Shown in pieces: positions 1 through 64,000 of a stretch of 64,000 bases of DNA; within the stretch, counting starts at the first letter, position 1; each line of letters begins with the position of its first letter. The stretch comes from an uncultured Lacinutrix sp. (lineage in GTDB: Bacteria > Bacteroidota > Bacteroidia > Flavobacteriales > Flavobacteriaceae): assembly GCF_947500605.1 (NCBI RefSeq), contig NZ_CANMSJ010000004.1, forward strand, positions 124,001 to 188,000, given 5' to 3'. Below the pieces are notes generated by a model. The model was not told the DNA's origin, searched no databases, and saw only the letters and a list, made by a program, of their open reading frames with translations. A program made the position numbers and the translations under genes.

Positions 1-258
1 TTTTGCATTATGCTCTCTAGCATGTTCCTTAAAAGACTCCATCCAAACCACATCGTAATTATTAGCATTATCTGGCAATAATACTGCTTTAACAATTACA
101 AAAAAGTGTTGCTTATTGGCGTCCATACAAACAAATTGCGGATGTCTTTTTAGTTTACTATTTATAGCAATAAATTCGAAGCCACGTTTCTCTAGGTCTT
201 TACCTACATGATTCATAGCCAAATTGTGAAGTTCTTGTGGTGTTAAAGCTTTACTCAT
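1..258 (-). CDS. Small conserved protein next to the nqr operon (3' end outside window)
   Basis: The first 86 codons are visible, starting at the ATG at 258 (MSKALTPQELHNLAMNHVGK...); the C-terminus lies beyond the left edge. The visible part is soluble, with no signal peptide, membrane segment, ferredoxin cysteines or flavin motif. It reads as a compact alpha/beta protein with phrases such as QFVCMDANKQHFFVIVKAVL and NYDVVWMESFKEHA. From memory, similar short flavobacterial proteins are often labelled 'Na+-NQR subunit F', apparently because they sit beside nqrF; nothing visible here supports that function. It is transcribed in the same direction as nqrF but separated from it by a terminator and the DUF4846 gene. 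Confidence 0.6.
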   Translation of the reverse strand, partial: MSKALTPQELHNLAMNHVGKDLEKRGFEFIAINSKLKRHPQFVCMDANKQHFFVIVKAVLLPDNANNYDVVWMESFKEHAREHNAK

Positions 259-321
259 ATTTATTTCCGTCTTTCAACTGCACTAAAGATAAACTCTAGC
301 GATAATCTCATTAATTAAAAA

Positions 322-329
322 CAAAAATA
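322..329 (-). promoter_or_regulatory. Possible -7 promoter box
   Basis: On the minus strand this reads TATTTTTG, matching the Bacteroidetes -7 consensus TAnnTTTG, 64 bp upstream of the start codon at 258. No well-spaced -33 TTG is visible, so the call rests on one short motif in AT-rich DNA. Confidence 0.3.
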
Positions 330-385
330 CAATAAAGCATTATCAATAGAAAGTGGATTCTGATTCAAGTGAGGAATCACATAAG

Positions 386-1255
386 TTATTTAAACCTAGC
401 AAATTTAGAAGAGTAAAACGTGTAGTTAGATACTGGAATTACAGCCTTCATTTTTAAATTGTACCAAGGTGAAATTTCACTGTCTTCTAGATTTTTAACT
501 AAATGTACACTTTGTGCTGGAGTATTACCTTGAAATATTAAAAATAGCTTTTCTCCTTTTTCGTTTATAACGGCATCACCCAGCATAACAATATGTCCAG
601 GACTTCCGCCTTTTATAAGCATATCTCCAACTTCTAAGTCTTTTACAGAATTGACTCCCTTTAGCTCTTGAGACAAAGACAAAGTGCCAGAATACATATA
701 AATAAGATTAAGATATTTATAGAAATTCTCTTTTGAAGCATTTGCTGAAGCCGATTTGCTAAACGTTACTTTATTGCCTTTAATAATAGGCCTATAACCT
801 TGAGCATATTTAGTCCATGAACAATAATGTCCTGAGGTGAAATTAAAGCCTATCTCACTCTTTCTATTAGAATCCCAAAGGTATTCACTTCTTATTCTAA
901 TTAAAGCGTCTGCACATTGCTGCAATCCGTTTTTAGGTACAGGGATATCTAATATACCTATATGGCCTTGTTGCCAATAGTACACGCTATTATCGTAATT
1001 AATAATTTTACTACCAAATGGCTTTAAACTATAATTACGTAAATACTCCTGAAATGATCCTTTTGGGTACACTATACGTTTATAACCTATAGGTATTTTA
1101 ACTCTAGAACTTATAGTTAAATTGTCTTTAGAAATGAGGCTTGTTTTAGAAACAACAGACTTAGAAACATAGTTAACAGTTTCCTTTATCGGTTTAAATT
1201 GAAATGCTAAACCAAAAACAATCAGTAATATAAGAACAAGTAGTATTTTCTTCAT
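386..1255 (-). CDS. DUF4846 family secreted protein
   Basis: A 289-residue protein with an N-terminal hydrophobic stretch (MKKILLVLILLIVFGLAFQF) that should act as a signal peptide or anchor. The rest matches my memory of DUF4846, a family of unknown function common in Bacteroidetes: YPKGSFQEYLRNYSLKPFG near the start, then YWQQGHIGILDIPVPKNGLQQCADALIRIR, and later GDMLIKGGSPGHIVMLGD. The last phrase (SPGHIVML) resembles the His-containing strand of NlpC/P60-like folds, so an envelope hydrolase-like fold is conceivable but unproven. I chose the ATG at 1255 because the longer frame to 1279 would start inside the nqr terminator hairpin. It lies directly behind that terminator, so its promoter is unclear. 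Confidence 0.75.
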   Translation of the reverse strand: MKKILLVLILLIVFGLAFQFKPIKETVNYVSKSVVSKTSLISKDNLTISSRVKIPIGYKRIVYPKGSFQEYLRNYSLKPFGSKIINYDNSVYYWQQGHIGILDIPVPKNGLQQCADALIRIRSEYLWDSNRKSEIGFNFTSGHYCSWTKYAQGYRPIIKGNKVTFSKSASANASKENFYKYLNLIYMYSGTLSLSQELKGVNSVKDLEVGDMLIKGGSPGHIVMLGDAVINEKGEKLFLIFQGNTPAQSVHLVKNLEDSEISPWYNLKMKAVIPVSNYTFYSSKFARFK

Positions 1256-1270
1256 ATTAACACCAACGTA

Positions 1271-1298
1271 AAAACCCAATACTTTCGTATTGGGTTTT
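1271..1298 (-). terminator. Intrinsic terminator of the nqr operon
   Basis: Perfect inverted repeat AAAACCCAATAC / GTATTGGGTTTT around a TTTC loop, with T runs on either side, located about 75 bp past the nqrF stop codon. It is symmetric and could stop transcription from both strands. Confidence 0.85.
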
Positions 1299-1372
1299 TA
1301 TTATTTCTAACTCTTTTTGAGATTCTTTGTTTCTCACTCAATGACATTTAAAACTAAATGACTTTTAGCAAT

Positions 1373-2686
1373 CTATCCTCCAAAATCATCAAAACGGATA
1401 TTTTCATCGTCAAGACCAAAATCTTCACCCATTTTCTGAACTGCTTGGTTCATTAATGGTGGTCCACAGAAATATAATTCTATATCTTCTGGTGCTTCGT
1501 GCTTAGATAGATATTGATCGATTACTACTTGGTGTATAAACCCAGTGAATCCATCTCCATTAGGATCTTCGACATCCTTTTTAAGTTGCCAGTTATCTGC
1601 TTCAGTAGGATCTGATAATGCAATAAAGAATTTAAAATTTGGAAAATCTTTTTCTAAAGCTCTAAAGTAATGGATGTAGAATAATTCTGCTTTAGAACGT
1701 CCACCATACCAATATGTTACTTTTCTTCCTGTTTTTAATGTTCTAAACAATTCGTATAAATGAGAACGCATTGGTGCCATACCTGCTCCACCACCTACAT
1801 ATAACATTTCGGCATCAGACTCATTAATAAAGAATTCACCGTAAGGTCCAGAGATAGTTACTTTATCTCCTACTTTTTGGTTGAAAATATAAGAAGAAGC
1901 TACACCAGGATTTACATCCATCCATCCGCCTTTAGCGCGATCGAAAGGAGGTGTTGCTACACGTACATTAAGCATAATCTTTCTTCCCTCTGCAGGATAA
2001 GAAGCCATAGAGTAAGCACGTTCTACCAATTCGTCATTTTTCATAACTAATGGTCTTAAACCAAACTTGTCCCAATCTGCTTCAAATTTATTTGGTTCAC
2101 CTGGATGATCTTCTGGGTGAGCCGTAACATCCATTTCTGAATATTTAATTTCACAGTTAGGTATTTCAATTTGAATATATCCTCCTGCTTTGTAGTTCAT
2201 GTCCTCAGGGATTTCTACTACAAATTCTTTAATAAAGGTTGCTACATTATAGTTTGAAACTACTGTTGCTTCCCATTTTTTAATTCCGAAAACCTCTTCT
2301 GGAATTGTAATTTCCATATCTGCCTTTACTTTAACTTGGCAAGATAAACGTGCTCCATGAGCTAATTCTTTTCTAGAAAAGTGAGGTGTTTCTGTAGGTA
2401 ATGCTTCACCACCTCCAGATAATACGTGACATTCGCACTGAATACATGTTCCACCTCCACCACATGCTGATGGTAAGAAAATTTTATTACTACCTAAAGT
2501 AGATAGTAATGTATCTCCAGATGCTACTTCTATTTCACGTTCACCATTAATTAAGATCTTTACTGGACCTGATGGTGATAGTTTTTGCTTTACAAATAAT
2601 AATAAACTAATTAGTATTAGAGCGATAATTAAAAACGCTACTACTGTTGTTATTACTGTTGCTCCTGTTCCTGCTGCTAAAATCAT
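1373..2686 (-). CDS. nqrF: Na+-translocating NADH:quinone reductase subunit F
   Basis: Electron-entry subunit of Na+-NQR: it oxidises NADH through FAD and passes electrons to a 2Fe-2S centre. The 437-residue protein has one N-terminal membrane helix (about residues 12-32). A plant-type ferredoxin domain follows with cysteines at 75, 81, 84 and 116 ([17 protein letters not shown]). The C-terminal half is a ferredoxin-NADP reductase-type module with the FAD motif RAYSMASYP, the nucleotide-binding loop [12 protein letters not shown] and the terminal CGPP motif. It is slightly longer than the roughly 408-residue Vibrio protein. Last gene of nqrABCDEF, 1 nt after nqrE, and followed by a strong terminator. 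Confidence 0.97.
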
Positions 2687-2687
2687 A

Positions 2688-3422
2688 CTATTCTGCTATT
2701 TTAGTGTTTTCAGCTAATTCCTTAGCGTCTTCAGTTTGTGTTTGTTCTACTTGTGCTGTTGGCTCTGGAGAAGCTGCTTCGTCTTCACCACCTGTTAACA
2801 TACCACCAAAGCTTAAGAAACCTATTCCCATTAAACCAGTAATGATAAATGTAATTCCTAATCCTCTTAAAGGTGCAGGCACGTTAGAATATCTAATTTT
2901 TTCACGAATAGCTGCAATTGCAAGAATTGCTAAAAACCATCCTATTCCAGAAGATACTCCGTAGTTTACTGCTAAACCAAACGTTTCAATTTCACGAGAC
3001 TGCATAAATAATGAACCACCTAAAATGGCACAGTTTACTGCAATTAATGGTAAGAAAATACCAAGTGAATTATATAATGATGGTGAGAATTTCTCTACCA
3101 CTATCTCTACTAATTGTACCATTGTTGCAATGGTTGCAATAAACATAATGAAAGAAAGGAAACCTAAATCCATCCCAGAGAAACCTTCTCCGTTTGCACT
3201 TCCATCTGCCCAAGCTAATGCTCCTGGTTGTAGTAAATATTGATCTAATAACCAGTTTAATGGTACCGTGATCGCTAATACAAATATTACGGCTGCTCCA
3301 AGTCCAACTGCTGTTGCAACTTTTTTAGAAACGGCTAAGTATGAACACATACCTAAGAAAACCGCAAACACCATATTGTCAACAAAAATTGACTTGAAAA
3401 ATAATTCTAAATGTTCTATCAT
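2688..3422 (-). CDS. nqrE: Na+-NQR subunit E
   Basis: Integral membrane subunit of the sodium pump with about six helices, paired with NqrD in an inverted topology. Cys26 (FLGMCSYLA) and Cys131 (VNCAILGG) are the expected ligands of the intramembrane Fe-S centre shared with NqrD. At 244 residues it is about 45 longer than the Vibrio protein (198). The excess includes a Gly/Asp insertion near residues 72-84 and a polar, acidic tail of about 37 residues ([20 protein letters not shown]...). I see no known motif in the tail. The gene sits 36 nt after nqrD and 1 nt before nqrF. Confidence 0.96.
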
Positions 3423-3458
3423 TTTTTTATTCTTTAAAATTCAGAATAACACTTCGTG

Positions 3459-4103
3459 TTAGTCTTCTATTAAATCTTTATTTCTACTACGCTGTACCCA
3501 GATAATTAAACCAACAATTATTAAAGCCATTGGAGGCATTAACATAAAACCATTGTTTTCGTAACCTAAAGCATAAACTCCAGTCATTTCGATAGGATCT
3601 CCTAAAACAGGAATTCCGAAAAGTGTACCAGAACCTAAAAGTTCTCTAAAGAAACCAACAATTACTAAAATAACTGCATATCCTAAAGCATTACCAATAC
3701 CATCTAAAAATGATTGCCATGGTTTGTTTGCTAAAGCAAAAGCTTCAAAACGTCCCATAATAATACAGTTGGTAATAATTAATCCAATAAATACAGAAAG
3801 TGTTTTACTTAAATCGTAAGCAAAAGCTTTTAGTACTTGATCTACAATAATTACTAAAGCTGCAACTACTATTAATTGAACAATAATTCTAATTTTTGAA
3901 GGAATGATGTTTCTCATTAAAGAGATTACTACATTACCTACACTTAATACAAACAATACAGCTATTCCCATTACTAACGAAGCTTTAAGCTCTGCTGTAA
4001 TTGCTAATGCAGAACAAATACCTAATACTTGAATAGTAATTGGGTTATTATCTGCTAATGGATCTGTGATTAACTTTGCGTCTTTTTTTGAAAGTAGTCC
4101 CAT
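3459..4103 (-). CDS. nqrD: Na+-NQR subunit D
   Basis: A 214-residue membrane subunit of Na+-NQR, homologous to NqrE, with about six hydrophobic helices. Cys30 (VLGICSALA) and Cys113 (ITNCIIMGRFEAFA) correspond to the cysteines that hold the membrane-buried Fe-S centre with NqrE. Other conserved stretches are FFRELLGSGTLFG and a final basic segment. It starts 1 nt after the nqrC stop codon; the 36-nt gap to nqrE is the largest in the operon. Confidence 0.96.
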   Translation of the reverse strand: MGLLSKKDAKLITDPLADNNPITIQVLGICSALAITAELKASLVMGIAVLFVLSVGNVVISLMRNIIPSKIRIIVQLIVVAALVIIVDQVLKAFAYDLSKTLSVFIGLIITNCIIMGRFEAFALANKPWQSFLDGIGNALGYAVILVIVGFFRELLGSGTLFGIPVLGDPIEMTGVYALGYENNGFMLMPPMALIIVGLIIWVQRSRNKDLIED

Positions 4104-4104
4104 A

Positions 4105-4851
4105 TTATTTTAAGTTTTTAAAGTAAGGTAAATACAATTTTAAATCTTTTTTTATCATTGCAGATACACCATCTCCTGTAATTGTTGCTCCTGCTAGAGC
4201 ATCAACTTCGTTATCATCTTTTATCTTGTTAACTGGATCATTGTTTCCTTTTGCAACTGTAATACCTTTAAAAACACCTGCATCATTTAATAGTTTTTCA
4301 CCATTAAAATCATCCATAAAGTAACGTTGTTTAATGTTAGCTCCTAAACCAGGAGTTTCACCAGCGTGATCGAAAAACGCGCCTTTAACAACCATGTCTT
4401 TATCTAAAGCTACAAATCCCCAAATAGCATCCCAAAGTCCTTTTCCTCTAATTGGAACGATATAAAATGTTTGACCATCTTTCTCTCCAATAAATAAAGG
4501 CAAACGTCTTGTTCCTCCATTTTTAGCTTTAGCCTGCTCTTTCTTAATATCGATTAAGTAAGCTTGGCTATCTTCTTTAGAAACACCATTTTCTATTACT
4601 AATTGTTGTTTAATGTAAGTTGAAAACTCGTCTGCTACTTTATCTGTAGAAACAAATGCAATATCTCCAGTGCTTTCGTTATCATTAACTCCCATAGCAT
4701 ACAGAATATTCTGCTGCTTTTCCATTCTTTTATTCTCTTCAATATTAGGCTTTAAAGACGAAGCTGTAAAGGCTAATAATGAACCTACTATTACAACCAT
4801 TGCAACTGCAAAGATTATAGTGTATGAGTTTTTATCTGTATTAACTGCCAT
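4105..4851 (-). CDS. nqrC: Na+-NQR subunit C (covalent FMN)
   Basis: A 248-residue subunit with one N-terminal membrane helix (about residues 12-30) and a periplasmic FMN-binding domain. The flavinylation motif is DALAGAT at residues 217-223, so Thr223 should carry FMN through a phosphoester bond attached by ApbE. No apbE gene is in this window. A further family signature is HAGETPGLGANI. It starts 2 nt after nqrB and ends 1 nt before nqrD. Confidence 0.96.
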   Translation of the reverse strand: MAVNTDKNSYTIIFAVAMVVIVGSLLAFTASSLKPNIEENKRMEKQQNILYAMGVNDNESTGDIAFVSTDKVADEFSTYIKQQLVIENGVSKEDSQAYLIDIKKEQAKAKNGGTRRLPLFIGEKDGQTFYIVPIRGKGLWDAIWGFVALDKDMVVKGAFFDHAGETPGLGANIKQRYFMDDFNGEKLLNDAGVFKGITVAKGNNDPVNKIKDDNEVDALAGATITGDGVSAMIKKDLKLYLPYFKNLK

Positions 4852-4853
4852 AA

Positions 4854-6095
4854 TTATGCTGTTTTAACTTTTAAACGTTTCATTCTACGCTTTACATTTC
4901 CTTGTACCACATAGTGGTCGATAGTTGGAGCAAAGACATTCATTAATAAAATGGCTAACATTACTCCTTCTGGATATGCTGGATTGAATACACGAATCAT
5001 AATTGAAAGTATACCAATTAAGAATCCATAAACTACTTTCCCTTTGTTTGTTTGAGATGCAGTAACAGGATCTGTTGCCATGTACACTGTACCAAAAGCA
5101 AAACCACCAATTAATAAATGCATCCAGAAATCTGTACTCATTAAGCCGTAAAACTTACTAGATTCTGTAACCCATTCTGCAGAAACAATACCGTTAAATA
5201 TTAATCCCATAACAATAGCACCTGCAACAGATGATAACATTATTCTCCAGCTTCCTACTTTAGCAAACACTAAAAATAAACCTCCTAATATTATTAATAA
5301 CGTTGATGTTTCTCCAACAGAACCAGGAATAAAACCAAAAAAGGCATTCCATATATCTCCTGCTGAATCTAACATACTAGAATTGTTTTGTGCTAAACCA
5401 CCTAAAATAGTTTCTCCAGATAATGCATCTGGTGTTGCTCCAACGGCAAGATCTTGAACTCTAGGATCTGCTCCATGTACCCATACTTTATCTCCAGACA
5501 TCCAAGTTGGATATGCGAAGAATAAAAAGGCACGTATTGTTAATGCTGGATTAAGAATATTCATTCCTGTGCCACCAAACACTTCTTTTCCTATTACTAC
5601 ACCAAAAATAACTGCAACTGCTAACATCCATAATGGAATATCGATTGGTACAATTAATGGCACTAACATTCCTGTTACTAAGTAACCCTCTTCTACTTCA
5701 TGTCCTTTTATTACAGCAAAAATAAATTCTACTAATAAACCAACACCATAAGAAACAATTACTAATGGCAATACTTGCCATGCTCCAATAACAAAATTAT
5801 CCCAAGTTAAAAAGTTTCCAAATAAAGAAACCTCTCTTGCAACACCTGCTAAAGCATCTATTGCAGAATAATGTTGATAACCTGCGTTAAACATTCCGAA
5901 GATTAAACATGGTATCATAGCCATAATAACTATGTTCATGGTACGCTTTAAATCATCGGCAGCCTTAATATGAGTTCCGTTATGCGTCGTCTCATTTGGC
6001 AAGTATAAAAAGGTATGGATTGCATTAAATGCAGGAGCCATTTTAGTTCCTTTATACTTTTCTTTTAAATTATGTAAATTACTTTTTAAACCCAT
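4854..6095 (-). CDS. nqrB: Na+-NQR subunit B (covalent FMN, riboflavin)
   Basis: A 413-residue membrane subunit with about ten helices. It carries covalent FMN, binds riboflavin and is thought to host the Na+ and quinone sites. Conserved stretches include GTGMNILNPALTIRAFLFFAYP and the helix region FWMHLLIGGFAFGTVYMATDP. The FMN motif is unusual: the expected DxxSGAT reads DALSGET (residues 223-229), with Thr229 as the likely acceptor. A second candidate, DLAVGAT ending at Thr221, lies just before it. The ATG overlaps the nqrA stop codon as TAATG, which points to coupled translation. Confidence 0.96.
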   Translation of the reverse strand: MGLKSNLHNLKEKYKGTKMAPAFNAIHTFLYLPNETTHNGTHIKAADDLKRTMNIVIMAMIPCLIFGMFNAGYQHYSAIDALAGVAREVSLFGNFLTWDNFVIGAWQVLPLVIVSYGVGLLVEFIFAVIKGHEVEEGYLVTGMLVPLIVPIDIPLWMLAVAVIFGVVIGKEVFGGTGMNILNPALTIRAFLFFAYPTWMSGDKVWVHGADPRVQDLAVGATPDALSGETILGGLAQNNSSMLDSAGDIWNAFFGFIPGSVGETSTLLIILGGLFLVFAKVGSWRIMLSSVAGAIVMGLIFNGIVSAEWVTESSKFYGLMSTDFWMHLLIGGFAFGTVYMATDPVTASQTNKGKVVYGFLIGILSIMIRVFNPAYPEGVMLAILLMNVFAPTIDHYVVQGNVKRRMKRLKVKTA

Positions 6096-7450
6096 TATCC
6101 TATTTCTTTAAGCATTAAGTCTAAACCTTTTCTAATTATTTCTTGATGTGGTTGCTTAGACACACAAACAAATTCTGTTAAGGCGAAATCTTCTGGTGCA
6201 ACTTCGTACATTCCTAAAGCTTCCATTTCATCTAAATCTTGATACATACAAGCTTTTAGAATCTGCATTGGAAAAATATCTAAAGGAAAAACTGCTTCGT
6301 AAGTTCCTGTTGTTACAAAGTTTCTATGTTCTCCGTTTGTATTTGTATTTAAAGCAAATTCCTTTTTAGGTGTTAACCAAGAAAAAGTTAATGCTCTAGA
6401 AGTAGATACTTTATTAAAGATTGGCTTATTCCATCCAAAAAATTCGTAATCATCACCTTCTGGAATTACAGATATTACATTACTGTAATAATCTAAAGCA
6501 CCATCTGGTTTTACTTGCTTTCCAGATAAAACGTTTCCAGAAATAATTCTGTCGTTTCCATCTTTATCTACACCATTATCGTAAACCATAGTTGCGATTT
6601 CGCTTCCTATTTTAGTTCTAAAATAACGTGGTTTTTTAACTGATGATCCTGCTAAAGCTACTAAACGCTCTGCATTAAACTTACCAGTTAATAATAACTC
6701 ACCAATAATAACCAAGTCTTGAGCGGCAACAGTCCAAACTGATTCGCCTTTGTTAACTGGATCTATTTTATTTATAAGTGTCCCTACATTTCCTGCTGGA
6801 TGTGGTCCAGACACGTTATGAATGCTAACATTAGACAATCCTGCCAATGGCGAATTTCCTTTTTTATTAACTCCTACATGTACTTGACCTTTTGTTAACT
6901 TAGCTAAAGCTGAAACTGCTGCTTGCAACTCTGCTTCTTTACCAGCTAACGTATAGTCTAAATCTGCAGCTAAAGGCGCACTTGCATAACCAGAAACAAA
7001 AATTGCTTTTGGAGCAACTTCTGGATTTGCAATAACATCGTAAGGACGTTGTTTTACAAATGCCCAACAACCTGAAGCTAATAATTTCGCTTTAATATCT
7101 TCAGCTTTTGCTGAGTCTACGTTTAAAGCTCCAAAATCTTCAAAAGATTGCTCTTTGTCTGCTTGAATTTTTACTGAAAGAATTTTTCGTTTTTCACCAC
7201 GAGCAATTTCAACAACTTCTCCAGAAACTGGTGAAGCAAATTTTACGTTTTCGTTGGTTTTATTGAAAAACAAAGCCTGTCCAGCCTTTACTTTTTCTCC
7301 AACTTTTACCGTTAGTTTTGGAATTACACTGTGAAAGTCTTCTGGTCTAACTGTACAAGTGTTGCTTATTATGGCATTTTCAATTGCCTTTTCTGCAGCT
7401 CCTTTAAGTTTTATATCTAGACCTTTTTTAATCTTAATGTCGTTTGACAT
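6095..7450 (-). CDS. nqrA: Na+-NQR subunit A
   Basis: First gene of the operon, 451 residues, the peripheral cytoplasmic subunit related to RnfC. The N-terminal part contains a barrel-sandwich (biotinyl-like) fold, seen as LTVKVGEKVKAGQALFF and ASPVSGEVVEI near residues 45-85. The central section holds GPHPAGNVGTLI and VWTVAAQDLVIIGELL. No membrane helix is present. It overlaps nqrB by 1 nt (TAATG). The divergent neighbour at 7643 leaves a shared 190-bp promoter region. Confidence 0.97.
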   Translation of the reverse strand: MSNDIKIKKGLDIKLKGAAEKAIENAIISNTCTVRPEDFHSVIPKLTVKVGEKVKAGQALFFNKTNENVKFASPVSGEVVEIARGEKRKILSVKIQADKEQSFEDFGALNVDSAKAEDIKAKLLASGCWAFVKQRPYDVIANPEVAPKAIFVSGYASAPLAADLDYTLAGKEAELQAAVSALAKLTKGQVHVGVNKKGNSPLAGLSNVSIHNVSGPHPAGNVGTLINKIDPVNKGESVWTVAAQDLVIIGELLLTGKFNAERLVALAGSSVKKPRYFRTKIGSEIATMVYDNGVDKDGNDRIISGNVLSGKQVKPDGALDYYSNVISVIPEGDDYEFFGWNKPIFNKVSTSRALTFSWLTPKKEFALNTNTNGEHRNFVTTGTYEAVFPLDIFPMQILKACMYQDLDEMEALGMYEVAPEDFALTEFVCVSKQPHQEIIRKGLDLMLKEIG

Positions 7451-7511
7451 ATGTATAAATCTATTTGTTAATAGTTTAGCTAACTGATTTTTTGATGGTC
7501 AAAAATCGGTG

Positions 7512-7519
7512 CAAAAATA
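7512..7519 (-). promoter_or_regulatory. Possible -7 box for the nqr operon
   Basis: Minus-strand TATTTTTG, a match to TAnnTTTG, 62 bp upstream of the nqrA start. No convincing -33 TTG at the usual spacing is visible. Confidence 0.35.
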
Positions 7520-7642
7520 CGAATTAATAATAAAAACTCTTTCTTATTACACACACAGATAACTTATTTATAATTATTCTAAATAAAGCTTTAAAATTAG
7601 GCATAGATTTTGTTTATCTTTACACTAAGAAAACCCTTATTA

Positions 7643-8893
7643 ATGACACTAAACATTAAATATTTTTTATTTTTTTTATTCATTTCAACTTCTGTTTTCA
7701 GTCAAGTGGAAGAAATAAATCCTACCGAAGAAATAAAAACTATAACCTTTAAAGGAGACACGCCCGAAAGTCAACTGCCTATTTTAAAAATTGGCGAATA
7801 TTTAGTTTTAGAATTTGATGTTTTAAACGGTAATGAAGACGATTACTATTACGAGATTAAACATTATAATTACGATTGGACACCTTCGGTCTTAGTACAA
7901 TCTGAATACTTACAAGGTTTTAACGAGCAACGCATTAGGACCTGGAACAACTCTTTTAACACCTATCAAATTTACTCTCACTTTACCCTAACCATACCAA
8001 ACGAGCAAACGCGTGCAATAACAAAATCTGGCAACTATCTTATTACAGTTTACAACGAAGATGATGATATAGAGTTTACAAGAAAATTTATGGTTTACGA
8101 AGATATTGCTTCAGTTGGCGTGGCCATTAAGCGCTCTCGAGATGTTTCAGATATAAAAGAAAAACACACTGTTGATATTGCAATTAGTTCTTCAACCTTA
8201 AGATTCAACAACCCATTAGAAACTGTAAAAACAGTAATAATTCAAAATAACAATTTAAGAACCGCTATTAAAAATATTAAACCGCAATACATTTTAGGTA
8301 ACGAATTACAATATCGCTATGTAAAAGGAACTAGTTTTTATGCCGGAAACGAATACCGTTATTTTGAGAACAAAGATTTAAGAGGTGCTAATACCGGTGT
8401 TCAATTTATAGAACTAAAAGACCTATATAATAGCTACCTATACAAAGATGTTATGCGAGCAAATAGAGCTTACACGTACAATCCAGATATTAATGGAAAT
8501 TTTTTAATTACTGCGTTAGACACCACTAACCCAACTACAGAAGCAGACTACGCTCAAGTTCATTTTATGTTAGAATTAAACAAATTACAAAAAGGGCAAA
8601 CCGTACATGTTTACGGTAATTTTAACAATTACGCTGTAGACGAAACAACTCAATTAACTTATAACGAAGAAGGTAGTACCTACGAAGGCAAACTACTTTT
8701 AAAACAAGGTTTTTACAGCTATAAATACGTTATTAAAAATAAGGATGGTAGTATAGACGAAAATGCTATAAGTGGTAATTTTCATCAAACCGAAAACAGC
8801 TACAAAGTACTAGTTTACTATAGAGATTTAGGCGCTAGATACGATAGAATAATTGGTTTAGGAGAAGGTAATTCGGTTAATATTACGAACTAA
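7643..8893 (+). CDS. Type IX secretion system plug protein (DUF5103)
   Basis: A 416-residue secreted protein with signal peptide MTLNIKYFLFFLFISTSVFS and cleavage before QVEEINP. It matches the DUF5103 / T9SS plug family: early FKGDTPESQLPILKIGEYLVLEFDVLNGNEDDYYYEIKHYNYDW, a middle EYRYFENKDLRG, and a C-terminal immunoglobulin-like domain (GNFNNYAVDETTQL, YKYVIKNKDGSIDE). In the solved Flavobacterium translocon the Plug protein closes the SprA channel on the periplasmic side; that role is inferred here from family. I chose the ATG at 7643 rather than the in-frame TTG at 7610, because the ATG begins the signal peptide and a -7-like TATCTTTA lies at about 7614-7621. Confidence 0.85.
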   Translation: MTLNIKYFLFFLFISTSVFSQVEEINPTEEIKTITFKGDTPESQLPILKIGEYLVLEFDVLNGNEDDYYYEIKHYNYDWTPSVLVQSEYLQGFNEQRIRTWNNSFNTYQIYSHFTLTIPNEQTRAITKSGNYLITVYNEDDDIEFTRKFMVYEDIASVGVAIKRSRDVSDIKEKHTVDIAISSSTLRFNNPLETVKTVIIQNNNLRTAIKNIKPQYILGNELQYRYVKGTSFYAGNEYRYFENKDLRGANTGVQFIELKDLYNSYLYKDVMRANRAYTYNPDINGNFLITALDTTNPTTEADYAQVHFMLELNKLQKGQTVHVYGNFNNYAVDETTQLTYNEEGSTYEGKLLLKQGFYSYKYVIKNKDGSIDENAISGNFHQTENSYKVLVYYRDLGARYDRIIGLGEGNSVNITN

Positions 8894-8990
8894 ACGTTAA
8901 TAGATAGTTAATAATCACTTGCAATTGACTGCTGTTATTGGGATAATTAATGTTATATTAGTACTTTAGCTCAGTAGATTAAAAAGAAAA

Positions 8991-9377
8991 ATGGTTCAAC
9001 AAGTAACAAGAGGCATAAAAATTTCGGTAATAACCAATTTTGAAGGCACATTTTATAAAAACTATAAAATACACTACGCCTTTGGATACAAGGTTACTAT
9101 AGAAAACCAGAGCAAAGACTCTGTGCAACTCAATGCAAGGCATTGGATAATTCTTGATGCGCTAAATAATGTCGAGACCGTTTCCGGAGAAGGCGTTATT
9201 GGAAAAAAACCAGTATTAAAGCCTGGCGAATCTCACACCTATACTTCAGGATGCTTACTAACCTCTCCTTTTGGAGCAATGCGAGGTCATTACAGTATGG
9301 TAAACTTTACAACAACTAAAAAGTTTGATGTTGCTATTCCTTCTTTTAAACTAAGCGCTCCTTTTGCTATTAATTAA
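8991..9377 (+). CDS. apaG: Co2+/Mg2+ efflux-associated protein ApaG
   Basis: A 128-residue single-domain protein with an FN3-like beta sandwich. Family hallmarks are FAFGYKVTIEN-like strands (here YAFGYKVTIENQSKDSVQL), RHWIILDA, VSGEGVIGKKPVLKPGESHTYTSGC and the ending MRGHYSMV. The length matches the family (about 125). The molecular role is not settled; the family is linked to resistance to cobalt and to a domain found in F-box proteins. Its stop overlaps the stop of the convergent gene at 9374. Confidence 0.93.
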   Translation: MVQQVTRGIKISVITNFEGTFYKNYKIHYAFGYKVTIENQSKDSVQLNARHWIILDALNNVETVSGEGVIGKKPVLKPGESHTYTSGCLLTSPFGAMRGHYSMVNFTTTKKFDVAIPSFKLSAPFAIN

Positions 9378-10381
9378 GCTTCTTTTCTATTAAACCTAAT
9401 AACTTTATCATTCTGTTCTAAATGAAAGAAATGACAGTTTGAATAATGAACAATTTGGTAATCGTCTTCATAATTAAAACTTGAATCTTCAGTAATATAT
9501 ATTGCATCGCAATCTACATTTCCATGAGGAGAAATACGTTTATAACGATATTCATTTAGCATTTCTGTTTTATGAATTTCATACCAAGCACCTGCAGCAA
9601 TCCCAGAAAGCCACTGTGCATTTTCATGCAACCCATCAACCTCTTTAGGAATAAGCGTCCCAACTTTGTTAGGTGTATAATCTTTTAACCTGTCTAAAAA
9701 ACATTTTAAATTTTCACTTTTTTGAGAACCTTTATATTCTACTATCTCACCTTGATCTGAAACCTCAAAAGGATAAGCACTAGTATTCGCCAATAAAACA
9801 TTACCAACAGTACTTGGTGTAAACCATTTAGAACTCTCTAAAGCTTTTTTTGCTTTTATATTTGTTAGCGATTCAATTAAAGCATCAGTTACAAAACGCG
9901 CACAATTACAAGCTTCTTTTTTAAAAGCAGCGTAATATATAAACCCTCGTTCTTGCATACTAGTAATATGAGTTCTAGCTTTTTTATAATTTATAGCATT
10001 ACATACAGAAGCTACCAACCTGCCATCTCCATGTGTTAATTTTGGATTTGTAGCTAGGAATTTTAAAATAGCGTCTAGATTTAGAATCTCGTCCTCTTTT
10101 ATTTCTGCTTTAATCGGAATATGTAATTCGTTATCAGTATGAACACCACGAACACGACCATTAGGCTCTGATGTTATATAACGTCCAAAATCGTGATACT
10201 CCAAAACTCCGGTTGCTTTATTTATTAATACCAAAGCCGCATGTCCAGCACGAACGCTAGTTTTGCTTCCTACTCCAAGGTATCTTAAATAAGGAGAGTA
10301 CCATTCTTCGGCATGAGAAACAATAGTATCAGGATAGGCTAGTGTTAATATTATACCTGTGTTTTCGTCTTGATTATTCAT
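9374..10381 (-). CDS. DUF6695-like protein, possible permuted papain-like hydrolase
   Basis: A 335-residue protein without signal peptide or membrane helix. I recognise it as resembling DUF6695 of Flavobacteria, function unknown. Near residues 45-70 it has RAGHAALVLINKATGVLEYHDFGRY, and near residues 160-170 ACNCARFVTDALI. A His-first, Cys-later order is that of circularly permuted NlpC/P60 (YiiX, LRAT-like) hydrolases, so a thiol hydrolase or acyltransferase fold is a reasonable inference. It overlaps the upstream NRDE gene by 8 nt, so the two form an operon. The C-terminal third includes WLSGIAAGAWYEI and is rich in aromatic and acidic residues. Confidence 0.6.
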   Translation of the reverse strand: MNNQDENTGIILTLAYPDTIVSHAEEWYSPYLRYLGVGSKTSVRAGHAALVLINKATGVLEYHDFGRYITSEPNGRVRGVHTDNELHIPIKAEIKEDEILNLDAILKFLATNPKLTHGDGRLVASVCNAINYKKARTHITSMQERGFIYYAAFKKEACNCARFVTDALIESLTNIKAKKALESSKWFTPSTVGNVLLANTSAYPFEVSDQGEIVEYKGSQKSENLKCFLDRLKDYTPNKVGTLIPKEVDGLHENAQWLSGIAAGAWYEIHKTEMLNEYRYKRISPHGNVDCDAIYITEDSSFNYEDDYQIVHYSNCHFFHLEQNDKVIRFNRKEA

Positions 10382-11099
10382 CTACTGTTTCAACAAGATT
10401 AAACATTTTATTCGTTTTTTCTGAAGTATTCAAATTTAAAAAACGCATTTCTAAAGTAGCATTTGTTTTTTCAATTTGAGTAATACTTGTTGTTTTTACA
10501 ACACCACGATCCATAACAACACCAAAGTCTTTATTATCTTTACCTGCTGTTTTATGAAACTCTAAAAGCGATCTTGAAGACAGTTCTTTTTCAGATTTAA
10601 AAGTATCAAACCAATCGCGTCTTGCTTGTTTATTTTCTTCAGTATATAAAGTAGAAGACGACCATATTTTAGTCTCTAATGGCAATTGCTGAAAGTGTTT
10701 TTGCTTAGAATCCCAAACCAATTCATAGAATTTTAAATCGGTATTCCAGTCGGCAATTACAATAGTAAATGGCTCTATATCATTAAAATTATAAGACTCT
10801 ACAGTTGCTTCAATATCCTTAGCGGTTAACAAATCTGTAACCACAACACCTCTACTTTGTCTGTATATTGGTTTTCTTTCATGAAGTGTAAAACCACCAT
10901 TTAATAAACAAATTATTCTGTTTTTATCACTTGCTCCAATCCAACTCCCGCCAGACTGCTCATCTTTAGGCATTAATAAATCTGTATTATTAATAGTATA
11001 AAAATCTGGAGACAAAGCTTTTCTATTTGGTGCTTCATCTCTATTCGAGGTTAACACAAAATCATTATTTCCTTTGTAAAAAATACTTACTGTACACAT
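10374..11099 (-). CDS. NRDE family protein (TANGO2-like)
   Basis: A 241-residue protein beginning MCTVSIFYKG with the defining SNRDE motif at about residues 18-22 (VLTSNRDEAPNRK). Also seen are GGSWIGASDKNRIICLLNGG and a central WSSSTLYTEE. This is the family of human TANGO2. The conserved Cys2 at the mature N-terminus suggests an Ntn-hydrolase-like fold, but the reaction is unknown. I chose the ATG at 11099 rather than 11129, because the family starts with Met-Cys and the longer frame adds ten unrelated residues. It is the first gene of a two-gene unit with the DUF6695-like protein. Confidence 0.8.
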   Translation of the reverse strand: MCTVSIFYKGNNDFVLTSNRDEAPNRKALSPDFYTINNTDLLMPKDEQSGGSWIGASDKNRIICLLNGGFTLHERKPIYRQSRGVVVTDLLTAKDIEATVESYNFNDIEPFTIVIADWNTDLKFYELVWDSKQKHFQQLPLETKIWSSSTLYTEENKQARRDWFDTFKSEKELSSRSLLEFHKTAGKDNKDFGVVMDRGVVKTTSITQIEKTNATLEMRFLNLNTSEKTNKMFNLVETVDE

Positions 11100-11189
11100 A
11101 AAGTTAATAGTCCAAAAATAGAACGGCAACTTACAAAAAAATAAGATTTCTTTGGCATTTACTCCAGAAAGAAATGCTTAAAAATTTTG

Positions 11190-11197
11190 TAACTTTG
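11190..11197 (+). promoter_or_regulatory. -7 promoter box of pruA
   Basis: TAACTTTG matches TAnnTTTG and lies 34 bp before the pruA ATG, a spacing common in this phylum. The -33 element is not clear. Confidence 0.5.
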
Positions 11198-11231
11198 CTC
11201 TATAAATTTGACAACTAAAACTTAATATAAA

Positions 11232-12860
11232 ATGGGAAAAGGATTTTTTAACGTACCAATCGCAGTAAACGAACCTGTAAGAGCTTATGCTCCTGGTTGC
11301 GAGTATCGTGAAGCTATTTCTAAAGCTTACAAAGAAATGTACAACAGCACTTTAGATGTGCCAATGTATATTAATGGAAAGGATGTAAAGACTGGAAACA
11401 CTAAACCAATGTCTCCTCCACACGACCACAAACATGTTGTTGGACACTACCATTTATCTGAAAAATCTCACGTTGACGAAGCTATTTCTACAGCTTTAGA
11501 AGCAAGAACAAACTGGGCAGAAATGCCTTGGGAACATAGAGCTGGAATATTTTTAAAAGCTGCAGAATTAATTGCTGGTCCATATAGAGCTAGAATTAAT
11601 GCTGCAACAATGATGGCACAATCTAAAACAATACACCAAGCAGAAATTGATGCTGCATGTGAATTTATAGATTTCTTACGTTTTAATGTACAGTTCATGA
11701 CAGAAATGTACCATGAACAACCAGAAAGCACAAGTGGCGCTTGGAACCGCATAGAATACAGACCTCTTGAAGGTTTTGTATATGCTGTAACACCATTTAA
11801 CTTTACAGCTATTGCTGGAAACCTTCCTGCTTGTATGGCAATGATGGGTAATGTTGTAGTTTGGAAACCTAGTGATTCTCAAATATATTCTGCAAAAGTA
11901 ATTATGGATGTTTTTGAAGAAGCTGGTGTACCTCCAGGCGTAATAAATGTTGTTTTTGGTGATCCAGTAATGATTACTGAAACTGTATTAGCAAGCCCAG
12001 ATTTTTCTGGATTACACTTTACAGGTTCTACTTATATATTTAAAGAGCTTTGGAAACAAATTGGAAACAATATCCATAACTACAAAACATATCCAAAAAT
12101 TGTTGGAGAAACTGGTGGTAAAGATTTTATTGTTGCCCATAAAACAGCCAATCCTGCACAAGTAGCAACAGCTATTGCACGTGGCTCTTTTGAGTTTCAA
12201 GGACAAAAATGTAGTGCTGCTTCTCGTGCTTACGTTTCTAAAAGCATCTGGAAAGATGTTAAAGAACAATTAGTAAGAGATGTAAAATCTTTTAAAATGG
12301 GCTCTCCTGCCGATATGGAAAACTTTATCACTGCAGTAATTCACGAAGGTTCTTTTGATAAATTAGCAAAATATATCGATCAAGCAAAAGCTGATGAAAA
12401 CGCCGAAATTATTGTTGGTGGTGGTCATGATAAAAGTAAAGGTTACTTTATTGAGCCTACGGTTATTGTAACAAACGACCCAAAATACACAACAATGTGT
12501 GAAGAGTTATTTGGACCAGTAATGACTATTTATGTTTTTGAAGACGAAGATTATTCTAAAACATTAAAAATAGTAGACGAAACTAGTGACTATGCATTAA
12601 CTGGTGCTATTTTAGCACAAGATAGATATGCTGTAGTAGAAGCAACTAAAGCATTACAAAACTGTGCAGGTAACTTCTATATTAACGATAAGCCAACTGG
12701 TGCTGTTGTAGGACAACAACCTTTTGGAGGTGCTAGAGGTTCTGGAACTAATGACAAGGCTGGAAGTATATTAAACTTACAACGTTGGGTATCACCTAGA
12801 ATGATTAAAGAAACATTTGTAACACCAACAGATTACAGATATCCTTTCTTAGGAGAATAG
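11232..12860 (+). CDS. pruA: L-glutamate gamma-semialdehyde (1-pyrroline-5-carboxylate) dehydrogenase
   Basis: A 542-residue aldehyde dehydrogenase that oxidises glutamate semialdehyde, from pyrroline-5-carboxylate, to glutamate with NAD+; this is the second step of proline breakdown. Visible ALDH landmarks are VTPFNFTAIAGNLPACMA (NAD site), GETGGKDFIV with the general-base Glu, and GSFEFQGQKCSAASRAYV with the catalytic Cys. EELFGPVMTIYVF lies in the C-terminal domain. It has the length and motifs of stand-alone type-2 P5CDHs (about 540), not of the PutA fusion; no proline dehydrogenase is adjacent. Single-gene unit with its own -7 box and terminator. Confidence 0.95.
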   Translation: MGKGFFNVPIAVNEPVRAYAPGCEYREAISKAYKEMYNSTLDVPMYINGKDVKTGNTKPMSPPHDHKHVVGHYHLSEKSHVDEAISTALEARTNWAEMPWEHRAGIFLKAAELIAGPYRARINAATMMAQSKTIHQAEIDAACEFIDFLRFNVQFMTEMYHEQPESTSGAWNRIEYRPLEGFVYAVTPFNFTAIAGNLPACMAMMGNVVVWKPSDSQIYSAKVIMDVFEEAGVPPGVINVVFGDPVMITETVLASPDFSGLHFTGSTYIFKELWKQIGNNIHNYKTYPKIVGETGGKDFIVAHKTANPAQVATAIARGSFEFQGQKCSAASRAYVSKSIWKDVKEQLVRDVKSFKMGSPADMENFITAVIHEGSFDKLAKYIDQAKADENAEIIVGGGHDKSKGYFIEPTVIVTNDPKYTTMCEELFGPVMTIYVFEDEDYSKTLKIVDETSDYALTGAILAQDRYAVVEATKALQNCAGNFYINDKPTGAVVGQQPFGGARGSGTNDKAGSILNLQRWVSPRMIKETFVTPTDYRYPFLGE

Positions 12861-12880
12861 TAACTTCTGTTTATTTATGA

Positions 12881-12912
12881 AAAAAACCCAAAGCAAACGC
12901 TTTGGGTTTTTT
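12881..12912 (+). terminator. Intrinsic terminator after pruA
   Basis: A 14-bp perfect stem, AAAAAACCCAAAGC / GCTTTGGGTTTTTT, with an AAAC loop and a T tract, 20 bp after the stop codon. Confidence 0.9.
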
Positions 12913-12986
12913 TAGTTTTAGACTTTTAATATTATGTTATGAAAGATGAAATAAAAAAAGGCTCCAATTGAAGTTTTTTATCCTTA

Positions 12987-13592
12987 TTACAAATCGAACC
13001 CTAAAGTAAATTGTAATACTCTATTTCTTGGTTTTCCATCGTCGTAAATATCTCCTAAACCAAAATGATATCTTGCTGACAGTCTTACACCTGAATCAGT
13101 TTTAAAACCAGCTCCAACGTTTGCTCCATAATCGAATTTATTAGGATCAAACTCCTGAGAGACATCAAACAAATTAAAACTACTATCAAATTCTTCTTTA
13201 TGAGAGATAGCCAAACCTACTTGTCCTCCTACTTGTAAAAAGAAATTTTTAGTAGGATACAAATTAATCGACAATGGCATATTTATATAATTTACCTTTT
13301 GAGTAAATGTTGAATTGTCATTTTTAATTTCATAACCTTGTTGCGAATACTGAAACTCAATTTGCAAAGCTACTGCATTACCTACAAAAGATTCTCCATA
13401 AAAACCAACATTAAAACCATGACGTTGTCCTGTTTCTGAGTCTCTATCAAACTTTACAGAAGCTAAATTATAACCTCCTTTAAGACCAAAACTAGATTTA
13501 CTTTCTGTTGATGATTCTGTATTACTTACTTGAGCATTTAATGCTATAGAAGCCATAAGAAAAGCCGCTAATACAATTATTTGTTTTTTCAT
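12987..13592 (-). CDS. Outer-membrane beta-barrel protein
   Basis: A 201-residue protein with signal peptide MKKQIIVLAAFLMASIALNA cleaved before QVSNTES. The mature part alternates polar and hydrophobic residues in barrel strands (FGLKGGYNLASVKF, VGFYGESFVGNAVALQIEFQYSQQGYEI, FLQVGGQVGLAIS, DYGANVGAGFKTDSGVRLSARYHFGLGDI). It ends in a hydrophobic strand with terminal aromatic VLQFTLGFDL. This fits the small porin-family / OMP_b-brl_2 type with about eight strands. No ligand can be named. It follows the DUF5686 gene in the same direction but behind a terminator. Confidence 0.85.
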   Translation of the reverse strand: MKKQIIVLAAFLMASIALNAQVSNTESSTESKSSFGLKGGYNLASVKFDRDSETGQRHGFNVGFYGESFVGNAVALQIEFQYSQQGYEIKNDNSTFTQKVNYINMPLSINLYPTKNFFLQVGGQVGLAISHKEEFDSSFNLFDVSQEFDPNKFDYGANVGAGFKTDSGVRLSARYHFGLGDIYDDGKPRNRVLQFTLGFDL

Positions 13593-13610
13593 TTTTATAC
13601 ATTTTTGATT

Positions 13611-13639
13611 AAAAAAACTGCCACCAAATGGTAGCAGTT
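13611..13639 (-). terminator. Intrinsic terminator after the DUF5686 gene
   Basis: In the minus-strand RNA the arms AACTGCTACC and GGTGGCAGTT pair over ten positions with one G-U, around an ATTT loop, followed by seven T. The plus-strand version has a C-A mismatch, which fits use on the minus strand. Confidence 0.8.
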
Positions 13640-13680
13640 AAATTTATATACGGAAAAAACTTACTTTTAGTTTATTTAAT

Positions 13681-16182
13681 TTAAAAATAGAATCCAAAAC
13701 TTCCAGTAACACCAAACTTTCTAGCTTCTGGATTAAGCACTGGATCTAGATAATTACCTCTAAAATTAAAGTCTATTCTAAAGACTTTAAAAATATTTCC
13801 TACACCAACGCTATACTCGTAATACGCTTCCTTATTTGGAGCAACATAAGTAAGTCCTGAAGCATTTATATTTCTATTATCTTGAGATACGTTACCCATA
13901 ACACCTCTAAAACCAATAATTGCTCTAAGGTTGTATTTTTTAAGAAGCGGAATTCTTGAAAATAATCGGCCGTTAAAATTATGCTCTACATGTAGTGTTG
14001 CATATTCGTCTGTTACAAACTCGTAAAAGTCTAAATTAGAGAATGTATTGTAAATAGAAAAGTAACTTTGATTACCAGGCACTACACTCATTAATCCTAA
14101 TGGAATATCTCCATACGTTTTACCAACCTCTATACTTGTAGTTAGACGACCAAAACCACCTAAAGCCCATGGTTGGTAGTAAGAAAATTGTAATTTTTTA
14201 TAATCGAAATCACTATTAAATAAACTTGGATCTCCAACTGTAACTTGCGCAAAAAGTCTTGCAAAGTCATCGTTTTTATTTCTTCGCTCTACACCAAATC
14301 CTGTCATTTCTCTTTTTGGAAAATAAGACAGAGATAAAGCTGATTCGTATTGTTTAATTTCAGATTCTGTTTCTGTTTGGGTAGCATCAGTATAATAATC
14401 TAAACTAAAAGTTGATGAAGCAGATTCTAACGTTTTATAAGTTCCGCTTAAGCGTGTTACAAAATTTCGAAGTGGCTCTGCCTCTATTGCAACAGTAGTT
14501 AGATTAACATTAGTTAACTTATCGTTAGTCCCAGTTCCAACAACAGATGATGATGCTAAACTTCTTCCTAAAACATCTGTAGAGCTCGTTAAATTCGCTC
14601 CTATTTGCTCTACATCCCTTCTATTCCCACCAGAAATAATCAATCGGCTTTTTTTATCCATTAACCATTTTCCTGAAATACCGTATTTAAATTTATCATC
14701 TCTAAACCCATAAGCTAAAAACCCTTCTAAACGCCATAAATCGTTCTGTCCAAAATACGTTCTTCCTCCTCCACGTAACCTAACACCTTCAACTTCATTA
14801 TACCCAAAAGTTGAAAAAATTGGTCCGTAATCCAAATTTAACTCATCGAACTCAATGTAGCCTGAAGCCAATATGCTTCCTAAATTATATAGTCTTTTAA
14901 ACTTTTTGGTATTCTTTAAAGAATCGAGCATTACATAAACACCTTTTTCATCTTTGCTTAAAGACTCCATTCTGTTTTTATCCCAAAAGGCTTCATCTTG
15001 ATTGTATAAATCTTCATCAAAACTATAAATTTTCTCTTTATAGAATTTAGGCTCTTTCTTCTCATCAAACTTATAGTTATCATACAAGGTTGTACGTTTA
15101 CCATAAATACCTTGAGATTTTTCCTTTTTATTAAAAGCAAAATCAGACATAAAATAATCGCGCTTAATAAGGAAAGTAGAATCGTTTAAAACATCAAACT
15201 CTTGCTCTATATATATTTCTTTTACCCAGTTAATATTTGCACTTTTAGACGCTTGCATATTAATGTTTTTAATAGCAAACGTGGTATCTGCTACCCAAAA
15301 ATCACCTTTAAAGGTCAATTCGTTTTTACGTCTTGGATAGTAAATAATATTATAACACCATTTATTATCTATAAAAGAACTATCGGCTAAAACATAGTTA
15401 TAAGTTTGTATTCCTGTTCTAGAAATAGGACTAGTAAAACTCTTATCGAAGAATTTTAAATAATTATCGTACACATCGTAGTCGCTATATAAATCGTCCA
15501 CAAAGTCTATAATAATTTGATTATTACTAAATCCAGAATTTTTATTTCCCTTTAAAATCTCGCGCTTTTCATTTATAATATTATCTCCATAAACCTCTGC
15601 CGAAGACTCATTAATAAACATTGGTAAATATGTTTTACCGGTAACCTTAGAAGTATCTACTTGCTCGAAAACAAATTCCATACCGCGAAATAACTTACTT
15701 TTTATAGTCGCACTATCAATTGTATTTAAATCGAACTCTACTTTTTCGTATTTATCGTATTGGTATTGCTTGTATTGTTTTAATCCGTTACTTCTTTTGT
15801 TAGCCCAAATTTTACGCAAAATATCTATTGCAGGATTATTTTTTTTAGGTTGCTTACCTGAAACAAGTACGACCTCTTGTAACGTTGCAGCATCTTCTTG
15901 CAAAGTAACATCAAACTTATAATTAACTTTTTTGGTTAGTTTTACTGTTTGTGTTTGGAAACCAATAAAAGAATACACAATAGATTCCTGTGTATCATCG
16001 GCTTCTAAATAATAGGTTCCGTTTTCGTCTGTAATTGTACCAATGCTTGTGCCTTCAAAATAAATATTAACATAAGGAACTGGAGAATTAGTATCATCAT
16101 AAACATGCCCACTAACTTTAGTTTGCGCTAAAGCAGTAAGACTTACAAAGCATAATAGCAAGAATAAAAATTTCAATTTCAT
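13681..16182 (-). CDS. DUF5686 outer-membrane protein with carboxypeptidase-like regulatory domain
   Basis: An 833-residue secreted protein. Signal peptide MKLKFLFLLLCFVSLTALA is followed by a CarboxypepD_reg-like Ig domain (about residues 20-105: KVSGHVYDDTNSPVPYVNIY, GTITDENGTYYLEA). The long DUF5686 region then ends in beta-barrel-like strands (YNLRAIIGFRGVMGNVS, FRIDFNFRGNYLDPV, GVTGSFGFYF). The terminal aromatic residue and strand pattern suggest an outer-membrane barrel. The N-terminal domain is shared with SusC/TonB-dependent receptors, but no plug domain is present. Function unknown. Monocistronic, with a terminator downstream. Confidence 0.85.
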   Translation of the reverse strand: MKLKFLFLLLCFVSLTALAQTKVSGHVYDDTNSPVPYVNIYFEGTSIGTITDENGTYYLEADDTQESIVYSFIGFQTQTVKLTKKVNYKFDVTLQEDAATLQEVVLVSGKQPKKNNPAIDILRKIWANKRSNGLKQYKQYQYDKYEKVEFDLNTIDSATIKSKLFRGMEFVFEQVDTSKVTGKTYLPMFINESSAEVYGDNIINEKREILKGNKNSGFSNNQIIIDFVDDLYSDYDVYDNYLKFFDKSFTSPISRTGIQTYNYVLADSSFIDNKWCYNIIYYPRRKNELTFKGDFWVADTTFAIKNINMQASKSANINWVKEIYIEQEFDVLNDSTFLIKRDYFMSDFAFNKKEKSQGIYGKRTTLYDNYKFDEKKEPKFYKEKIYSFDEDLYNQDEAFWDKNRMESLSKDEKGVYVMLDSLKNTKKFKRLYNLGSILASGYIEFDELNLDYGPIFSTFGYNEVEGVRLRGGGRTYFGQNDLWRLEGFLAYGFRDDKFKYGISGKWLMDKKSRLIISGGNRRDVEQIGANLTSSTDVLGRSLASSSVVGTGTNDKLTNVNLTTVAIEAEPLRNFVTRLSGTYKTLESASSTFSLDYYTDATQTETESEIKQYESALSLSYFPKREMTGFGVERRNKNDDFARLFAQVTVGDPSLFNSDFDYKKLQFSYYQPWALGGFGRLTTSIEVGKTYGDIPLGLMSVVPGNQSYFSIYNTFSNLDFYEFVTDEYATLHVEHNFNGRLFSRIPLLKKYNLRAIIGFRGVMGNVSQDNRNINASGLTYVAPNKEAYYEYSVGVGNIFKVFRIDFNFRGNYLDPVLNPEARKFGVTGSFGFYF

Positions 16183-16291
16183 GTGTTCCTTTTTATTATT
16201 TTTTTAATAGTAGCATCTAGTATTCTTACAAACACATCTATATGAACGAATTATAGAAACATATGTTTTATAAGTATAGAATATAAACAAA

Positions 16292-16325
16292 CAAACTTCA
16301 TCAACAATTGTGCTAATGAAGTTTG
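16292..16325 (-). terminator. Likely terminator after pdhB
   Basis: A 10-bp perfect stem, CAAACTTCAT / ATGAAGTTTG, with a 14-nt loop, 24 bp past the pdhB stop, followed on the minus strand by TTTGTTTAT. Confidence 0.65.
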
Positions 16326-16348
16326 ATATAAAACTATTTTTTGTTTTT

Positions 16349-17326
16349 CTATTTGTACATCACCTTTTTAACAGCCTTAATTACCTCTGTATAATCTGGT
16401 AACCATTCTGCTAATAATACTGGTGAATATGGTGCAGGTGTATCTGCAGTATTTATTTTTACAACTGGAGCATCTAAATAATCGAAAGCTTCAGACTGTA
16501 CAATATATGTTAACTCTGTAGAAACGTTTCCAAAAGGCCAAGCCTCTTCTAAAACAACTAAACGGTTTGTTTTCTTTACAGATTTTAATACAGCTTCCTT
16601 ATCTAAAGGTCTTACTGTACGTAAATCTATAATTTCGCAAGAGATACCTTCCTTTGCTAATTCGTCTGCTGCTTTGTATGCTTCTTTTATAATTTTACCA
16701 AAAGAAACAATAGTGACATCTGTACCTTCTCTTTTAATATCGGCAACACCTAATGGGATTGTATATTCTCCTTCTGGAACTTCTCCTTTATCACCATACA
16801 TTTGCTCACTTTCCATAAAAATTACTGGATCGTCATCACGAATGGCAGCTTTTAATAATCCTTTTGCATCATAAGGATTAGATGGTACAACAACTTTTAA
16901 TCCTGGAGTATTAGCAAACCAGCTCTCGAAAGCTTGAGAATGCGTTGCACCTAATTGTCCTGCAGATCCTGTTGGGCCTCTAAAAACAATTGGACATTTA
17001 AGCTGTCCACCAGACATTTGTCTAATTTTAGCAGCATTGTTTATAATTTGATCTATCCCAACTAAAGAGAAGTTAAAGGTCATATATTCTACAATTGGTC
17101 TATTACCAGTCATAGTAGAGCCAATAGCAATACCTGCAAAACCAAGCTCTGCAATTGGTGTATCTATAACACGTTTTGCACCAAATTCGTCTAACATACC
17201 TTTAGATGCCTTGTAAGCACCATTATATTCTGCTACTTCTTCTCCCATTAAGTAAATGCTTTCATCTCTGCGCATTTCTTCACTCATGGCCTCACATATA
17301 GCTTCTCTAAATTGAATTGTTTTCAT
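16349..17326 (-). CDS. pdhB: Pyruvate dehydrogenase E1 component, beta subunit
   Basis: A 325-residue transketolase-type beta subunit of the 2-oxoacid dehydrogenase E1. It works with the alpha subunit and thiamine diphosphate to decarboxylate pyruvate. Visible landmarks are the ThDP-site Glu region LMGEEVAEYNGAYKASKGM, DTPIAELGFAGIAIGSTMTG, FRGPTGSAGQLGATHSQAFE and the C-terminal VVLEEAWPFGNVSTEL. The length fits E1-beta (about 325). The alpha subunit is not adjacent, so its substrate (pyruvate rather than a branched-chain oxoacid) is an inference from overall similarity. A TATTTTTG -7-like box lies at 17349-17356 on the minus strand. Confidence 0.9.
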   Translation of the reverse strand: MKTIQFREAICEAMSEEMRRDESIYLMGEEVAEYNGAYKASKGMLDEFGAKRVIDTPIAELGFAGIAIGSTMTGNRPIVEYMTFNFSLVGIDQIINNAAKIRQMSGGQLKCPIVFRGPTGSAGQLGATHSQAFESWFANTPGLKVVVPSNPYDAKGLLKAAIRDDDPVIFMESEQMYGDKGEVPEGEYTIPLGVADIKREGTDVTIVSFGKIIKEAYKAADELAKEGISCEIIDLRTVRPLDKEAVLKSVKKTNRLVVLEEAWPFGNVSTELTYIVQSEAFDYLDAPVVKINTADTPAPYSPVLLAEWLPDYTEVIKAVKKVMYK

Positions 17327-17435
17327 ATTACTTTATAAAATTGAAAAACAAAAATAAGGATAACTATAAACTAATAATACAGTTTTTATTTAAAATTTAT
17401 TATGCATGCATAGTACTTTTCCAAAATAAAATAAT

Positions 17436-17443
17436 TATCTTCG
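17436..17443 (+). promoter_or_regulatory. Possible -7 box of etfBA
   Basis: TATCTTCG, one mismatch from TAnnTTTG. The same TATCTTCG occurs before the HMG-CoA reductase gene (39561-39568). It lies 85 bp before the etfB ATG. Confidence 0.35.
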
Positions 17444-17528
17444 TATCCTGAAAAACTGAAGCATTTAACGATAACGATTGAGTAAAGGGCTTCACAAACA
17501 AAATAGTCTTAATTTAATTATAATAAAT

Positions 17529-18275
17529 ATGAAAATATTAGTGTGTATAAGTCACGTCCCTGACACTACATCGAAAATTAATTTTACTGATGGAGATTCA
17601 AAATTTGACACAAACGGTGTTCAATATGTAATAAACCCTAACGATGAGTTTGGTTTAACACGTGCAATGTGGTTTAAAGAAAAGCAAGGTGCAAGTGTAG
17701 ATGTTGTAAATGTTGGTGGTGCAGAAACAGAACCTACTTTACGTAAAGCTCTAGCTATTGGTGCAGATTCTGCAATTAGAGTTAACACAGAAGCTAAAGA
17801 TGGTTTTCAAGTAGCTAAAGAATTAGCTAAAGTGGTAAAAGATGGCGGTTACGATTTAGTAATTGCTGGTCGTGAATCTATTGATTATAATGGAGGAATG
17901 GTTCCAGGAATGTTGGCTGAATTAACAGATGCAAACTTTGTTACTAACTGTATTAATTTAGAAGTTGAAGGTACAAATGCTACTGCTACTAGAGAAATTG
18001 ATGGAGGAAAAGAAACCGTTGCTACAAGTTTACCTTTAGTAATTGCTGGACAAAAAGGATTAGTAGAAGAGAGCGATTTACGTATTCCTAATATGAGAGG
18101 AATTATGATGGCTCGTAAAAAGCCGTTAAATGTTGTTGATGCAGCTAATGCTGAACCAGAAACAGCTTCTATTAAATTTGAAAAACCAGCTCCTAAAGGC
18201 GCAGTTACTTTAGTAGACGCAGGAAACTTAGATGAGTTAGTAAACTTACTTCATAACGAAGCAAAAGTTATTTAA
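17529..18275 (+). CDS. etfB: Electron transfer flavoprotein, beta subunit
   Basis: A 248-residue ETF beta chain. It binds AMP and partners EtfA to carry electrons from acyl-CoA and other dehydrogenases to the respiratory chain. Landmarks are MKILVCISHVPDT at the N-terminus, NPNDEFGLTRAMWF, VVNVGGAETEPTLRKALAIGADSAIRV, VIAGRESIDYNGGMVPGMLAE and LRIPNMRGIMMARKKPL (the ETF-beta signature). I chose the ATG at 17529; the upstream frame to 17478 adds 17 residues not typical of the family. Followed by etfA after 21 nt. Confidence 0.95.
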   Translation: MKILVCISHVPDTTSKINFTDGDSKFDTNGVQYVINPNDEFGLTRAMWFKEKQGASVDVVNVGGAETEPTLRKALAIGADSAIRVNTEAKDGFQVAKELAKVVKDGGYDLVIAGRESIDYNGGMVPGMLAELTDANFVTNCINLEVEGTNATATREIDGGKETVATSLPLVIAGQKGLVEESDLRIPNMRGIMMARKKPLNVVDAANAEPETASIKFEKPAPKGAVTLVDAGNLDELVNLLHNEAKVI

Positions 18276-18296
18276 TCACCTTAAAAAAAGAAAAAC

Positions 18297-19259
18297 ATGT
18301 CAGTTTTAGTATATACAGAATCAGAAAATGGAAAATTTAAGAAAACAGCCTTAGAGGTTGCTTCTTATGCCAAAGCAGTAGCTACTCAATTAGGAACTAC
18401 TGTAACAGCTGTTACAGTTAATGCAGCAGATACAAGTGAATTAGCAAACTACGGAGTAGATAAAATATTAAATGTTACAAATTCGGCTTTAGACAAATTT
18501 AGCGCAAAATCTTATGCAGCTGTTTTAAAACAAGCAGCAGAAAAAGAAGACGCGAAAGTAATTGTAGTTAGCCAAAGTGCAGATAGTAAATATTTAGCTC
18601 CTTTATTAGCAGTAGGTTTAAATGCAGGTTACGCTTCTAATGTTATGGAAGCACCTTCAAATACTGCTCCTTTTACAGTAAAACGCACCGCTTTTACAAA
18701 CAAAGCCTTTAATATTACCACTATTAATACAGATGTAAAAATAGTAGGTCTTTCTAACAATTCTTTTGGATTAGTTGAAAGTAGCGCAAGCGCATCTACT
18801 GAAGACTTTGCACCTACACTTCCAGAATCTGGAGTTACAGTACAATCTGTAGATAAAGCTATAGATACAGTAACTATCGCAGATGCTGAAATAGTAGTTT
18901 CTGCAGGTCGTGGATTAAAAGGACCAGAAAACTGGGGAATGGTAGAAGAATTAGCAGGAGTTCTTGGAGCTGCTACAGCTTGTTCTAAGCCAGTAAGTGA
19001 TTTAGGATGGAGACCACACAGCGAACATGTTGGACAAACAGGGAAACCTGTAGCTGCAAATTTATATATTGCAATTGGTATCTCTGGAGCCATTCAACAC
19101 TTAGCAGGAATTAACGCTAGTAAAGTAAAAGTTGTTATTAATACAGATCCAGAAGCACCTTTCTTTAAGGCCGCAGATTACGGTGTTATAGGTGATGCTT
19201 TTGAAGTTGTACCGGCACTTATAGAAAAATTAAAAGCATTTAAAGCGGCAAACGCTTAA
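18297..19259 (+). CDS. etfA: Electron transfer flavoprotein, alpha subunit
   Basis: A 320-residue ETF alpha chain that holds the FAD. The C-terminal FAD domain shows VVSAGRGLKGPENWGMVEELA, LGAATACSKPVSDLGWRPHSEHVGQTGKPV and YIAIGISGAIQHLAGINAS, then INTDPEAPFFKAADYGVIGDAFEVVPAL. The N-terminal half is the more variable nucleotide-fold domain. It forms a two-gene operon with etfB and ends at a terminator. No ETF:quinone oxidoreductase gene is nearby. Confidence 0.96.
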   Translation: MSVLVYTESENGKFKKTALEVASYAKAVATQLGTTVTAVTVNAADTSELANYGVDKILNVTNSALDKFSAKSYAAVLKQAAEKEDAKVIVVSQSADSKYLAPLLAVGLNAGYASNVMEAPSNTAPFTVKRTAFTNKAFNITTINTDVKIVGLSNNSFGLVESSASASTEDFAPTLPESGVTVQSVDKAIDTVTIADAEIVVSAGRGLKGPENWGMVEELAGVLGAATACSKPVSDLGWRPHSEHVGQTGKPVAANLYIAIGISGAIQHLAGINASKVKVVINTDPEAPFFKAADYGVIGDAFEVVPALIEKLKAFKAANA

Positions 19260-19280
19260 TTTTTTATAAATTGTGCTCGT

Positions 19281-19336
19281 AAAAAAGCGGTTAATGCTAA
19301 TTGGGACTATTCCATTTTACATTTAACCGCTTTTTT
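19281..19336 (+). terminator. Terminator of the etfBA operon
   Basis: A 14-bp arm AAAAAAGCGGTTAA pairs with TTAACCGCTTTTTT across a 28-nt loop and is followed by more T. It is 22 bp past the etfA stop and reaches to within 17 bp of the next start codon. Confidence 0.75.
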
Positions 19337-19352
19337 TTTGATTAAAATATTT

Positions 19353-19967
19353 ATGAGTTTAGTTAGACTAAAAATAAAAGGTATATCGTACAGCCAAACA
19401 CAAAATGGTGCATACGCTTTAATATTAAATGAGGTAGATGGTGAACGCAAATTACCAATAGTAATTGGTGCTTTTGAAGCACAATCTATTGCAATTGCTC
19501 TTGAAAAAGAAATTCGTCCTCCACGTCCACTCACTCACGATTTATTTAAAAATTTCGCCGATAGATTTGATATCGTTGTTAAACAAGTTATTATACACAA
19601 ACTTGTAGACGGTGTTTTCTATTCAAGCCTTATTTGCGAACGTGATAAAATTGAAGAAATAATTGATGCACGAACAAGTGATGCTATAGCATTAGCTTTA
19701 CGTTTTAAGGCACCAATATTTACTTACAAAAACATCTTAGACAAAGCTGGAATCTATTTAAAAGTAGACCCAAATAAAAATGAAAACGAAGAGGATGAAG
19801 ACAACATTTTAATTGAAGATATTATAAATGAAGAACTAGAATTTGTCGATTCGGACGATTACAACTCACATTCTTTAGAAGAATTAAACAACCTACTTAG
19901 CGAAGCTGTAGAAAATGAAGACTATGAAGCTGCTGCTAAAATTCGTGACGAAATTTCTAAACGATAA
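19353..19967 (+). CDS. Bifunctional nuclease (BFN) domain protein with UVR motif
   Basis: A 204-residue protein. Residues about 1-130 form a BFN/DUF151 domain (LPIVIGAFEAQSIAIALE, RPLTHDLF, IDARTSDAIALALRFKAPIF). An acidic linker (NENEEDEDN) leads to a C-terminal UVR motif (LEELNNLLSEAVENEDYEAAAKIRDEI), the helical hairpin by which UvrB/UvrC and Clp adaptors bind partners. BFN proteins have been described as nucleases in plants; the bacterial role is unclear. I chose the ATG at 19353; a TTG at 19338 would lie at the edge of the etf terminator. The next gene starts 4 nt after its stop. Confidence 0.88.
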   Translation: MSLVRLKIKGISYSQTQNGAYALILNEVDGERKLPIVIGAFEAQSIAIALEKEIRPPRPLTHDLFKNFADRFDIVVKQVIIHKLVDGVFYSSLICERDKIEEIIDARTSDAIALALRFKAPIFTYKNILDKAGIYLKVDPNKNENEEDEDNILIEDIINEELEFVDSDDYNSHSLEELNNLLSEAVENEDYEAAAKIRDEISKR

Positions 19968-19971
19968 CCTT

Positions 19972-21705
19972 ATGATTAAAAATTTAATACTAGCTGTCGC
20001 AGCTATTTTTTTTGGAATAACTACCACTTTTGGACAAGACTTAGAAAAAAAATGGGTTTCTGAATCTCCAACAAGTAATTTTAAAAGCTTAGAACTTAAT
20101 GAAGGTGAATTTGCTTTTACAGGAGATTCTATTCAAGCTGTAAAAGGTGACTATATATATCAAAACAATTTACTGGTATTTTATCATAACGATACTTCTA
20201 ATTCTATTAGGCATTATAAAATAACAGAACTTACCGATTCTACTTTAGTAATTAAAAACAAGAATACTACCTATAATTACACATCACCAATTACTCTTGC
20301 AAAAGAAAACATTGTAACTGTAGATACTACAAAACCAGAAATGGACACTATGATTCCAAGTCAAGGTTTCTCTTTAAGTAGTTTATGGAGAGGTGTCTTA
20401 GGAATGGTTACATTAATATTCGTAGCCTTTTTATTTAGTAGTAACCGTAAAGGTATTAATTGGAAAACTGTTGGTTTAGGTTTAGCATTGCAACTAATAA
20501 TAGCCATAGGTGTTTTAAAAGTAGGTTTTGTAAAAACTGTTTTCGAATTTATTGGAAAAGGTTTTATAGAGATTTTAAGCTATACACAAGCAGGAAGTGA
20601 ATTCTTATTTGGTGGCATGCTAGATGTTACTTCTTTCGGGTTTATTTTCGCCTTTCAAGTACTACCGACTATTATCTTTTTCTCTGCTTTAACATCTGTA
20701 CTATTCTACTTAGGTATTATCCAAAAAGTTGTAAAACTAATGGGACTATTACTAACTAAAGTACTAGGTATTTCAGGAGCAGAAAGTTTAAGTGTTGCAG
20801 GAAACATTTTCTTAGGCCAAACAGAAGCACCTCTTTTAATAAAAGCTTATTTAGAAAAAATGAATAAGTCCGAAATACTCCTAGTTATGATTGGTGGTAT
20901 GGCAACCGTTGCCGGTGCAGTATTAGCAGCATACATTGGCTTTTTAGGAGGTGAAGACGAAGCATTACAACTTTTTTATGCTAAGCATTTATTAGCTGCA
21001 TCTGTAATGGCTGCACCAGGAGCTATTGTAATTTCAAAAATATTATTTCCTCAAACTGAAGAAGTAAATACCGATGTAGAAGTTTCTCAAGAGAAAATAG
21101 GCTCTAACATACTAGAGGCTATTGCAAACGGAACAACAGAAGGATTAAGACTAGCAGTAAATGTTGGTGCAATGCTTTTAGTTTTTGTAGCTTTTATTGC
21201 TATGGTTAATGGAATTATGGGAGGTATTGCAGGATTTAATGGTTTTACAATAGACGCATTAGATCTTAAGTGGGAATTTACTTCTCTAAACGAAGTTATT
21301 GAAGCCAACACACCATATGATAGTTTATCATTAGAATTTCTATTAGGATACATTTTTGCTCCACTTATGTGGTTAATAGGTGTTGCTAGAGAAGATATGG
21401 CTTTAATGGGTCAACTTTTAGGTATAAAATTAGCAGCAAGTGAATTTATAGGATACATACAATTAGCAGAGCTTAAAAATGTGGCTAATACTACACATTT
21501 AACTTATGAAAAATCTGTAATAATGGCTACATATATGTTATGTGGCTTTGCAAACTTTGCCTCAATAGGTATTCAAATTGGTGGTATTGGTTCTTTAGCT
21601 CCTGGACAACGCAAACAACTGTCTAAATTTGGAATGAAAGCCTTAATTGGTGGAACTATTGCTTCTTTAATTTCTGCTACTATTGCAGGAATGATAATTG
21701 GGTAA
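19972..21705 (+). CDS. NupC-family concentrative nucleoside transporter with N-terminal lipocalin-like domain
   Basis: A 577-residue protein. Signal-like MIKNLILAVAAIFFGITTTFG is followed by an extracytoplasmic beta-rich domain (about residues 23-115: KKWVSESPTSNFKSLELNEG, RHYKITELTDSTLVIKNKNTTYNY) resembling lipocalin-like domains of flavobacterial lipoproteins. A standard CNT transporter (about residues 125-577) comes next, with GLALQLIIAIGVLKVG, NIFLGQTEAPLLIKAYL, GGMATVAGAVLAAYIGFLG, FLLGYIFAPLMWLIGV and LCGFANFASIGIQIGGIGSLAP. CNT proteins import nucleosides with Na+ or H+. The real start is the ATG at 19972, not the in-frame ATG at 19915 inside the BFN gene. Confidence 0.9.
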   Translation: MIKNLILAVAAIFFGITTTFGQDLEKKWVSESPTSNFKSLELNEGEFAFTGDSIQAVKGDYIYQNNLLVFYHNDTSNSIRHYKITELTDSTLVIKNKNTTYNYTSPITLAKENIVTVDTTKPEMDTMIPSQGFSLSSLWRGVLGMVTLIFVAFLFSSNRKGINWKTVGLGLALQLIIAIGVLKVGFVKTVFEFIGKGFIEILSYTQAGSEFLFGGMLDVTSFGFIFAFQVLPTIIFFSALTSVLFYLGIIQKVVKLMGLLLTKVLGISGAESLSVAGNIFLGQTEAPLLIKAYLEKMNKSEILLVMIGGMATVAGAVLAAYIGFLGGEDEALQLFYAKHLLAASVMAAPGAIVISKILFPQTEEVNTDVEVSQEKIGSNILEAIANGTTEGLRLAVNVGAMLLVFVAFIAMVNGIMGGIAGFNGFTIDALDLKWEFTSLNEVIEANTPYDSLSLEFLLGYIFAPLMWLIGVAREDMALMGQLLGIKLAASEFIGYIQLAELKNVANTTHLTYEKSVIMATYMLCGFANFASIGIQIGGIGSLAPGQRKQLSKFGMKALIGGTIASLISATIAGMIIG

Positions 21706-21709
21706 ACAT

Positions 21710-21736
21710 ATTCCTTCGAAGGTAGGGATCTCTTAA
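21710..21736 (-). repeat. REP-like palindrome, copy A
   Basis: Inverted relative to copy B (21889-21915), with 24 of 27 positions identical. On the minus strand it starts TTAAGAGATCCC and ends CCTTCGAAGGAAT. It lies 4 bp after the nucleoside-transporter stop. Confidence 0.6.
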
Positions 21737-21762
21737 CGCAAGAGAAACAAAACATAATTAAC

Positions 21763-21795
21763 AGAAGGCTCTTAATAAAATATTAAGAGCCTTCT
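21763..21795 (+). terminator. Terminator after the nucleoside transporter
   Basis: A 15-bp perfect stem, AGAAGGCTCTTAATA / TATTAAGAGCCTTCT, with an AAA loop, followed by TGTTTTTTG. Confidence 0.9.
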
Positions 21796-21853
21796 TGTTT
21801 TTTGAACATATTTTTAATCCTTAAAATGAAGTTCTAAGTAAATTTGTTTTAGT

Positions 21854-21861
21854 TATTTTTG
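21854..21861 (+). promoter_or_regulatory. Possible -7 box of thyA
   Basis: TATTTTTG, matching TAnnTTTG, 63 bp before the thyA ATG. If used, the leader would contain REP-like copy B. Confidence 0.35.
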
Positions 21862-21888
21862 TTTAAATTACGACAACATTATTAATCA

Positions 21889-21915
21889 TTAAGAGATTCC
21901 TGCCTTCGCAGGAAT
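21889..21915 (+). repeat. REP-like palindrome, copy B
   Basis: TTAAGAG followed by a perfect 8-bp hairpin ATTCCTGC-CTTC-GCAGGAAT, ending 9 bp before the thyA ATG. It is related to copy A (24/27) and to the element before surE (19 of 25). Confidence 0.65.
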
Positions 21916-21924
21916 GTGTGCACT

Positions 21925-22749
21925 ATGAAACAATACCACGAGCTAGTAAAACACGTTTTAGAAAACGGAAACGAAAAAGGAGATAGAACAGGAACAGGAA
22001 CAAAAAGTGTTTTTGGATACCAATTACGTTTCGATTTAAGTGAAGGTTTCCCAATGGTTACCACCAAAAAATTACATCTAAAATCTATTATTTACGAATT
22101 GCTGTGGTTTTTAAAAGGCGACACTAATATTCATTACCTAACTGAAAACGGTGTTAAAATATGGAACTCTTGGGCAGACAAAAATGGCGACTTAGGCCCT
22201 GTTTATGGTCACCAATGGCGTAATTGGAATAGCGATGAAGTCGATCAAATAGCAGAAGTTATAGAAACACTAAAAAACAATCCAAATAGTCGTAGAATGT
22301 TAGTCTCTGCATGGAACCCTTCGGTTTTACCAGATACTTCAAAATCTTTTGATGAAAATGTTGCTAATGGAAAAGCAGCTTTACCACCTTGCCACGCATT
22401 CTTTCAGTTTTATGTTGCAGACGGAAAATTATCTTGTCAATTATACCAACGTAGTGCAGACATCTTCCTAGGTGTACCTTTCAATATTGCCTCTTATGCT
22501 TTATTTACTATGATGATGGCTCAAGTTTGCGGTTACCAAGCAGGAGAATTTATTCATACTTTTGGAGATGCTCATATTTATAACAACCATAAAGAGCAAT
22601 TAGAATTACAATTATCTCGTGATTGCAGACCATTACCAAAAATGAAACTGAATCCTGAAATTACGGATATTTTCGATTTTAAATTTGAAGATTTCACTTT
22701 GGAAGACTATAATCCACATCCACATATTAAAGGAGTTGTTGCTGTATAA
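21925..22749 (+). CDS. thyA: Thymidylate synthase
   Basis: A 274-residue ThyA: it methylates dUMP to dTMP with methylenetetrahydrofolate and leaves dihydrofolate. Seen are [15 protein letters not shown] and the phosphate-loop [37 protein letters not shown], catalytic Cys156 in [32 protein letters not shown], and the ending [12 protein letters not shown]. About ten residues longer than E. coli ThyA (264), through an insertion before the catalytic Cys. I chose the ATG at 21925 because its first residues match the family; a GTG at 21916 would start at the edge of the repeat. The DHFR needed to recycle its product is encoded 0.7 kb downstream. Confidence 0.97.
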
Positions 22750-22841
22750 CAAATACACATAGAACAGAAAATGAAAAAAAACAGGTATTCTATTTCCTTC
22801 CTATTAAACTTAAAGTTGCTAAAAAAGTAAGCTTTATTAGC

Positions 22842-22873
22842 AAAAAAGAGCTTTCTAACGAAAGCTCTTTTTT
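22842..22873 (+). terminator. Bidirectional terminator between thyA and the CBM48 gene
   Basis: A 14-bp perfect stem, AAAAAAGAGCTTTC / GAAAGCTCTTTTTT, with a TAAC loop between two convergent genes, symmetric enough to serve both. Confidence 0.85.
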
Positions 22874-22892
22874 GTTTATATAATGATTTAAA

Positions 22893-23189
22893 CTATAAGT
22901 TAATTACACCATTCTCATCTGCGGCATAATCATTCCAAGCAAAAGCATCGGGCTTCTCGTCGTTTTTCCATTGTCCGTCTACTAAGTATCTAAACTCGTA
23001 AGATTTATCTTTTTCTAAATTAACAGTTCCTTTAAAAGTTCCGTTTTTTAACTTTTTCAATACAGTTGCTTTAGGATTCCATGCGTTAAAGTTACCAACA
23101 ACTTTAACTTCATTAGCATCTGCTGCAGGCACAGTAAATGTTACTTTACACACTGGTTTAGATTTTAAAAATTGTTTTGTAATAGCCAT
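22893..23189 (-). CDS. Stand-alone CBM48 / isoamylase early-set domain protein
   Basis: A 98-residue single-domain protein. VCKVTFTVPAADANEVKVVGNFNAWNP and GTFKGTVNLEKDKSYEFRYLVDGQWKNDEKPDAF are the hallmark strands of the glycogen-binding early-set fold found in branching enzymes and in the AMPK beta subunit. No catalytic domain is attached. In Flavobacteria such short proteins are common, but a glycogen link is not visible in the neighbourhood (thyA on one side, DHFR on the other). No signal peptide, so it should be cytoplasmic. Confidence 0.85.
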   Translation of the reverse strand: MAITKQFLKSKPVCKVTFTVPAADANEVKVVGNFNAWNPKATVLKKLKNGTFKGTVNLEKDKSYEFRYLVDGQWKNDEKPDAFAWNDYAADENGVINL

Positions 23190-23452
23190 ATTATTAATGT
23201 TTTATGATTTATAAAATTATAGAACAATAGCTTAAGAACAAACTCTTTGACACACATTTAATAAAGAATTATTAAATTAGTAAAATGAAATGTTATATTG
23301 TTAGAATACAATAATTAAAATATACTTTTTTTATTAATTCAGCAGACCTTATTTATACTCAAAACACTGATAGTCAAACACAAACGTTTTCATTTTAAAT
23401 AAAAAACAAAAATTAGCATTAATACTTTAACTTTACATCCTTATTAGAAATT

Positions 23453-24346
23453 ATGTTCGGAAAAAAGAAACAAAAGCCACAAATAGACTTAGATCAATTA
23501 GCATTAATTGAAAACGCACAACGTAGAATAAAACAGAAAAAGGGATTATACATACACTTTGTAATCTTCTTAATAGGCGCAGTATTTCTAATTCTTGCAA
23601 ATACCGTTTTAGGTATTGGAAAAGAATTTAAAATTCTTGGATTAGATTGGTTTGTAATTGCTATTTCTGCTTGGTTATTCTTCTTTTTGTATCATGCTTT
23701 TAATGTTTTTATTACGAAGAAATTTATGGGTAAAGACTGGGAGAAGGCACAAATTGAAAAACTAGTAGCCAAACAACAAGATAAAATTGAATCGCTAAAA
23801 AGCACTTTAATTACTCCAAAGGTAGAAACTAAAGTATCAACCACTATTAAGCCTATTAAAAACTTAACAATGATTGTTGCCGCTGGTGAAAACAATGAAA
23901 TAGGAAAAGACAACGATCTTATCTGGCACTTACGTGACGACCTTAAACGTTTTAAATCATTAACTTCTGGTCATCATATTATTATGGGTCGTAAAACGTT
24001 TGAAAGCTTCCCAAAACCATTACCAAACCGAACTCACGTTGTAATTTCTAGACAAAAAGACTATCAAGTTCCAGAAGGCGTTTTAGTCGTAAACTCTATA
24101 GAAGATGCAATAGATGCGGCTCGTAGCGATACCCAACCATTTATTATTGGAGGTGGCGAAATTTACAAACAAGCCATGCCTTTTGCTTCTAAAATAGAAT
24201 TAACTAGAGTACATTCTACGTTTTCTGCAGATACTTTTTTTCCAGAAATTAATATGGCAGAATGGAAAGAAACCGCAAGCAAAGTACACGATAACGATGA
24301 GCAACATAATCATGCGTTTTCGTTTATGACTTATGAAAGAAAATAA
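23453..24346 (+). CDS. folA: Membrane-anchored dihydrofolate reductase (2TM domain fused to DHFR)
   Basis: A 297-residue fusion. Residues about 1-110 are a 2TM domain: a basic start, helices at about 31-50 and 64-86, and an amphipathic coil (KDWEKAQIEKLVAKQQDKIESL). After a linker, residues 138-297 are a complete DHFR: LTMIVAAGENNEIGKDNDLIW, the substrate-binding acid Asp163 (HLRDDLKRF), HHIIMGRKTFESFP, THVVISR and FIIGGGEIYKQAM. DHFR reduces dihydrofolate to tetrahydrofolate with NADPH and completes the thymidylate cycle with thyA. Both halves are in one uninterrupted frame. The 263 bp upstream show no gene. Confidence 0.93.
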   Translation: MFGKKKQKPQIDLDQLALIENAQRRIKQKKGLYIHFVIFLIGAVFLILANTVLGIGKEFKILGLDWFVIAISAWLFFFLYHAFNVFITKKFMGKDWEKAQIEKLVAKQQDKIESLKSTLITPKVETKVSTTIKPIKNLTMIVAAGENNEIGKDNDLIWHLRDDLKRFKSLTSGHHIIMGRKTFESFPKPLPNRTHVVISRQKDYQVPEGVLVVNSIEDAIDAARSDTQPFIIGGGEIYKQAMPFASKIELTRVHSTFSADTFFPEINMAEWKETASKVHDNDEQHNHAFSFMTYERK

Positions 24347-25535
24347 ATCGAAATTATTTTTTAGAAGCATATTATTTATCCTTCTCGTTCTTTGCAAACT
24401 TAGTTTTGCACAGTTAAAAGTATCCCCTATTTCTAATGCTAATCAATTAATGAATAGCTTACTGGGAGATTCAGAAAATATAATAGTAAGCAATATTACT
24501 ATTAAAGGCAGCAAAAAAACATTTGGGCTTTTTAAAACAAACTTACTTCATAACACCTTTTTTAAAGAAGGTGTTATTATGAGTACTGGAATTGCTGAAC
24601 ATGCTGAAGGACCGAACGATGACACCAAAAAAAGTTCTAAAATAAATTTTGAAAGCGATAAAGACATCAACGTTATTGCAGATAATAAAGGCTGTTACGA
24701 TACTAGCTTATTCGAATTTGACCTTATTTCTGCAACCGATGAGATTGAATTTAAATATTGCTTTGCTTCGGAAGAATACCCAGAATACATATTTAAAAAT
24801 GTTAATGATGTTTTTATATTTTTAGTAACAAATACAGAAACAAATACTTCAAAAAATATAGCATTATTAAACGGAGACTCAAACACTCCTATTACGGTAG
24901 ATCATATTAATCCAGAAGTAAATTCAGAATATTATATAGCAAATTACAGCTACAATATTTCAACAATAGAGACACTTCTTAATAATGAAAAACATTTCGA
25001 ACTCGCTAAAAGTATCCAGTATGATGGTTTTACAACCGTTTTAACGGCTAAAACTAAAGTAGTTCCTAATGTTAAATATCACTTTAAATTAGGCATTAGC
25101 GATGTTGGAGATCAATTATACGATTCTGCAATCTTCTTAGAAGCAAATTCATTAAAAAGCACAGGAACTAAACCAGGATTATTAGACACTATAAATAATT
25201 TGGAAACTGAAATCTCCTTAGATTTTCAAATTAATTTTGAGACTGCATCGAGTAAAATAGTAGGAGAGCATTCATTTTTATTATTGGACGCTATTTCAAA
25301 AACATTACTAAACAAACCAGAAATAAACATAAATATTATTGGTCATACAGACGCTGTAGGCACAAATATTTATAATAAAGAACTTTCGTTAAGTAGAGCT
25401 AACACTGTTAGAGATTATTTTATTGCTAATGGTATTAATAGCTCTAGAATTACTACAACTGGCATGGGTGAAGAACAACTAAAAAGTAGTGTTTCTAAAG
25501 ATAATCGTCGTGTAGAAATAGTGTTTTCAAAATAA
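24333..25535 (+). CDS. Choice-of-anchor L domain protein with OmpA-like C-terminus
   Basis: A 400-residue secreted protein. Signal peptide KLFFRSILFILLVLCKLSFA is cleaved before QLKVSPIS. Residues about 28-275 match the choice-of-anchor L domain of Bacteroidetes surface proteins (GVIMSTGIAEHAEGPNDD, EFDLISATDEIEFKYCFASEEYPEY, VFIFLVTN, YHFKLGISDVGDQLYDSAIFLEA). Residues about 295-400 are an OmpA peptidoglycan-binding domain (QINFETASSKI, IIGHTDAVGTNIYNKELSLSRANTVRDYF, GMGEEQ, DNRRVEIVFS). It starts 14 nt inside the end of the DHFR frame. It probably tethers the envelope to peptidoglycan; its ligand is unknown. Confidence 0.85.
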   Translation: MKENKSKLFFRSILFILLVLCKLSFAQLKVSPISNANQLMNSLLGDSENIIVSNITIKGSKKTFGLFKTNLLHNTFFKEGVIMSTGIAEHAEGPNDDTKKSSKINFESDKDINVIADNKGCYDTSLFEFDLISATDEIEFKYCFASEEYPEYIFKNVNDVFIFLVTNTETNTSKNIALLNGDSNTPITVDHINPEVNSEYYIANYSYNISTIETLLNNEKHFELAKSIQYDGFTTVLTAKTKVVPNVKYHFKLGISDVGDQLYDSAIFLEANSLKSTGTKPGLLDTINNLETEISLDFQINFETASSKIVGEHSFLLLDAISKTLLNKPEININIIGHTDAVGTNIYNKELSLSRANTVRDYFIANGINSSRITTTGMGEEQLKSSVSKDNRRVEIVFSK

Positions 25536-25674
25536 ACCTATGCTTTTTTATTACAGAAACATTCCTTATTAAACACATAGCACAATTCTATTTCAACCAT
25601 ATTAAACGAAGTCTTTTACACAAATTTTGCACTTTTTTCACATTTGTTGTACATGTTAAGCCTTGTCCTGCATA

Positions 25675-25682
25675 TATATTTG
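25675..25682 (+). promoter_or_regulatory. -7 promoter box of the following lipoprotein gene
   Basis: TATATTTG matches TAnnTTTG exactly, 29 bp before the ATG at 25712. TTG triplets upstream are not at standard -33 spacing. Confidence 0.45.
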
Positions 25683-25711
25683 ACAGACATTAATCTTTAA
25701 ACATAATAATT

Positions 25712-26503
25712 ATGAAAAATCAAAGCATCATATTAAGTCTTTCAATTTTAATAACTTTAACTTTTACTAACTGCAATAATTCTAATGAAAACACTATAGC
25801 ATTAAAAGACATCGCACAACTTGAATTGGCGGACCAAAATATGAAACCTGGAAAAATAGAATCTGAATACTATTACGGAATAGGTTCAAGATTTGAAGCT
25901 ATTACTAAAACAGATTTAAGAAATATTACTACTATCTTTCCTTTTAATCGCGATCATGAAAACGAGCAAATTGAGAAGGTTAATTCTACAGAAATAATTA
26001 TTATTGAAAACGACAGACAAACAGAAAAACGTACTTATGGAACTTCGGAAAAATTAAATGAATCTCAAATAGCACTTTTTAAATCTCTTAATTACAATAA
26101 TAACTTTTCTATAAAAACACTGTTTCAAGAAAAAGACACTGATGCATTAACACCAGAAGAAAAGAAATTTAATCCTCATTACACCGTAACTCCAGAAAAA
26201 GAGGCTGTATATGTTGAAGGAGAAGATGCTCTATTAAATTATTTAATTATAAACACTAAAGAAGAAACTGTAAACTTAGATAACAAAAAAGTACGTCCTG
26301 CTAAAATTTACTTTACCATTACTAAAGAAGGTGATATTAAACATGTAAAAATAGATAGAACCACAGGTTATCCAGGTTTAGATAAAAAGTTAACAAAGTT
26401 AATAACTAACATCTCTGGACAATGGCAACCTGCAGAAAACAATAATAGTGAAATTATTGAACAAGAATTCGCTTTTACTTTTGGACCAAAAGGCGGTTGT
26501 TAA
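25712..26503 (+). CDS. Lipoprotein with TonB-like C-terminal domain
   Basis: A 263-residue protein with signal peptide MKNQSIILSLSILITLTFTNC; the Cys at 21 is a plausible lipidation site although Asn at -1 is not typical. The middle is polar and unremarkable. The last ~70 residues (RPAKIYFTITKEGDIKHVKIDRTTGYPGLDKKLTKLI...) look like the TonB C-terminal fold found in energy-transducer-like and periplasmic proteins. There is no Pro-rich stem and no N-terminal membrane anchor, so it is unlikely to be a working TonB. Function unknown. It is transcribed alone. Confidence 0.7.
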   Translation: MKNQSIILSLSILITLTFTNCNNSNENTIALKDIAQLELADQNMKPGKIESEYYYGIGSRFEAITKTDLRNITTIFPFNRDHENEQIEKVNSTEIIIIENDRQTEKRTYGTSEKLNESQIALFKSLNYNNNFSIKTLFQEKDTDALTPEEKKFNPHYTVTPEKEAVYVEGEDALLNYLIINTKEETVNLDNKKVRPAKIYFTITKEGDIKHVKIDRTTGYPGLDKKLTKLITNISGQWQPAENNNSEIIEQEFAFTFGPKGGC

Positions 26504-26543
26504 TTCCTACTTTTTAAAAATAAACTATAAGAGATTATTACAA

Positions 26544-27635
26544 TTAATTCTTAACATCTAAGGCGTCGCGTAAGGCATTACCAATTAACATAAAGGCCAT
26601 AACTAAAAACATAATGCATAAGCCTGGGATAATGGCTAAATAAGGCTTGCCTAGAATAATATAATTGTAATGATCTTTTATCATTGCTCCCCAACTTGCC
26701 ATTGGAGGCTGCGCACCAATACCTAGAAAACTCAATCCGCTTTCTATTAATATTGCAGCAGCAAAATTAGCGGCACAAATTACAATTACAGGAGCCATTA
26801 TATTTGGTAGAATATGCTTAGTAATTATACGGTAATTATTAAAACCTAAAGCGCGAGCAGCAGTAACGTATTGCATTTCTTTTGCACTAATAATTTGTCC
26901 TCGCACTACTCTAGCAACTTCTACCCACATTGTTAAACCTACTGCAATAAACACTTGCCAGAAACCTTTTCCTAAAGCCAAAGTAATTGCAATAACTAAT
27001 AGTAGCGTTGGTATAGACCAAGTTACATTTATTATCCACATAATAAACGCATCTATTTTACCACCATAATAACCTGCTACACTTCCCATAAATATTCCAA
27101 TTACCAAGGAAATAAAGACAGCCACAAAACCTATAAAAAAGGAAATGCGTGCACCTACCAAAATACGACTAAGTAAATCTCTACCATATTTATCGGTACC
27201 TAAGTGGAATGTTTTTTTAGTAATTAAAGTTTCTATATTAATCGCATTATCGTCAATAGTATATGTCTTTTCAACACCTTTTAATCCATCGGAAGCATAT
27301 TCGGTATAACTTATAGTATTTCCCGAAATAGCATGTTGTGTAATTGGAATTTCGGTTACAGTATTAATGTTTCCGAAGAACAATTTATCAAAAAAACCTT
27401 GTTCATTTTTAACTTGAGAAGGCAACACTAACATATCGACACTAAAACCTGGTGCTTTAGAATGTATAGAAACATGCATTTGGTTGGCGTGCCTAGAATT
27501 ATCTGGTGCAAACACATAAGCAAACACAGAAACAACACCAACGAATAGGATAAAATAGAAACTAAAAACGCCCCAAAAATTCTTTTTAAATTTTTGAAGC
27601 GCTAATTTACTTAATGAGTTTGCTTTGTTACTCAA
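26544..27635 (-). CDS. ABC transporter permease, OppC/DppC type
   Basis: A 363-residue inner-membrane permease. OppC_N-type first helix (FKKNFWGVFSFYFILFVGVVSVFAYVF) and a periplasmic insertion of about 110 residues are followed by HLGTDKYGRDLLSRILVGARISFFIGF and the conserved loop VRGQIISAKEMQYVTAARALGFNNYRIITKHILPN (EAA-like). About six helices. The family imports oligopeptides or nickel with a partner permease (OppB), ATPases and a binding protein, none of which is here, so the substrate is unknown. It starts 6 nt after the upstream protease gene and is probably cotranscribed with it. Confidence 0.87.
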   Translation of the reverse strand: MSNKANSLSKLALQKFKKNFWGVFSFYFILFVGVVSVFAYVFAPDNSRHANQMHVSIHSKAPGFSVDMLVLPSQVKNEQGFFDKLFFGNINTVTEIPITQHAISGNTISYTEYASDGLKGVEKTYTIDDNAINIETLITKKTFHLGTDKYGRDLLSRILVGARISFFIGFVAVFISLVIGIFMGSVAGYYGGKIDAFIMWIINVTWSIPTLLLVIAITLALGKGFWQVFIAVGLTMWVEVARVVRGQIISAKEMQYVTAARALGFNNYRIITKHILPNIMAPVIVICAANFAAAILIESGLSFLGIGAQPPMASWGAMIKDHYNYIILGKPYLAIIPGLCIMFLVMAFMLIGNALRDALDVKN

Positions 27636-27641
27636 TGTCTT

Positions 27642-29783
27642 TTAATCTTTTATGGCTGCTACTTTTTTAATTTCGTAGGTCATTTTTAAATCGTCAATTA
27701 CATTTAAAGCTTCCTCGATATAAACATCTTGACTTAAGCTTTCGTGCCATCTTACACGTTTCTCTTTTAAGATAGTATCTTTTTCAAAAAGAGCAGTTTC
27801 ATAAGGTAAAGACTCGAATGTTAAGTTTGTTTTATATTTAGAAATAGCATCAAACTCTTTTGCTTTTTCTTCGTCAGCTTTTAATTCAGCTTTATACTTT
27901 TTATAATTTAGAGAATAAATATTCTCATCCATTTGCGTTTTAATCCACTTAGCATTTTCTTCAATAAGCTTTAGTTGTGCATTGTTTTGCATGCGTTCCT
28001 TGCTTTTACTTATTGTTGTATCGTAATCGAAATAGCTATTCCAAGAATCGTACTTTACAGCTTCAATTTTATCCCAAGGTAATGGGTTATGTTGATCGCG
28101 TTCTCCAATATCTACAAAACTATAACGGTCTGGAACTACAACATCACTCTTAACACCTTCTAGCTGTGTTGATCCTCCATTAATTCTATAAAATTTCTGA
28201 CGTGTGATTTTAATAGCTCCTAAATCTCCATGAGAACTGTTACGCACCATTCTGTTTAAATCTAATATATTTTGAACAGTACCTTTTCCATACGTTTGCT
28301 TACTACCAATAACAATAGCACGTTTATAATCTTGCATTGCAGCAGCTAAAATCTCTGATGCTGATGCAGATAATTCGTTTACCATAATTACTAGAGGTCC
28401 GTCCCAAATAATAGAATCGTCCGTATCCTTTAAAACTTCTTTTGGTTCGTTTGTAGAACGTACCTGTACAATTGGACCATCTTTTATAAATAAACCAGCA
28501 ATATCTACAACAGTTTTAAGAGATCCTCCTCCGTTATTTCTAAGATCTAGAACTAGACCTTCCATACCTTCGGCTTTTAATCTCTCAATTTCTTGTTTAA
28601 TATCCGATGCAGCATTACGCTCGTTATAATCTGCAAAATCAATATAAAATTTAGGAAGATTTATTACTCCATATTTTTTATCATTTTTAATAACAGTAGA
28701 TGATTTCGCATAAGTTTCTTCTAACTCTACTACATCTCTAGTAATTGTAATATCCTCGATAGAACCGTCTACTTTTTTAAGTGTTAAATAAACATTAGTT
28801 CCTTTTGGGCCTTTTATTAATTGTATAGCATCGTCTATACGCATACCAACAATACTAACTGCTTTTTCTTCGTCTTCTTGGCGTACTTTTAAAATAATGT
28901 CACCAACCTCAAGATCTTTACCTCTCCAAGCTGGGCCTCCAGAAATAACTTCTACAATTTTAGTGTAATCCATTCTTTTAGAAAGTTTTGCTCCAATACC
29001 TTCTAATTTTCCAGACATTTGCTGGTCGAAACGGTCTTTATCTCTAGGTGCAAAATAAGATGTGTGTGGATCGAATTCTTCTACAATTGCATTAATATAC
29101 ATTGCAAACCAATCTTTACGTTCTAAATCCTCAACGTAATCCGTATAATATACATCTAAATTTTTCAAAGTTTCAGCACGTGCCTCAATCTCAATTTCTT
29201 TAAGTGTTTTCTTTACTTTTGGTTCATCACCTTCTGCAACAACTGTATCTCTTTCCTGAGTTCTAATTAACTCATCGTAATTTGAAATAGTACTAAATTT
29301 TAGTAATTGTCTCCAACGTTCTTTTAATTTTTTCTTAGTCTTTACGTATTCGTGATTTTCGTAATCTGTATCAAAATTCTCGTCTCTATCAAAATCGAAA
29401 GGCTTTTCTAACACTTCTTTGTAATAAGCTTTCGACTCTGCCATACGTTGCATTAAACGTTCGTTTGTAACATTAAAAAACGTAATATCGTATACTTTAA
29501 GTTCGTCATCAATTTCAGTTTCAAACTTTTCAAACTCTTCAATATCACTCTTTAAAAAGAAACGTTTTAAAGGATCTATTTGTTTTAAATATGTTGAATA
29601 GACCTCTTTAGAAAATTCATCGTTAAAATCTTTAGGTTCAAAGTGCAACTGTTCTAAAGCTAAAGTAATTATCTGAACTAAGAGTTTATCTTTATCTGGA
29701 TCGTCGTCTACTTTGGCGGTAAAACTACAAGACCCAAAGGCTAGTAAAAGCACTAGCATTAATATATTATATTTCCTTTTCAT
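27642..29783 (-). CDS. prc: Tail-specific (carboxy-terminal processing) protease
   Basis: A 713-residue periplasmic protease of the S41 family. Signal/lipobox MLVLLLAFGSC makes it a probable lipoprotein. Order of parts: N-terminal helical region; PDZ domain at about residues 240-330 (EGIGAKLSKRMDYTKIVEVISGGPAWRGKDLEVGDIILKV); S41 catalytic core with LVLDLRNNGGG, the nucleophile region NELSASASEILAAAMQDY and the general-base Lys in TYGKGTVQ; C-terminal DUF3340-like extension. Prc cleaves proteins from hydrophobic C-termini and trims envelope and peptidoglycan enzymes in E. coli. Length fits E. coli Prc (about 680). Confidence 0.93.
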   Translation of the reverse strand: MKRKYNILMLVLLLAFGSCSFTAKVDDDPDKDKLLVQIITLALEQLHFEPKDFNDEFSKEVYSTYLKQIDPLKRFFLKSDIEEFEKFETEIDDELKVYDITFFNVTNERLMQRMAESKAYYKEVLEKPFDFDRDENFDTDYENHEYVKTKKKLKERWRQLLKFSTISNYDELIRTQERDTVVAEGDEPKVKKTLKEIEIEARAETLKNLDVYYTDYVEDLERKDWFAMYINAIVEEFDPHTSYFAPRDKDRFDQQMSGKLEGIGAKLSKRMDYTKIVEVISGGPAWRGKDLEVGDIILKVRQEDEEKAVSIVGMRIDDAIQLIKGPKGTNVYLTLKKVDGSIEDITITRDVVELEETYAKSSTVIKNDKKYGVINLPKFYIDFADYNERNAASDIKQEIERLKAEGMEGLVLDLRNNGGGSLKTVVDIAGLFIKDGPIVQVRSTNEPKEVLKDTDDSIIWDGPLVIMVNELSASASEILAAAMQDYKRAIVIGSKQTYGKGTVQNILDLNRMVRNSSHGDLGAIKITRQKFYRINGGSTQLEGVKSDVVVPDRYSFVDIGERDQHNPLPWDKIEAVKYDSWNSYFDYDTTISKSKERMQNNAQLKLIEENAKWIKTQMDENIYSLNYKKYKAELKADEEKAKEFDAISKYKTNLTFESLPYETALFEKDTILKEKRVRWHESLSQDVYIEEALNVIDDLKMTYEIKKVAAIKD

Positions 29784-30031
29784 GTATGTAAATTTATTAT
29801 CTTTTTGAAGGTCACATGCTGCTCGTTATTAATCATTACCGTGAGTAATAATATTTTTAATACGCTCGCTGCATATGCTTTCTTAATCTTTTTATAGTCT
29901 CTTGTTAAGAGAAAATTTCCACTAAAATAAAAGAAAAAACCGTGCCAAGTATCTGCAATTACACTAATTTTTTGTTAAAGCGCGAAATTTAAGGGAATAC
30001 TATAGAAATTATGTATTTTAGCTCGTTATTA

Positions 30032-30056
30032 AAGAGATTACCGCTTTCGCGGAAAC
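30032..30056 (+). repeat. REP-like palindrome, copy C
   Basis: AAGAGATTA-CCGC-TTTC-GCGG-AAAC, related to copy B in 19 of 25 positions, with one compensatory T:A to C:G change in the stem. It ends 6 bp before the surE ATG. Confidence 0.5.
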
Positions 30057-30062
30057 AATAAG

Positions 30063-30839
30063 ATGAAAAACAGACCACTAATTTTAGTTACAAACGACGA
30101 TGGCATAACTGCTCCAGGTATTCGTACTTTAGTAAAAGTAATGAAAACCTTAGGAGATGTTGTTGTTGTTGCACCGGATAGTCCACAAAGCGGAATGGGA
30201 CACGCTATAACACTAGATTCTACTTTACACATTGAAAAAATACATGTAGAAAATGGAGATTACGATGCCTATAGTTGCTCGGGAACTCCAGCAGATTGTG
30301 TGAAAATTGCGGTAAACGAAATCTTAGACAGACGTCCAGATTTAGTTGTTTCTGGCATAAACCATGGCAGTAACTCCTCTATAAATGTAATTTATTCTGG
30401 AACCATGAGTGCCGCAATAGAAGCCGGTATTGAAGGTATTCCTGCTATTGGCTTTTCGCTTTTAGACTACAAATGGAATGCAAATTTTGAGCATTCAAAA
30501 AAATATATAAAAACGATTGCAGAAAACGTTTTAAATAAAGGTTTAGCAGAAGGTATTGTACTTAATGTAAACGTTCCTAATTTAGATAAAAAGGAATTAA
30601 AAGGTATTAAAATTTGCCGACAAGCGAAAGCCAATTGGAAAGAAAAATTTGATAAACGAAAAACACCGCAAGGCAAAGATTATTATTGGCTAACGGGAAC
30701 ATTTGTAAATTACGATAAAGGTGAAGATACAGACGAATGGGCTTTAGAAAACGGTTATATTTCTGTTGTCCCAGTGCAATTCGATCTTACCGCTCATCAT
30801 GCTATGCAGCAGTTAAACACATGGAATTTAAATGAATAA
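30063..30839 (+). CDS. surE: 5'/3'-nucleotidase SurE
   Basis: A 258-residue metal-dependent phosphatase acting on nucleoside 5'- and 3'-monophosphates. Seen are LVTNDDGITAPGI with the metal-binding Asp pair, VAPDSPQSGMGHAIT, SGTPADCVKIAV, VVSGINHGSNSSINVIYSGTMSAAIEA (metal Asn) and the C-terminal TDEWALENGYISVVPVQFDLTAH. Standard length. First gene of a plus-strand run with a small membrane protein (8-nt overlap), lpxB and an NlpC/P60 lipoprotein. The surE-lpxB order recurs in Bacteroidetes as far as I recall. Confidence 0.96.
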   Translation: MKNRPLILVTNDDGITAPGIRTLVKVMKTLGDVVVVAPDSPQSGMGHAITLDSTLHIEKIHVENGDYDAYSCSGTPADCVKIAVNEILDRRPDLVVSGINHGSNSSINVIYSGTMSAAIEAGIEGIPAIGFSLLDYKWNANFEHSKKYIKTIAENVLNKGLAEGIVLNVNVPNLDKKELKGIKICRQAKANWKEKFDKRKTPQGKDYYWLTGTFVNYDKGEDTDEWALENGYISVVPVQFDLTAHHAMQQLNTWNLNE

Positions 30840-31119
30840 AAAAGCTATTATTTTCGGATTTCTTATTGGGATAGTTACAACTTTTATAGGTATTTCTATT
30901 TACACTTTTTTTATTGGTTTAAAATTAGATTTATCTTTTCAAGAAATAATTAATAGAATCTTATCTACAAGTGTTCTAGGTAAACGTGCTAGCATTGGTG
31001 TTTTACTTAATCTACCTGTTTTCTATTATTTTTTAAATAAGAAAAAAGAAGATTTTGCTAAAGGTATTTTAATTGCTATTGTTTTAGTAGCTTTAATTTT
31101 TATTCTGAATAAATTATAA
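30832..31119 (+). CDS. Small membrane protein of unknown function
   Basis: A 95-residue protein with three hydrophobic segments (about residues 4-28, 50-68 and 74-93) and a short basic loop, NKKKEDFAKG, before the last helix. It overlaps the end of surE by 8 nt and ends 3 nt before lpxB, so it must be cotranscribed with them. I do not recognise a family. Topology places the N-terminus close to a Lys pair (MNKKA), probably inside. A role in lipid A assembly or envelope maintenance would be a guess from position alone. Confidence 0.8.
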   Translation: MNKKAIIFGFLIGIVTTFIGISIYTFFIGLKLDLSFQEIINRILSTSVLGKRASIGVLLNLPVFYYFLNKKKEDFAKGILIAIVLVALIFILNKL

Positions 31120-31122
31120 CAC

Positions 31123-32244
31123 ATGAAATACTACATTATTTCTGGAGAAGCTTCGGGTGATTTGCATGGTGCGAATCTTATGAAAGCATTGTTACATGAA
31201 GATGTCGATGCCGATTTTAGGTTTTGGGGAGGCGACCTTATGGAAGCTGTTGGCGGTACGCTAGTAAAACACTATCGTGAGCTTGCTTTTATGGGTTTTG
31301 CAGAAGTAGTAATGAACCTAAGAACCATTACAAAAAACCTATCTTTTTGTAAACAAGATATAGAAGCTTATAATCCTGATGTTATTATTTACATAGATTA
31401 TCCTGGTTTTAATTTACGAATTGCCAAATGGGCAAAACCAAAAGGTTTTAAAAACCATTATTATATTTCTCCGCAAATTTGGGCTTGGAAAGAAGGCAGA
31501 ATTAAAGATATTAAAAAGGATGTGGACGAAATGTATGTTATTCTACCTTTCGAAAAACAATTTTACGAAGACAAACATAAATTCCCTGTTCACTTTGTTG
31601 GACATCCTTTAATTGATGCTATTGCAGACAGACACCAAGTAGATGAGTTTGTATTTAGAAAAGAAAACGGTTTAAGCGAAAAACCTATTATTGCATTATT
31701 ACCTGGAAGCCGTAAACAAGAGATTAAAAAAATACTCTCGGTTATGCTTAGCCTAGTCGATAACTATAAAGACTACCAGTTTGTAATTGCTGGTGCTCCA
31801 GGTCAAGATTTTGAATTTTACCAGCAGTTTATAAAAAAATCTAACGTACATTTTTTAAATAATAAAACGTACGATTTACTTAGTATTTCTACAGCTGCAT
31901 TAGTTACTTCTGGTACTGCAACACTAGAAACAGCACTATTTAAAGTGCCACAAGTTGTTTGCTATAAAGGTAGTTGGGTGTCTTACCAAATTGGTAAACG
32001 TGTTGTAAACTTGAAATATATTTCTTTGGTGAATTTAATTTTGAATAAAGAATCTGTAACCGAACTTATTCAAAACGATTTTAACACCAATAGACTAAAA
32101 AAAGAACTAGATATTTTACTAGATAAAGAACAACGTGCTAAGTTCTTTTTAGATTATTACGATTTAGAAAGAGATTTAGGAGGTAAAGGCGCTAGTAAAA
32201 ACACTGCAAAATTAATTTATAATTCTATAAACGCTACTTCCTAA
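31123..32244 (+). CDS. lpxB: Lipid-A-disaccharide synthase
   Basis: A 373-residue GT19 glycosyltransferase that joins UDP-diacylglucosamine and lipid X to form the lipid A disaccharide at the inner membrane. Hallmarks are YYIISGEASGDLHGANLMKAL, DYPGFNLRIAKWAKPKGFK, YYISPQIWAWKEGRI, FVGHPLIDAI, ALLPGSRKQEI and TSGTATLETALFKVPQVV. Standard length. Stop and the next start are 1 nt apart. Confidence 0.96.
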   Translation: MKYYIISGEASGDLHGANLMKALLHEDVDADFRFWGGDLMEAVGGTLVKHYRELAFMGFAEVVMNLRTITKNLSFCKQDIEAYNPDVIIYIDYPGFNLRIAKWAKPKGFKNHYYISPQIWAWKEGRIKDIKKDVDEMYVILPFEKQFYEDKHKFPVHFVGHPLIDAIADRHQVDEFVFRKENGLSEKPIIALLPGSRKQEIKKILSVMLSLVDNYKDYQFVIAGAPGQDFEFYQQFIKKSNVHFLNNKTYDLLSISTAALVTSGTATLETALFKVPQVVCYKGSWVSYQIGKRVVNLKYISLVNLILNKESVTELIQNDFNTNRLKKELDILLDKEQRAKFFLDYYDLERDLGGKGASKNTAKLIYNSINATS

Positions 32245-32245
32245 A

Positions 32246-32782
32246 ATGCGAAAAATTATCCTAATCCTACTTACTATAATTACATTAACTAGTTGCGGAA
32301 GTACTAAAAATAAAAGTGTAGTTACAAGAAAGTCTCAAACCACAAAAACGGTTAGAAAAACCACTAAAAGTAACAACACCTCTAAGGTTGCAGTACCTAA
32401 AATAGCACATTCTATTATTAATAATGCCGAAAAATATGAAGGTACGCGTTATAAATATGGTGGTACAACTAAAAAAGGAATGGATTGCTCTGGTTTAATT
32501 TACACTGCTTTTAAAGAAGATAATGTTGCAATTCCTCGTGTTTCTGGAGCAATGGCAAAAACTGGAGATTGGATAGATTTAAAAAAGGTACGTAAAGGTG
32601 ATTTGTTGTTTTTCGCAACTAAAAAAAACAACCGTAGTATTAACCATGTTGGTTTAGTAACAAGAACTCAAGGAGACGATGTAGAGTTTATTCATGCTAC
32701 AACAAGCAAAGGTGTAATAACTTCTATGCTAAAAGAAAAGTATTGGTATTTTGCTTTTGTACAAGCAAGAAGAGTGCTTTAA
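32246..32782 (+). CDS. NlpC/P60 family lipoprotein (peptidoglycan endopeptidase)
   Basis: A 178-residue protein with lipobox signal MRKIILILLTIITLTSC, then a Lys/Thr/Ser-rich linker (about residues 18-55) and a C-terminal NlpC/P60 domain. The catalytic Cys is in KGMDCSGLIYTAF, the His in NHVGLVT, and a third polar residue in FIHATTS. The GTRYKYGGTTKKG lead-in is typical. Predicted to cut gamma-D-Glu-diamino acid bonds in peptidoglycan at the outer membrane. Last gene of the surE-lpxB run. Confidence 0.92.
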   Translation: MRKIILILLTIITLTSCGSTKNKSVVTRKSQTTKTVRKTTKSNNTSKVAVPKIAHSIINNAEKYEGTRYKYGGTTKKGMDCSGLIYTAFKEDNVAIPRVSGAMAKTGDWIDLKKVRKGDLLFFATKKNNRSINHVGLVTRTQGDDVEFIHATTSKGVITSMLKEKYWYFAFVQARRVL

Positions 32783-32908
32783 TTTCCACTACTAGCATTA
32801 CTCTTTTTCTAACAAACTAGCCCATTAGAAACTGAACAAAAATACAACTATTTGATTTTAAGATAAATAAAATTACACTTGTGAGATTTTATTTACTATC
32901 TTCAAAGC

Positions 32909-34927
32909 GTGAGACTTCTTAACTTCTCTATAATTAAACTAACGGCTTGCTTAGTTATTGGAATTCTAATCGCTTTTTTTATAGCAATTCCAGTATCTAT
33001 TATTTTGTATGCCACAGTTTTTCTACTGCTATTACTAACGCTACTCTTTTTTATTTCTAAAAATAAAAGGACTAAAAACGTATGGTTTGGTATTGTTAGC
33101 TTTCTAACAATGATTTGTATTGGACTACTTGTAACCAATTTCCATAACGAAAAACTAAATAGTAACAACTATACAAATATTGATTCTAATAAAAAGTTAA
33201 TCACTTTTAGAATTCGATCGACTTTAAAATCTGGTAATTATAATGATAAGTATATTGTTGATGTTTTAAAAATTGCTGATCTTTCTGTTTCAGGAAAAGC
33301 GCTACTTAATGTATCAAGAGACAGTTTAAACAAAGTTTTAAAAGTTGATAACGTATATGTTACTTCGGAAGGTTTTCAACCTATTGTAGCAACTATAAAT
33401 CCATATCAGTTTAATTATAGAAGCTATCTTGAAAAGCAATATGTTTTTAAGCAACTGTATGTAAAACCTAGAAGGCTTTTCCGCGTAAGCGAAAACAAAC
33501 ATACTATTTTTGGTTATGCAGATTTAGTTAGAGAAACTATTAATACCAAATTAAAAACTTATGATTTTGAGCCTGATGTTTTAGCGATTATTAATGCGCT
33601 TATTTTAGGGCAACGCCAAGATCTTAGCAAAGATATTTACGATAGCTACACAGATGCTGGAGCTGTGCATATTCTTGCTGTTTCTGGTCTTCATGTCGCT
33701 TTAATACTGTTACTCCTTAATTTTGCATTAAAGCCTTTAAAACGTTTTAAATATGGTAAAGAAATAACCATTATTATTTTAGTGGTATTAATGTGGAGTT
33801 TTGCAATTATTGCTGGTCTATCTGCTTCGGTAACTCGTGCAGTTACTATGTTTAGTATTATTGCTATTGGTATGCATTTACGACGCCCTACAAATATTTA
33901 TAATACATTAGCTATTTCAATATTTGTATTGCTACTGTTTAAACCTTTATTTTTATTTGATGTTGGTTTCCAACTAAGTTACTTGGCTGTTGTTGCTATT
34001 GTTGCAATACAACCTAGATTAGTAAAGCTTTGGCAACCTAAAAACTTCATTCTATCTAAGGTTTGGGATTATTTTACAGTTGGTATTGCTGCACAATTTG
34101 GAGTTGTACCTATTAGCTTATATTATTTTCATCAATTTCCAGGTTTGTTTTTTGTTGCGAATGTTATTATAATTCCATTTTTAGGTTTCATTTTAGCTAT
34201 TGGAATCTTAGTTATTATTCTTGCCTTATGCAATGCGTTACCTAAATTTCTTGTCGATGGATTCGGTTTTATTATCTCTAGCATGAATGATTTAATGAAA
34301 TGGCTATCGCTACAAGAGCGCTTCTTATTTAAAGACATTTCTTTTAATGGTTGGCAGGTTATTACTGCTTACCTATTTGCAATTGCTTTTGTACAATTAG
34401 CTATCCATAAAAACTATAAATGGATGAAGCTTACTTTAGTTTCTGTTTTACTTTTTCAAGGTGTTAATCTCCATACTAAATACAATAACAATACAGAGAC
34501 ACTTACCATATTTCATAAAAGTAGATTAACTGTTATTGGGCAAAAGCAACAACTTAAGCTCGAGGTGTTTTCAGACTTAGATAGTCTTTCTCAATTCCAT
34601 AATTTAAAAGATTACACTATTGGTAATGCCATTACAGAAGTTAGCACACATAAAACACCTGCTTTTATGCAAATTAAAAACAATACCTTATTAATTATAG
34701 ATAGTTTGGGAGTTTATAACGTGAAGCAACAAAAACCAGATCATATTTTATTAATACAATCACCCAGAATAAATATGTCTAGATTAATTGACTCTTTACA
34801 ACCTAAACAAATTATTGCAGATGGTAGTAATTACAAATCTTATGTTGCACGATGGAGAGCGACTTGTACAAAACAAAAAATCCCTTTTCACTATACTGGT
34901 GAAAAGGGAGCTTTTGTAATAGATTAA
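32909..34927 (+). CDS. comEC: ComEC/Rec2-family DNA uptake channel protein
   Basis: A 672-residue membrane protein for transport of single-stranded DNA during competence. DUF4131 N-terminal part with early helices and an OB-like domain (about residues 90-200) is followed by the Competence domain: ALILGQRQDLSKDIYDSYTDAGAVHILAVSGLHVALIL, GLSASVTRAVTMFSI, DVGFQLSYLAVVAIV. The last ~160 residues correspond in position to the metallo-beta-lactamase domain of B. subtilis ComEC but contain no HxHxDH, so the nuclease site is absent or degenerate. Start is GTG at 32909; its first residues begin the first helix. Its 3' end carries a terminator hairpin. Confidence 0.88.
   Translation: MRLLNFSIIKLTACLVIGILIAFFIAIPVSIILYATVFLLLLLTLLFFISKNKRTKNVWFGIVSFLTMICIGLLVTNFHNEKLNSNNYTNIDSNKKLITFRIRSTLKSGNYNDKYIVDVLKIADLSVSGKALLNVSRDSLNKVLKVDNVYVTSEGFQPIVATINPYQFNYRSYLEKQYVFKQLYVKPRRLFRVSENKHTIFGYADLVRETINTKLKTYDFEPDVLAIINALILGQRQDLSKDIYDSYTDAGAVHILAVSGLHVALILLLLNFALKPLKRFKYGKEITIIILVVLMWSFAIIAGLSASVTRAVTMFSIIAIGMHLRRPTNIYNTLAISIFVLLLFKPLFLFDVGFQLSYLAVVAIVAIQPRLVKLWQPKNFILSKVWDYFTVGIAAQFGVVPISLYYFHQFPGLFFVANVIIIPFLGFILAIGILVIILALCNALPKFLVDGFGFIISSMNDLMKWLSLQERFLFKDISFNGWQVITAYLFAIAFVQLAIHKNYKWMKLTLVSVLLFQGVNLHTKYNNNTETLTIFHKSRLTVIGQKQQLKLEVFSDLDSLSQFHNLKDYTIGNAITEVSTHKTPAFMQIKNNTLLIIDSLGVYNVKQQKPDHILLIQSPRINMSRLIDSLQPKQIIADGSNYKSYVARWRATCTKQKIPFHYTGEKGAFVID
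34881..34909 (-). terminator. Terminator embedded in the end of comEC
   Basis: An 11-bp perfect stem, TCCCTTTTCAC / GTGAAAAGGGA, with a 7-nt loop, followed on the minus strand by TTTTTTG. It lies 32 bp beyond the stop of the convergent thioredoxin-like gene and inside the last codons of comEC. Confidence 0.75.
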
Positions 34928-34940
34928 CTTTAGATTTTCT

Positions 34941-35486
34941 CTATTTAAATTCTGGTTTAAAATTTTTAAAATACTCATTAAATTTTGCTTGAGTATCCAT
35001 ACCTGTATGTTCGTTTTTCTTAAACATTTTTAAATACAATTCTAATTGTTGTGGTTTTTTATAACCGATAATAGGCGCAATAAATTCTGCATTTTCATCT
35101 AAAAACAAAATAGTTGGGTACGAACGAATACTAAAAAAACGTGCTAATTCGTGTCCAGAATTTCTACGTTTTGCTTTAGCAGGATCGTAACCAGGATTAG
35201 AAAATGTTTTATCTTTAAATTTTACCACATCATTACCTTCGGCATCAAACTTCACAGCATAAAAATTATCGCTTACGTATTTAGCTACGTCTTTATTAGC
35301 AAATGTATTTTTATCTAACATTTTACAAGGGCCACACCAAGAGGTGTACATATCCATCATTATTTTTTTAGGATTTTCCTTTTGAAGTTCTACAGCTTCT
35401 TCAAGTGTTATCCAATTAATTTCTTGAGCCGATATCGTTACAGTTGCAAAAACCGTAAACAATGCTATGATAATGTGTTTTTTCAT
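34941..35486 (-). CDS. Secreted thioredoxin-fold protein
   Basis: A 181-residue periplasmic protein. Signal peptide MKKHIIIALFTVFATVTISA is cleaved before QEINWITL. The thioredoxin fold has the active site SWCGPCKMLDKNTFA and the cis-Pro region SIRSYPTILFLDENA. A 25-residue insertion (FKDKTFSNPGYDPAKAKRRNSG) lies between the two. CGPC is the reducing thioredoxin type, so it probably acts in thiol reduction or disulfide exchange; the partner is unknown. Single gene, convergent with comEC. Confidence 0.88.
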   Translation of the reverse strand: MKKHIIIALFTVFATVTISAQEINWITLEEAVELQKENPKKIMMDMYTSWCGPCKMLDKNTFANKDVAKYVSDNFYAVKFDAEGNDVVKFKDKTFSNPGYDPAKAKRRNSGHELARFFSIRSYPTILFLDENAEFIAPIIGYKKPQQLELYLKMFKKNEHTGMDTQAKFNEYFKNFKPEFK

Positions 35487-35543
35487 TTTACTAATTTATT
35501 TTTCTTTGTAGTCGCAAATAGTGTTCCAAAGTTACGAAAAAAA

Positions 35544-35569
35544 CAAAACGCCTCAATAGAGGCGTTTTG
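35544..35569 (-). terminator. Terminator after the peptide transporter
   Basis: An 11-bp perfect stem, CAAAACGCCTC / GAGGCGTTTTG, with an AATA loop, and T-rich on the minus-strand side. It is 23 bp after the stop at 35592. Confidence 0.85.
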
Positions 35570-35591
35570 TTAAAGTTTTATATTTATAAAC

Positions 35592-37184
35592 TTATCTGAT
35601 ACCGTGCATCATCTTTATTAGAGTTCTGTTTAAAATTAACATAACAATCCCTGCTCCAATAGGTATTAATGTAAATAATAAAAAGAATGTAGTCATTCCA
35701 TATTCTTCCACGATTGGATCAATATAACTACCTGTAATTCCTGCTAAGGTATTAGCTATAAAGTTTGCAACAAACCAAACACCGAACATTAATCCAACGA
35801 GTTTCGCTGGCGCTAACTTACTTACATAAGATAAACCTACTGGTGAAACACATAACTCTCCAAGAGTGTGAAATAAATAAGCAACAATTAAGAAAATCAT
35901 ACTAACAGAAGCTGTTTTTGCACCTAAAGGTATTCCCATAGATCCAAAAGCTAAAATTCCAAAACCAAAACCTAATAATATTAATCCAATAGCAAATTTA
36001 ACCGGTCCTGATGGGTTTAATTTACTTTCCCAAACTTTAGAGAATAAAGGAGCAAAAGCAATAATGAAAAATGAATTTAAAATACCAAACCAAGAAGCTG
36101 GAACTTCTGCCGATTCTGAAGTAAATTCTCTATATAACATCCATATTACTATAGCCCAAATAATAACAAAACTTATTCCTAATAGTATATTTGATAAAGA
36201 ATATTTTGAAAATGTTTGCTTAAATAACATTGCCAATACCCATGTAATAATTACCATTGGTATTATAGTTAGTAATGTATTAAATATTTTAAAAATTAAT
36301 GCTCCATTACCTTCTAAAACTCTATCGGTATAATCATTAGCAAAAATGGTCATAGAACCACCCGCTTGTTCAAATGCCCACCAAAAGAAAATAGTAAAAA
36401 AGGCTAAAACTCCTATTACAATTAATCTATCTCTAGTTACTTTTGAAGAATTTGCATCATCTTTAACTTCTTCTATCACTTCAACAGTTTCTTCTAATGA
36501 ATCTTCAATAGCATCATCGAAATCTAAAGTGTTTTTAGGCGACAATCCTATTCTACCAAATATCTTTTGAGCAAAATAAAACTGTAACATTCCAATAAAC
36601 ATAAAAATTCCAGCTAAACCAAAACCATAATGCCAGCCAACTTTTTCTCCAATATAGCCACATAAAAGAATACCTAAAAATGCACCAGCATTAATACCCA
36701 TATAAAAAATAGTATAACCAGCATCTTTTTCTTTTCCTTGTCCTTTATAAAGTTGCCCAACCATAGAAGAGATATTCGGTTTGAATAATCCATTTCCTAA
36801 AATTAACAAAATTAAACCAACATAGAAAAACATTGAAGTTGCACCTTCTAAAGCCATGGAAGCATGTCCCAACGTCATTAAAAGTGCTCCTAAAACAACA
36901 GCATTTCTATAGCCCATAATTTTATCAGCAATTAAACCTCCAAAAATAGGGGTAATATAAACCAGACCTGTATACAAAGCATAAAGCTGCAATGCTTCTG
37001 CTCTTTCCCAGCCCCATCCACCTTCTTCAAGTATAGACGACACTAAAAATAAAACTAATAAAGCTCGCATTCCATAATAAGAAAAGCGTTCCCACATTTC
37101 TGTAAAAAATAAAACAAACAATCCAGATGGATGTCCTAATACGGTTCTTTGATTAGTTTCTGAACCTCCAAATTTAAATTCCAT
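35592..37184 (-). CDS. POT/PTR-family proton-coupled di- and tripeptide transporter
   Basis: A 530-residue MFS protein with about 12-14 helices. POT signatures are visible: FTEMWERFSYYGMRALLVLFL (ExxER-type motif), GGLIADKIMGYRNAVVLGALL, GNGLFKPNISSMVGQLY (PTR2 signature) and FYMGINAGAFLGILLCGYIGE. A charged cytoplasmic loop (DDAIEDSLEETVEVIEEVKDD) separates the two six-helix bundles. It imports short peptides with protons. It lies 30 nt after the DPP-IV gene, and the two form a peptide-scavenging unit closed by a terminator. Confidence 0.94.
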   Translation of the reverse strand: MEFKFGGSETNQRTVLGHPSGLFVLFFTEMWERFSYYGMRALLVLFLVSSILEEGGWGWERAEALQLYALYTGLVYITPIFGGLIADKIMGYRNAVVLGALLMTLGHASMALEGATSMFFYVGLILLILGNGLFKPNISSMVGQLYKGQGKEKDAGYTIFYMGINAGAFLGILLCGYIGEKVGWHYGFGLAGIFMFIGMLQFYFAQKIFGRIGLSPKNTLDFDDAIEDSLEETVEVIEEVKDDANSSKVTRDRLIVIGVLAFFTIFFWWAFEQAGGSMTIFANDYTDRVLEGNGALIFKIFNTLLTIIPMVIITWVLAMLFKQTFSKYSLSNILLGISFVIIWAIVIWMLYREFTSESAEVPASWFGILNSFFIIAFAPLFSKVWESKLNPSGPVKFAIGLILLGFGFGILAFGSMGIPLGAKTASVSMIFLIVAYLFHTLGELCVSPVGLSYVSKLAPAKLVGLMFGVWFVANFIANTLAGITGSYIDPIVEEYGMTTFFLLFTLIPIGAGIVMLILNRTLIKMMHGIR

Positions 37185-37214
37185 ATATAATTATATTATT
37201 TATTATTAATTAAT

Positions 37215-39407
37215 CTATTCTTTTTTATCTCCTAAAGTACGATCTATAAAATTAGTCATTTTTGTATATAAATGCTTTCTAGTATTACCTCCGTAAATAC
37301 CATGATTTTTGTCTGGATAAATCATCCATTCAAATTGTTTATCAGCTTGAATTAATGCTTCAACCATACGCATTGTATTTTGCACATGTACATTATCGTC
37401 TCCTGTTCCATGGATTAACAAAAAGTCTCCTTTTAATTTATCGACATGGTTTATAGGCGAATTATCATCGTAACCGCTTGCATTTTCTTGAGGCGTTGTC
37501 ATGTAGCGTTCTGTATAAATAGAATCGTAGAATCTCCAGCTTGTAACTGGTGCAACAGCAATTGCCATTTTAAAAACATCGTTTCCTTTAAACAATGCAT
37601 TACTAGACATAAAGCCTCCATAACTCCATCCCCAAATACCCATTCTTGAAGCATCTATGTAATTACGCTTTCCTAATAATTTAGCTGCTTCTATTTGATC
37701 TTCAACCTCAAATTTCCCTAATTCTTTTTGTGTTACTTTTTTAAAGTCGGCACCTTTAAATCCTGTTCCTCTTCCATCAATACAAGCAACAATGTAACCT
37801 TTTTGAGCTAACATTTGGTACCAATAATCGTTAGCGCTATTCCATTTATTTGCTACCTGCTGTGAACCTGGTCCAGAATATTGAAACATAAAAAGCGGAT
37901 ACTCTTTAGTGGCATCAAAATTTGCAGGCTTAATCATCCACATATTTAAATCGTTACCATTTATATTAATTGTAGTAAACTCTTTTTTAGAAGTTGTAAA
38001 CTCTGAAACCTTCTTAGCTAAAACTTCGTTATCCTTTATGTTTTTTACCACATCTCCATTTACAGCACTATTTAATGTGTATTTTGGAGGTGTTGCTGCA
38101 CTAGAGAAAGTATTAATAAAGTATGTGAAATCTGCGCTAAAATCGGCATTATTGGTTCCTGTAGTTTTTGTTAATCGTTTTTTATCTGTACCCTTAAGAT
38201 TAATTGAATATACATCTCTATTTATAGAACCATTCTCTACAGATTGGTAATAAATATTATTTGTTTTAGCATCGAAACCATAATAATTAGTGACTTCCCA
38301 ATTCCCTTTTGTTACTTGATTTATTAGATTCCCTTTTTTATCATAATGATAGATATGATTATATCCATCCTTTTCACTAGTCCAAATAAAACTATTATCC
38401 TCTAAAAACGTTAAATTATCTGTTACATCTACATAAGCTTTGTCTTTTTCTGCAACAGCTAAATCGGCTTTATTTTTAATAGCATCAATTAACCATAAAT
38501 CTAATTCGTCTTGATGACGATTCATATACTGAGCACTTAATACGTTAGCATTGTTAGACCACTTAATTCTTGGAATATAAAAATCGCTATATGCTTTATC
38601 GACTTTCACTTCGGTAGTTTTATCTTTATTTAAATCGTGAATATGTAATGAAACTATAGCATTAGCCTCACCTGCTTTAGGGTATTTAAAAACAGTCTGT
38701 GTTTGGTATAAGTCTTTACCATAAACATCCATTGAAAATTCTGGAACATTTGTTTCATCAAAACGAATAAATGCTATTTTATCACTATTGGCATTCCATT
38801 CGAAAGCACGAACAAAGCCAAATTCTTCTTCGTAAACCCAATCGGTAATACCGTTAATAATTTTATTTTTTACACCATCTGCAGTAAACTGAGTCGTTTT
38901 ACCAGAAACTAAATCTTTCATGTATAGGTTATTGTTTAACCCAAAAGCCACCTTTTTTCCATCTGGAGAAAACGTTGGTTCTTGAATTTTATCATCAGAA
39001 ATTGAAGTTAAACTATTCGTTACAGTATTAAACACATAATAGTTAGCTAAAGTAGAACGTCTAAAAATCGACTCTTGATTAGTAGCTAAAAGTACTTGAG
39101 ACTCATCGTCGCTAAAGGTATAATCTGTAAAATACTTTATATCTTCTAAGCTAGAAGAATTTACTAAAGTTTTTACTTTTTTAAGTGTTTTATAATCGTA
39201 AATATCTATTGCTGTCGAGCCGTTTGCTCTATCAAAATTTAAAACTGAGTATTCTTGACCATTCTTTAAAGAATGTAAAGCGTCTAATCTCTCGGTTCTA
39301 AAAGTACCATTAGACCATATGTCTTCTAGGCCTATAGATTTGTTTTGCGCTGTAGATAAAGTAGTTACTAATAAGCAGAAAAATGCTAAATATTTAGATA
39401 AAATCAT
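37215..39407 (-). CDS. Dipeptidyl-peptidase IV (S9 family)
   Basis: A 730-residue secreted serine peptidase. Signal peptide MILSKYLAFFCLLVTTLSTA; an eight-bladed beta-propeller covers about residues 40-480 (VYEEEFGFVRAFEWNANSDKIAFIRFDE with the Glu pair that binds the peptide N-terminus). An alpha/beta-hydrolase domain follows with nucleophile GWSYGGFMS, acid in GTGDDNVH and His in PDKNHGIYGG. The Glu pair in the EEEFGF helix marks true DPP-IV type enzymes, which release X-Pro or X-Ala dipeptides; a tripeptidyl variant is possible. Its products would suit the POT importer encoded 30 nt downstream. Confidence 0.93.
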   Translation of the reverse strand: MILSKYLAFFCLLVTTLSTAQNKSIGLEDIWSNGTFRTERLDALHSLKNGQEYSVLNFDRANGSTAIDIYDYKTLKKVKTLVNSSSLEDIKYFTDYTFSDDESQVLLATNQESIFRRSTLANYYVFNTVTNSLTSISDDKIQEPTFSPDGKKVAFGLNNNLYMKDLVSGKTTQFTADGVKNKIINGITDWVYEEEFGFVRAFEWNANSDKIAFIRFDETNVPEFSMDVYGKDLYQTQTVFKYPKAGEANAIVSLHIHDLNKDKTTEVKVDKAYSDFYIPRIKWSNNANVLSAQYMNRHQDELDLWLIDAIKNKADLAVAEKDKAYVDVTDNLTFLEDNSFIWTSEKDGYNHIYHYDKKGNLINQVTKGNWEVTNYYGFDAKTNNIYYQSVENGSINRDVYSINLKGTDKKRLTKTTGTNNADFSADFTYFINTFSSAATPPKYTLNSAVNGDVVKNIKDNEVLAKKVSEFTTSKKEFTTININGNDLNMWMIKPANFDATKEYPLFMFQYSGPGSQQVANKWNSANDYWYQMLAQKGYIVACIDGRGTGFKGADFKKVTQKELGKFEVEDQIEAAKLLGKRNYIDASRMGIWGWSYGGFMSSNALFKGNDVFKMAIAVAPVTSWRFYDSIYTERYMTTPQENASGYDDNSPINHVDKLKGDFLLIHGTGDDNVHVQNTMRMVEALIQADKQFEWMIYPDKNHGIYGGNTRKHLYTKMTNFIDRTLGDKKE

Positions 39408-39587
39408 TAAGAATAATTTATTAATAAAATAATGTCAAGTTTACTAAAAATTAAGCAAAAAACCCTAATTATTAACAGTTAATTCATGTTTCAAAAAAGC
39501 AAAAAGATTTAGATTATAATTTCATCAATCTAACTCTGCAACAAAATAACGAACGTTTAGTATCTTCGCACCTATAAATAACACTTA

Positions 39588-40886
39588 ATGAGCGCAACAA
39601 TTTCTGGTTTCTCAAAACTATCAAAATCCGAAAAAATAGATTGGATAGTTAACAACTACCTTTCAAATTCTGAGGCAGCAAAACAAACTATCACACAATA
39701 TTTTAATGCCGATGGTAAGCTACAACAGCTTCACGATGAGTTTATAGAAAATACTATTTCAAATTATTACTTACCACTTGGTGTTGCACCTAATTTTGAA
39801 ATTAACGGTAAAACTTATGCTATTCCAATGGCAATTGAAGAAAGCTCGGTTGTTGCTGCTGCTAGTAATGCTGCTAAATTTTGGATGAAACGCGGTGGCT
39901 TTAAAGCCGAAGTATTATCTACCACAAAAATTGGACAAGTTCATTTTATGTTCGATGGTAATTTTGACGATTTAAAACAATATTTCGACACTATTAAACC
40001 AAAACTAATAGCAGACACTAAAGCTATTACTGCCAATATGGAAAAGCGTGGTGGTGGTATTTTAGATATTGAGTTACGAAACAAAACTGAGGATTTAGAC
40101 AACTATTATCAGCTTCACGCAACCTTTGAAACATTGGATGCTATGGGAGCCAATTTTATAAACTCGTGCTTAGAACAGTTTGCAAAAACGTTTAAAGCTG
40201 AAGCTGAAAAACACCTGAGTACTCCAATAGAGATTGTAATGAGTATCCTTTCTAATTACGTTCCAGATTGTCTTGTTCGTGTAGAAGTCTCTTGTAAAGT
40301 AGAAGATTTAAAAGACAAAGGCATTAGTGGTAAAGCTTTCGCCGAAAAATTTGTTCGTGCAGTTAATATTGCAGAAGTAGAACCGCATAGAGCAGTAACA
40401 CATAATAAAGGCATTATGAACGGCATTGACGCTGTTGTATTAGCTACAGGAAACGATTTTAGAGCAGTTGAAGCTGGAGTACATGCTTTTGCTATAAAAA
40501 ACGGCAAATACACTAGTTTAACACATGCCAAGATTCAAAATGATGTTTTCACCTTTTGGATGGAGATACCATTAGCATTAGGAACCGTTGGTGGGCTAAC
40601 AGGATTACATCCTTTAGTAAAAGTGGCTTTAGACATTTTAGGAAAACCATCCGCTAAAGAACTCATGCAAATTGTAGCCGTTGCTGGACTTGCACAAAAT
40701 TTTGCTGCTTTACGTTCTTTAACTACAACCGGAATTCAAGAAGGCCATATGAAAATGCATTTAATGAATATATTAAACCAATTCAATGCAACTAATGATG
40801 AAAAGGAAGTGATAGTAAATCATTTTAAGACCAATACAGTTACACATAGTGCTGTTGTTACTGAAATTGAAAAACTAAGGCAATAA
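39588..40886 (+). CDS. mvaA: Hydroxymethylglutaryl-CoA reductase, class II
   Basis: A 432-residue class II HMG-CoA reductase. Visible are MAIEESSVVAAASNAAKFW (catalytic Glu), HNKGIMNGIDAVVLATGNDFRAVEAGVHAFA (Lys and Asp region), LGTVGGLTGLHPLVKVAL, and the catalytic His in EGHMKMHLMN. Class II enzymes were first described as degradative, but in Flavobacteria this gene supports isoprenoid synthesis by the mevalonate route, because a GHMP kinase follows directly. That is inference from context. The stop overlaps the kinase start by 1 nt. A TATCTTCG box lies at 39561-39568. Confidence 0.94.
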   Translation: MSATISGFSKLSKSEKIDWIVNNYLSNSEAAKQTITQYFNADGKLQQLHDEFIENTISNYYLPLGVAPNFEINGKTYAIPMAIEESSVVAAASNAAKFWMKRGGFKAEVLSTTKIGQVHFMFDGNFDDLKQYFDTIKPKLIADTKAITANMEKRGGGILDIELRNKTEDLDNYYQLHATFETLDAMGANFINSCLEQFAKTFKAEAEKHLSTPIEIVMSILSNYVPDCLVRVEVSCKVEDLKDKGISGKAFAEKFVRAVNIAEVEPHRAVTHNKGIMNGIDAVVLATGNDFRAVEAGVHAFAIKNGKYTSLTHAKIQNDVFTFWMEIPLALGTVGGLTGLHPLVKVALDILGKPSAKELMQIVAVAGLAQNFAALRSLTTTGIQEGHMKMHLMNILNQFNATNDEKEVIVNHFKTNTVTHSAVVTEIEKLRQ

Positions 40887-41800
40887 TGCAAACCTTCTAT
40901 AGTCACGGGAAATTACTACTTACTGCTGAATATGTTGTACTTGATGGCGCAACAGCCTTAGCTTTACCTACAAAATTTGGACAAACACTAACTGTTGAAA
41001 TTATTGATGAGGCAAAGTTGGCTTGGCAAAGTATTGATAGTGAAGGACGAATTTGGTTTGAGGACGAATTTACATTTTTAAATGGAGAGATTACAATACC
41101 GCACACTATTTGTAATGACGTTAGTAAAAGGCTTATAGAAATATTAAACGCTGCAAAAACACTTAATCCTGATTTTCTTAAAGGTGAAAAAGGTTATACA
41201 GTAAGTTCAAAATTAGAATTTCCAAATGATTGGGGATTAGGCTCTTCTTCTACCCTTCTAAACAATATTGCACAATGGGCAAATATTGATGCTTTTGCAT
41301 TGTCTAATGCTACTTTTGGTGGTAGTGGTTACGATATTGCTTGTGCACAAAACGACTCGGCAATTGTTTATCAAATAGAAAACTCTAAGCCTTTAATTAA
41401 AAGCATCTCTTTTAATAAAGAATTTCAAGATCGATTATTTTTTGTTCATTTAAATAGAAAACAAAATAGCAGAGATTCTATAAACATGTATAGAGATAAC
41501 AAAACTAATACTAAAGTTATTATTCAAAAAATAAACAGTATAACTTCTAAATTAATTGCTTCAGATTCTATAATTACTTTTAACGCTTTAATTGAAGAAC
41601 ATGAGCGTTTAATAGGAGAAATAACTAACCAAACACCAATTAAGAAACGCTTGTTTAATGATTTTAAAAATCAAATTAAGAGCCTTGGAGGATGGAATGG
41701 TGACTTTGTTCTAGCTACAGGCGAAAAAGAATATATTGACTCTTATTTTGCATCAAAAGGTTACACTACCATAGTTAGCTTTAAGGATATGATTCTGTAG
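40886..41800 (+). CDS. GYDIA-family GHMP kinase
   Basis: A 304-residue GHMP-fold kinase. The ATP loop is DWGLGSSSTLLNNIAQW and the family name motif appears as FGGSGYDIACAQ. The N-terminus YSHGKLLLTAEYVVLDGATALALPTKFGQ is typical of mevalonate and phosphomevalonate kinases. GYDIA kinases are a Bacteroidetes group of unassigned substrate, usually placed beside HMG-CoA reductase as here, so a mevalonate-pathway phosphorylation is likely. The ATG overlaps the last base of the mvaA stop codon, giving coupled translation. Confidence 0.9.
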   Translation: MQTFYSHGKLLLTAEYVVLDGATALALPTKFGQTLTVEIIDEAKLAWQSIDSEGRIWFEDEFTFLNGEITIPHTICNDVSKRLIEILNAAKTLNPDFLKGEKGYTVSSKLEFPNDWGLGSSSTLLNNIAQWANIDAFALSNATFGGSGYDIACAQNDSAIVYQIENSKPLIKSISFNKEFQDRLFFVHLNRKQNSRDSINMYRDNKTNTKVIIQKINSITSKLIASDSIITFNALIEEHERLIGEITNQTPIKKRLFNDFKNQIKSLGGWNGDFVLATGEKEYIDSYFASKGYTTIVSFKDMIL

Positions 41801-41885
41801 CTACTTAAAAACAGTAATAACTCACTAACAAAACAAAAATCTACTTAACCAATACATATATAAGTTTCTAACTTTAATCCATAAA

Positions 41886-41912
41886 AAAAAGCCTCGCAAT
41901 GCGAGGCTTTTT
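41886..41912 (+). terminator. Bidirectional terminator between the GHMP kinase and ppiD
   Basis: A 12-bp perfect stem, AAAAAGCCTCGC / GCGAGGCTTTTT, with an AAT loop, between convergent genes and symmetric on both strands. Confidence 0.9.
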
Positions 41913-41933
41913 AATTTTATATTCAGTTTAATA

Positions 41934-44078
41934 CTATTGTACTGTTTTAGCTCTATAATCTTCAATCTCTGAAGCTTCTTTTAAAGCATTATATAATCTA
42001 GTATTAATTGCCGTTGATTTTGCAAGTGCTACTTGGTTAGCAGAAGACTGGTAGTTTTCTAACTTAACAGCTGGAGTCTTTTTTGTTAACTCAACCATAT
42101 AAACACCTTTTGTTCCTGTAATTAATTTAGAAGATTGTCCTTCTTCAAGACCAAAAGCAGTTCCAACTACAAGTGGCTCTAAACCTGCTCCTGCAATTGT
42201 TGGATTTTTCATATTAATAGCTAATGCTGTTTTTACTGTTTGATTCTCTGCTGCTGCAAGATCTGTAAGTGAATTAGCGTTTACTCTTTCTTTAATTAAT
42301 TTAGCTTTCTTTTCTTTTCTAATTTCTGGTAAAGCTGTTACAGATGCATCTTCAATATTCATTAAACCTGCCTCGTTTTTACCTGTTACTTGAGCAACAA
42401 TATAACCTGTAGTTGTTTCAAAACGTTTTGTATCACCAACTTCAGTATTATCTTCAAAAGTCCAACGTACTAATTCTCTTAATGGCCCAACACCAGGAAT
42501 GTTTTCATCTAACTCTTTAATAGTATTAACTGGGCTAACACTTAAGTTACTTGCTTTTGCAGCTTCTTGAAAATCTTGATTCCCTAATGAAACTTCAAAG
42601 TTAGTTGCTGTTCTAAATACTGCATTCTCTGTATCTACAGAAGGCTCAATAACTCTCTCTATAGTTGCTACTTTGTATGCTGTATCTTCGTTTTTCTTAT
42701 CGTCTATTCTAATAACATGGTATCCAAATTTAGTTTCAACAACATCTATACTTCCTGCTTTGTTAAAGAATAAGAAGTTTGCGAAATCAGGATCGAATCC
42801 TGCTGGATTATAGTTAGATAAACGGAACCATCCAATACTTCCGTCTTTTCCTTTAGAACCGTCTGTATTAATTTCGTTTGCTATTTCTGCGTATTTCGTT
42901 TTATTATTTTTAACTAAGTTAAAAATACTATCTGCAGATACTTTTGCTTGCGCTTTAGTTTTTGTTGTTTCAGCATTTGCTGCTTGAGAACCAACAAAAG
43001 GAATAAGTATGTGGCTAGACTGAATAGAATCTGCTAATACTTTTCTATCTAAAAGTTTAGTGATTTTAAAAGTCTTACCATCTTTATAAGGACCGTAAAC
43101 CGAACCTACAGTTAATTTAGAAATACTATCTTTTACTCCGTTTGGAAAGCTAGATGCATAAACAAATTTATCTTCAAATTTTACAGCTCCATCAGTTTCA
43201 GCATTTACTAAAGTAATCGCTTGCTCTTCGTTCATTTCTAAAAAGCCAGGATTTTTTTCTGTTTGCTTTGTTGTTTCATTGTAAACATCTCCTCCTTTTA
43301 TAAATGAAATTAATTCATTTTCAAGAGTAGTTTCATCTTCTAAAGAAGCAACATTTTCAAATTTTACATATTGTAAATTTCTTGATGCTTCAGCTTCATA
43401 TTTATTCTTATTATTATTAATATATGTAGTTATTTCAGATTTAGAAACAGAAATAGTACTATCTGGAATAGTTGCATAAGGAATAGATACATATTTAATA
43501 TCTACTAAGTCATTTTGCAATTTGTGCTCTAATTCACCTTCAGCCAAAGTAGCATTAGATGCTGCTTTAATCATATTAATATAATTTTGCTGTAATGCAC
43601 CTGAAGCAATACTTTCTTCTCCAAGCACCCATCTGTTATAGAAATCATTATTAGGAGAATTCTTTAAATCTAAAATATACTGATTAAGTAAAGACTCATC
43701 GAAAATACCATCAGCATTTAAAAACTGAGGACTACTAGCGTATGTTGTCTTTAACAAATCACGCATTTGCTCTCTACCAACAGTTAAACCTAACTCGTTA
43801 AATTGAGATTCCATTACAGATTGTCTTACTTCTGCATCGAAAACTTGATTCATGATTTGAGATTGCGTAGCATTAGGATTGTTACGTGCCTCTACTTGAG
43901 CCATAAATGCTTGACGAGAAATGTCTTTTCCATTAATAGTAGCAACTACATCTGGAGATTTGTTAAATAATGCATCTTTATTATCAAAAAGGCTCGATAA
44001 TATAAACGCGAATAGCGCTAATGCGATTACTAAAATTAGTACAACTGTTTTCTGTCTTATCTTATTTAAAATTGCCAT
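41934..44078 (-). CDS. ppiD: Peptidylprolyl isomerase, PpiD/SurA type
   Basis: A 714-residue membrane-anchored periplasmic chaperone. The N-terminal helix at about residues 11-30 (VVLILVIALALFAFILSSLF) is followed by a SurA_N-type helical domain (ATINGKDISRQAFMAQVEARN, NQVFDAEVRQSVMESQFNELGL). A parvulin domain lies at about residues 345-460 (SSHILIPF, IANEINTDGSKGKDGSIGWFRLSNYNPAGFDPDF, VVETKFGYHVIRIDDKK), and a long C-terminal region ends the protein. It assists folding of exported and outer-membrane proteins. It is downstream of the envelope gene cluster but separated from the CBS gene by 158 bp. Confidence 0.92.
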   Translation of the reverse strand: MAILNKIRQKTVVLILVIALALFAFILSSLFDNKDALFNKSPDVVATINGKDISRQAFMAQVEARNNPNATQSQIMNQVFDAEVRQSVMESQFNELGLTVGREQMRDLLKTTYASSPQFLNADGIFDESLLNQYILDLKNSPNNDFYNRWVLGEESIASGALQQNYINMIKAASNATLAEGELEHKLQNDLVDIKYVSIPYATIPDSTISVSKSEITTYINNNKNKYEAEASRNLQYVKFENVASLEDETTLENELISFIKGGDVYNETTKQTEKNPGFLEMNEEQAITLVNAETDGAVKFEDKFVYASSFPNGVKDSISKLTVGSVYGPYKDGKTFKITKLLDRKVLADSIQSSHILIPFVGSQAANAETTKTKAQAKVSADSIFNLVKNNKTKYAEIANEINTDGSKGKDGSIGWFRLSNYNPAGFDPDFANFLFFNKAGSIDVVETKFGYHVIRIDDKKNEDTAYKVATIERVIEPSVDTENAVFRTATNFEVSLGNQDFQEAAKASNLSVSPVNTIKELDENIPGVGPLRELVRWTFEDNTEVGDTKRFETTTGYIVAQVTGKNEAGLMNIEDASVTALPEIRKEKKAKLIKERVNANSLTDLAAAENQTVKTALAINMKNPTIAGAGLEPLVVGTAFGLEEGQSSKLITGTKGVYMVELTKKTPAVKLENYQSSANQVALAKSTAINTRLYNALKEASEIEDYRAKTVQ

Positions 44079-44236
44079 CTGTTGAAATAGATTGTATTCT
44101 GTTATTGTTAAAATATAGTGGGCGAAAATACCATTTTCTATTTAATAATAAAAGCAGAAATTGGCAATAATTTTAGAATTATTGAAATGAAGTGTTTATT
44201 TATGAAAAATCCTGCAGTATTATAGCGATTTCCTTA

Positions 44237-45529
44237 CTAATCGTCTGTTTTAACTTTTAAAGACACCAAATCTATTTTAGTATTTGAGACTTCTAAGATT
44301 TTAAACTGAAAATTCTCTGTAGTCACAATATCGTTTTGTTGTGGTATTTTCTCAGTGTGATCCACAATTAATCCTCCAAGCGTTTCGTAGTTTTCGCCTT
44401 CTGGTAGGTTTAACTTATGTGTTTCGTTTAAATAATCGACTTCTAATCGTGCCGAAAATATAAAGTTTAAATCGTCTATTTTCTCTTCTCTTAATACTAC
44501 TGTATCGTGTTCGTCTTCTATTTCACCTAAAAGTTCTTCAACAATATCTTCAACCGTCATTATACCAGAAGTTCCACCGTACTCGTCTAAAACGACTGCA
44601 ATACTCTTACGTTTTTTTATAAGCACATTTAAAATATCGTTTGCTAACATTGTTTCTGGAACAAACTCAACAGGTAAAACCATTGCTTTAATAGTTTTTG
44701 GTTTTTTAAACAACTCGAAAGCATGTGCATAACCAACAATATCGTCTATAGTCTCTTTATAAATTAATATTTTAGACATTCCTGTTTCTATAAACAGGGC
44801 GCTTAAATTTACAACAGTGTCATTGATTTCTAAAGCTATAATCTCTGTACGAGGTATCATAACTTCACGCGCTTTAACCTCTGCAAACTCTAAAGCATTT
44901 TGAAAGATTTGAATCTCTGAATCCACATCGTCGTGAGCATCTATAGATTCCATTTGCTCACTTATATAATTTCCTAATTCTAACTTTGTAAATGCCAATT
45001 GTACTTGATCTCCTTCGGTTTTGAAGAATTTTTTAAGCACAAAATCTGAGATCCAAAGTACAAAGTCTGATATAAAAGTGAATAACAAATAAAACAAATA
45101 TGCAGGAAAAGCTAAGACCTTGATTAACGTATTACTATAAATTTGAAAAAAAACCTTAGGAAGGAATTCTGCTGTAAACAAAATTACCAATGTTGATATT
45201 ATAGTTTGAGAAAACAGACTTAAATCTGTTAGTAAATAACTTAAAAATGCGTAATTACTAACTAATGAAGCAAACCACTTTACTAGTAAGTCTCCCATAA
45301 AAAAACCATAAATAACCAGTGCTATATTGTTACCAATAAGCATTGTTGCTATAAACTTAGATGGTTTTGCTGTTAACTTTGAAAGAATATTAGCTAAAAA
45401 ATCGTCTTGCTTTTTTTCTATTTCAATATGAATTTTATTGGCAGAAACATAAGCTATCTCCATTCCAGAGAAAAATGCCGACAATAATAACGACACTATA
45501 ATAATAACGATAATTAGTGTTGTGGACAT
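44237..45529 (-). CDS. CNNM/CorC (hemolysin) family membrane protein with CBS pair
   Basis: A 430-residue protein. DUF21 membrane domain with about four helices (residues 1-155), two CBS domains at about 205-330 (REVMIPRTEIIAL, VVLDEYGGTSGIMTVEDIVEELLGEIEDEHD) and a C-terminal CorC_HlyC domain at about 345-425 (LNLPEGENYETLGGLIVDHTEKIP). The family is implicated in Mg2+ or Co2+ export; the old hemolysin name is historical. It resembles the gliding protein GldE in architecture, but no gld genes are adjacent, so I do not assign GldE. Its start directly abuts the stop of the 64-residue gene upstream. Confidence 0.9.
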   Translation of the reverse strand: MSTTLIIVIIIVSLLLSAFFSGMEIAYVSANKIHIEIEKKQDDFLANILSKLTAKPSKFIATMLIGNNIALVIYGFFMGDLLVKWFASLVSNYAFLSYLLTDLSLFSQTIISTLVILFTAEFLPKVFFQIYSNTLIKVLAFPAYLFYLLFTFISDFVLWISDFVLKKFFKTEGDQVQLAFTKLELGNYISEQMESIDAHDDVDSEIQIFQNALEFAEVKAREVMIPRTEIIALEINDTVVNLSALFIETGMSKILIYKETIDDIVGYAHAFELFKKPKTIKAMVLPVEFVPETMLANDILNVLIKKRKSIAVVLDEYGGTSGIMTVEDIVEELLGEIEDEHDTVVLREEKIDDLNFIFSARLEVDYLNETHKLNLPEGENYETLGGLIVDHTEKIPQQNDIVTTENFQFKILEVSNTKIDLVSLKVKTDD

Positions 45530-45724
45530 TTATTGTTTATTATTTCTGTCTTCATATTTTTTATGAAAACGCCTTCTAAAGAAAAACATAAATATGGCTA
45601 ATGCAAATAAAAATAAAGACAAGTAAGCTTGACTTCTATCTTCATTCCAAGTCATTATGCAATCGTATAAAAAAAACACACCTGCAATAATATAGATGTA
45701 CTGTGAGAATTTTAAGTATTTCAT
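45530..45724 (-). CDS. Small two-helix membrane protein
   Basis: A 64-residue protein with two hydrophobic helices (about residues 8-24 and 32-50) and a strongly basic tail (FFRRRFHKKYEDRNNK). Its stop codon ends immediately before the ATG of the CBS protein (no spacer), and it lies 124 bp after lptC in the same direction. That tight junction supports a real gene. No known family; probably an inner-membrane accessory protein. Confidence 0.7.
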   Translation of the reverse strand: MKYLKFSQYIYIIAGVFFLYDCIMTWNEDRSQAYLSLFLFALAIFMFFFRRRFHKKYEDRNNKQ

Positions 45725-45848
45725 TGTTTATATAAATCCTTTTATTAAACAACACATGTATTAACACCGCTGCTTATAAATATAATTAATTTGTAGTAGT
45801 AAAGATATGTAAAATTTTGAAGTGTACTATAATTAATACAATCTTGTA

Positions 45849-46403
45849 TTATTCACTAACGGCAAAAAGTCCACTTATTTCAAGAACTTCGGCTTTAGTG
45901 AAATCGCGATCAGAATCGAAACCTTTACCTTTTGTAAGGTAGTCTTTAGACTTATATTCTACTGGCAAATTAGTAAATAGCCATTCTTTTTTTTGATCGA
46001 AAAATAATTGATCTGCGTATAAACTATCACCTTCATGAGTAGAGACTATAACATTATCTTGCAAATCTATTACATCTGTATCACTGTATATAATTGCATA
46101 GTCTGCTACTATTGTTGTACGTTGGTTTAACTCATCGAATATATGTAGTTTAACACCTTCTGGAAATTCAGAATAGCCAAACTTTCTATTTTCATAATCT
46201 AATAATTTTGGACTTATTAAGTTAGCAACCACACGCCCAGAATCTGTACGTTTAGCATTTACGTTTACACCTACACCTTGTGGTTCGTTATCGCTAACAC
46301 CAATTTTATTAACTTCTTTAAAGTTGTTTGTACAAGAAAAAAACAAAGTCATAGCTATTGCTATGACTCCGTTTTTAATATTATATATTTTACCTAGTTC
46401 CAT
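45849..46403 (-). CDS. lptC: LPS export periplasmic protein LptC
   Basis: A 184-residue protein. Signal/lipobox region IKNGVIAIAMTLFFSC suggests a lipoprotein in place of the membrane helix of E. coli LptC. The mature part carries the LptC beta-jellyroll pattern (GRVVANLISPKLLDYENRKFGYSEFPEGVKLHIFDE, ADYAIIYSDTDVIDLQDNVIVSTHEGDSLYADQLFFDQKKEWLFTN). It passes LPS from the LptBFG extractor to LptA. I chose the ATG at 46403, which overlaps the stop of the TPR gene as TAATG; the longer frame to 46442 would run inside that gene. Confidence 0.88.
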   Translation of the reverse strand: MELGKIYNIKNGVIAIAMTLFFSCTNNFKEVNKIGVSDNEPQGVGVNVNAKRTDSGRVVANLISPKLLDYENRKFGYSEFPEGVKLHIFDELNQRTTIVADYAIIYSDTDVIDLQDNVIVSTHEGDSLYADQLFFDQKKEWLFTNLPVEYKSKDYLTKGKGFDSDRDFTKAEVLEISGLFAVSE

Positions 46404-47734
46404 TAAATAGAAGGCACTGTTATACTTCTTCCAATCCAACATCCAATTTTAATTGTTTTTCCAGACATACCTGCTGAAAAAATATCTTGTTTAGATGGTG
46501 CTAATGCTCTGTATTTATCAGCAAGAGAACTACTTGATTTTGCAGCTTCGTTTGCAGCTAACCAAAAGATTGCTCTTTTTTCGAAGTTAGTAGTTCCACA
46601 ACTTTTAACACTTGCAGCATACATAGCAGCTATTTGCTGGTATGGTTTTGTATCTGCTGGGTTTTGTTGAGCAGCCTTGTTAAAGTAAGTTCTAGCTTGA
46701 CCATAACTTCCTTTGCTTTTAAACTCTAATGCTAAATTATAGTTAAGTTTAGCTAATTTTAATGGATCTGTTTCTAATCTAAAGATTTCATCTAAATATT
46801 TTTGCTCTCCAGTTATTCCGTATAAGTACTTAGCAACATCTGCTGTAGGCTCTAAAGAATACTTTTGCTTAACAACTTTTACAAACATTGGATCTGTTTT
46901 ACAACCCTTAGCATATAACTTGTTCATTGCTCTTTGTAACCAAACACCATCGTTTTTGTTAGCCTCGTAATCTCTTTGGTAAATTGGAATTAAAACTTCG
47001 CAATTTGCTCTATCTCCTAATTCTTGCTCTACACTACCTGATATCTTATCGAAAGCGGCTAAAGTTTGAGTATAAAATCTTTTATGAGACTCTTCTTTAC
47101 TAGATAAGTTCTCTCCTTTAGCAATAAATTCGTTTAATTTAATTGAATTTTCTTCAACTTCAGTTTCAATTTTATCAACTACATCATCATACTTATTAAA
47201 CAACTCTTGAGGTGTTTTTTGTCCTTTGTCATATAAGCTTACCATCATTTTGAAATAAACGTATAATCCTTTTGGGCTTTCAAAGTTTTTTAAATCTGAT
47301 TTGTAAACAGCATCAAACTCATTATAAATTTGCTCATCTGTTAAACCTAATAATTCTCTATTATCGTATCTAAGCATTACTTTTTTAGTTTCATACTTAC
47401 CTACTGCAGATTTTCTAGCGTAATTTTCCATTCTAGAATCCCATAATGCAGATAACTCATTTATGTATTCAACCTTCTTTGCATCTGTAGTAGCAGCGTC
47501 AAAAAGACCTTCAAACATATCCTCACCATACTTATAAATAGCAGATTGGTTAAATTTAGGGCAATCATTTATTGCTTTTTTATAATATGGTAATGCTTCT
47601 GTAAACTTATCTGCTTTAACTGTCTCAACAAATAAAGACAGGTTTACCGTACAGTCTTCATTACTTGTTTGAGCTAAACCTGAGTTTAATCCCAAAAATA
47701 GTATAGCAATTATTAGTGTAATGTTAATTTTCAT
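46403..47734 (-). CDS. Secreted tetratricopeptide-repeat protein
   Basis: A 443-residue protein with signal peptide MKINITLIIAILFLGLNSGLA. The body is helical, with recognisable TPR units near the start (VETVKADKFTEALPYYKKAINDCP) and near residues 330-375 (LAKLNYNLALEFKSKGSYGQARTYFNKAAQQNPADTKPYQQIAAMYAA). It probably acts as a periplasmic or outer-membrane scaffold. It stands between an outer-membrane barrel and lptC, which suggests a role in envelope assembly, but nothing more specific can be read from it. The stop overlaps the lptC start. Confidence 0.82.
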   Translation of the reverse strand: MKINITLIIAILFLGLNSGLAQTSNEDCTVNLSLFVETVKADKFTEALPYYKKAINDCPKFNQSAIYKYGEDMFEGLFDAATTDAKKVEYINELSALWDSRMENYARKSAVGKYETKKVMLRYDNRELLGLTDEQIYNEFDAVYKSDLKNFESPKGLYVYFKMMVSLYDKGQKTPQELFNKYDDVVDKIETEVEENSIKLNEFIAKGENLSSKEESHKRFYTQTLAAFDKISGSVEQELGDRANCEVLIPIYQRDYEANKNDGVWLQRAMNKLYAKGCKTDPMFVKVVKQKYSLEPTADVAKYLYGITGEQKYLDEIFRLETDPLKLAKLNYNLALEFKSKGSYGQARTYFNKAAQQNPADTKPYQQIAAMYAASVKSCGTTNFEKRAIFWLAANEAAKSSSSLADKYRALAPSKQDIFSAGMSGKTIKIGCWIGRSITVPSI

Positions 47735-47753
47735 AATCTTAATGTTTGTGTTA

Positions 47754-49070
47754 TTAGTTGAATTTTCTTTTTTCGAACCACCTATCGTTTAACGATAAAC
47801 TAATTTTAAATTTCACAAAATTCTCTTGTATTAAATTAGCGTTAGTTGTACCACGTTTACCTATTTCAAAACCAAAATTAGCATTCGAGAACGGCTCTCT
47901 ATTTGTTCCCGCTGGTAATCCTACTCCAAAAGATATGCCAAACTCTTTAATCGATTGGTTTTCTATTTGTAATCCCGTATTTTCAAAACGCAAACCTCCT
48001 CTGTAAACAACACGGCTCCAGTAACTTGTAAAAGAATTATACTTTGGAATAAAAAAACCACCTAAAGATAAAGTTGAAGCATCTTCGAAGGTAGTAGCTG
48101 TGTTTTGATATAATACATTAGAAAACTTACTCGTATTTTGTGTTGTATATTCTATTCCTGCAAACCATTTTCTTGGCGCTCCAATTCCTCCTCCAAAAGA
48201 TAATCTAGATGGAAGTGTTAAACTTGTGTCATCTAACCCGTTTGCAGCTAAATCTGCTTCAATTGTATCTAATTCAAATTCTTCTCCAGTAGAGTTATTT
48301 ATAGTAATTGTAGAAAAAGATCGCTCATTAGCAGAACTAAGATCACTTGATGGCGCATAAGTTACGGCCGACTGTAATTCTAGCTTATCTGTAATCATTG
48401 CTTTATAATGTAATCCAATATTAAAACTAAGACCGCTTAAGTCTGACCTATTAGTTTCTCTAGATTTTGTTTGCAAAGGATCTCCATCACTATTATAGGT
48501 ATACTGTATTGTACTGTTTTGAATGTTCCCAAAATTATAATTAGCATCTACACCTGCACTTAATCCTTCTGTAATTTGGTAACCTACAGACAAAAAGGCT
48601 TTATTTAAACCACCTTCTCCTCTAAAGCGTGTATCTATATCTCCTGCATCGTTTCTTGATTCTAATCTATAACCTACAGATGTATATGGAAGTAATCCAA
48701 AACCAAAACCTAGTTTTCCAAGTGGAACTGATAATGCTAAATAATCGAAAGTAGTAGACGTAACACGATCTGTACTAGAATCTGTTTTTAACTCTGTAGA
48801 TGTGTGGCTTCCTCCTACTGTAAATTTTACAGGACGGCTTTCGTTATTGTAGGTAGTAATGTTAGAACCTCCATAAGTTGCAGGGTTCCTAAAATTTATA
48901 TGAATACTATCTTTATAAATACTCAATCCTCCCATGCTTACATTCTCAACAGAACCTTTAAATTTTAAAGTTCCTATACCATAAAAAGAATATGGCGAAG
49001 CTGTTGTTTCCTGAGCGTAACTTTGAATTGCAAATAATGCAATAAAAACTAATACAAGTTTTTTTATCAT
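47754..49070 (-). CDS. FadL-like outer-membrane barrel protein
   Basis: A 438-residue secreted protein. Signal peptide MIKKLVLVFIALFAIQSYA is followed by ETTASPYSFYGIGTLKFKGSVENVSMGGLSIYKDSIHINFRNPATYG, the N-terminal pattern of FadL/OMPP1-like barrels of Bacteroidetes. Many amphipathic strands follow (LGKLGFGFGLLPYTSVGYRL, ISFGVGLPAGTNREPFSNANFGFEIGKRG, FVKFKISLSLND). FadL proteins move hydrophobic compounds inward; here the cargo is unknown. Its ATG overlaps the coaX stop codon (TAATG), and it is followed after 19 nt by the TPR gene. Confidence 0.78.
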   Translation of the reverse strand: MIKKLVLVFIALFAIQSYAQETTASPYSFYGIGTLKFKGSVENVSMGGLSIYKDSIHINFRNPATYGGSNITTYNNESRPVKFTVGGSHTSTELKTDSSTDRVTSTTFDYLALSVPLGKLGFGFGLLPYTSVGYRLESRNDAGDIDTRFRGEGGLNKAFLSVGYQITEGLSAGVDANYNFGNIQNSTIQYTYNSDGDPLQTKSRETNRSDLSGLSFNIGLHYKAMITDKLELQSAVTYAPSSDLSSANERSFSTITINNSTGEEFELDTIEADLAANGLDDTSLTLPSRLSFGGGIGAPRKWFAGIEYTTQNTSKFSNVLYQNTATTFEDASTLSLGGFFIPKYNSFTSYWSRVVYRGGLRFENTGLQIENQSIKEFGISFGVGLPAGTNREPFSNANFGFEIGKRGTTNANLIQENFVKFKISLSLNDRWFEKRKFN

Positions 49071-49798
49071 TAGTGTTGATTATATTGTAAAATAAAATTC
49101 AATCCTTCTAAAAGGAAATTTGAATTCGCAAATATGCTACTTTTTAATTGTTTAGACAACATTTTAGTATCTCCTCCTGTTAAAATTACTGTTAAATCTT
49201 GATATTCTGTCTTATACTGACTTATACAACCATCTATTTCGTTAAAAACACCGTTTATAACGCCAGAGTGCATAGAAGTAGCTGTAGCATCTCCAATAAA
49301 ATGCTTAGGAACTTCTGTTTCTAACAACGGTAAATTAGCTGTTTGATTGTGCATTGCTTTGTATCGCATACGAATACCTGGAGAGATTGCACCACCTAAA
49401 TACTCGTTATTAGCATTTATAAAATCGAAAGTTATACATGTACCCGCATCTATAATTAACACATTATTATCTGGAAACTGTTCTACAGATGCGCAAACTA
49501 ACGCTATGCGATCTATACCTAAAGTATTAGGTGTACTATATAAGTTTTTAAAAGGTAGTTTGGATTTGCTTGACAATATTTGAAGCTCGAATTCTTTTTT
49601 AAGAAAATCTAAAGTATCAACATCTAACCGACCAACCGAAGAGACTATAGCATCCTTTAATTGCTTGTATTCTTTTTGAAGTTTCTTTATTTGGTTTACA
49701 CAGTCCTTTGTTTCAACGCTTTTTTTATTAATTAGCTTGTTTTTTTTAAAAACAGCAAGCTTTGTATACGTATTACCTACGTCAATAATTAAATTCAT
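49070..49798 (-). CDS. coaX: Type III pantothenate kinase
   Basis: A 242-residue ASKHA-fold kinase for the first step of coenzyme A synthesis. Seen are the phosphate-1 motif IIDVGNTYTKLAVF, GIDRIALVCASVEQFP, the phosphate-2 motif LIIDAGTCITFDFI and GGAISPGIRMRYKAMHNQTANLPLLE, and VILTGGDTKML for adenosine binding. Length is near the family norm (about 255). First gene of a minus-strand cluster leading to lptC. A TAGATTTG -7-like box lies at 49815-49822 on the minus strand, 17 bp before the ATG. Confidence 0.94.
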   Translation of the reverse strand: MNLIIDVGNTYTKLAVFKKNKLINKKSVETKDCVNQIKKLQKEYKQLKDAIVSSVGRLDVDTLDFLKKEFELQILSSKSKLPFKNLYSTPNTLGIDRIALVCASVEQFPDNNVLIIDAGTCITFDFINANNEYLGGAISPGIRMRYKAMHNQTANLPLLETEVPKHFIGDATATSMHSGVINGVFNEIDGCISQYKTEYQDLTVILTGGDTKMLSKQLKSSIFANSNFLLEGLNFILQYNQH

Positions 49799-49926
49799 AT
49801 ATTAAATTGAAAAACAAATCTACAAAATTGAATTATTTTTTTCTAATGTAATCTACTGATTTTATGAGCACTGAATTACACTTATTAATTTTTATGAAAA
49901 AAAAGATAAAATTTTTTAATTTTATC

Positions 49927-49957
49927 TTTGGTAGAACCAAAAATGAGATTATATTTG
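49927..49957 (+). promoter_or_regulatory. Promoter of tRNA-Phe
   Basis: A complete Bacteroidetes-type promoter: -33 TTTG at 49927-49930 and -7 TATATTTG at 49950-49957, with 19 bp between. The -7 box ends 21 bp before the tRNA. It is the clearest primary-sigma promoter in the window. Confidence 0.75.
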
Positions 49958-49978
49958 CACTCGCAATTAAATGCAACT

Positions 49979-50054
49979 GGTGCCTTAGCTCAGTTGGTAG
50001 AGCAAAGGACTGAAAATCCTTGTGTCCCTGGTTCGATTCCTGGAGGCACCACCA
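49979..50054 (+). tRNA. tRNA-Phe (GAA)
   Basis: The full cloverleaf can be drawn. Acceptor GGTGCCT / AGGCACC; D arm with TTAGCTCAGTTGGTAGAGC; anticodon stem AAGGA / TCCTT around loop CTGAAAA with anticodon GAA at 50012-50014; T arm with GGTTCGATTCC; discriminator A at 50051 and an encoded CCA at 50052-50054. Monocistronic, with its own promoter upstream and a terminator directly after. Confidence 0.98.
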
Positions 50055-50055
50055 G

Positions 50056-50087
50056 AAAAAACCCGATTCATTTGAATCGGGTTTTTT
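50056..50087 (+). terminator. Terminator of tRNA-Phe
   Basis: A 15-bp perfect stem, AAAAAACCCGATTCA / TGAATCGGGTTTTTT, with a TT loop, starting 1 nt after the CCA end. Confidence 0.92.
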
Positions 50088-50175
50088 GGTTTTATAAATT
50101 TACACAATAAATACAGTTCTGTTTATTTAAAATATTTTTTTTCAAGAGGGAGTTACAATAAAAGAAATTAATCGC

Positions 50176-50652
50176 CTACTTCACCTTAATAGACTGCTTA
50201 CAATCTACCAAGTTAATATCCTCTGCCTCAGCATCGAACTGCTTAAGATACGGCCTAAATTCTTCTAAAATTTCTTCAACAATATAAGTTTTAAGCGGCT
50301 TATCTATAAGCCCTATACAAGAGTTAGACTCTTCTATTTTCTCTACATCCTGAGGACTAGTTGAAGAAGACAACATGTATATTCTAATACTTTTTTTATC
50401 TATACCACTTAGCTCATCAAACGCTTCTAAAAATTGAAATCCGTCCATTTCTGGCATATTAATATCTAATAATATTACATCTGGAACAAACATTGTTGGA
50501 TACGCTCCTTTATCTTCAAGAATTTTTAAAAAATTAATAGCAGAACAAGCACTTGTAAATGCTCGAATATCACAACCAGTACTCAATCTCTCTATAATCT
50601 TCTGATTAACAAACAAGTCTATCTTATTATCATCAATTAACATTATATTCAT
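50176..50652 (-). CDS. Single-domain response regulator
   Basis: A 158-residue receiver without an output domain. Acidic pocket LIDDNK at residues 6-10, phosphoacceptor Asp63 in VILLDINMPEMDGF, Thr/Ser switch in YMLSSSTSPQD and Lys in IDKPLK. An extension of about 20 residues follows the receiver. It is the last gene of the minus-strand signalling operon, 20 bp after the histidine kinase, and is the likely target of that kinase. Such receivers usually relay phosphate or bind a partner protein. Confidence 0.93.
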   Translation of the reverse strand: MNIMLIDDNKIDLFVNQKIIERLSTGCDIRAFTSACSAINFLKILEDKGAYPTMFVPDVILLDINMPEMDGFQFLEAFDELSGIDKKSIRIYMLSSSTSPQDVEKIEESNSCIGLIDKPLKTYIVEEILEEFRPYLKQFDAEAEDINLVDCKQSIKVK

Positions 50653-50672
50653 ACCTCTTTTTTTAATATTAT

Positions 50673-52517
50673 CTAAATACTATTAGGTAAAACAATTTCA
50701 AAACAAGCACCGTTTCCAACACTACTTTCAACATTTATTTCCCCTTTTAACTCATTTACTATGTTTTTAACCACATATAACCCTAAGCCATGACCGGGTT
50801 CATTAAATCTATTCGCTCTATAATACAGTTCAAAAATTTTATGAAGCTTCTTTTTATGTATGCCAACTCCATTATCCTCAACAATAATCACTGCTTCTTT
50901 TTGATTAGTTCTTACAGTTATGTTTACATAAGAACTCTCTAATCCTTCCATATTGGCAGAGTATTTTATAGCATTCTTGATTAAATTTTGTAGTATATAT
51001 TTGATCTTTTCTTTATAAGAATGAAACCCATAAGCATCTATCACGTTTACTTTAAAACTTATATTAGAAAATTTTTCGGCTCCTTTTAACAAGACTAATA
51101 CATCATCTATAGCTTTAGTGAAATTGATTTTTTTAATATCAGTTTTATTAATCAAAATGTTTGATGCCTGAGAAAGACTTTCTGACAGTTCTTTCCCATC
51201 TTTAACAACAGTATCCAACATTTCCATTAACAACTCTTTCTCCTCACTTACCTTCTCTTCTTTTAACAAACCCAGAAGACCTTCTGCTGAAGAAAAAGGA
51301 GCCTTAAGATCGTGCGCAGAACGGTATAAAAACAACTCAAGATCTTTAGTTTTTACCTTTAATTTGTTTTCTAATAATTTACGTTTTGTAATATCCAACA
51401 TCATTGCACAATAGAAACTACTATCACCAATTACTCCCGAACTTAAAGCAAATTCTACAGGAAACTGTTTACCATCACTACTCAAACAACACATTTCTAC
51501 AACATCAACATTTTGCTTATTTTTTATTCTATTAACAGCCTTTTTAAGCTGGGTAATATTCCCTTTTCTATACTTATCAGACATTAAAACAGTTAGAGAC
51601 CTACCTATTATTTCTTCTTTCTCATAACCAAAAGCAGCCTCTGCTCCTTTATTCCATTCTGTAATATTACCTTTATCATCTGCAACCACAATAATACCAA
51701 CATTTATAGATTGATAAATTGCTCTAAATTTTGCTTCTGTATCAATTAACTTATTGCTAGAACTTTTAAGTTTAGTAATTTTATATAATGCTATTGTTGC
51801 AGAAATAACAACTCCGATTTCATCAAAGTTAGGAGAGACCACTACCGAAAAGAACTTCTTCTCTCCAACAGTATCAAAATCGTACAATTCAAATTCATGA
51901 GTTAATTTATCTACACAAGCTTTATCTATATTTTGTTTAAAATATTCAAAAATTTCAGGGCTAAAATAATCATATAGATAAGTGTCTATTAAATCATTAA
52001 CTTTAGTATCACAAAAGCGTTTATTAGCATTTAAAATCTTTCCATACCTGGAAATTGTAAACACATTTAAAGGCATTTTTTTTAAGAATTTTTTATTAGT
52101 TAAATCATCTTGTAATAGTTTAATATTTTTTTCATGATATTTTGTTACATCTTTGTATATCGCTAAATATTTTACGCTTTTTTGATCCTCATTTATCAAT
52201 GGTATAATTGTAGTATCTAACCAAAATGGATTTCCTGTTTTGGAAAAATCAGCCAAAACACCATTCCATTTATTTCCCATTTTAATGGTTCTCCACAAGT
52301 TTTTATATACACGATCAGAATGTAGTGGAGATTTTAATAACTCGTGCGTCTCCCCAACAAGCTTATTAGCATTACAATCTAAAATTTTACAAAATTTACT
52401 ATTTACATATTCTATTCTACCTAAAGAATCTGTTATAGAAACTATAGAATTCTCAAAAACGGCTTCTAAAACCTCATCATTAAGACTGCTTAGTAAACTA
52501 TATTTAATTGCTTCCAT
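50673..52517 (-). CDS. Cytoplasmic PAS histidine kinase
   Basis: A 614-residue kinase without membrane helices. Three PAS domains: about residues 11-125 (FENSIVSITDSLGRIEYVNSKFCKILDC), 150-255 (FTISRYGKILNANKRFCD) and 262-385 (IYQSINVGIIVVADDKGNITEWNKGAEAAFGYEKEEIIGR). A HisKA domain follows with the His box FLYRSAHDLKAPFSSAEGLL and an HATPase domain (N box NLIKNAIKYSAN, G1 DNGVGI, G2 GHGLGLYVV). The His box has the SAHDLKAP form of small-receiver-linked kinases in Bacteroidetes. It overlaps the STAS-like gene upstream by 14 nt and is followed by a receiver. Confidence 0.93.
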   Translation of the reverse strand: MEAIKYSLLSSLNDEVLEAVFENSIVSITDSLGRIEYVNSKFCKILDCNANKLVGETHELLKSPLHSDRVYKNLWRTIKMGNKWNGVLADFSKTGNPFWLDTTIIPLINEDQKSVKYLAIYKDVTKYHEKNIKLLQDDLTNKKFLKKMPLNVFTISRYGKILNANKRFCDTKVNDLIDTYLYDYFSPEIFEYFKQNIDKACVDKLTHEFELYDFDTVGEKKFFSVVVSPNFDEIGVVISATIALYKITKLKSSSNKLIDTEAKFRAIYQSINVGIIVVADDKGNITEWNKGAEAAFGYEKEEIIGRSLTVLMSDKYRKGNITQLKKAVNRIKNKQNVDVVEMCCLSSDGKQFPVEFALSSGVIGDSSFYCAMMLDITKRKLLENKLKVKTKDLELFLYRSAHDLKAPFSSAEGLLGLLKEEKVSEEKELLMEMLDTVVKDGKELSESLSQASNILINKTDIKKINFTKAIDDVLVLLKGAEKFSNISFKVNVIDAYGFHSYKEKIKYILQNLIKNAIKYSANMEGLESSYVNITVRTNQKEAVIIVEDNGVGIHKKKLHKIFELYYRANRFNEPGHGLGLYVVKNIVNELKGEINVESSVGNGACFEIVLPNSI

Positions 52518-52917
52518 AAAAATTATTTTTAGCTTTTAAACAGTATTGCTTTGCAGACTCTAGGTCATCAAACATTTTAAAAGGCGTGAGTGGCTCATAA
52601 ATTCTCTTATATGAATTTATTACCAGTTTTATTCCAATAGTATTAATAACATAAGCTTCAGAAATCCTCAACTTAACCAATGTAGGAGAATTAGCCATTA
52701 AATTAGACGACTCGCGTGTAAAAGTACCTTGAGAATCTCTAGAGTCTATTAAAAAAGGCATAGGTTTTCCGTCACACAGCTTATCTATAATTTTGATAAA
52801 AATTTTAACTGCATCTAATTCGAACCTATAATTAGCTTTTTCGTTTCTAAACTGACAATAAAGAATATCATTATCTGTCCAAAACTTTGACTGACCTATT
52901 TTTATTACATTATCCAT
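52504..52917 (-). CDS. Small STAS-like protein, paralogue 2
   Basis: A 137-residue protein (MDNVIKIGQSKFWTDNDILYC...). It has no signal peptide. The pattern MPFLIDSRDSQGTF, LMANSPTLVKLRISEAYVINTIGIKLVINSY and PFKMFDDLESAKQYC recalls STAS/SpoIIAA-type alpha/beta folds; from memory it belongs to a recently named DUF (DUF7793-like) common in Flavobacteria, and I am not certain of that number. It is clearly related to its upstream neighbour: KFW...N.I.YC, the LP-x-(I/D)-x-(S/F)RD segment and the final K..D...A..Y match in order. I chose the ATG at 52917, just after the upstream stop; an earlier ATG at 52929 would overlap that gene. Confidence 0.7.
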   Translation of the reverse strand: MDNVIKIGQSKFWTDNDILYCQFRNEKANYRFELDAVKIFIKIIDKLCDGKPMPFLIDSRDSQGTFTRESSNLMANSPTLVKLRISEAYVINTIGIKLVINSYKRIYEPLTPFKMFDDLESAKQYCLKAKNNFYGSN

Positions 52918-52918
52918 A

Positions 52919-53341
52919 TTAACCATCACAACTTAAAGAATTAAAAACCGTATAATTTTCACTACTATACTCTATTGCTAAATTTGAATCTTTAAAAATT
53001 ATATTAGAAACATTTGATCCGCAAAACATTTGACAAAATGAAAGAAGAATTTTGTGTTTCAGTTTTTTTACCAAAAAAACTTTTGAAAGTACCACATCTT
53101 CAATTCTTGAACTATTAGACAAAAGCCTGAAAAGCTTTATACTAAGCAAAGTATTGAGGTCTCTAAAATTAAATATTACTGGTAAGTAAGTTCCGTTTGA
53201 CAATATTGAAATTGCTTCATAAAACAAGTCTTCAATATCTTCCAAAGAATAGTTTTTATCAAAATCATTGCATATATCACAATAAATAACATTCCGGTTC
53301 AACCAAAATTTAATATTGTTAATGTGTATTTCGTTCTCCAT
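52919..53341 (-). CDS. Small STAS-like protein, paralogue 1
   Basis: A 140-residue protein starting MENEIHINNIKFWLNRNVIYC. It is a diverged copy of the next gene, with NFRDLNTLLSIKLFRLLSNSS and a final SNLAIEYSSE aligning with the same positions. Both could be STAS-like partner-switch or regulatory proteins, but the conserved phosphorylatable Ser of anti-anti-sigma factors is not obvious. I chose the ATG at 53341 and not 53362: a sigma-54-like promoter at 53365-53381 would place the transcription start near 53354, downstream of the earlier ATG. First gene of a four-gene operon ending at 50176. Confidence 0.72.
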   Translation of the reverse strand: MENEIHINNIKFWLNRNVIYCDICNDFDKNYSLEDIEDLFYEAISILSNGTYLPVIFNFRDLNTLLSIKLFRLLSNSSRIEDVVLSKVFLVKKLKHKILLSFCQMFCGSNVSNIIFKDSNLAIEYSSENYTVFNSLSCDG

Positions 53342-53364
53342 AACTATTTCTTTATAAAACAAAC

Positions 53365-53381
53365 ACCAATAGCGATGCCAA
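53365..53381 (-). promoter_or_regulatory. Sigma-54-like (-24/-12) promoter of the signalling operon
   Basis: The minus strand reads TTGGCATCGCTATTGGT. The -24 GG and -12 GG are 12 bp apart, the spacing of TGGCACnnnnnTTGC, with C replaced by G at the -12 box and T for C after GGCA. Predicted start about 53354, 13 nt before the ATG at 53341. The element at 55409-55425 is identical in 13 of 17 positions. Inference; no transcript data. Confidence 0.55.
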
Positions 53382-53467
53382 ATGTGTTATTAAAACAACA
53401 TAAATACATAACCTATTGATTAAATGACTCTTATCACCTTTAAATAAATTTAACAACAATAATAGAG

Positions 53468-53480
53468 TAACGATATACCG
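53468..53480 (-). promoter_or_regulatory. Candidate activator site, proximal, operon promoter
   Basis: Plus strand TAACGATATACCG, a perfect inverse match to CGGTATnnCGTTA. It starts 89 bp upstream of the -24 GG and about 114 bp from the predicted start. Confidence 0.5.
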
Positions 53481-53512
53481 TGAGTATTTTTTTGACAGAA
53501 ACTACAAATTAG

Positions 53513-53525
53513 CGGTATTACGTTA
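53513..53525 (+). promoter_or_regulatory. Candidate activator site, distal, operon promoter
   Basis: CGGTATTACGTTA, a perfect match to the 13-bp motif, in opposite orientation to and 45 bp from the proximal copy. The 23 bp at 53504-53526 match 55545-55567 in 19 positions. Confidence 0.5.
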
Positions 53526-53626
53526 TAAAACGATAGCAATATCTTTAACTCTATTTCTCTAAAAGAGCTCAACTAAAAGGCAGTAATCTATTTACTTAAT
53601 TACAACTCTTAAAAAATAACTGTTAT

Positions 53627-55090
53627 TTATTTTATATTAAGATTTAAAGAGAATACAGTTATTGACGAAGTAATGATACCACCTACTAATTTTTGTCCCC
53701 AAATCTCTATATAATCGTTTGGCTCTAACTCAACTGTTCCTGAAATTGAATTACTTGTAATATCTGCCAAAACATTCACCCTCATAATTGTATTAGTTTC
53801 TGTTAAAGTTGTAGTTCCATTTTTTCTAATAAAAAACGCATAATAATCACCCAAATTAACATTCCCTCTAACTGATAATGAAGCACTTATTTGAAATGTT
53901 CTCTTCTTCTTCCCTAGATATGTTAATCTATTATCTTGTGGTGACGATACTCTAATTGCGTTTACCACAGTAGTACTATTTGAACCACTATTTCCCGACA
54001 AGTTAAAAGCACTACTGTTTGGAGCATCTTGAACAAAACCTGTAGTAATTGTGCCGTCGTAATAAATATGACCAGTTGCAACCTCATCTGACTCTACTGG
54101 AATCCCTGGACAATCTACCGTCCAAGTATTACTAAAACTATAACCCGAAAATGAACCTACACTATACCTTTTAATATACTGAGTACTGGTACCACTAAAA
54201 CTCGCTCCTGTTAATATTCCATTTTCCACAACAGGATTACTACTAACATCTATACCAATAGCAGAACCATTTACATGAGAAAAACCACCTTGCTTTTCCA
54301 GAATATTAAATACACCTGTAAAAGTTTCAAATGTTCCTGTGTTTGTAGACAACCAACCTTGATTACTTAACAATAACTCACTAATATCATTATATGTTAC
54401 ACCCGTTCCATTTCCTGAATACTGAATAATACTTAAAAAAGCTAACCCAAATCCATCAATAGTTCCTACGGACATTGAATTTGCAACTACAGCATCTCTA
54501 AAAACAAAGTTTTCACCTACTGTTCCTGTTAAATTAAAAATAGTTCCTCCTGGAGCTGTAAGCGTTAATCCCTTTATACTACCACCCGAGTTACCAACAA
54601 ACATTGTTCCTCCTGATTTTATTAAAATATCTTCATTAGTATCGAACCCGACTACATATGCATTATTTAAATTAATAGAGTGTACTAAGGTAATTGCGCC
54701 ATTAATCTCGTACAAAGTATTTGGAGTTAACAAATACTCACTTCCGCTTCCTGCTGCAAGCTCTTCGCTTAAATCTGCTTCAGTTTTAATTAATTTGTGA
54801 TTGTTACGTTTTTCCGTGGGCACTATTACCCAATTACTTGAGTTATAAAAATAAAAAGCATTTTCAGTTGTATCATAAACCAACAAACCATCAGCCGGGC
54901 TGGCTATAGCAAGTTTTTGGACGGTAGTCATTCTAGGCGCTAACATCCCTTGAGTCTCCGAACTAATATCCAGAACAGAAGAAGGATCTGGTGATGTTGT
55001 ACCTATACCTACTTGAGAAAAGGCGCAGTAATTAAAACTAACAAAAGCAGCTAGCAAAAATGTTTTTAAACGTGGTTTTAAGTTTTTCAT
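53627..55090 (-). CDS. Secreted surface protein with possible jelly-roll (C1q/TNF-like) C-terminus
   Basis: A 487-residue protein with signal peptide KTFLLAAFVSFNYCAFS cleaved before QVGIGTTSPDPSSVLDI. That mature start, followed by SETQGMLAPRMTTVQKLAI and DGLLVYDTTENAFYFYNSSNWV, is the recurring head of Bacteroidetes tail-fibre-like surface proteins. The middle (about residues 110-330) is rich in Gly, Ser, Thr and Asn with short repeated strands, as in beta-helices. The last ~110 residues (RTFQISASLSVRGN, DYYAFFIRKNGTTTL, SGTVELEPNDYIEIWGQ) resemble a C1q/TNF-like jelly roll. No T9SS C-terminal sorting domain is obvious. It is the first output gene downstream of the sigma-54 activator, with a leader of about 310 nt. 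Confidence 0.75.
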   Translation of the reverse strand: MKNLKPRLKTFLLAAFVSFNYCAFSQVGIGTTSPDPSSVLDISSETQGMLAPRMTTVQKLAIASPADGLLVYDTTENAFYFYNSSNWVIVPTEKRNNHKLIKTEADLSEELAAGSGSEYLLTPNTLYEINGAITLVHSINLNNAYVVGFDTNEDILIKSGGTMFVGNSGGSIKGLTLTAPGGTIFNLTGTVGENFVFRDAVVANSMSVGTIDGFGLAFLSIIQYSGNGTGVTYNDISELLLSNQGWLSTNTGTFETFTGVFNILEKQGGFSHVNGSAIGIDVSSNPVVENGILTGASFSGTSTQYIKRYSVGSFSGYSFSNTWTVDCPGIPVESDEVATGHIYYDGTITTGFVQDAPNSSAFNLSGNSGSNSTTVVNAIRVSSPQDNRLTYLGKKKRTFQISASLSVRGNVNLGDYYAFFIRKNGTTTLTETNTIMRVNVLADITSNSISGTVELEPNDYIEIWGQKLVGGIITSSITVFSLNLNIK

Positions 55091-55230
55091 AATTAATAGG
55101 TTAAGTTTATTTTTGAGATTAAGGTTAATAATAAAAAAGCTTTTAGGTTTAGATTAAATACAAACAAAAACTTAAAAGACATTTACTATTGAATCAAGAG
55201 GTTTGTTGGAATAACACGCAAAATCTTATT

Positions 55231-55260
55231 AAAAAAACCACTCTGTTAATTCTTAACAGA
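55231..55260 (-). terminator. Hairpin with T tract in the surface-protein leader
   Basis: The minus strand has TCTGTTAA-GAA-TTAACAGA (8-bp stem, 55260-55242), then GTGG and seven T (55237-55231). It looks like an early terminator or attenuator within the leader. The stem is AT-rich, so its strength is uncertain. Confidence 0.4.
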
Positions 55261-55408
55261 ATCGATTCACGACAAATACAATTATACCTTTGCAGATAAT
55301 AGCTCTATTTTATATTATTTAATTACAGCTCCACTATAATTTTATTAAATACACTAGATAGACACCATATGCTAACCTCTTGTTTTTCAATAGTATTACT
55401 AAAGAGCA

Positions 55409-55425
55409 TCCAATAGGAGTGCCAA
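55409..55425 (-). promoter_or_regulatory. Sigma-54-like (-24/-12) promoter of the surface-protein gene
   Basis: The minus strand reads TTGGCACTCCTATTGGA, matching TGGCACnnnnnTTGCw except G for C in the -12 box. -24 GG at 55423-55422 and -12 GG at 55411-55410 give the correct 12-bp step. Predicted start about 55398. Confidence 0.6.
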
Positions 55426-55443
55426 AATTAGTATTAGAACAAA

Positions 55444-55484
55444 AAAAATCATAAATCACTAATAATTAGTGGTTTATGATTTTT
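55444..55484 (-). terminator. Terminator after the sigma-54 activator gene
   Basis: A 19-bp near-perfect stem, AAAAATCATAAACCACTAA / TTAGTGATTTATGATTTTT on the minus strand (one C-A mismatch), with a 3-nt loop and flanking T, 85 bp past the activator stop. It separates that transcript from the surface-protein promoter. Confidence 0.75.
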
Positions 55485-55510
55485 ATATGAATTATTTCAA
55501 GATACGGAAA

Positions 55511-55523
55511 TATCGTTATACCG
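55511..55523 (-). promoter_or_regulatory. Candidate activator site, proximal, surface-protein promoter
   Basis: Plus strand TATCGTTATACCG, matching inverse CGGTATnnCGTTA with one difference. It starts 88 bp upstream of the -24 GG and about 113 bp from the predicted start. Confidence 0.5.
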
Positions 55524-55553
55524 CTTATTTTCAGGTTTAAACGTATAAACTAA

Positions 55554-55566
55554 CGGTATTCCGTTA
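55554..55566 (+). promoter_or_regulatory. Candidate activator site, distal, surface-protein promoter
   Basis: CGGTATTCCGTTA, a perfect match to the 13-bp motif, 43 bp from the proximal copy and inverted to it. It lies just outside the activator stop codon. The wider TAACGG-TATT-CCGTTA is itself a palindrome. Confidence 0.5.
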
Positions 55567-55568
55567 TT

Positions 55569-58500
55569 TTATTTAGGTTTTAAAATATTCAATTTAGTCA
55601 TTCTATCTCGTAATGTACTAGGCTTTAAATTTAACACAACAGCTGCTCCTTTAGGCCCACTTATTTTCCAACTACACTGCTCTAAAACCAATATAATATG
55701 ATTACGCTGAACGGAGTCTAAAGTTAAATCTTTACCGTTAATTGGCTTCGCTTTTTGCGTAGAAGACTCAAAACCTGGAACAACTAAAGTTTCTGTATTA
55801 GACAGTATAGAAGCACGCTCTATTAAGTTTTCTAACTCCCTTATATTACCTGGCCAATTATAGGCTTTTAACTTACTCATAGCATCATCTGTAATATACT
55901 TGATGTTTTTTCCATAAGCTTTATTAAACTTATCTACAAAATGCTCCACCAACAAAGGCACATCGTCCTTTCTATCTCTTAAAGGAGGAACCTCTATCGG
56001 GAAAACATTAAGCCTAAAATACAAGTCTTCTCTAAATTGTTTTTTCTTAATTTCTTCTTTTAAATCCCTATTAGTTGCCGCAATTACCCTAACATCTAAT
56101 TTTTTTAACCCAGTAACACCACCAACAACCTCTATTTCTCCCTCTTGCAAAAATCTTAATATTTTTGGTTGCATGTCTAGTGGTAACTCCCCTATTTCAT
56201 CTAAAAACAAAGTACCACCATTAGCTAATTCAAATTTCCCAACTTTATCACTAATCGCTCCGGTAAATGATCCTTTTTTGTGACCAAACAACTCACTCTC
56301 AATCAACTCTCTAGGTATAGCAGAACAATTCACTTTAATTAATGGTTTGTTATTACGTAAACTCGTATTATGTACTGCTCTTGCCAACAACTCTTTTCCC
56401 GTACCAGACTCACCTAACAACAACACTGTAGCAGTAGTTGGAGCAACTTTCTCAACCTCTGTTAAGACATTACTAAACTCCACACTTCCATAAACCATTT
56501 CCTCATAATTAAACACTAAGTCTAACTCATTTCGCAGGTAAACATTTTCTTGCTCTAATTGCTCCTTTAATGTATTTAACTCCTTATTAACCTCTGTTAG
56601 TTTCTGATTAGTAATTGCTATTTTATTTTCTGCAGTTTTTCGCTCTGTACTTTCTATCATTAAAGAAACAATACTAGCTATGGATGTAACAAAGCTTTCT
56701 TCATCTACACTAAAAGCTCTATTGTTTAACTTACTCTCAAAACTTATAATACCATAATAATTATTTCTACCATGGATTAACACATCTATTCTAGAAGAAA
56801 TATTATTAGGAATAAAAAATTGTTTAGCAAAATCTTTAGTTATTGGATTAGATTTTACATCTCGTATATTTATGCTATTTCTACTTTTAAATGCATTAAA
56901 ATAATTTGGAAAGCTATCTTTAGCTATAGTTAATTCATTTGATTTAAACACATTACCTGTTGTGTTATAGAATAGCCTACTCACAAGCTCCGTTTGATCA
57001 TTCCTATACTCCCATATAGTTACCAAATCCACATCTAACGCTTTGGCAGACTCTATTGCTATTTTTTTTAATGAAGAATCAAAATCTTCCCCAATGAGAC
57101 TAGCTAACTCTAGAATAACATCTTTTTTCTGCTTTGACTTTATCGCAATATCTTCTAAAGCTTTCCTAATTTTCTCTTCTTCTGAAACATCTTTAATTGT
57201 CGCAAATATAGCTACAACTTTTCCCTCATCATTCTTAATTATTCCTGTTAAAAAAGAGGCTATAAACTTATTTCCTGACTTTTTAACAAACTCTAACTGA
57301 AAAGATAGCGCATCTCCTTTTGCCACCTCACCCTTAATTTTAAGCATATTTTCATAGTCCTTTTCTTGTGCAAAAGGATACGGTAATTCTTGACCGATAA
57401 GTTCTTCTTCTGAATACCCAAGGATCTCGCACAATGAATCGTTTACTTTCATTATTGTTCCTTCTAAATCTACCATAAGCAAACCTTCTTGCATAGACAT
57501 AACAAGATTTTCTGTAAACTCGTTTGCAATCTTAAGGTCTATTGCTGCTTTTTTACGAGCTGTAATATCTTGAATGGTCCCCACAAAACCAATAGCCTTT
57601 CCTTTTATAGAGATAATCTCACCTAATCCATGAATCCATTTTAACTCCTTTGTATCTTTAGTAAGGATTCTATATTCTAAATCGAAATTTTTATTATGCT
57701 CTTGGCATTCTAAAACTGTTTCTTTTACAATCGACCTATCTTCTGAATACACAATTGCTTTCCAAATTTCAAAATCTACTAAAGCATCTTTATCTATGCC
57801 AATAACTTCTTTAAACGTTGCAGAAGTTTCTGCAACTAAATTTTTTAAACTTAAATTAAAACTACCTGTTTTCGCTATTTTTTGTGCTTCTAAAAGTGAC
57901 TTTTCACTTTCTTTAATTTTTATCTCGGAATGCTTACGTTCGGTAATATCTTGAATAGTGCCAAAAAACTCAACTGGCTCGTTGTTGTAATAAATGACTT
58001 GCCCTAAAGCATGAATCCATTTTAATTGCTTTTTATTTTTTGTTATAACTCTAAATTCCAGATCAAACGCTTCACCTGTCTCAATACTCTTACTAAACAT
58101 TTCTTTATCCAAAAGTGCATCGTCTGGATGAATAATTTCCTCCCAAGCTTCAAAGAAAAACTCTCTATTATCATCTAATTCTAAGATTTTTTCAAAGGTA
58201 GCAGAAGCTTCTATTTTTTGCGTCTTCAGGTTTAATCTATAACTTCCAATTTTTGCTATTTTTTGAGCCTCTAACAGAGATTTTTCATTCTCTTGAAGCC
58301 TTCTCTCTGCTTGCTTTCGTTGAGAGATATCTTGTATTGTTGCAATGTTAGCAATAATTTCGCCTTCATTATTTTTAACAAATGAAGCCGACATTAACAC
58401 AGGAAAACGCTCTCCGTTCTTTCGCATTAAAGTTAACTCTACCTTACTATATTCTCCTTTTAATATATTAGCGTATGTTTCTTCAATTTCTTTTCGCTTT

Positions 58501-61196
58501 TCTGGTGGCCAATAATTAAAAGGAGCTTTTTGACCTACCAACTCTTCCTTTGTAAAACGTAACATTTTACAAAGTGCTGGATTTGCTTCTATTTGAACGC
58601 CATCCATATTTACAACAGACAAACCTTCGTTTAAATTTAGAATAAGATTTTCCGAAAAGTCTTTAGCTAATTTTAAATCTATTTCAGCCTTTTTACGATC
58701 TGTGATATCCTGAACAGTAGAAAAGTTTGCTGTTTTTACACCGTTTGCATCATAAACACTTGATATTAAAACATGCACAGGAAAACGCTCGCCGTTTTTT
58801 CGCATGTAAGTATTTTCGTAATCCTTTTTATTTCTATTTTCTGTTAACAACTTGTAACGCGCATCATTTTCTTTCTTCAATTCAGGTGGCGAATATGGAA
58901 ACGGACGCTTAACTCCTATTAATTCTTGCTCTGTAAAACCTGTCATTTTACAAAAAGAAGGATTTACACTTATTATTTCTGATTCTAAATTTATAGCAAC
59001 CAAGCCTTCATGCATACCATCTAGAAGACTAGTAGAAAATTCATTGGCTTTTTTTAGATCTAATTCAATGTTTTTCCGCTGTGTAATATCTTGAATAGTA
59101 CCAATCATTTTTGTTGGATTATCTTTACCATCAAAAATAAGCTTACCAATACCATGCACCCAAACTTCTTCTTTAGATCCCTGCTTTAAAACCTTGTATT
59201 CTTTGTTAAATTTCTTATTATTTATAACACAATATTCAAAATAATTAGAGACTTCTTCTTTATGGTCTGGATGAATAAGCTCTGTCCAGCCCTCCATTGT
59301 TCTAGTATAATCTTTATTTATACCAAAGACGCTAAATAAAAACGCAGACCCTTCCCAAGTCAATTCATTTAAATCGATAACATAAGAGCCTATATTACCA
59401 ACTATTTGAGATTGTCTTAAATTATATTCGCTTTCTTGTATTTTTATTTCGGCATGCTTACGACTAGTAATATCTTGCATGGTCCCAATTATCTTTATGG
59501 GCTTTGCATCACTATCGAAAACAAACTCACCTATTCCATGAGTCCAAATTTCTTTTTTATCATCTAATTTTATAATTCGATACTCCTTATCAAACTTCTT
59601 ATTGTTTAAAATACAATCTTCAAAATGATTTCGAACTTCCTCTCTTTCATCGGAATGAATAAGGCTCATCCAACTCTCGAAAGTTTTTTCAAACGACTTA
59701 TTTATACCTAACATCTTATTAAGCACAATAGATCCTTCCCAAATTTGAGTATTTAGATCTAAAGAATAAGACCCTATATTTCCAATTATTTGAGCCTGCT
59801 TTAAATTATGTTCACTTTCTAAAAGTTTAAATTCCGCATTTTTACGCTCTGTTAGATCTCTCGCAATAGAAAGTATTTCTCCATCTTTTTGCATTCTTGC
59901 AGACACCTCTGTCTCTATAAAAGATCCATCTTTACGCTTAAACTTTCTAAAAAAAAGAATAGACTCTCCATTTAATAAACTTTCGTAGTTTTCTTTACTT
60001 TTAATAAAGTTACCTTGATTAAGATCGTTAATGTTTAATTTTAAAAATTCTTCCTCTGTATATCCTAAATTAGTATAAACCGCTTTATTAAAACTATGTA
60101 TTGTTCCATCTAAGGAATAAGTAATAATAGAATCTGTTGCCTGATCTATTAATGCCTTATAAGATTCGTCTTTCTTTTTAATTTCTTCTACTATCCTAGA
60201 TTTCTCTATTGCAATATTAACTAAGTTTAACGTGAAATTTAGCTCTCGAATATCCTTTAAAGAAGGTGCACTTATGGTTTTACTATAAATAGCAAAAGTA
60301 CCAATAACGGTTTTATTTTTTGATAAAATTGGAATAGACCAACACGACTTTAAATCGCTTTCTAATGCAAAATGTTTATAATTGACCCATAAAGCATCCG
60401 TACCAATATCTGAAACAATAACTGGTTTCCCTGTAAATGCAGCTGTACCACATGACCCTACATTTTCTCCTATAGGAACTTGCCTTAATGCGAGACTGTA
60501 TTTTTCTGGTAGTGATGGTGAAGATTCTAAATTAAGATGTATACCATCTGGATCCACCAAGCTAATAGAACCATAATAACTAGGGTAAATAGACTGATAG
60601 TTTAAAATTAAACGATCAAAGATTTCATGCAGAGGAGTGTTTACCGCAATTAAATCTAGTATTTCGTTTTTATGTATTAGTAATCGTTGTGTTTTTTCTC
60701 TTTCTAAAACCTCACTTTCAAGATCCAAGTTTTTTTGCTCAAGTTTACTAATCAATCTTTTACTATAGAGCTTTAAAACTTCTTCTTCAGTAAACTTTAT
60801 GTTTTTAGCAACTTTTTCTCCTGGTTTAGATTTTGCAAATACATCTCGAATTACAGATAGTATTTTATTTTGATCTGTTGGCTTTCTTAAAAACTGAACT
60901 GCCCCTAATTTTAAGGCAAAATCTTCATCAAGTGCCTCTGTATATGTAGAAGTATAAAAAACAAAAGGAATATTTTTAAATTGCTCGTCTTTCTTACAAG
61001 CTTGACAAAACAGATAACCATCCATTACTGGCATTAAAATATCTGATATAATTAGATCTACATCATATTCATGTAATTTATCCAAGCCTTCTTTACCATC
61101 TTTAGCTTCAACAACTATATAGCCTACTTCTTCAAGTATAACTCTAAGTAAATATAGATTTTCAAAAGTATCATCTACTATTAATATCGTTTTCAT
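55569..61196 (-). CDS. Giant multi-sensor sigma-54-dependent transcriptional activator
   Basis: A 1875-residue cytoplasmic protein. Order: receiver (1-125, phosphoacceptor Asp52 in IISDILMPVMDGYLF); GAF (about 180-340); eight PAS/PAC units (about 345-1380); second GAF (about 1390-1530); coiled coil (KLTEVNKELNTLKEQLEQEN); AAA+ domain with Walker A GESGTGKE at about 1594-1601, the sigma-54 contact loop GSFTGA at about 1640 (usually GAFTGA) and Walker B GGTLFLDEIGELP at about 1660; arginine-finger region RLNVFPIEVPPLRDR; Fis-type HTH at the end (GPKGAAVVLNLKPSTLRDRM). The AAA+ and HTH most resemble FhlA-type activators. Usual family length is 450-700. It is 7 bp after a lone receiver and downstream of a CHASE histidine kinase. 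Confidence 0.92.
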   Translation of the reverse strand: MKTILIVDDTFENLYLLRVILEEVGYIVVEAKDGKEGLDKLHEYDVDLIISDILMPVMDGYLFCQACKKDEQFKNIPFVFYTSTYTEALDEDFALKLGAVQFLRKPTDQNKILSVIRDVFAKSKPGEKVAKNIKFTEEEVLKLYSKRLISKLEQKNLDLESEVLEREKTQRLLIHKNEILDLIAVNTPLHEIFDRLILNYQSIYPSYYGSISLVDPDGIHLNLESSPSLPEKYSLALRQVPIGENVGSCGTAAFTGKPVIVSDIGTDALWVNYKHFALESDLKSCWSIPILSKNKTVIGTFAIYSKTISAPSLKDIRELNFTLNLVNIAIEKSRIVEEIKKKDESYKALIDQATDSIITYSLDGTIHSFNKAVYTNLGYTEEEFLKLNINDLNQGNFIKSKENYESLLNGESILFFRKFKRKDGSFIETEVSARMQKDGEILSIARDLTERKNAEFKLLESEHNLKQAQIIGNIGSYSLDLNTQIWEGSIVLNKMLGINKSFEKTFESWMSLIHSDEREEVRNHFEDCILNNKKFDKEYRIIKLDDKKEIWTHGIGEFVFDSDAKPIKIIGTMQDITSRKHAEIKIQESEYNLRQSQIVGNIGSYVIDLNELTWEGSAFLFSVFGINKDYTRTMEGWTELIHPDHKEEVSNYFEYCVINNKKFNKEYKVLKQGSKEEVWVHGIGKLIFDGKDNPTKMIGTIQDITQRKNIELDLKKANEFSTSLLDGMHEGLVAINLESEIISVNPSFCKMTGFTEQELIGVKRPFPYSPPELKKENDARYKLLTENRNKKDYENTYMRKNGERFPVHVLISSVYDANGVKTANFSTVQDITDRKKAEIDLKLAKDFSENLILNLNEGLSVVNMDGVQIEANPALCKMLRFTKEELVGQKAPFNYWPPEKRKEIEETYANILKGEYSKVELTLMRKNGERFPVLMSASFVKNNEGEIIANIATIQDISQRKQAERRLQENEKSLLEAQKIAKIGSYRLNLKTQKIEASATFEKILELDDNREFFFEAWEEIIHPDDALLDKEMFSKSIETGEAFDLEFRVITKNKKQLKWIHALGQVIYYNNEPVEFFGTIQDITERKHSEIKIKESEKSLLEAQKIAKTGSFNLSLKNLVAETSATFKEVIGIDKDALVDFEIWKAIVYSEDRSIVKETVLECQEHNKNFDLEYRILTKDTKELKWIHGLGEIISIKGKAIGFVGTIQDITARKKAAIDLKIANEFTENLVMSMQEGLLMVDLEGTIMKVNDSLCEILGYSEEELIGQELPYPFAQEKDYENMLKIKGEVAKGDALSFQLEFVKKSGNKFIASFLTGIIKNDEGKVVAIFATIKDVSEEEKIRKALEDIAIKSKQKKDVILELASLIGEDFDSSLKKIAIESAKALDVDLVTIWEYRNDQTELVSRLFYNTTGNVFKSNELTIAKDSFPNYFNAFKSRNSINIRDVKSNPITKDFAKQFFIPNNISSRIDVLIHGRNNYYGIISFESKLNNRAFSVDEESFVTSIASIVSLMIESTERKTAENKIAITNQKLTEVNKELNTLKEQLEQENVYLRNELDLVFNYEEMVYGSVEFSNVLTEVEKVAPTTATVLLLGESGTGKELLARAVHNTSLRNNKPLIKVNCSAIPRELIESELFGHKKGSFTGAISDKVGKFELANGGTLFLDEIGELPLDMQPKILRFLQEGEIEVVGGVTGLKKLDVRVIAATNRDLKEEIKKKQFREDLYFRLNVFPIEVPPLRDRKDDVPLLVEHFVDKFNKAYGKNIKYITDDAMSKLKAYNWPGNIRELENLIERASILSNTETLVVPGFESSTQKAKPINGKDLTLDSVQRNHIILVLEQCSWKISGPKGAAVVLNLKPSTLRDRMTKLNILKPK

Positions 61197-61203
61197 GCCT
61201 TAA

Positions 61204-61572
61204 TTACGCTTTAAATATGCACTCCATTTGTTTGATAAAAGTATCCGGATTAATAGGCTTTTCTATATATCCATTTGCTCCCGCTTCAATTGCTTTTTCT
61301 CTATCTCCACCCATAGCATGCGATGTTACTACAATAACAACAGTGTTTTCTGGCAAACCATTAGCCCTTAAATTACTACATATTTCATAACCATCCATAT
61401 CTGGTAATTGAATATCAACCAAAATAATTTCAGGATGTTTTTCATCTGCTAAATTTAACCCATCTATCCCATTATAAGCCTTAATTACACTATAACCGCT
61501 ACTTGTAAGTAAATACGAAAGCATATACATATTTTGAACGTTATCTTCAATGATTAAAATGGTAGGTTTCAT
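61204..61572 (-). CDS. Single-domain response regulator (CheY/DivK type)
   Basis: A 122-residue receiver only. Acidic pair IIEDN at residues 7-11, phosphoacceptor Asp53 in IILVDIQLPDMDGYEIC, switch Thr in VVVTSHAMGG and Lys in YIEKPINPDTF. The AMGGDREKAIEAGANGYIEKPI segment is of the DivK-like type that often docks onto kinases. It sits 84 bp after the CHASE kinase and 7 bp before the activator, so it is likely a phosphate carrier or competitor between the two. Confidence 0.94.
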   Translation of the reverse strand: MKPTILIIEDNVQNMYMLSYLLTSSGYSVIKAYNGIDGLNLADEKHPEIILVDIQLPDMDGYEICSNLRANGLPENTVVIVVTSHAMGGDREKAIEAGANGYIEKPINPDTFIKQMECIFKA

Positions 61573-61656
61573 TATTAAGTATATTTTTTTATGCTAATAA
61601 GCTTAATGCTAAATATATTAAAATTGATATTAAAAATAATTATTAATCAAATTAAA

Positions 61657-63816
61657 TTAGTCCGTATGAGAATACTTTAACGGAAGCCTAATTATAAAGT
61701 TACTACCTTTTCCTAGTTCGCTTTCTACTTGAATTGTGCCTCCTAATTTTTCGATTAAATTTTTGCTAATAGCCAACCCAAGACCCGTTCCTTCGTGCTT
61801 TCTATTTAAACCTCCTTTAAGCTGCATAAAAGGCATAAATAATTTATTAATATCCTTCAAATCTATTCCAATGCCTTGATCTATGATTTGAGTTACTAGC
61901 ACATCATCTTTAACGTTTACTTTTATTCTTACATCTCCTTTCTCAGAAAACTTAATAGCATTAGAAAGTATGTTTAATAAAATTTGTTCTATACGCCTTT
62001 CATCACTTATTAGTGTAATATCTAAATTAGAAATTTCCGTATGTAATTCCAATCCTTTTTTTGAAGCTTGAGGCATTAAAAAGTCTATTGTTTTTTCTAA
62101 TGTTGCTAAATAATTAAATGGATAGAAGGAAACTCTTAATTTACCTGCTTCTATTTTAGAAATATCTAAAACGTCATTAATTAATTTTAGCAAATGTGAA
62201 CCACTATCTTTTACCATAGAGAGTTGCTTTTTCTGCTCACTATTTAATGGTCCCGCTAATTCTTTTAACAAAATGCCTGTAAAGCCAATAATAGAATTCA
62301 TGGGAGTTCTTAACTCATGTGACATGGTTGCTAAAAATGCAGATTTCATTAAATCTGCAGATTGCGCCTTTACTTTTTCTTTCTCTAATTCTGTAGATTG
62401 AAGATTAATATCCTCTAAAAGATTTAGTAAAGCCTCTTTACTATCATTAAGTTCTTCGGTTCTTAAACCCACTAATTTCTCTAAATTATTCTTATAGCTT
62501 AATAGTTCTTTTTCGCTATGAATTCTTTCTGTTATATCTGAAGCAGTACCAATGTATCCATACATATTATTTTCTGCATCTACTAACTTAGTACCTTTTA
62601 CCGTAAGCCAAGTAGTATTTCCGTTTTTATCTAAGAACTTCAATTCGGTATTAAAATCAGATTGAAATACCACAGCCTGTTGCCACTCCTGAATAACTCT
62701 TTCCTTATCATCTGGATGAATAGCATCTCCCCACCCAGAGCCCATAGCTTCATCAAATGACATTCCAGAATATTTCATCCATTCGTCATTAACATAATTA
62801 ACCATTCCTTCCTTGTCTGTAGAAAATATAGCTACTTGTGCATTGGAAGCTAAACTTCTAAATAGTGCTTCGCTTTTTTTAACTTTTGCAGATGTGGTCT
62901 CATAGACCAACTTTAATTTTTTTTCCTGCTCTGAAAGCTTATAGGAAATTAAATTATTTAAACGAGCAGATCTACCTGCAAAAAACCACACAATCCAACT
63001 ACTAAAAAAAGCTAACAAAACACCAATTACAGAAGTCAACATTGCTGTATTAAAAGCCTTTTTCTCTAATGGCTTTTGCAATGGCACTACATAAAGCTTC
63101 CATTCTCCCATAGACATCTCTATAGGTATAACGTGTTCTTTATATAAAGAAATATCGTTTTCTAAAAAAAAATCTTCATTTCCCGTTTCAGGGTTCACCC
63201 TAGACAATTGATAAGTAAAACTATTTTCTTCAGAATCTTCTACGACTAATTCATTAAAAAAGGTAGATATTTTAGTAACTACAGCAGCAAACCCGACGAA
63301 TTTATCATCAATAAATAGAGGCTGTCTACTTACCATACCAATGCCTCCTTGTTTTAAACGAACTGGGCCCGCAATAAAAAAATCTTTCCTTTTTATGGTA
63401 GCCATTGAACCACTTCTACCTTCAGAACTTGTTAGAATATTGAAACCAAGCACATCATTACCCTTTAAAGGATAAACATGTGTAATAACTCCACTACTAT
63501 CTACTAACTCTACAACATCAAAATATTTACTTCTACTTAATAATTCTGCAGCTATTTTATCAAAATCTTCTGGAATTCCATTTATTTCTACAATGTATTC
63601 CAATAATTTTGTTGCGGAATAGCTATCCATAATAAGCGATTGGAGTTTCTCTTTAATTAAACCCGCTTGATTGCTCACTTTTCGTTTTTGCTCACTATTA
63701 TTTATCACATATTCTTGATATGCAGAATATTGTGTAGTAAAAAGCAGTGTTAAAAAAACCAAAAGCCCTAACACCAAAGGCTTCTTTAAGGAAAAAGGTG
63801 AAATACTTTTTCTCAT
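61657..63816 (-). CDS. CHASE-PAS membrane histidine kinase
   Basis: A 719-residue sensor kinase. N-terminal helix at about residues 13-29, periplasmic CHASE domain (about 60-210: FDVVELVDSSGVITHVYPLKGNDVLGFNIL, GGIGMVSRQPLFIDDKFVGFAAVV), second helix at about 260-280 (MLTSVIGVLLAFFSSWIVWFFAG), one PAS domain at about 315-435, coiled coil, HisKA (FLATMSHELRTPMNSIIGF) and HATPase (NILSNAIKFSEKG, DQGIGI, GTGLGLAISKNLIEKLGG). CHASE domains bind small ligands outside the cytoplasm (cytokinins in plants); the ligand here is unknown. It heads the visible kinase-receiver-activator series. Confidence 0.94.
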   Translation of the reverse strand: MRKSISPFSLKKPLVLGLLVFLTLLFTTQYSAYQEYVINNSEQKRKVSNQAGLIKEKLQSLIMDSYSATKLLEYIVEINGIPEDFDKIAAELLSRSKYFDVVELVDSSGVITHVYPLKGNDVLGFNILTSSEGRSGSMATIKRKDFFIAGPVRLKQGGIGMVSRQPLFIDDKFVGFAAVVTKISTFFNELVVEDSEENSFTYQLSRVNPETGNEDFFLENDISLYKEHVIPIEMSMGEWKLYVVPLQKPLEKKAFNTAMLTSVIGVLLAFFSSWIVWFFAGRSARLNNLISYKLSEQEKKLKLVYETTSAKVKKSEALFRSLASNAQVAIFSTDKEGMVNYVNDEWMKYSGMSFDEAMGSGWGDAIHPDDKERVIQEWQQAVVFQSDFNTELKFLDKNGNTTWLTVKGTKLVDAENNMYGYIGTASDITERIHSEKELLSYKNNLEKLVGLRTEELNDSKEALLNLLEDINLQSTELEKEKVKAQSADLMKSAFLATMSHELRTPMNSIIGFTGILLKELAGPLNSEQKKQLSMVKDSGSHLLKLINDVLDISKIEAGKLRVSFYPFNYLATLEKTIDFLMPQASKKGLELHTEISNLDITLISDERRIEQILLNILSNAIKFSEKGDVRIKVNVKDDVLVTQIIDQGIGIDLKDINKLFMPFMQLKGGLNRKHEGTGLGLAISKNLIEKLGGTIQVESELGKGSNFIIRLPLKYSHTD

Positions 63817-63858
63817 ATTAAGGTGAAATTAAATAGGTTTCTTTTTTTTATTACTGAT

Positions 63859-64000
63859 TTAATTGCCATTTTTTTGCTCTAACTTTTTAATAATCCCTTT
63901 CAATTCTTTCATTTTCAACTCCCTACCCACAAACAATTTATTCATACGTTCTAATTGATTATTCTTTAAACGGACTTCTTCTGTTCTAACTTCAATTAGT
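63859..64000 (-). CDS. C-terminal fragment of a coiled-coil (probably sensor) protein
   Basis: The gene enters from the right edge; 46 codons and the stop at 63859-63861 are visible. The peptide (EEVRLKNNQLERMNKLFVGRELKMKELKGIIKKLEQ) is a charged coiled coil. The LERMNKLFVGRELKMKELK phrase is one I associate with the C-termini of PAS or kinase-type sensor proteins in Bacteroidetes that lack a kinase core. Same strand as the following kinase, 42 bp upstream of its ATG, so it is probably part of the same operon. Confidence 0.65.
   Translation of the reverse strand, partial: LIEVRTEEVRLKNNQLERMNKLFVGRELKMKELKGIIKKLEQKNGN

Follow-up and report, generated by a model that had tools for sequence, protein, structure and literature searches.

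The window, a stretch of 64,000 nucleotides from an uncultured Lacinutrix sp., encodes on its minus strand a giant sigma-54 activator (enhancer-binding protein, EBP), followed by a gene for a putative surface protein and a small signalling operon. This arrangement raises the question of whether a single activator governs both sets of target genes as one regulon and, if so, through which DNA sites.

The activator and its putative target genes

The genes concerned are as follows:

61657..63816, minus strand: sensor kinase with CHASE-PAS-HisKA-HATPase domains (Pfam), first gene of the activator group
61204..61572, minus strand: stand-alone receiver protein of 122 aa (Pfam Response_reg)
55569..61196, minus strand: 1875-aa sigma-54 activator with REC, GAF, a PAS array and a sigma-54 AAA+ domain (domains, orthologues)
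53627..55090, minus strand: predicted exported fibre-like protein of 487 aa (signal-like N-terminal helix and structure model)
52919..53341, minus strand: STAS-like protein 1 (profile comparison with STAS protein 2)
52504..52929, minus strand: STAS-like protein 2, DUF7793, predicted SpoIIAA-like fold (Pfam PF25056; model pLDDT 89)
50673..52517, minus strand: PAS histidine kinase with HATPase_c, HisKA appearing only below its cut-off (Pfam)
50176..50652, minus strand: receiver protein of 158 aa, final gene of the group (Pfam)

The AAA+ domain of the activator matches PF00158 (4.4e-68, residues 1571-1735), and the sigma-54 contact loop GAFTGA reads GSFTGA with F and T retained, both features placing the protein among the EBPs. 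The C-terminal end is HTH-like. No Pfam HTH model (Fis-type included) was found among the matches of the protein, two NCBIfam activator models, both below their curated cut-offs, give alignments extending through residues 1873 and 1867, and the KPSTLRD-type end is conserved in 37 genomes with a match to the activator. A kinase of the same family as that encoded at 61657..63816 precedes the activator in many relatives, and the 122-aa receiver is syntenic in six loci (L045-L048, L051, L052). The genome of the window also encodes RpoN, together with four full-length sigma-54 activators in total.

The structure model of the surface protein, of moderate confidence, comprises a predicted beta-helix and a C-terminal TNF/C1q-like head, and suggests an exported, tail-fibre-like protein; no family was assigned to it in PHROGs, Pfam or NCBIfam, the one Pfam match (E 0.18) falling below its cut-off. 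The two STAS proteins constitute one family by profile comparison (probability 99.6), and STAS/SpoIIAA proteins are the top PDB matches of the fold, two chains reaching E <=0.001. For STAS protein 1 the start codon ATG 53341 is preferred because TTG 53362 lies upstream of the predicted transcript start. DUF7793 was present in 12 of 12 genomes with the module activator and in 9 of 87 others among 99 relatives; a literature search returned no paper on this family.

Paired dyads upstream of two -24/-12 elements

The original prediction proposed two minus-strand promoters with sigma-54-type spacing, each preceded by an inverted pair of a 13-bp motif. Both -24/-12 elements were located at the proposed places, and the motif was present at 53468-53480 (minus), 53513-53525 (plus) and 55554-55566 (plus) exactly and at 55511-55523 (minus) with one mismatch. 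The proposed distances, 88 and 89 bp from the -24 GG to the nearer motif and 43 and 45 bp between motifs, agree with these coordinates. The pairing stands, but the order of orientations, which had also been noted, carries little meaning since the sites are near-palindromes: the 13-mer is a portion of a 16-bp near-palindromic dyad, whose distal consensus is TAACGGTATNCCGTTA. The resulting elements are:

55551..55566, no strand: distal dyad of promoter 1, TAACGGTATTCCGTTA, 21.6 bits
55511..55526, no strand: proximal dyad of promoter 1, 11.8 bits
55441..55486, minus strand: hairpin and T-run between the dyads and promoter 1 (sequence; fold -14.9 kcal/mol)
55409..55425, minus strand: -24/-12 element of promoter 1, TTGGCACTCCTATTGGA, predicted start ~55398
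53510..53525, no strand: distal dyad of promoter 2, 13.9 bits
53468..53483, no strand: proximal dyad of promoter 2, 20.6 bits
53365..53381, minus strand: -24/-12 element of promoter 2, TTGGCATCGCTATTGGT, predicted start ~53354

The dyad centres are spaced by 40 bp at promoter 1 and 42 bp at promoter 2, and the proximal centre lies 95.5 and 96.5 bp, respectively, from the -24 GG. The distal dyad of promoter 1 begins 3 bp past the stop codon of the activator gene, and the hairpin at 55441..55486 is the probable terminator of the activator transcript, judging from its sequence. No remnant of a lost gene was found in the leader of the surface gene in the window (best E 0.2).

The 13-mer on its own is not enriched, either in the window (9 observed versus 8.94 expected at up to two mismatches) or genome-wide (29 observed versus 49 for a reversed control at up to one mismatch), so that the case stands on pairing and conservation. 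The window contains two dyad pairs, both at these promoters, while 100 simulated 64-kb windows (Markov order 1) yielded 12 single sites of at least 14 bits and no pairs. Five of the 29 genomic matches fall on the four sites of the window itself; the remaining 24 lack a partner at 41 +/- 6 bp, the top partner score being 2.0 bits, and the pairs are thus not scattered at random through the genome. Furthermore, 60 permuted palindromic matrices applied with the same thresholds gave a mean of 0.03 and a maximum of 1 pair at 36-46 bp, versus 43 for the real matrix in the genomes described below.

Conservation across flavobacterial genomes and alternative readings

As expected if the architecture accompanies the activator in relatives, the dyad pair and the -24/-12 element were found in all 38 distinct flavobacterial genomes with the module, at 43 promoters that are related by descent and should not be counted as independent; the STAS protein served to identify 26 of the 38 genomes, and co-occurrence in those is by construction. 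The matrix was trained on eight genomes, and the 30 genomes outside the training set gave the same picture (35 promoters). A stricter score, used first, recovered 37 of the 38 genomes; the limit for the weaker dyad was lowered from 9 to 7 bits after locus L188 had been seen, and at 9 bits 37 genomes and 41 promoters remain. Of an initial set of 15 activator loci, four (L056-L059) match the activator in the C-terminal part only (~50-54%); they were excluded from the 38 genomes, and no dyad pair was present in the DNA examined from them. One of these loci, L059, carries a single 12.5-bit site before a TTGC-type promoter.

The dyad spacing is helically phased and conserved, at 39-42 bp in 43 of 43 promoters (39 bp in 8, 40 in 26, 41 in 4 and 42 in 5), and no pairs of equal quality occurred at other spacings in the range of 17-300 bp. 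The proximal centre lies 94.5-98.5 bp from the -24 GG in 40 of the 43, one helical turn closer in two (85.5 and 86.5 bp) and one turn farther in one (108.5 bp). Among 14 promoters with identical geometry, mean pairwise identity was 0.85 for the distal dyad, 0.66 for the proximal dyad and 0.73 for the -24/-12 element; it was 0.39 between the dyads and 0.48 in the spacer.

The -24 element contains GGC in 43 of 43 promoters (TTGGCA in 33) and the -12 element has its G twelve bases past the -24 G in all 43, with a full TTG in 41, the box being the best-scoring one in a set stretch, a choice to which the invariant letters are partly due. The exceptions are the STAS promoter of L045 (TTAG) and L187 (TGGC). 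The letter following the -12 G is G in 24, A in 10, T in 8 and C in 1, so that the canonical TTGC is absent, the only C lying within TGGC. This missing -12 C (42 of 43) could indicate that the TTGGCA-N6-TTG boxes are not sigma-54 elements and that transcription starts from housekeeping sigma-A promoters, as could the only mild enrichment of TTGGCA-N6-TTG in the genome (52 versus 32 for the reversed control). We regard this as highly improbable: the -24 GGC and -12 G are invariant and stand at a near-fixed distance from the dyads of a sigma-54 activator, and boxes of such quality seldom occur at random, a top score of at least 10.5 within 60-150 bp being reached at 1.3% of 5000 random places versus 41 of 43 module promoters. 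Moreover, the intergenic TTGGCA-N6-TTG sequences of the genome likewise show no preference for C (A 8, T 5, C 4 and G 4; n=21, the two of the window included), and one of them precedes an apparent htpG gene. For flavobacteria, sigma-54 promoters are documented in the available text on Flavobacterium psychrophilum, in which htpG has such a promoter (PMC9723704). The boxes thus appear, by function and geometry, to be of the sigma-54 type with a non-canonical -12.

The position of the distal dyad invites another reading, namely that the dyads serve the 3' end of the activator gene, as transcription terminators or otherwise, and the -24/-12 elements are coincidental. Of the 37 genomes in which the activator stop codon was found, 36 have a distal dyad beginning -2 to +9 bp from the end of that codon, the stop codon supplies the first three bases of the dyad in 11 genomes, and in some relatives (e.g. 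L172, L184, L173, L052) the proximal dyad lies inside a hairpin followed by T. Against this, seven of the 43 promoters carry the same pair without adjoining an activator gene, and in L194 the activator occupies a separate contig with no dyad behind it while the operon retains the dyads and the -24/-12 element. The activator in the window, in turn, appears to have a separate hairpin-T terminator of its own, and a 3'-end role would leave the fixed distance to the -24 element without a reason. An operator role is accordingly preferred, and a 3'-end element is most improbable.

The sigma-54 promoters could also be real and the dyads bound by another regulator, either one of the other three full-length activators of the genome or a repressor, given that the operator has been assigned from sequence. 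However, the pair lies behind a linked activator in 37 genomes (36 counted, that of L047 being decayed), and the 5.5-6 kb examined around each of the other three activators (L142-L144) contained no pair, which makes a different regulator very unlikely. Binding by the linked activator is favoured, and there was no sign of its autoregulation, in that no dyad pair lay upstream of activator genes within the loci examined.

The extent of the regulon was assessed from the target genes. The surface and STAS genes lie behind one shared dyad/-24/-12 promoter in 10 relatives. In L047, the surface gene is fragmented and its dyads score only 3.3 and 0.6 bits, below threshold and left out of the 43, while the STAS promoter is intact. 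Homologues of the surface gene elsewhere in 12 genomes gave 41 rows, 30 with a locus and 11 without, and no dyad pair outside the module occurred in the 30 loci or in 10 additional stretches surrounding part of these loci. Two genomes (G010 and G012) have no surface gene beside the activator; their homologue elsewhere (41% identity) is without a pair, so that the regulon there seems to exclude it. A search for the proximal motif with TGGCA in 13 genomes of the genus gave 19 matches, six of them module promoters (G000 2, G005 1, G006 2, G010 1); the remaining 13 lie elsewhere and are not taken as support.

The probable regulon, its proposed mechanism and known systems

The proposal of a single regulon, in which the giant activator drives both the surface gene and the STAS/kinase/receiver operon, is supported by the geometry in 38 genomes, by the relatives with both target sets behind a single promoter, by site decay beside the broken surface gene and by the sites that stay with the operon when the activator is unlinked. 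We are confident that, overall, the best explanation is an EBP acting at paired dyads with sigma-54 to drive both target sets, the two elements of the window being two copies of one activator-controlled promoter. This reading builds on the observed domains, the site geometry with its conservation and phasing, the co-occurrence and the operon shared in relatives. From these sequence features, joint activation of the surface fibre and the small signalling operon by a single giant sensor protein is very probable.

Mechanistically, the activator would integrate receiver-domain phosphorylation with signals sensed by its GAF/PAS array. Its dimers would bind, presumably via the C-terminal HTH, the two 16-bp dyads, which lie roughly four helical turns from each other. 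Once assembled there, the activator would bend or perhaps loop ~97 bp of DNA (nine turns) to contact RNA polymerase-sigma54 positioned at the -24/-12 element. ATP hydrolysis would then open the putatively sigma-54-dependent promoter, turning on the gene for the exported fibre-like protein together with the STAS-STAS-kinase-receiver operon; the latter may feed back on signalling.

A wider reading, which we consider doubtful as a whole, is that sigma-54 of Flavobacteriaceae reads a -12 without the canonical C (TTGG preferred) and that activator, operator and promoter form a self-contained cassette, with the distal operator welded to the activator stop codon and the helical phase fixed, the unit having been copied before a gene leaving the operon, as in the fibre/STAS split of the Lacinutrix branch.

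The analysis predicts, down to its exact geometry, the cognate operator of a sigma-54 activator in Bacteroidota, a phylum in which sigma-54 promoters are known and the accessible portions of the literature consulted describe no activator-operator pair; literature searches yielded no recognisable published account of the module. The clean target set connects an exported fibre and STAS signalling with a PAS sensor of very large size, and the naturally occurring differences in spacing (one turn shorter in two genomes, one turn longer in one) offer material for studying helix-face dependence.

The module is a conventional sigma-54/EBP regulon with new members, namely the 1875-aa REC-GAF-PAS activator, the SpoIIAA-like STAS proteins and the fibre-like protein. 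Two tandem sites upstream of a -24/-12 promoter are likewise found in NtrC-glnAp2 and in LuxO-qrr of Vibrio, whereas the operator sequence, phylum and targets differ, the sensor is far larger and the -12 is mostly TTGG/A/T. For 61 Vibrio qrr enhancers, the available text gives loop lengths of ~80 to 120 bp, with clusters ~11 bp apart (PMC4740811), a range that can be set beside the module distances of 85.5/86.5, 94.5-98.5 and 108.5 bp. In the accessible part of a study that reconstructed sigma-54 regulons of Clostridiales, PAS activators lie near one or a few target operons and multiple sites occur upstream, for the most part 100-250 bp from the promoter (PMC6615313); the module resembles these regulons in its PAS-containing activator close to few targets and its several upstream sites, but differs in targeting an exported fibre and signalling proteins and in a distal site that adjoins or overlaps the activator stop codon. 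In F. psychrophilum, of the same family Flavobacteriaceae, SM4 -24/-12 promoters precede exported and gliding proteins, and three PF00158 proteins compare with four full-length activators here; the available text of that study contains no operator, cognate activator or mention of the module (PMC9723704). Finally, the module STAS proteins share a predicted fold with SpoIIAA/RsbV (PDB matches 2q3l, 4xs5 and the SpoIIAA of 1tid/1til/1th8; TM 0.51-0.74) at an identity of ~5-13%, and their partners are a histidine kinase and a receiver instead of a demonstrated SpoIIAB-type serine kinase.

Paired sites upstream of the two promoters

The two -24/-12 elements and four upstream motif sites of the original prediction were confirmed in the window sequence, and the 13-mer motif was found to be a portion of a 16-bp near-palindrome (hereafter dyad), the predicted activator site.

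Elements of the two promoters (dyads located from sequence and matrix)
55551-55566: promoter 1, distal dyad
55511-55526: promoter 1, proximal dyad
55409-55425, minus strand: promoter 1, -24/-12 element, before the fibre gene
53510-53525: promoter 2, distal dyad
53468-53483: promoter 2, proximal dyad
53365-53381, minus strand: promoter 2, -24/-12 element, before the STAS operon

The dyads lie 40 bp (promoter 1) and 42 bp (promoter 2) apart, centre to centre, and the proximal centre is 95.5 and 96.5 bp, respectively, from the first G of the -24 element. For the fibre gene, the leader is predicted at about 308 nt (55091-55398), and a search of it for traces of a lost gene found none.

The window occupies positions 124001-188000 of contig 4 in a genome of 3.5 Mb. 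A lone 13-mer is without meaning, because its counts did not exceed those expected by chance: 9 observed versus 8.94 expected in the window (up to two mismatches), and 29 matches versus 49 for the reversed control in the whole genome (up to one mismatch). Five of these 29 fall at the window's own four sites; the other 24 all lack a second dyad at 41 ± 6 bp, in line with the expectation that the pairs are not spread at random. One hundred simulated 64-kb windows yielded 12 single sites of at least 14 bits and no pair, versus two pairs in the real window, both at promoters 1 and 2. No further dyad pair was found in approximately 339 kb of the same genome (about a tenth of it, overlaps counted twice), the remainder having been scanned with the 13-mer only.

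Conservation of the promoter and its linkage to the activator gene

The activator gave matches at 1e-100 in 16 of 99 relatives, 12 of which carry the module discussed here. Among the relatives found, the closest with a name is Lacinutrix algicola (G005), whose activator is 91% identical over 1875 residues. Using the second STAS protein as query added 33 named loci, seven of them on contigs already in the set, for 38 distinct genomes. The dyad matrix was built from 16 dyads of eight genomes (L048-L055), leaving 30 genomes held out, with limits of 14 bits for the stronger dyad and 7 bits for the weaker, the latter lowered from 9 bits after locus L188 had failed at that value. The predicted conservation was borne out, since all 38 genomes contain at least one dyad pair, 43 promoters in total (41 promoters in 37 genomes at the 9-bit limit).

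Spacing between dyads was 39 bp in 8 promoters, 40 in 26, 41 in 4 and 42 in 5, and no pair of equal quality occurred at other spacings from 17 to 300 bp in the 716,274 bases scanned. Sixty palindromic matrices made by permutation, run with the 14- and 7-bit limits, averaged 0.03 pairs at 36-46 bp and never gave more than one. The proximal centre lies 94.5-98.5 bp from the -24 GG in 40 of 43 promoters; the three exceptions are displaced by about one helical turn, nearer (85.5 and 86.5 bp) or farther (108.5 bp). The held-out genomes alone supplied 35 promoters, all spaced 39-42 bp, with the 94.5-98.5 bp distance in 33. For each pair, the -24/-12 box with the highest score within 60-150 bp downstream was chosen; it scored at least 10.5 in 41 of 43 promoters versus 1.3% of 5000 random places. 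Among 14 promoters of identical geometry, mean pairwise identity was 0.85 and 0.66 for the dyads and 0.73 for the -24/-12 element, whereas the intervening DNA was much less conserved (0.39 between dyads, 0.48 in the spacer). DUF7793, the family of the second STAS-like protein, occurs in 12 of 12 module genomes versus 9 of the 87 others, a count that leaves out 26 further genomes found through the DUF7793 protein itself.

In 36 of 37 activator-linked genomes, the counted distal dyad begins -2 to +9 bp from the end of the activator stop codon, whose TAA forms the first three dyad bases in 11; in the 37th (L047), a decayed pair begins 6 bp past it. The predicted operator is therefore nearly fused to the regulator gene. 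In several relatives (L172, L184, L173, L168, L180, L183 and L052), the proximal dyad sits in a strong hairpin of -10.7 to -21.6 kcal/mol with a T-run after it, so that a single element may serve as predicted operator and as terminator of the activator transcript. At L059:4781-4930 (oriented), the dyad-like stretch CACGATATAAAGTCGCGATATTTCGTG and a TTGC-type promoter come after the gene for a more distant activator (681-687 aa); this stretch may be an earlier version of the predicted operator.

Operon layouts and encoded proteins

STAS and fibre genes stand on one strand behind a single dyad-pair promoter in 10 of 38 genomes (L048, L049, L053, L054, L170, L173, L174, L178, L191 and L194). Six have two promoters. 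In the window, L045, L046 and L047 (the last with a decayed first promoter), the fibre gene and the STAS operon each have one. In L188 and L189, the STAS operon again has its own, and the other promoter stands before a STAS gene, a gene for a 650-aa protein and the fibre gene. For the other 22, the DNA examined showed no fibre gene downstream of the promoter. Genes that form one operon in some relatives are thus divided, in the branch of the window, between two transcription units with promoters of one type, and this is the strongest evidence in favour of a single regulon. As natural experiments, two loci separate predicted operator from gene neighbourhood. In L194 (Halomarinibacterium sedimenti), activator (79% identical over its C-terminal part) and operon lie on different contigs (579,447 and 985,717 bases); the operon retains both dyads and the -24/-12 element, and no dyad was found within 14 kb around the activator gene. 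In L047, the fibre gene is fragmented with dyads at 3.3 and 0.6 bits, and the STAS promoter is intact.

The activator, an unusually large sensor, comprises receiver, GAF, PAS-array and sigma-54 AAA+ plus lid domains (Pfam), with a GSFTGA loop and the C-terminal end KPSTLRDRM; the genome also encodes RpoN. Upstream lie genes for a CHASE-PAS histidine kinase and a receiver protein, and downstream those for the exported 487-aa fibre protein, two STAS-like proteins, a PAS kinase and a receiver. The second STAS-like protein (PF25056) has a predicted SpoIIAA-like fold (pLDDT 89), and profile comparison places the first in the same family. In L053 (the same contig as L192; Lacinutrix neustonica), the activator coding sequence is broken into two frames of 991 and 133 aa and the second STAS gene is interrupted as well, as a result of decay or sequencing error.

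No accepted family for the fibre protein was found in Pfam, NCBIfam or PHROGs. Its AlphaFold2 model (mean pLDDT 76.6, pTM 0.51) contains a beta-helix as well as a C-terminal domain. Only parts of the chain match TNF/C1q-like heads, exosporium proteins and phage tailspikes in the PDB, with a whole-chain TM of about 0.2; among viral matches, the best reached TM 0.53/0.63. In seven relatives, a protein of about 650 aa is encoded immediately before the fibre gene; of two tested, one exceeded the Pfam and NCBIfam cut-offs for a type IX secretion tail, and the second matched below that of Pfam. Two fibre paralogues in the window's genome (G000:C11:114723-116141, 41% identity; G000:C3:110059-110646, 38% over the first 220 residues) showed no paired dyads in the stretches read.

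The -12 box, proposed mechanism and known sigma-54 systems

The canonical -12 sequence is TTGC, within a promoter given as TGGCAC-N5-7-TTGCT in PMC12316311. Across the 43 promoters, the base after the -12 G is G in 24, A in 10, T in 8 and C in 1. TTGGCA-N6-TTG occurs 52 times in the window's genome versus 32 for the reversed control; 51 distinct contexts were examined. The 21 intergenic ones, including the window's two promoters, likewise lack a C preference (A 8, T 5, C 4, G 4). Departing from TTGC is thus probably characteristic of the family, but chance may account for many of these matches. One precedes a gene whose product, judging by its N-terminus, is presumably HtpG. The htpG gene is described as a sigma-54 target in F. 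psychrophilum (PMC9723704). Nine intergenic elements (L061-L063, L070, L071, L078, L080, L122 and L137) lie 26-80 bp before genes with exported-like protein starts, fitting a putative sigma-54 control of the cell exterior. Sequences identical or similar to TTGGCACGTTAATTG occur at G000:C6:218433, C6:218692, C8:80347, C16:258 and C16:467, four of the five near contig ends, and may belong to a repetitive gene family that carries sigma-54 promoters of its own.

Activator domains, RpoN gene, dyad pair, geometry, phasing and co-occurrence are shown by the analysis. By analogy with established sigma-54 biology (PMC7057263), activator dimers would bind the dyads, a hexamer would assemble, the DNA between dyads and promoter would bend or loop, and promoter opening would be driven by ATP. 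Putative signals would feed into the activator, the STAS-kinase-receiver proteins might provide feedback, and the fibre protein might serve adhesion or glycan binding.

The Vibrio qrr enhancers offer a direct precedent for tandem sites and loop lengths stepped by the helical turn (PMC4740811), and Clostridiales one for activators near their target operons (PMC6615313). The regulon would therefore be of an already known kind, and as a prediction from sequence it is unusually well supported by comparison. It differs from the known sigma-54 kind in its odd -12 box and in its unusually large sensor.
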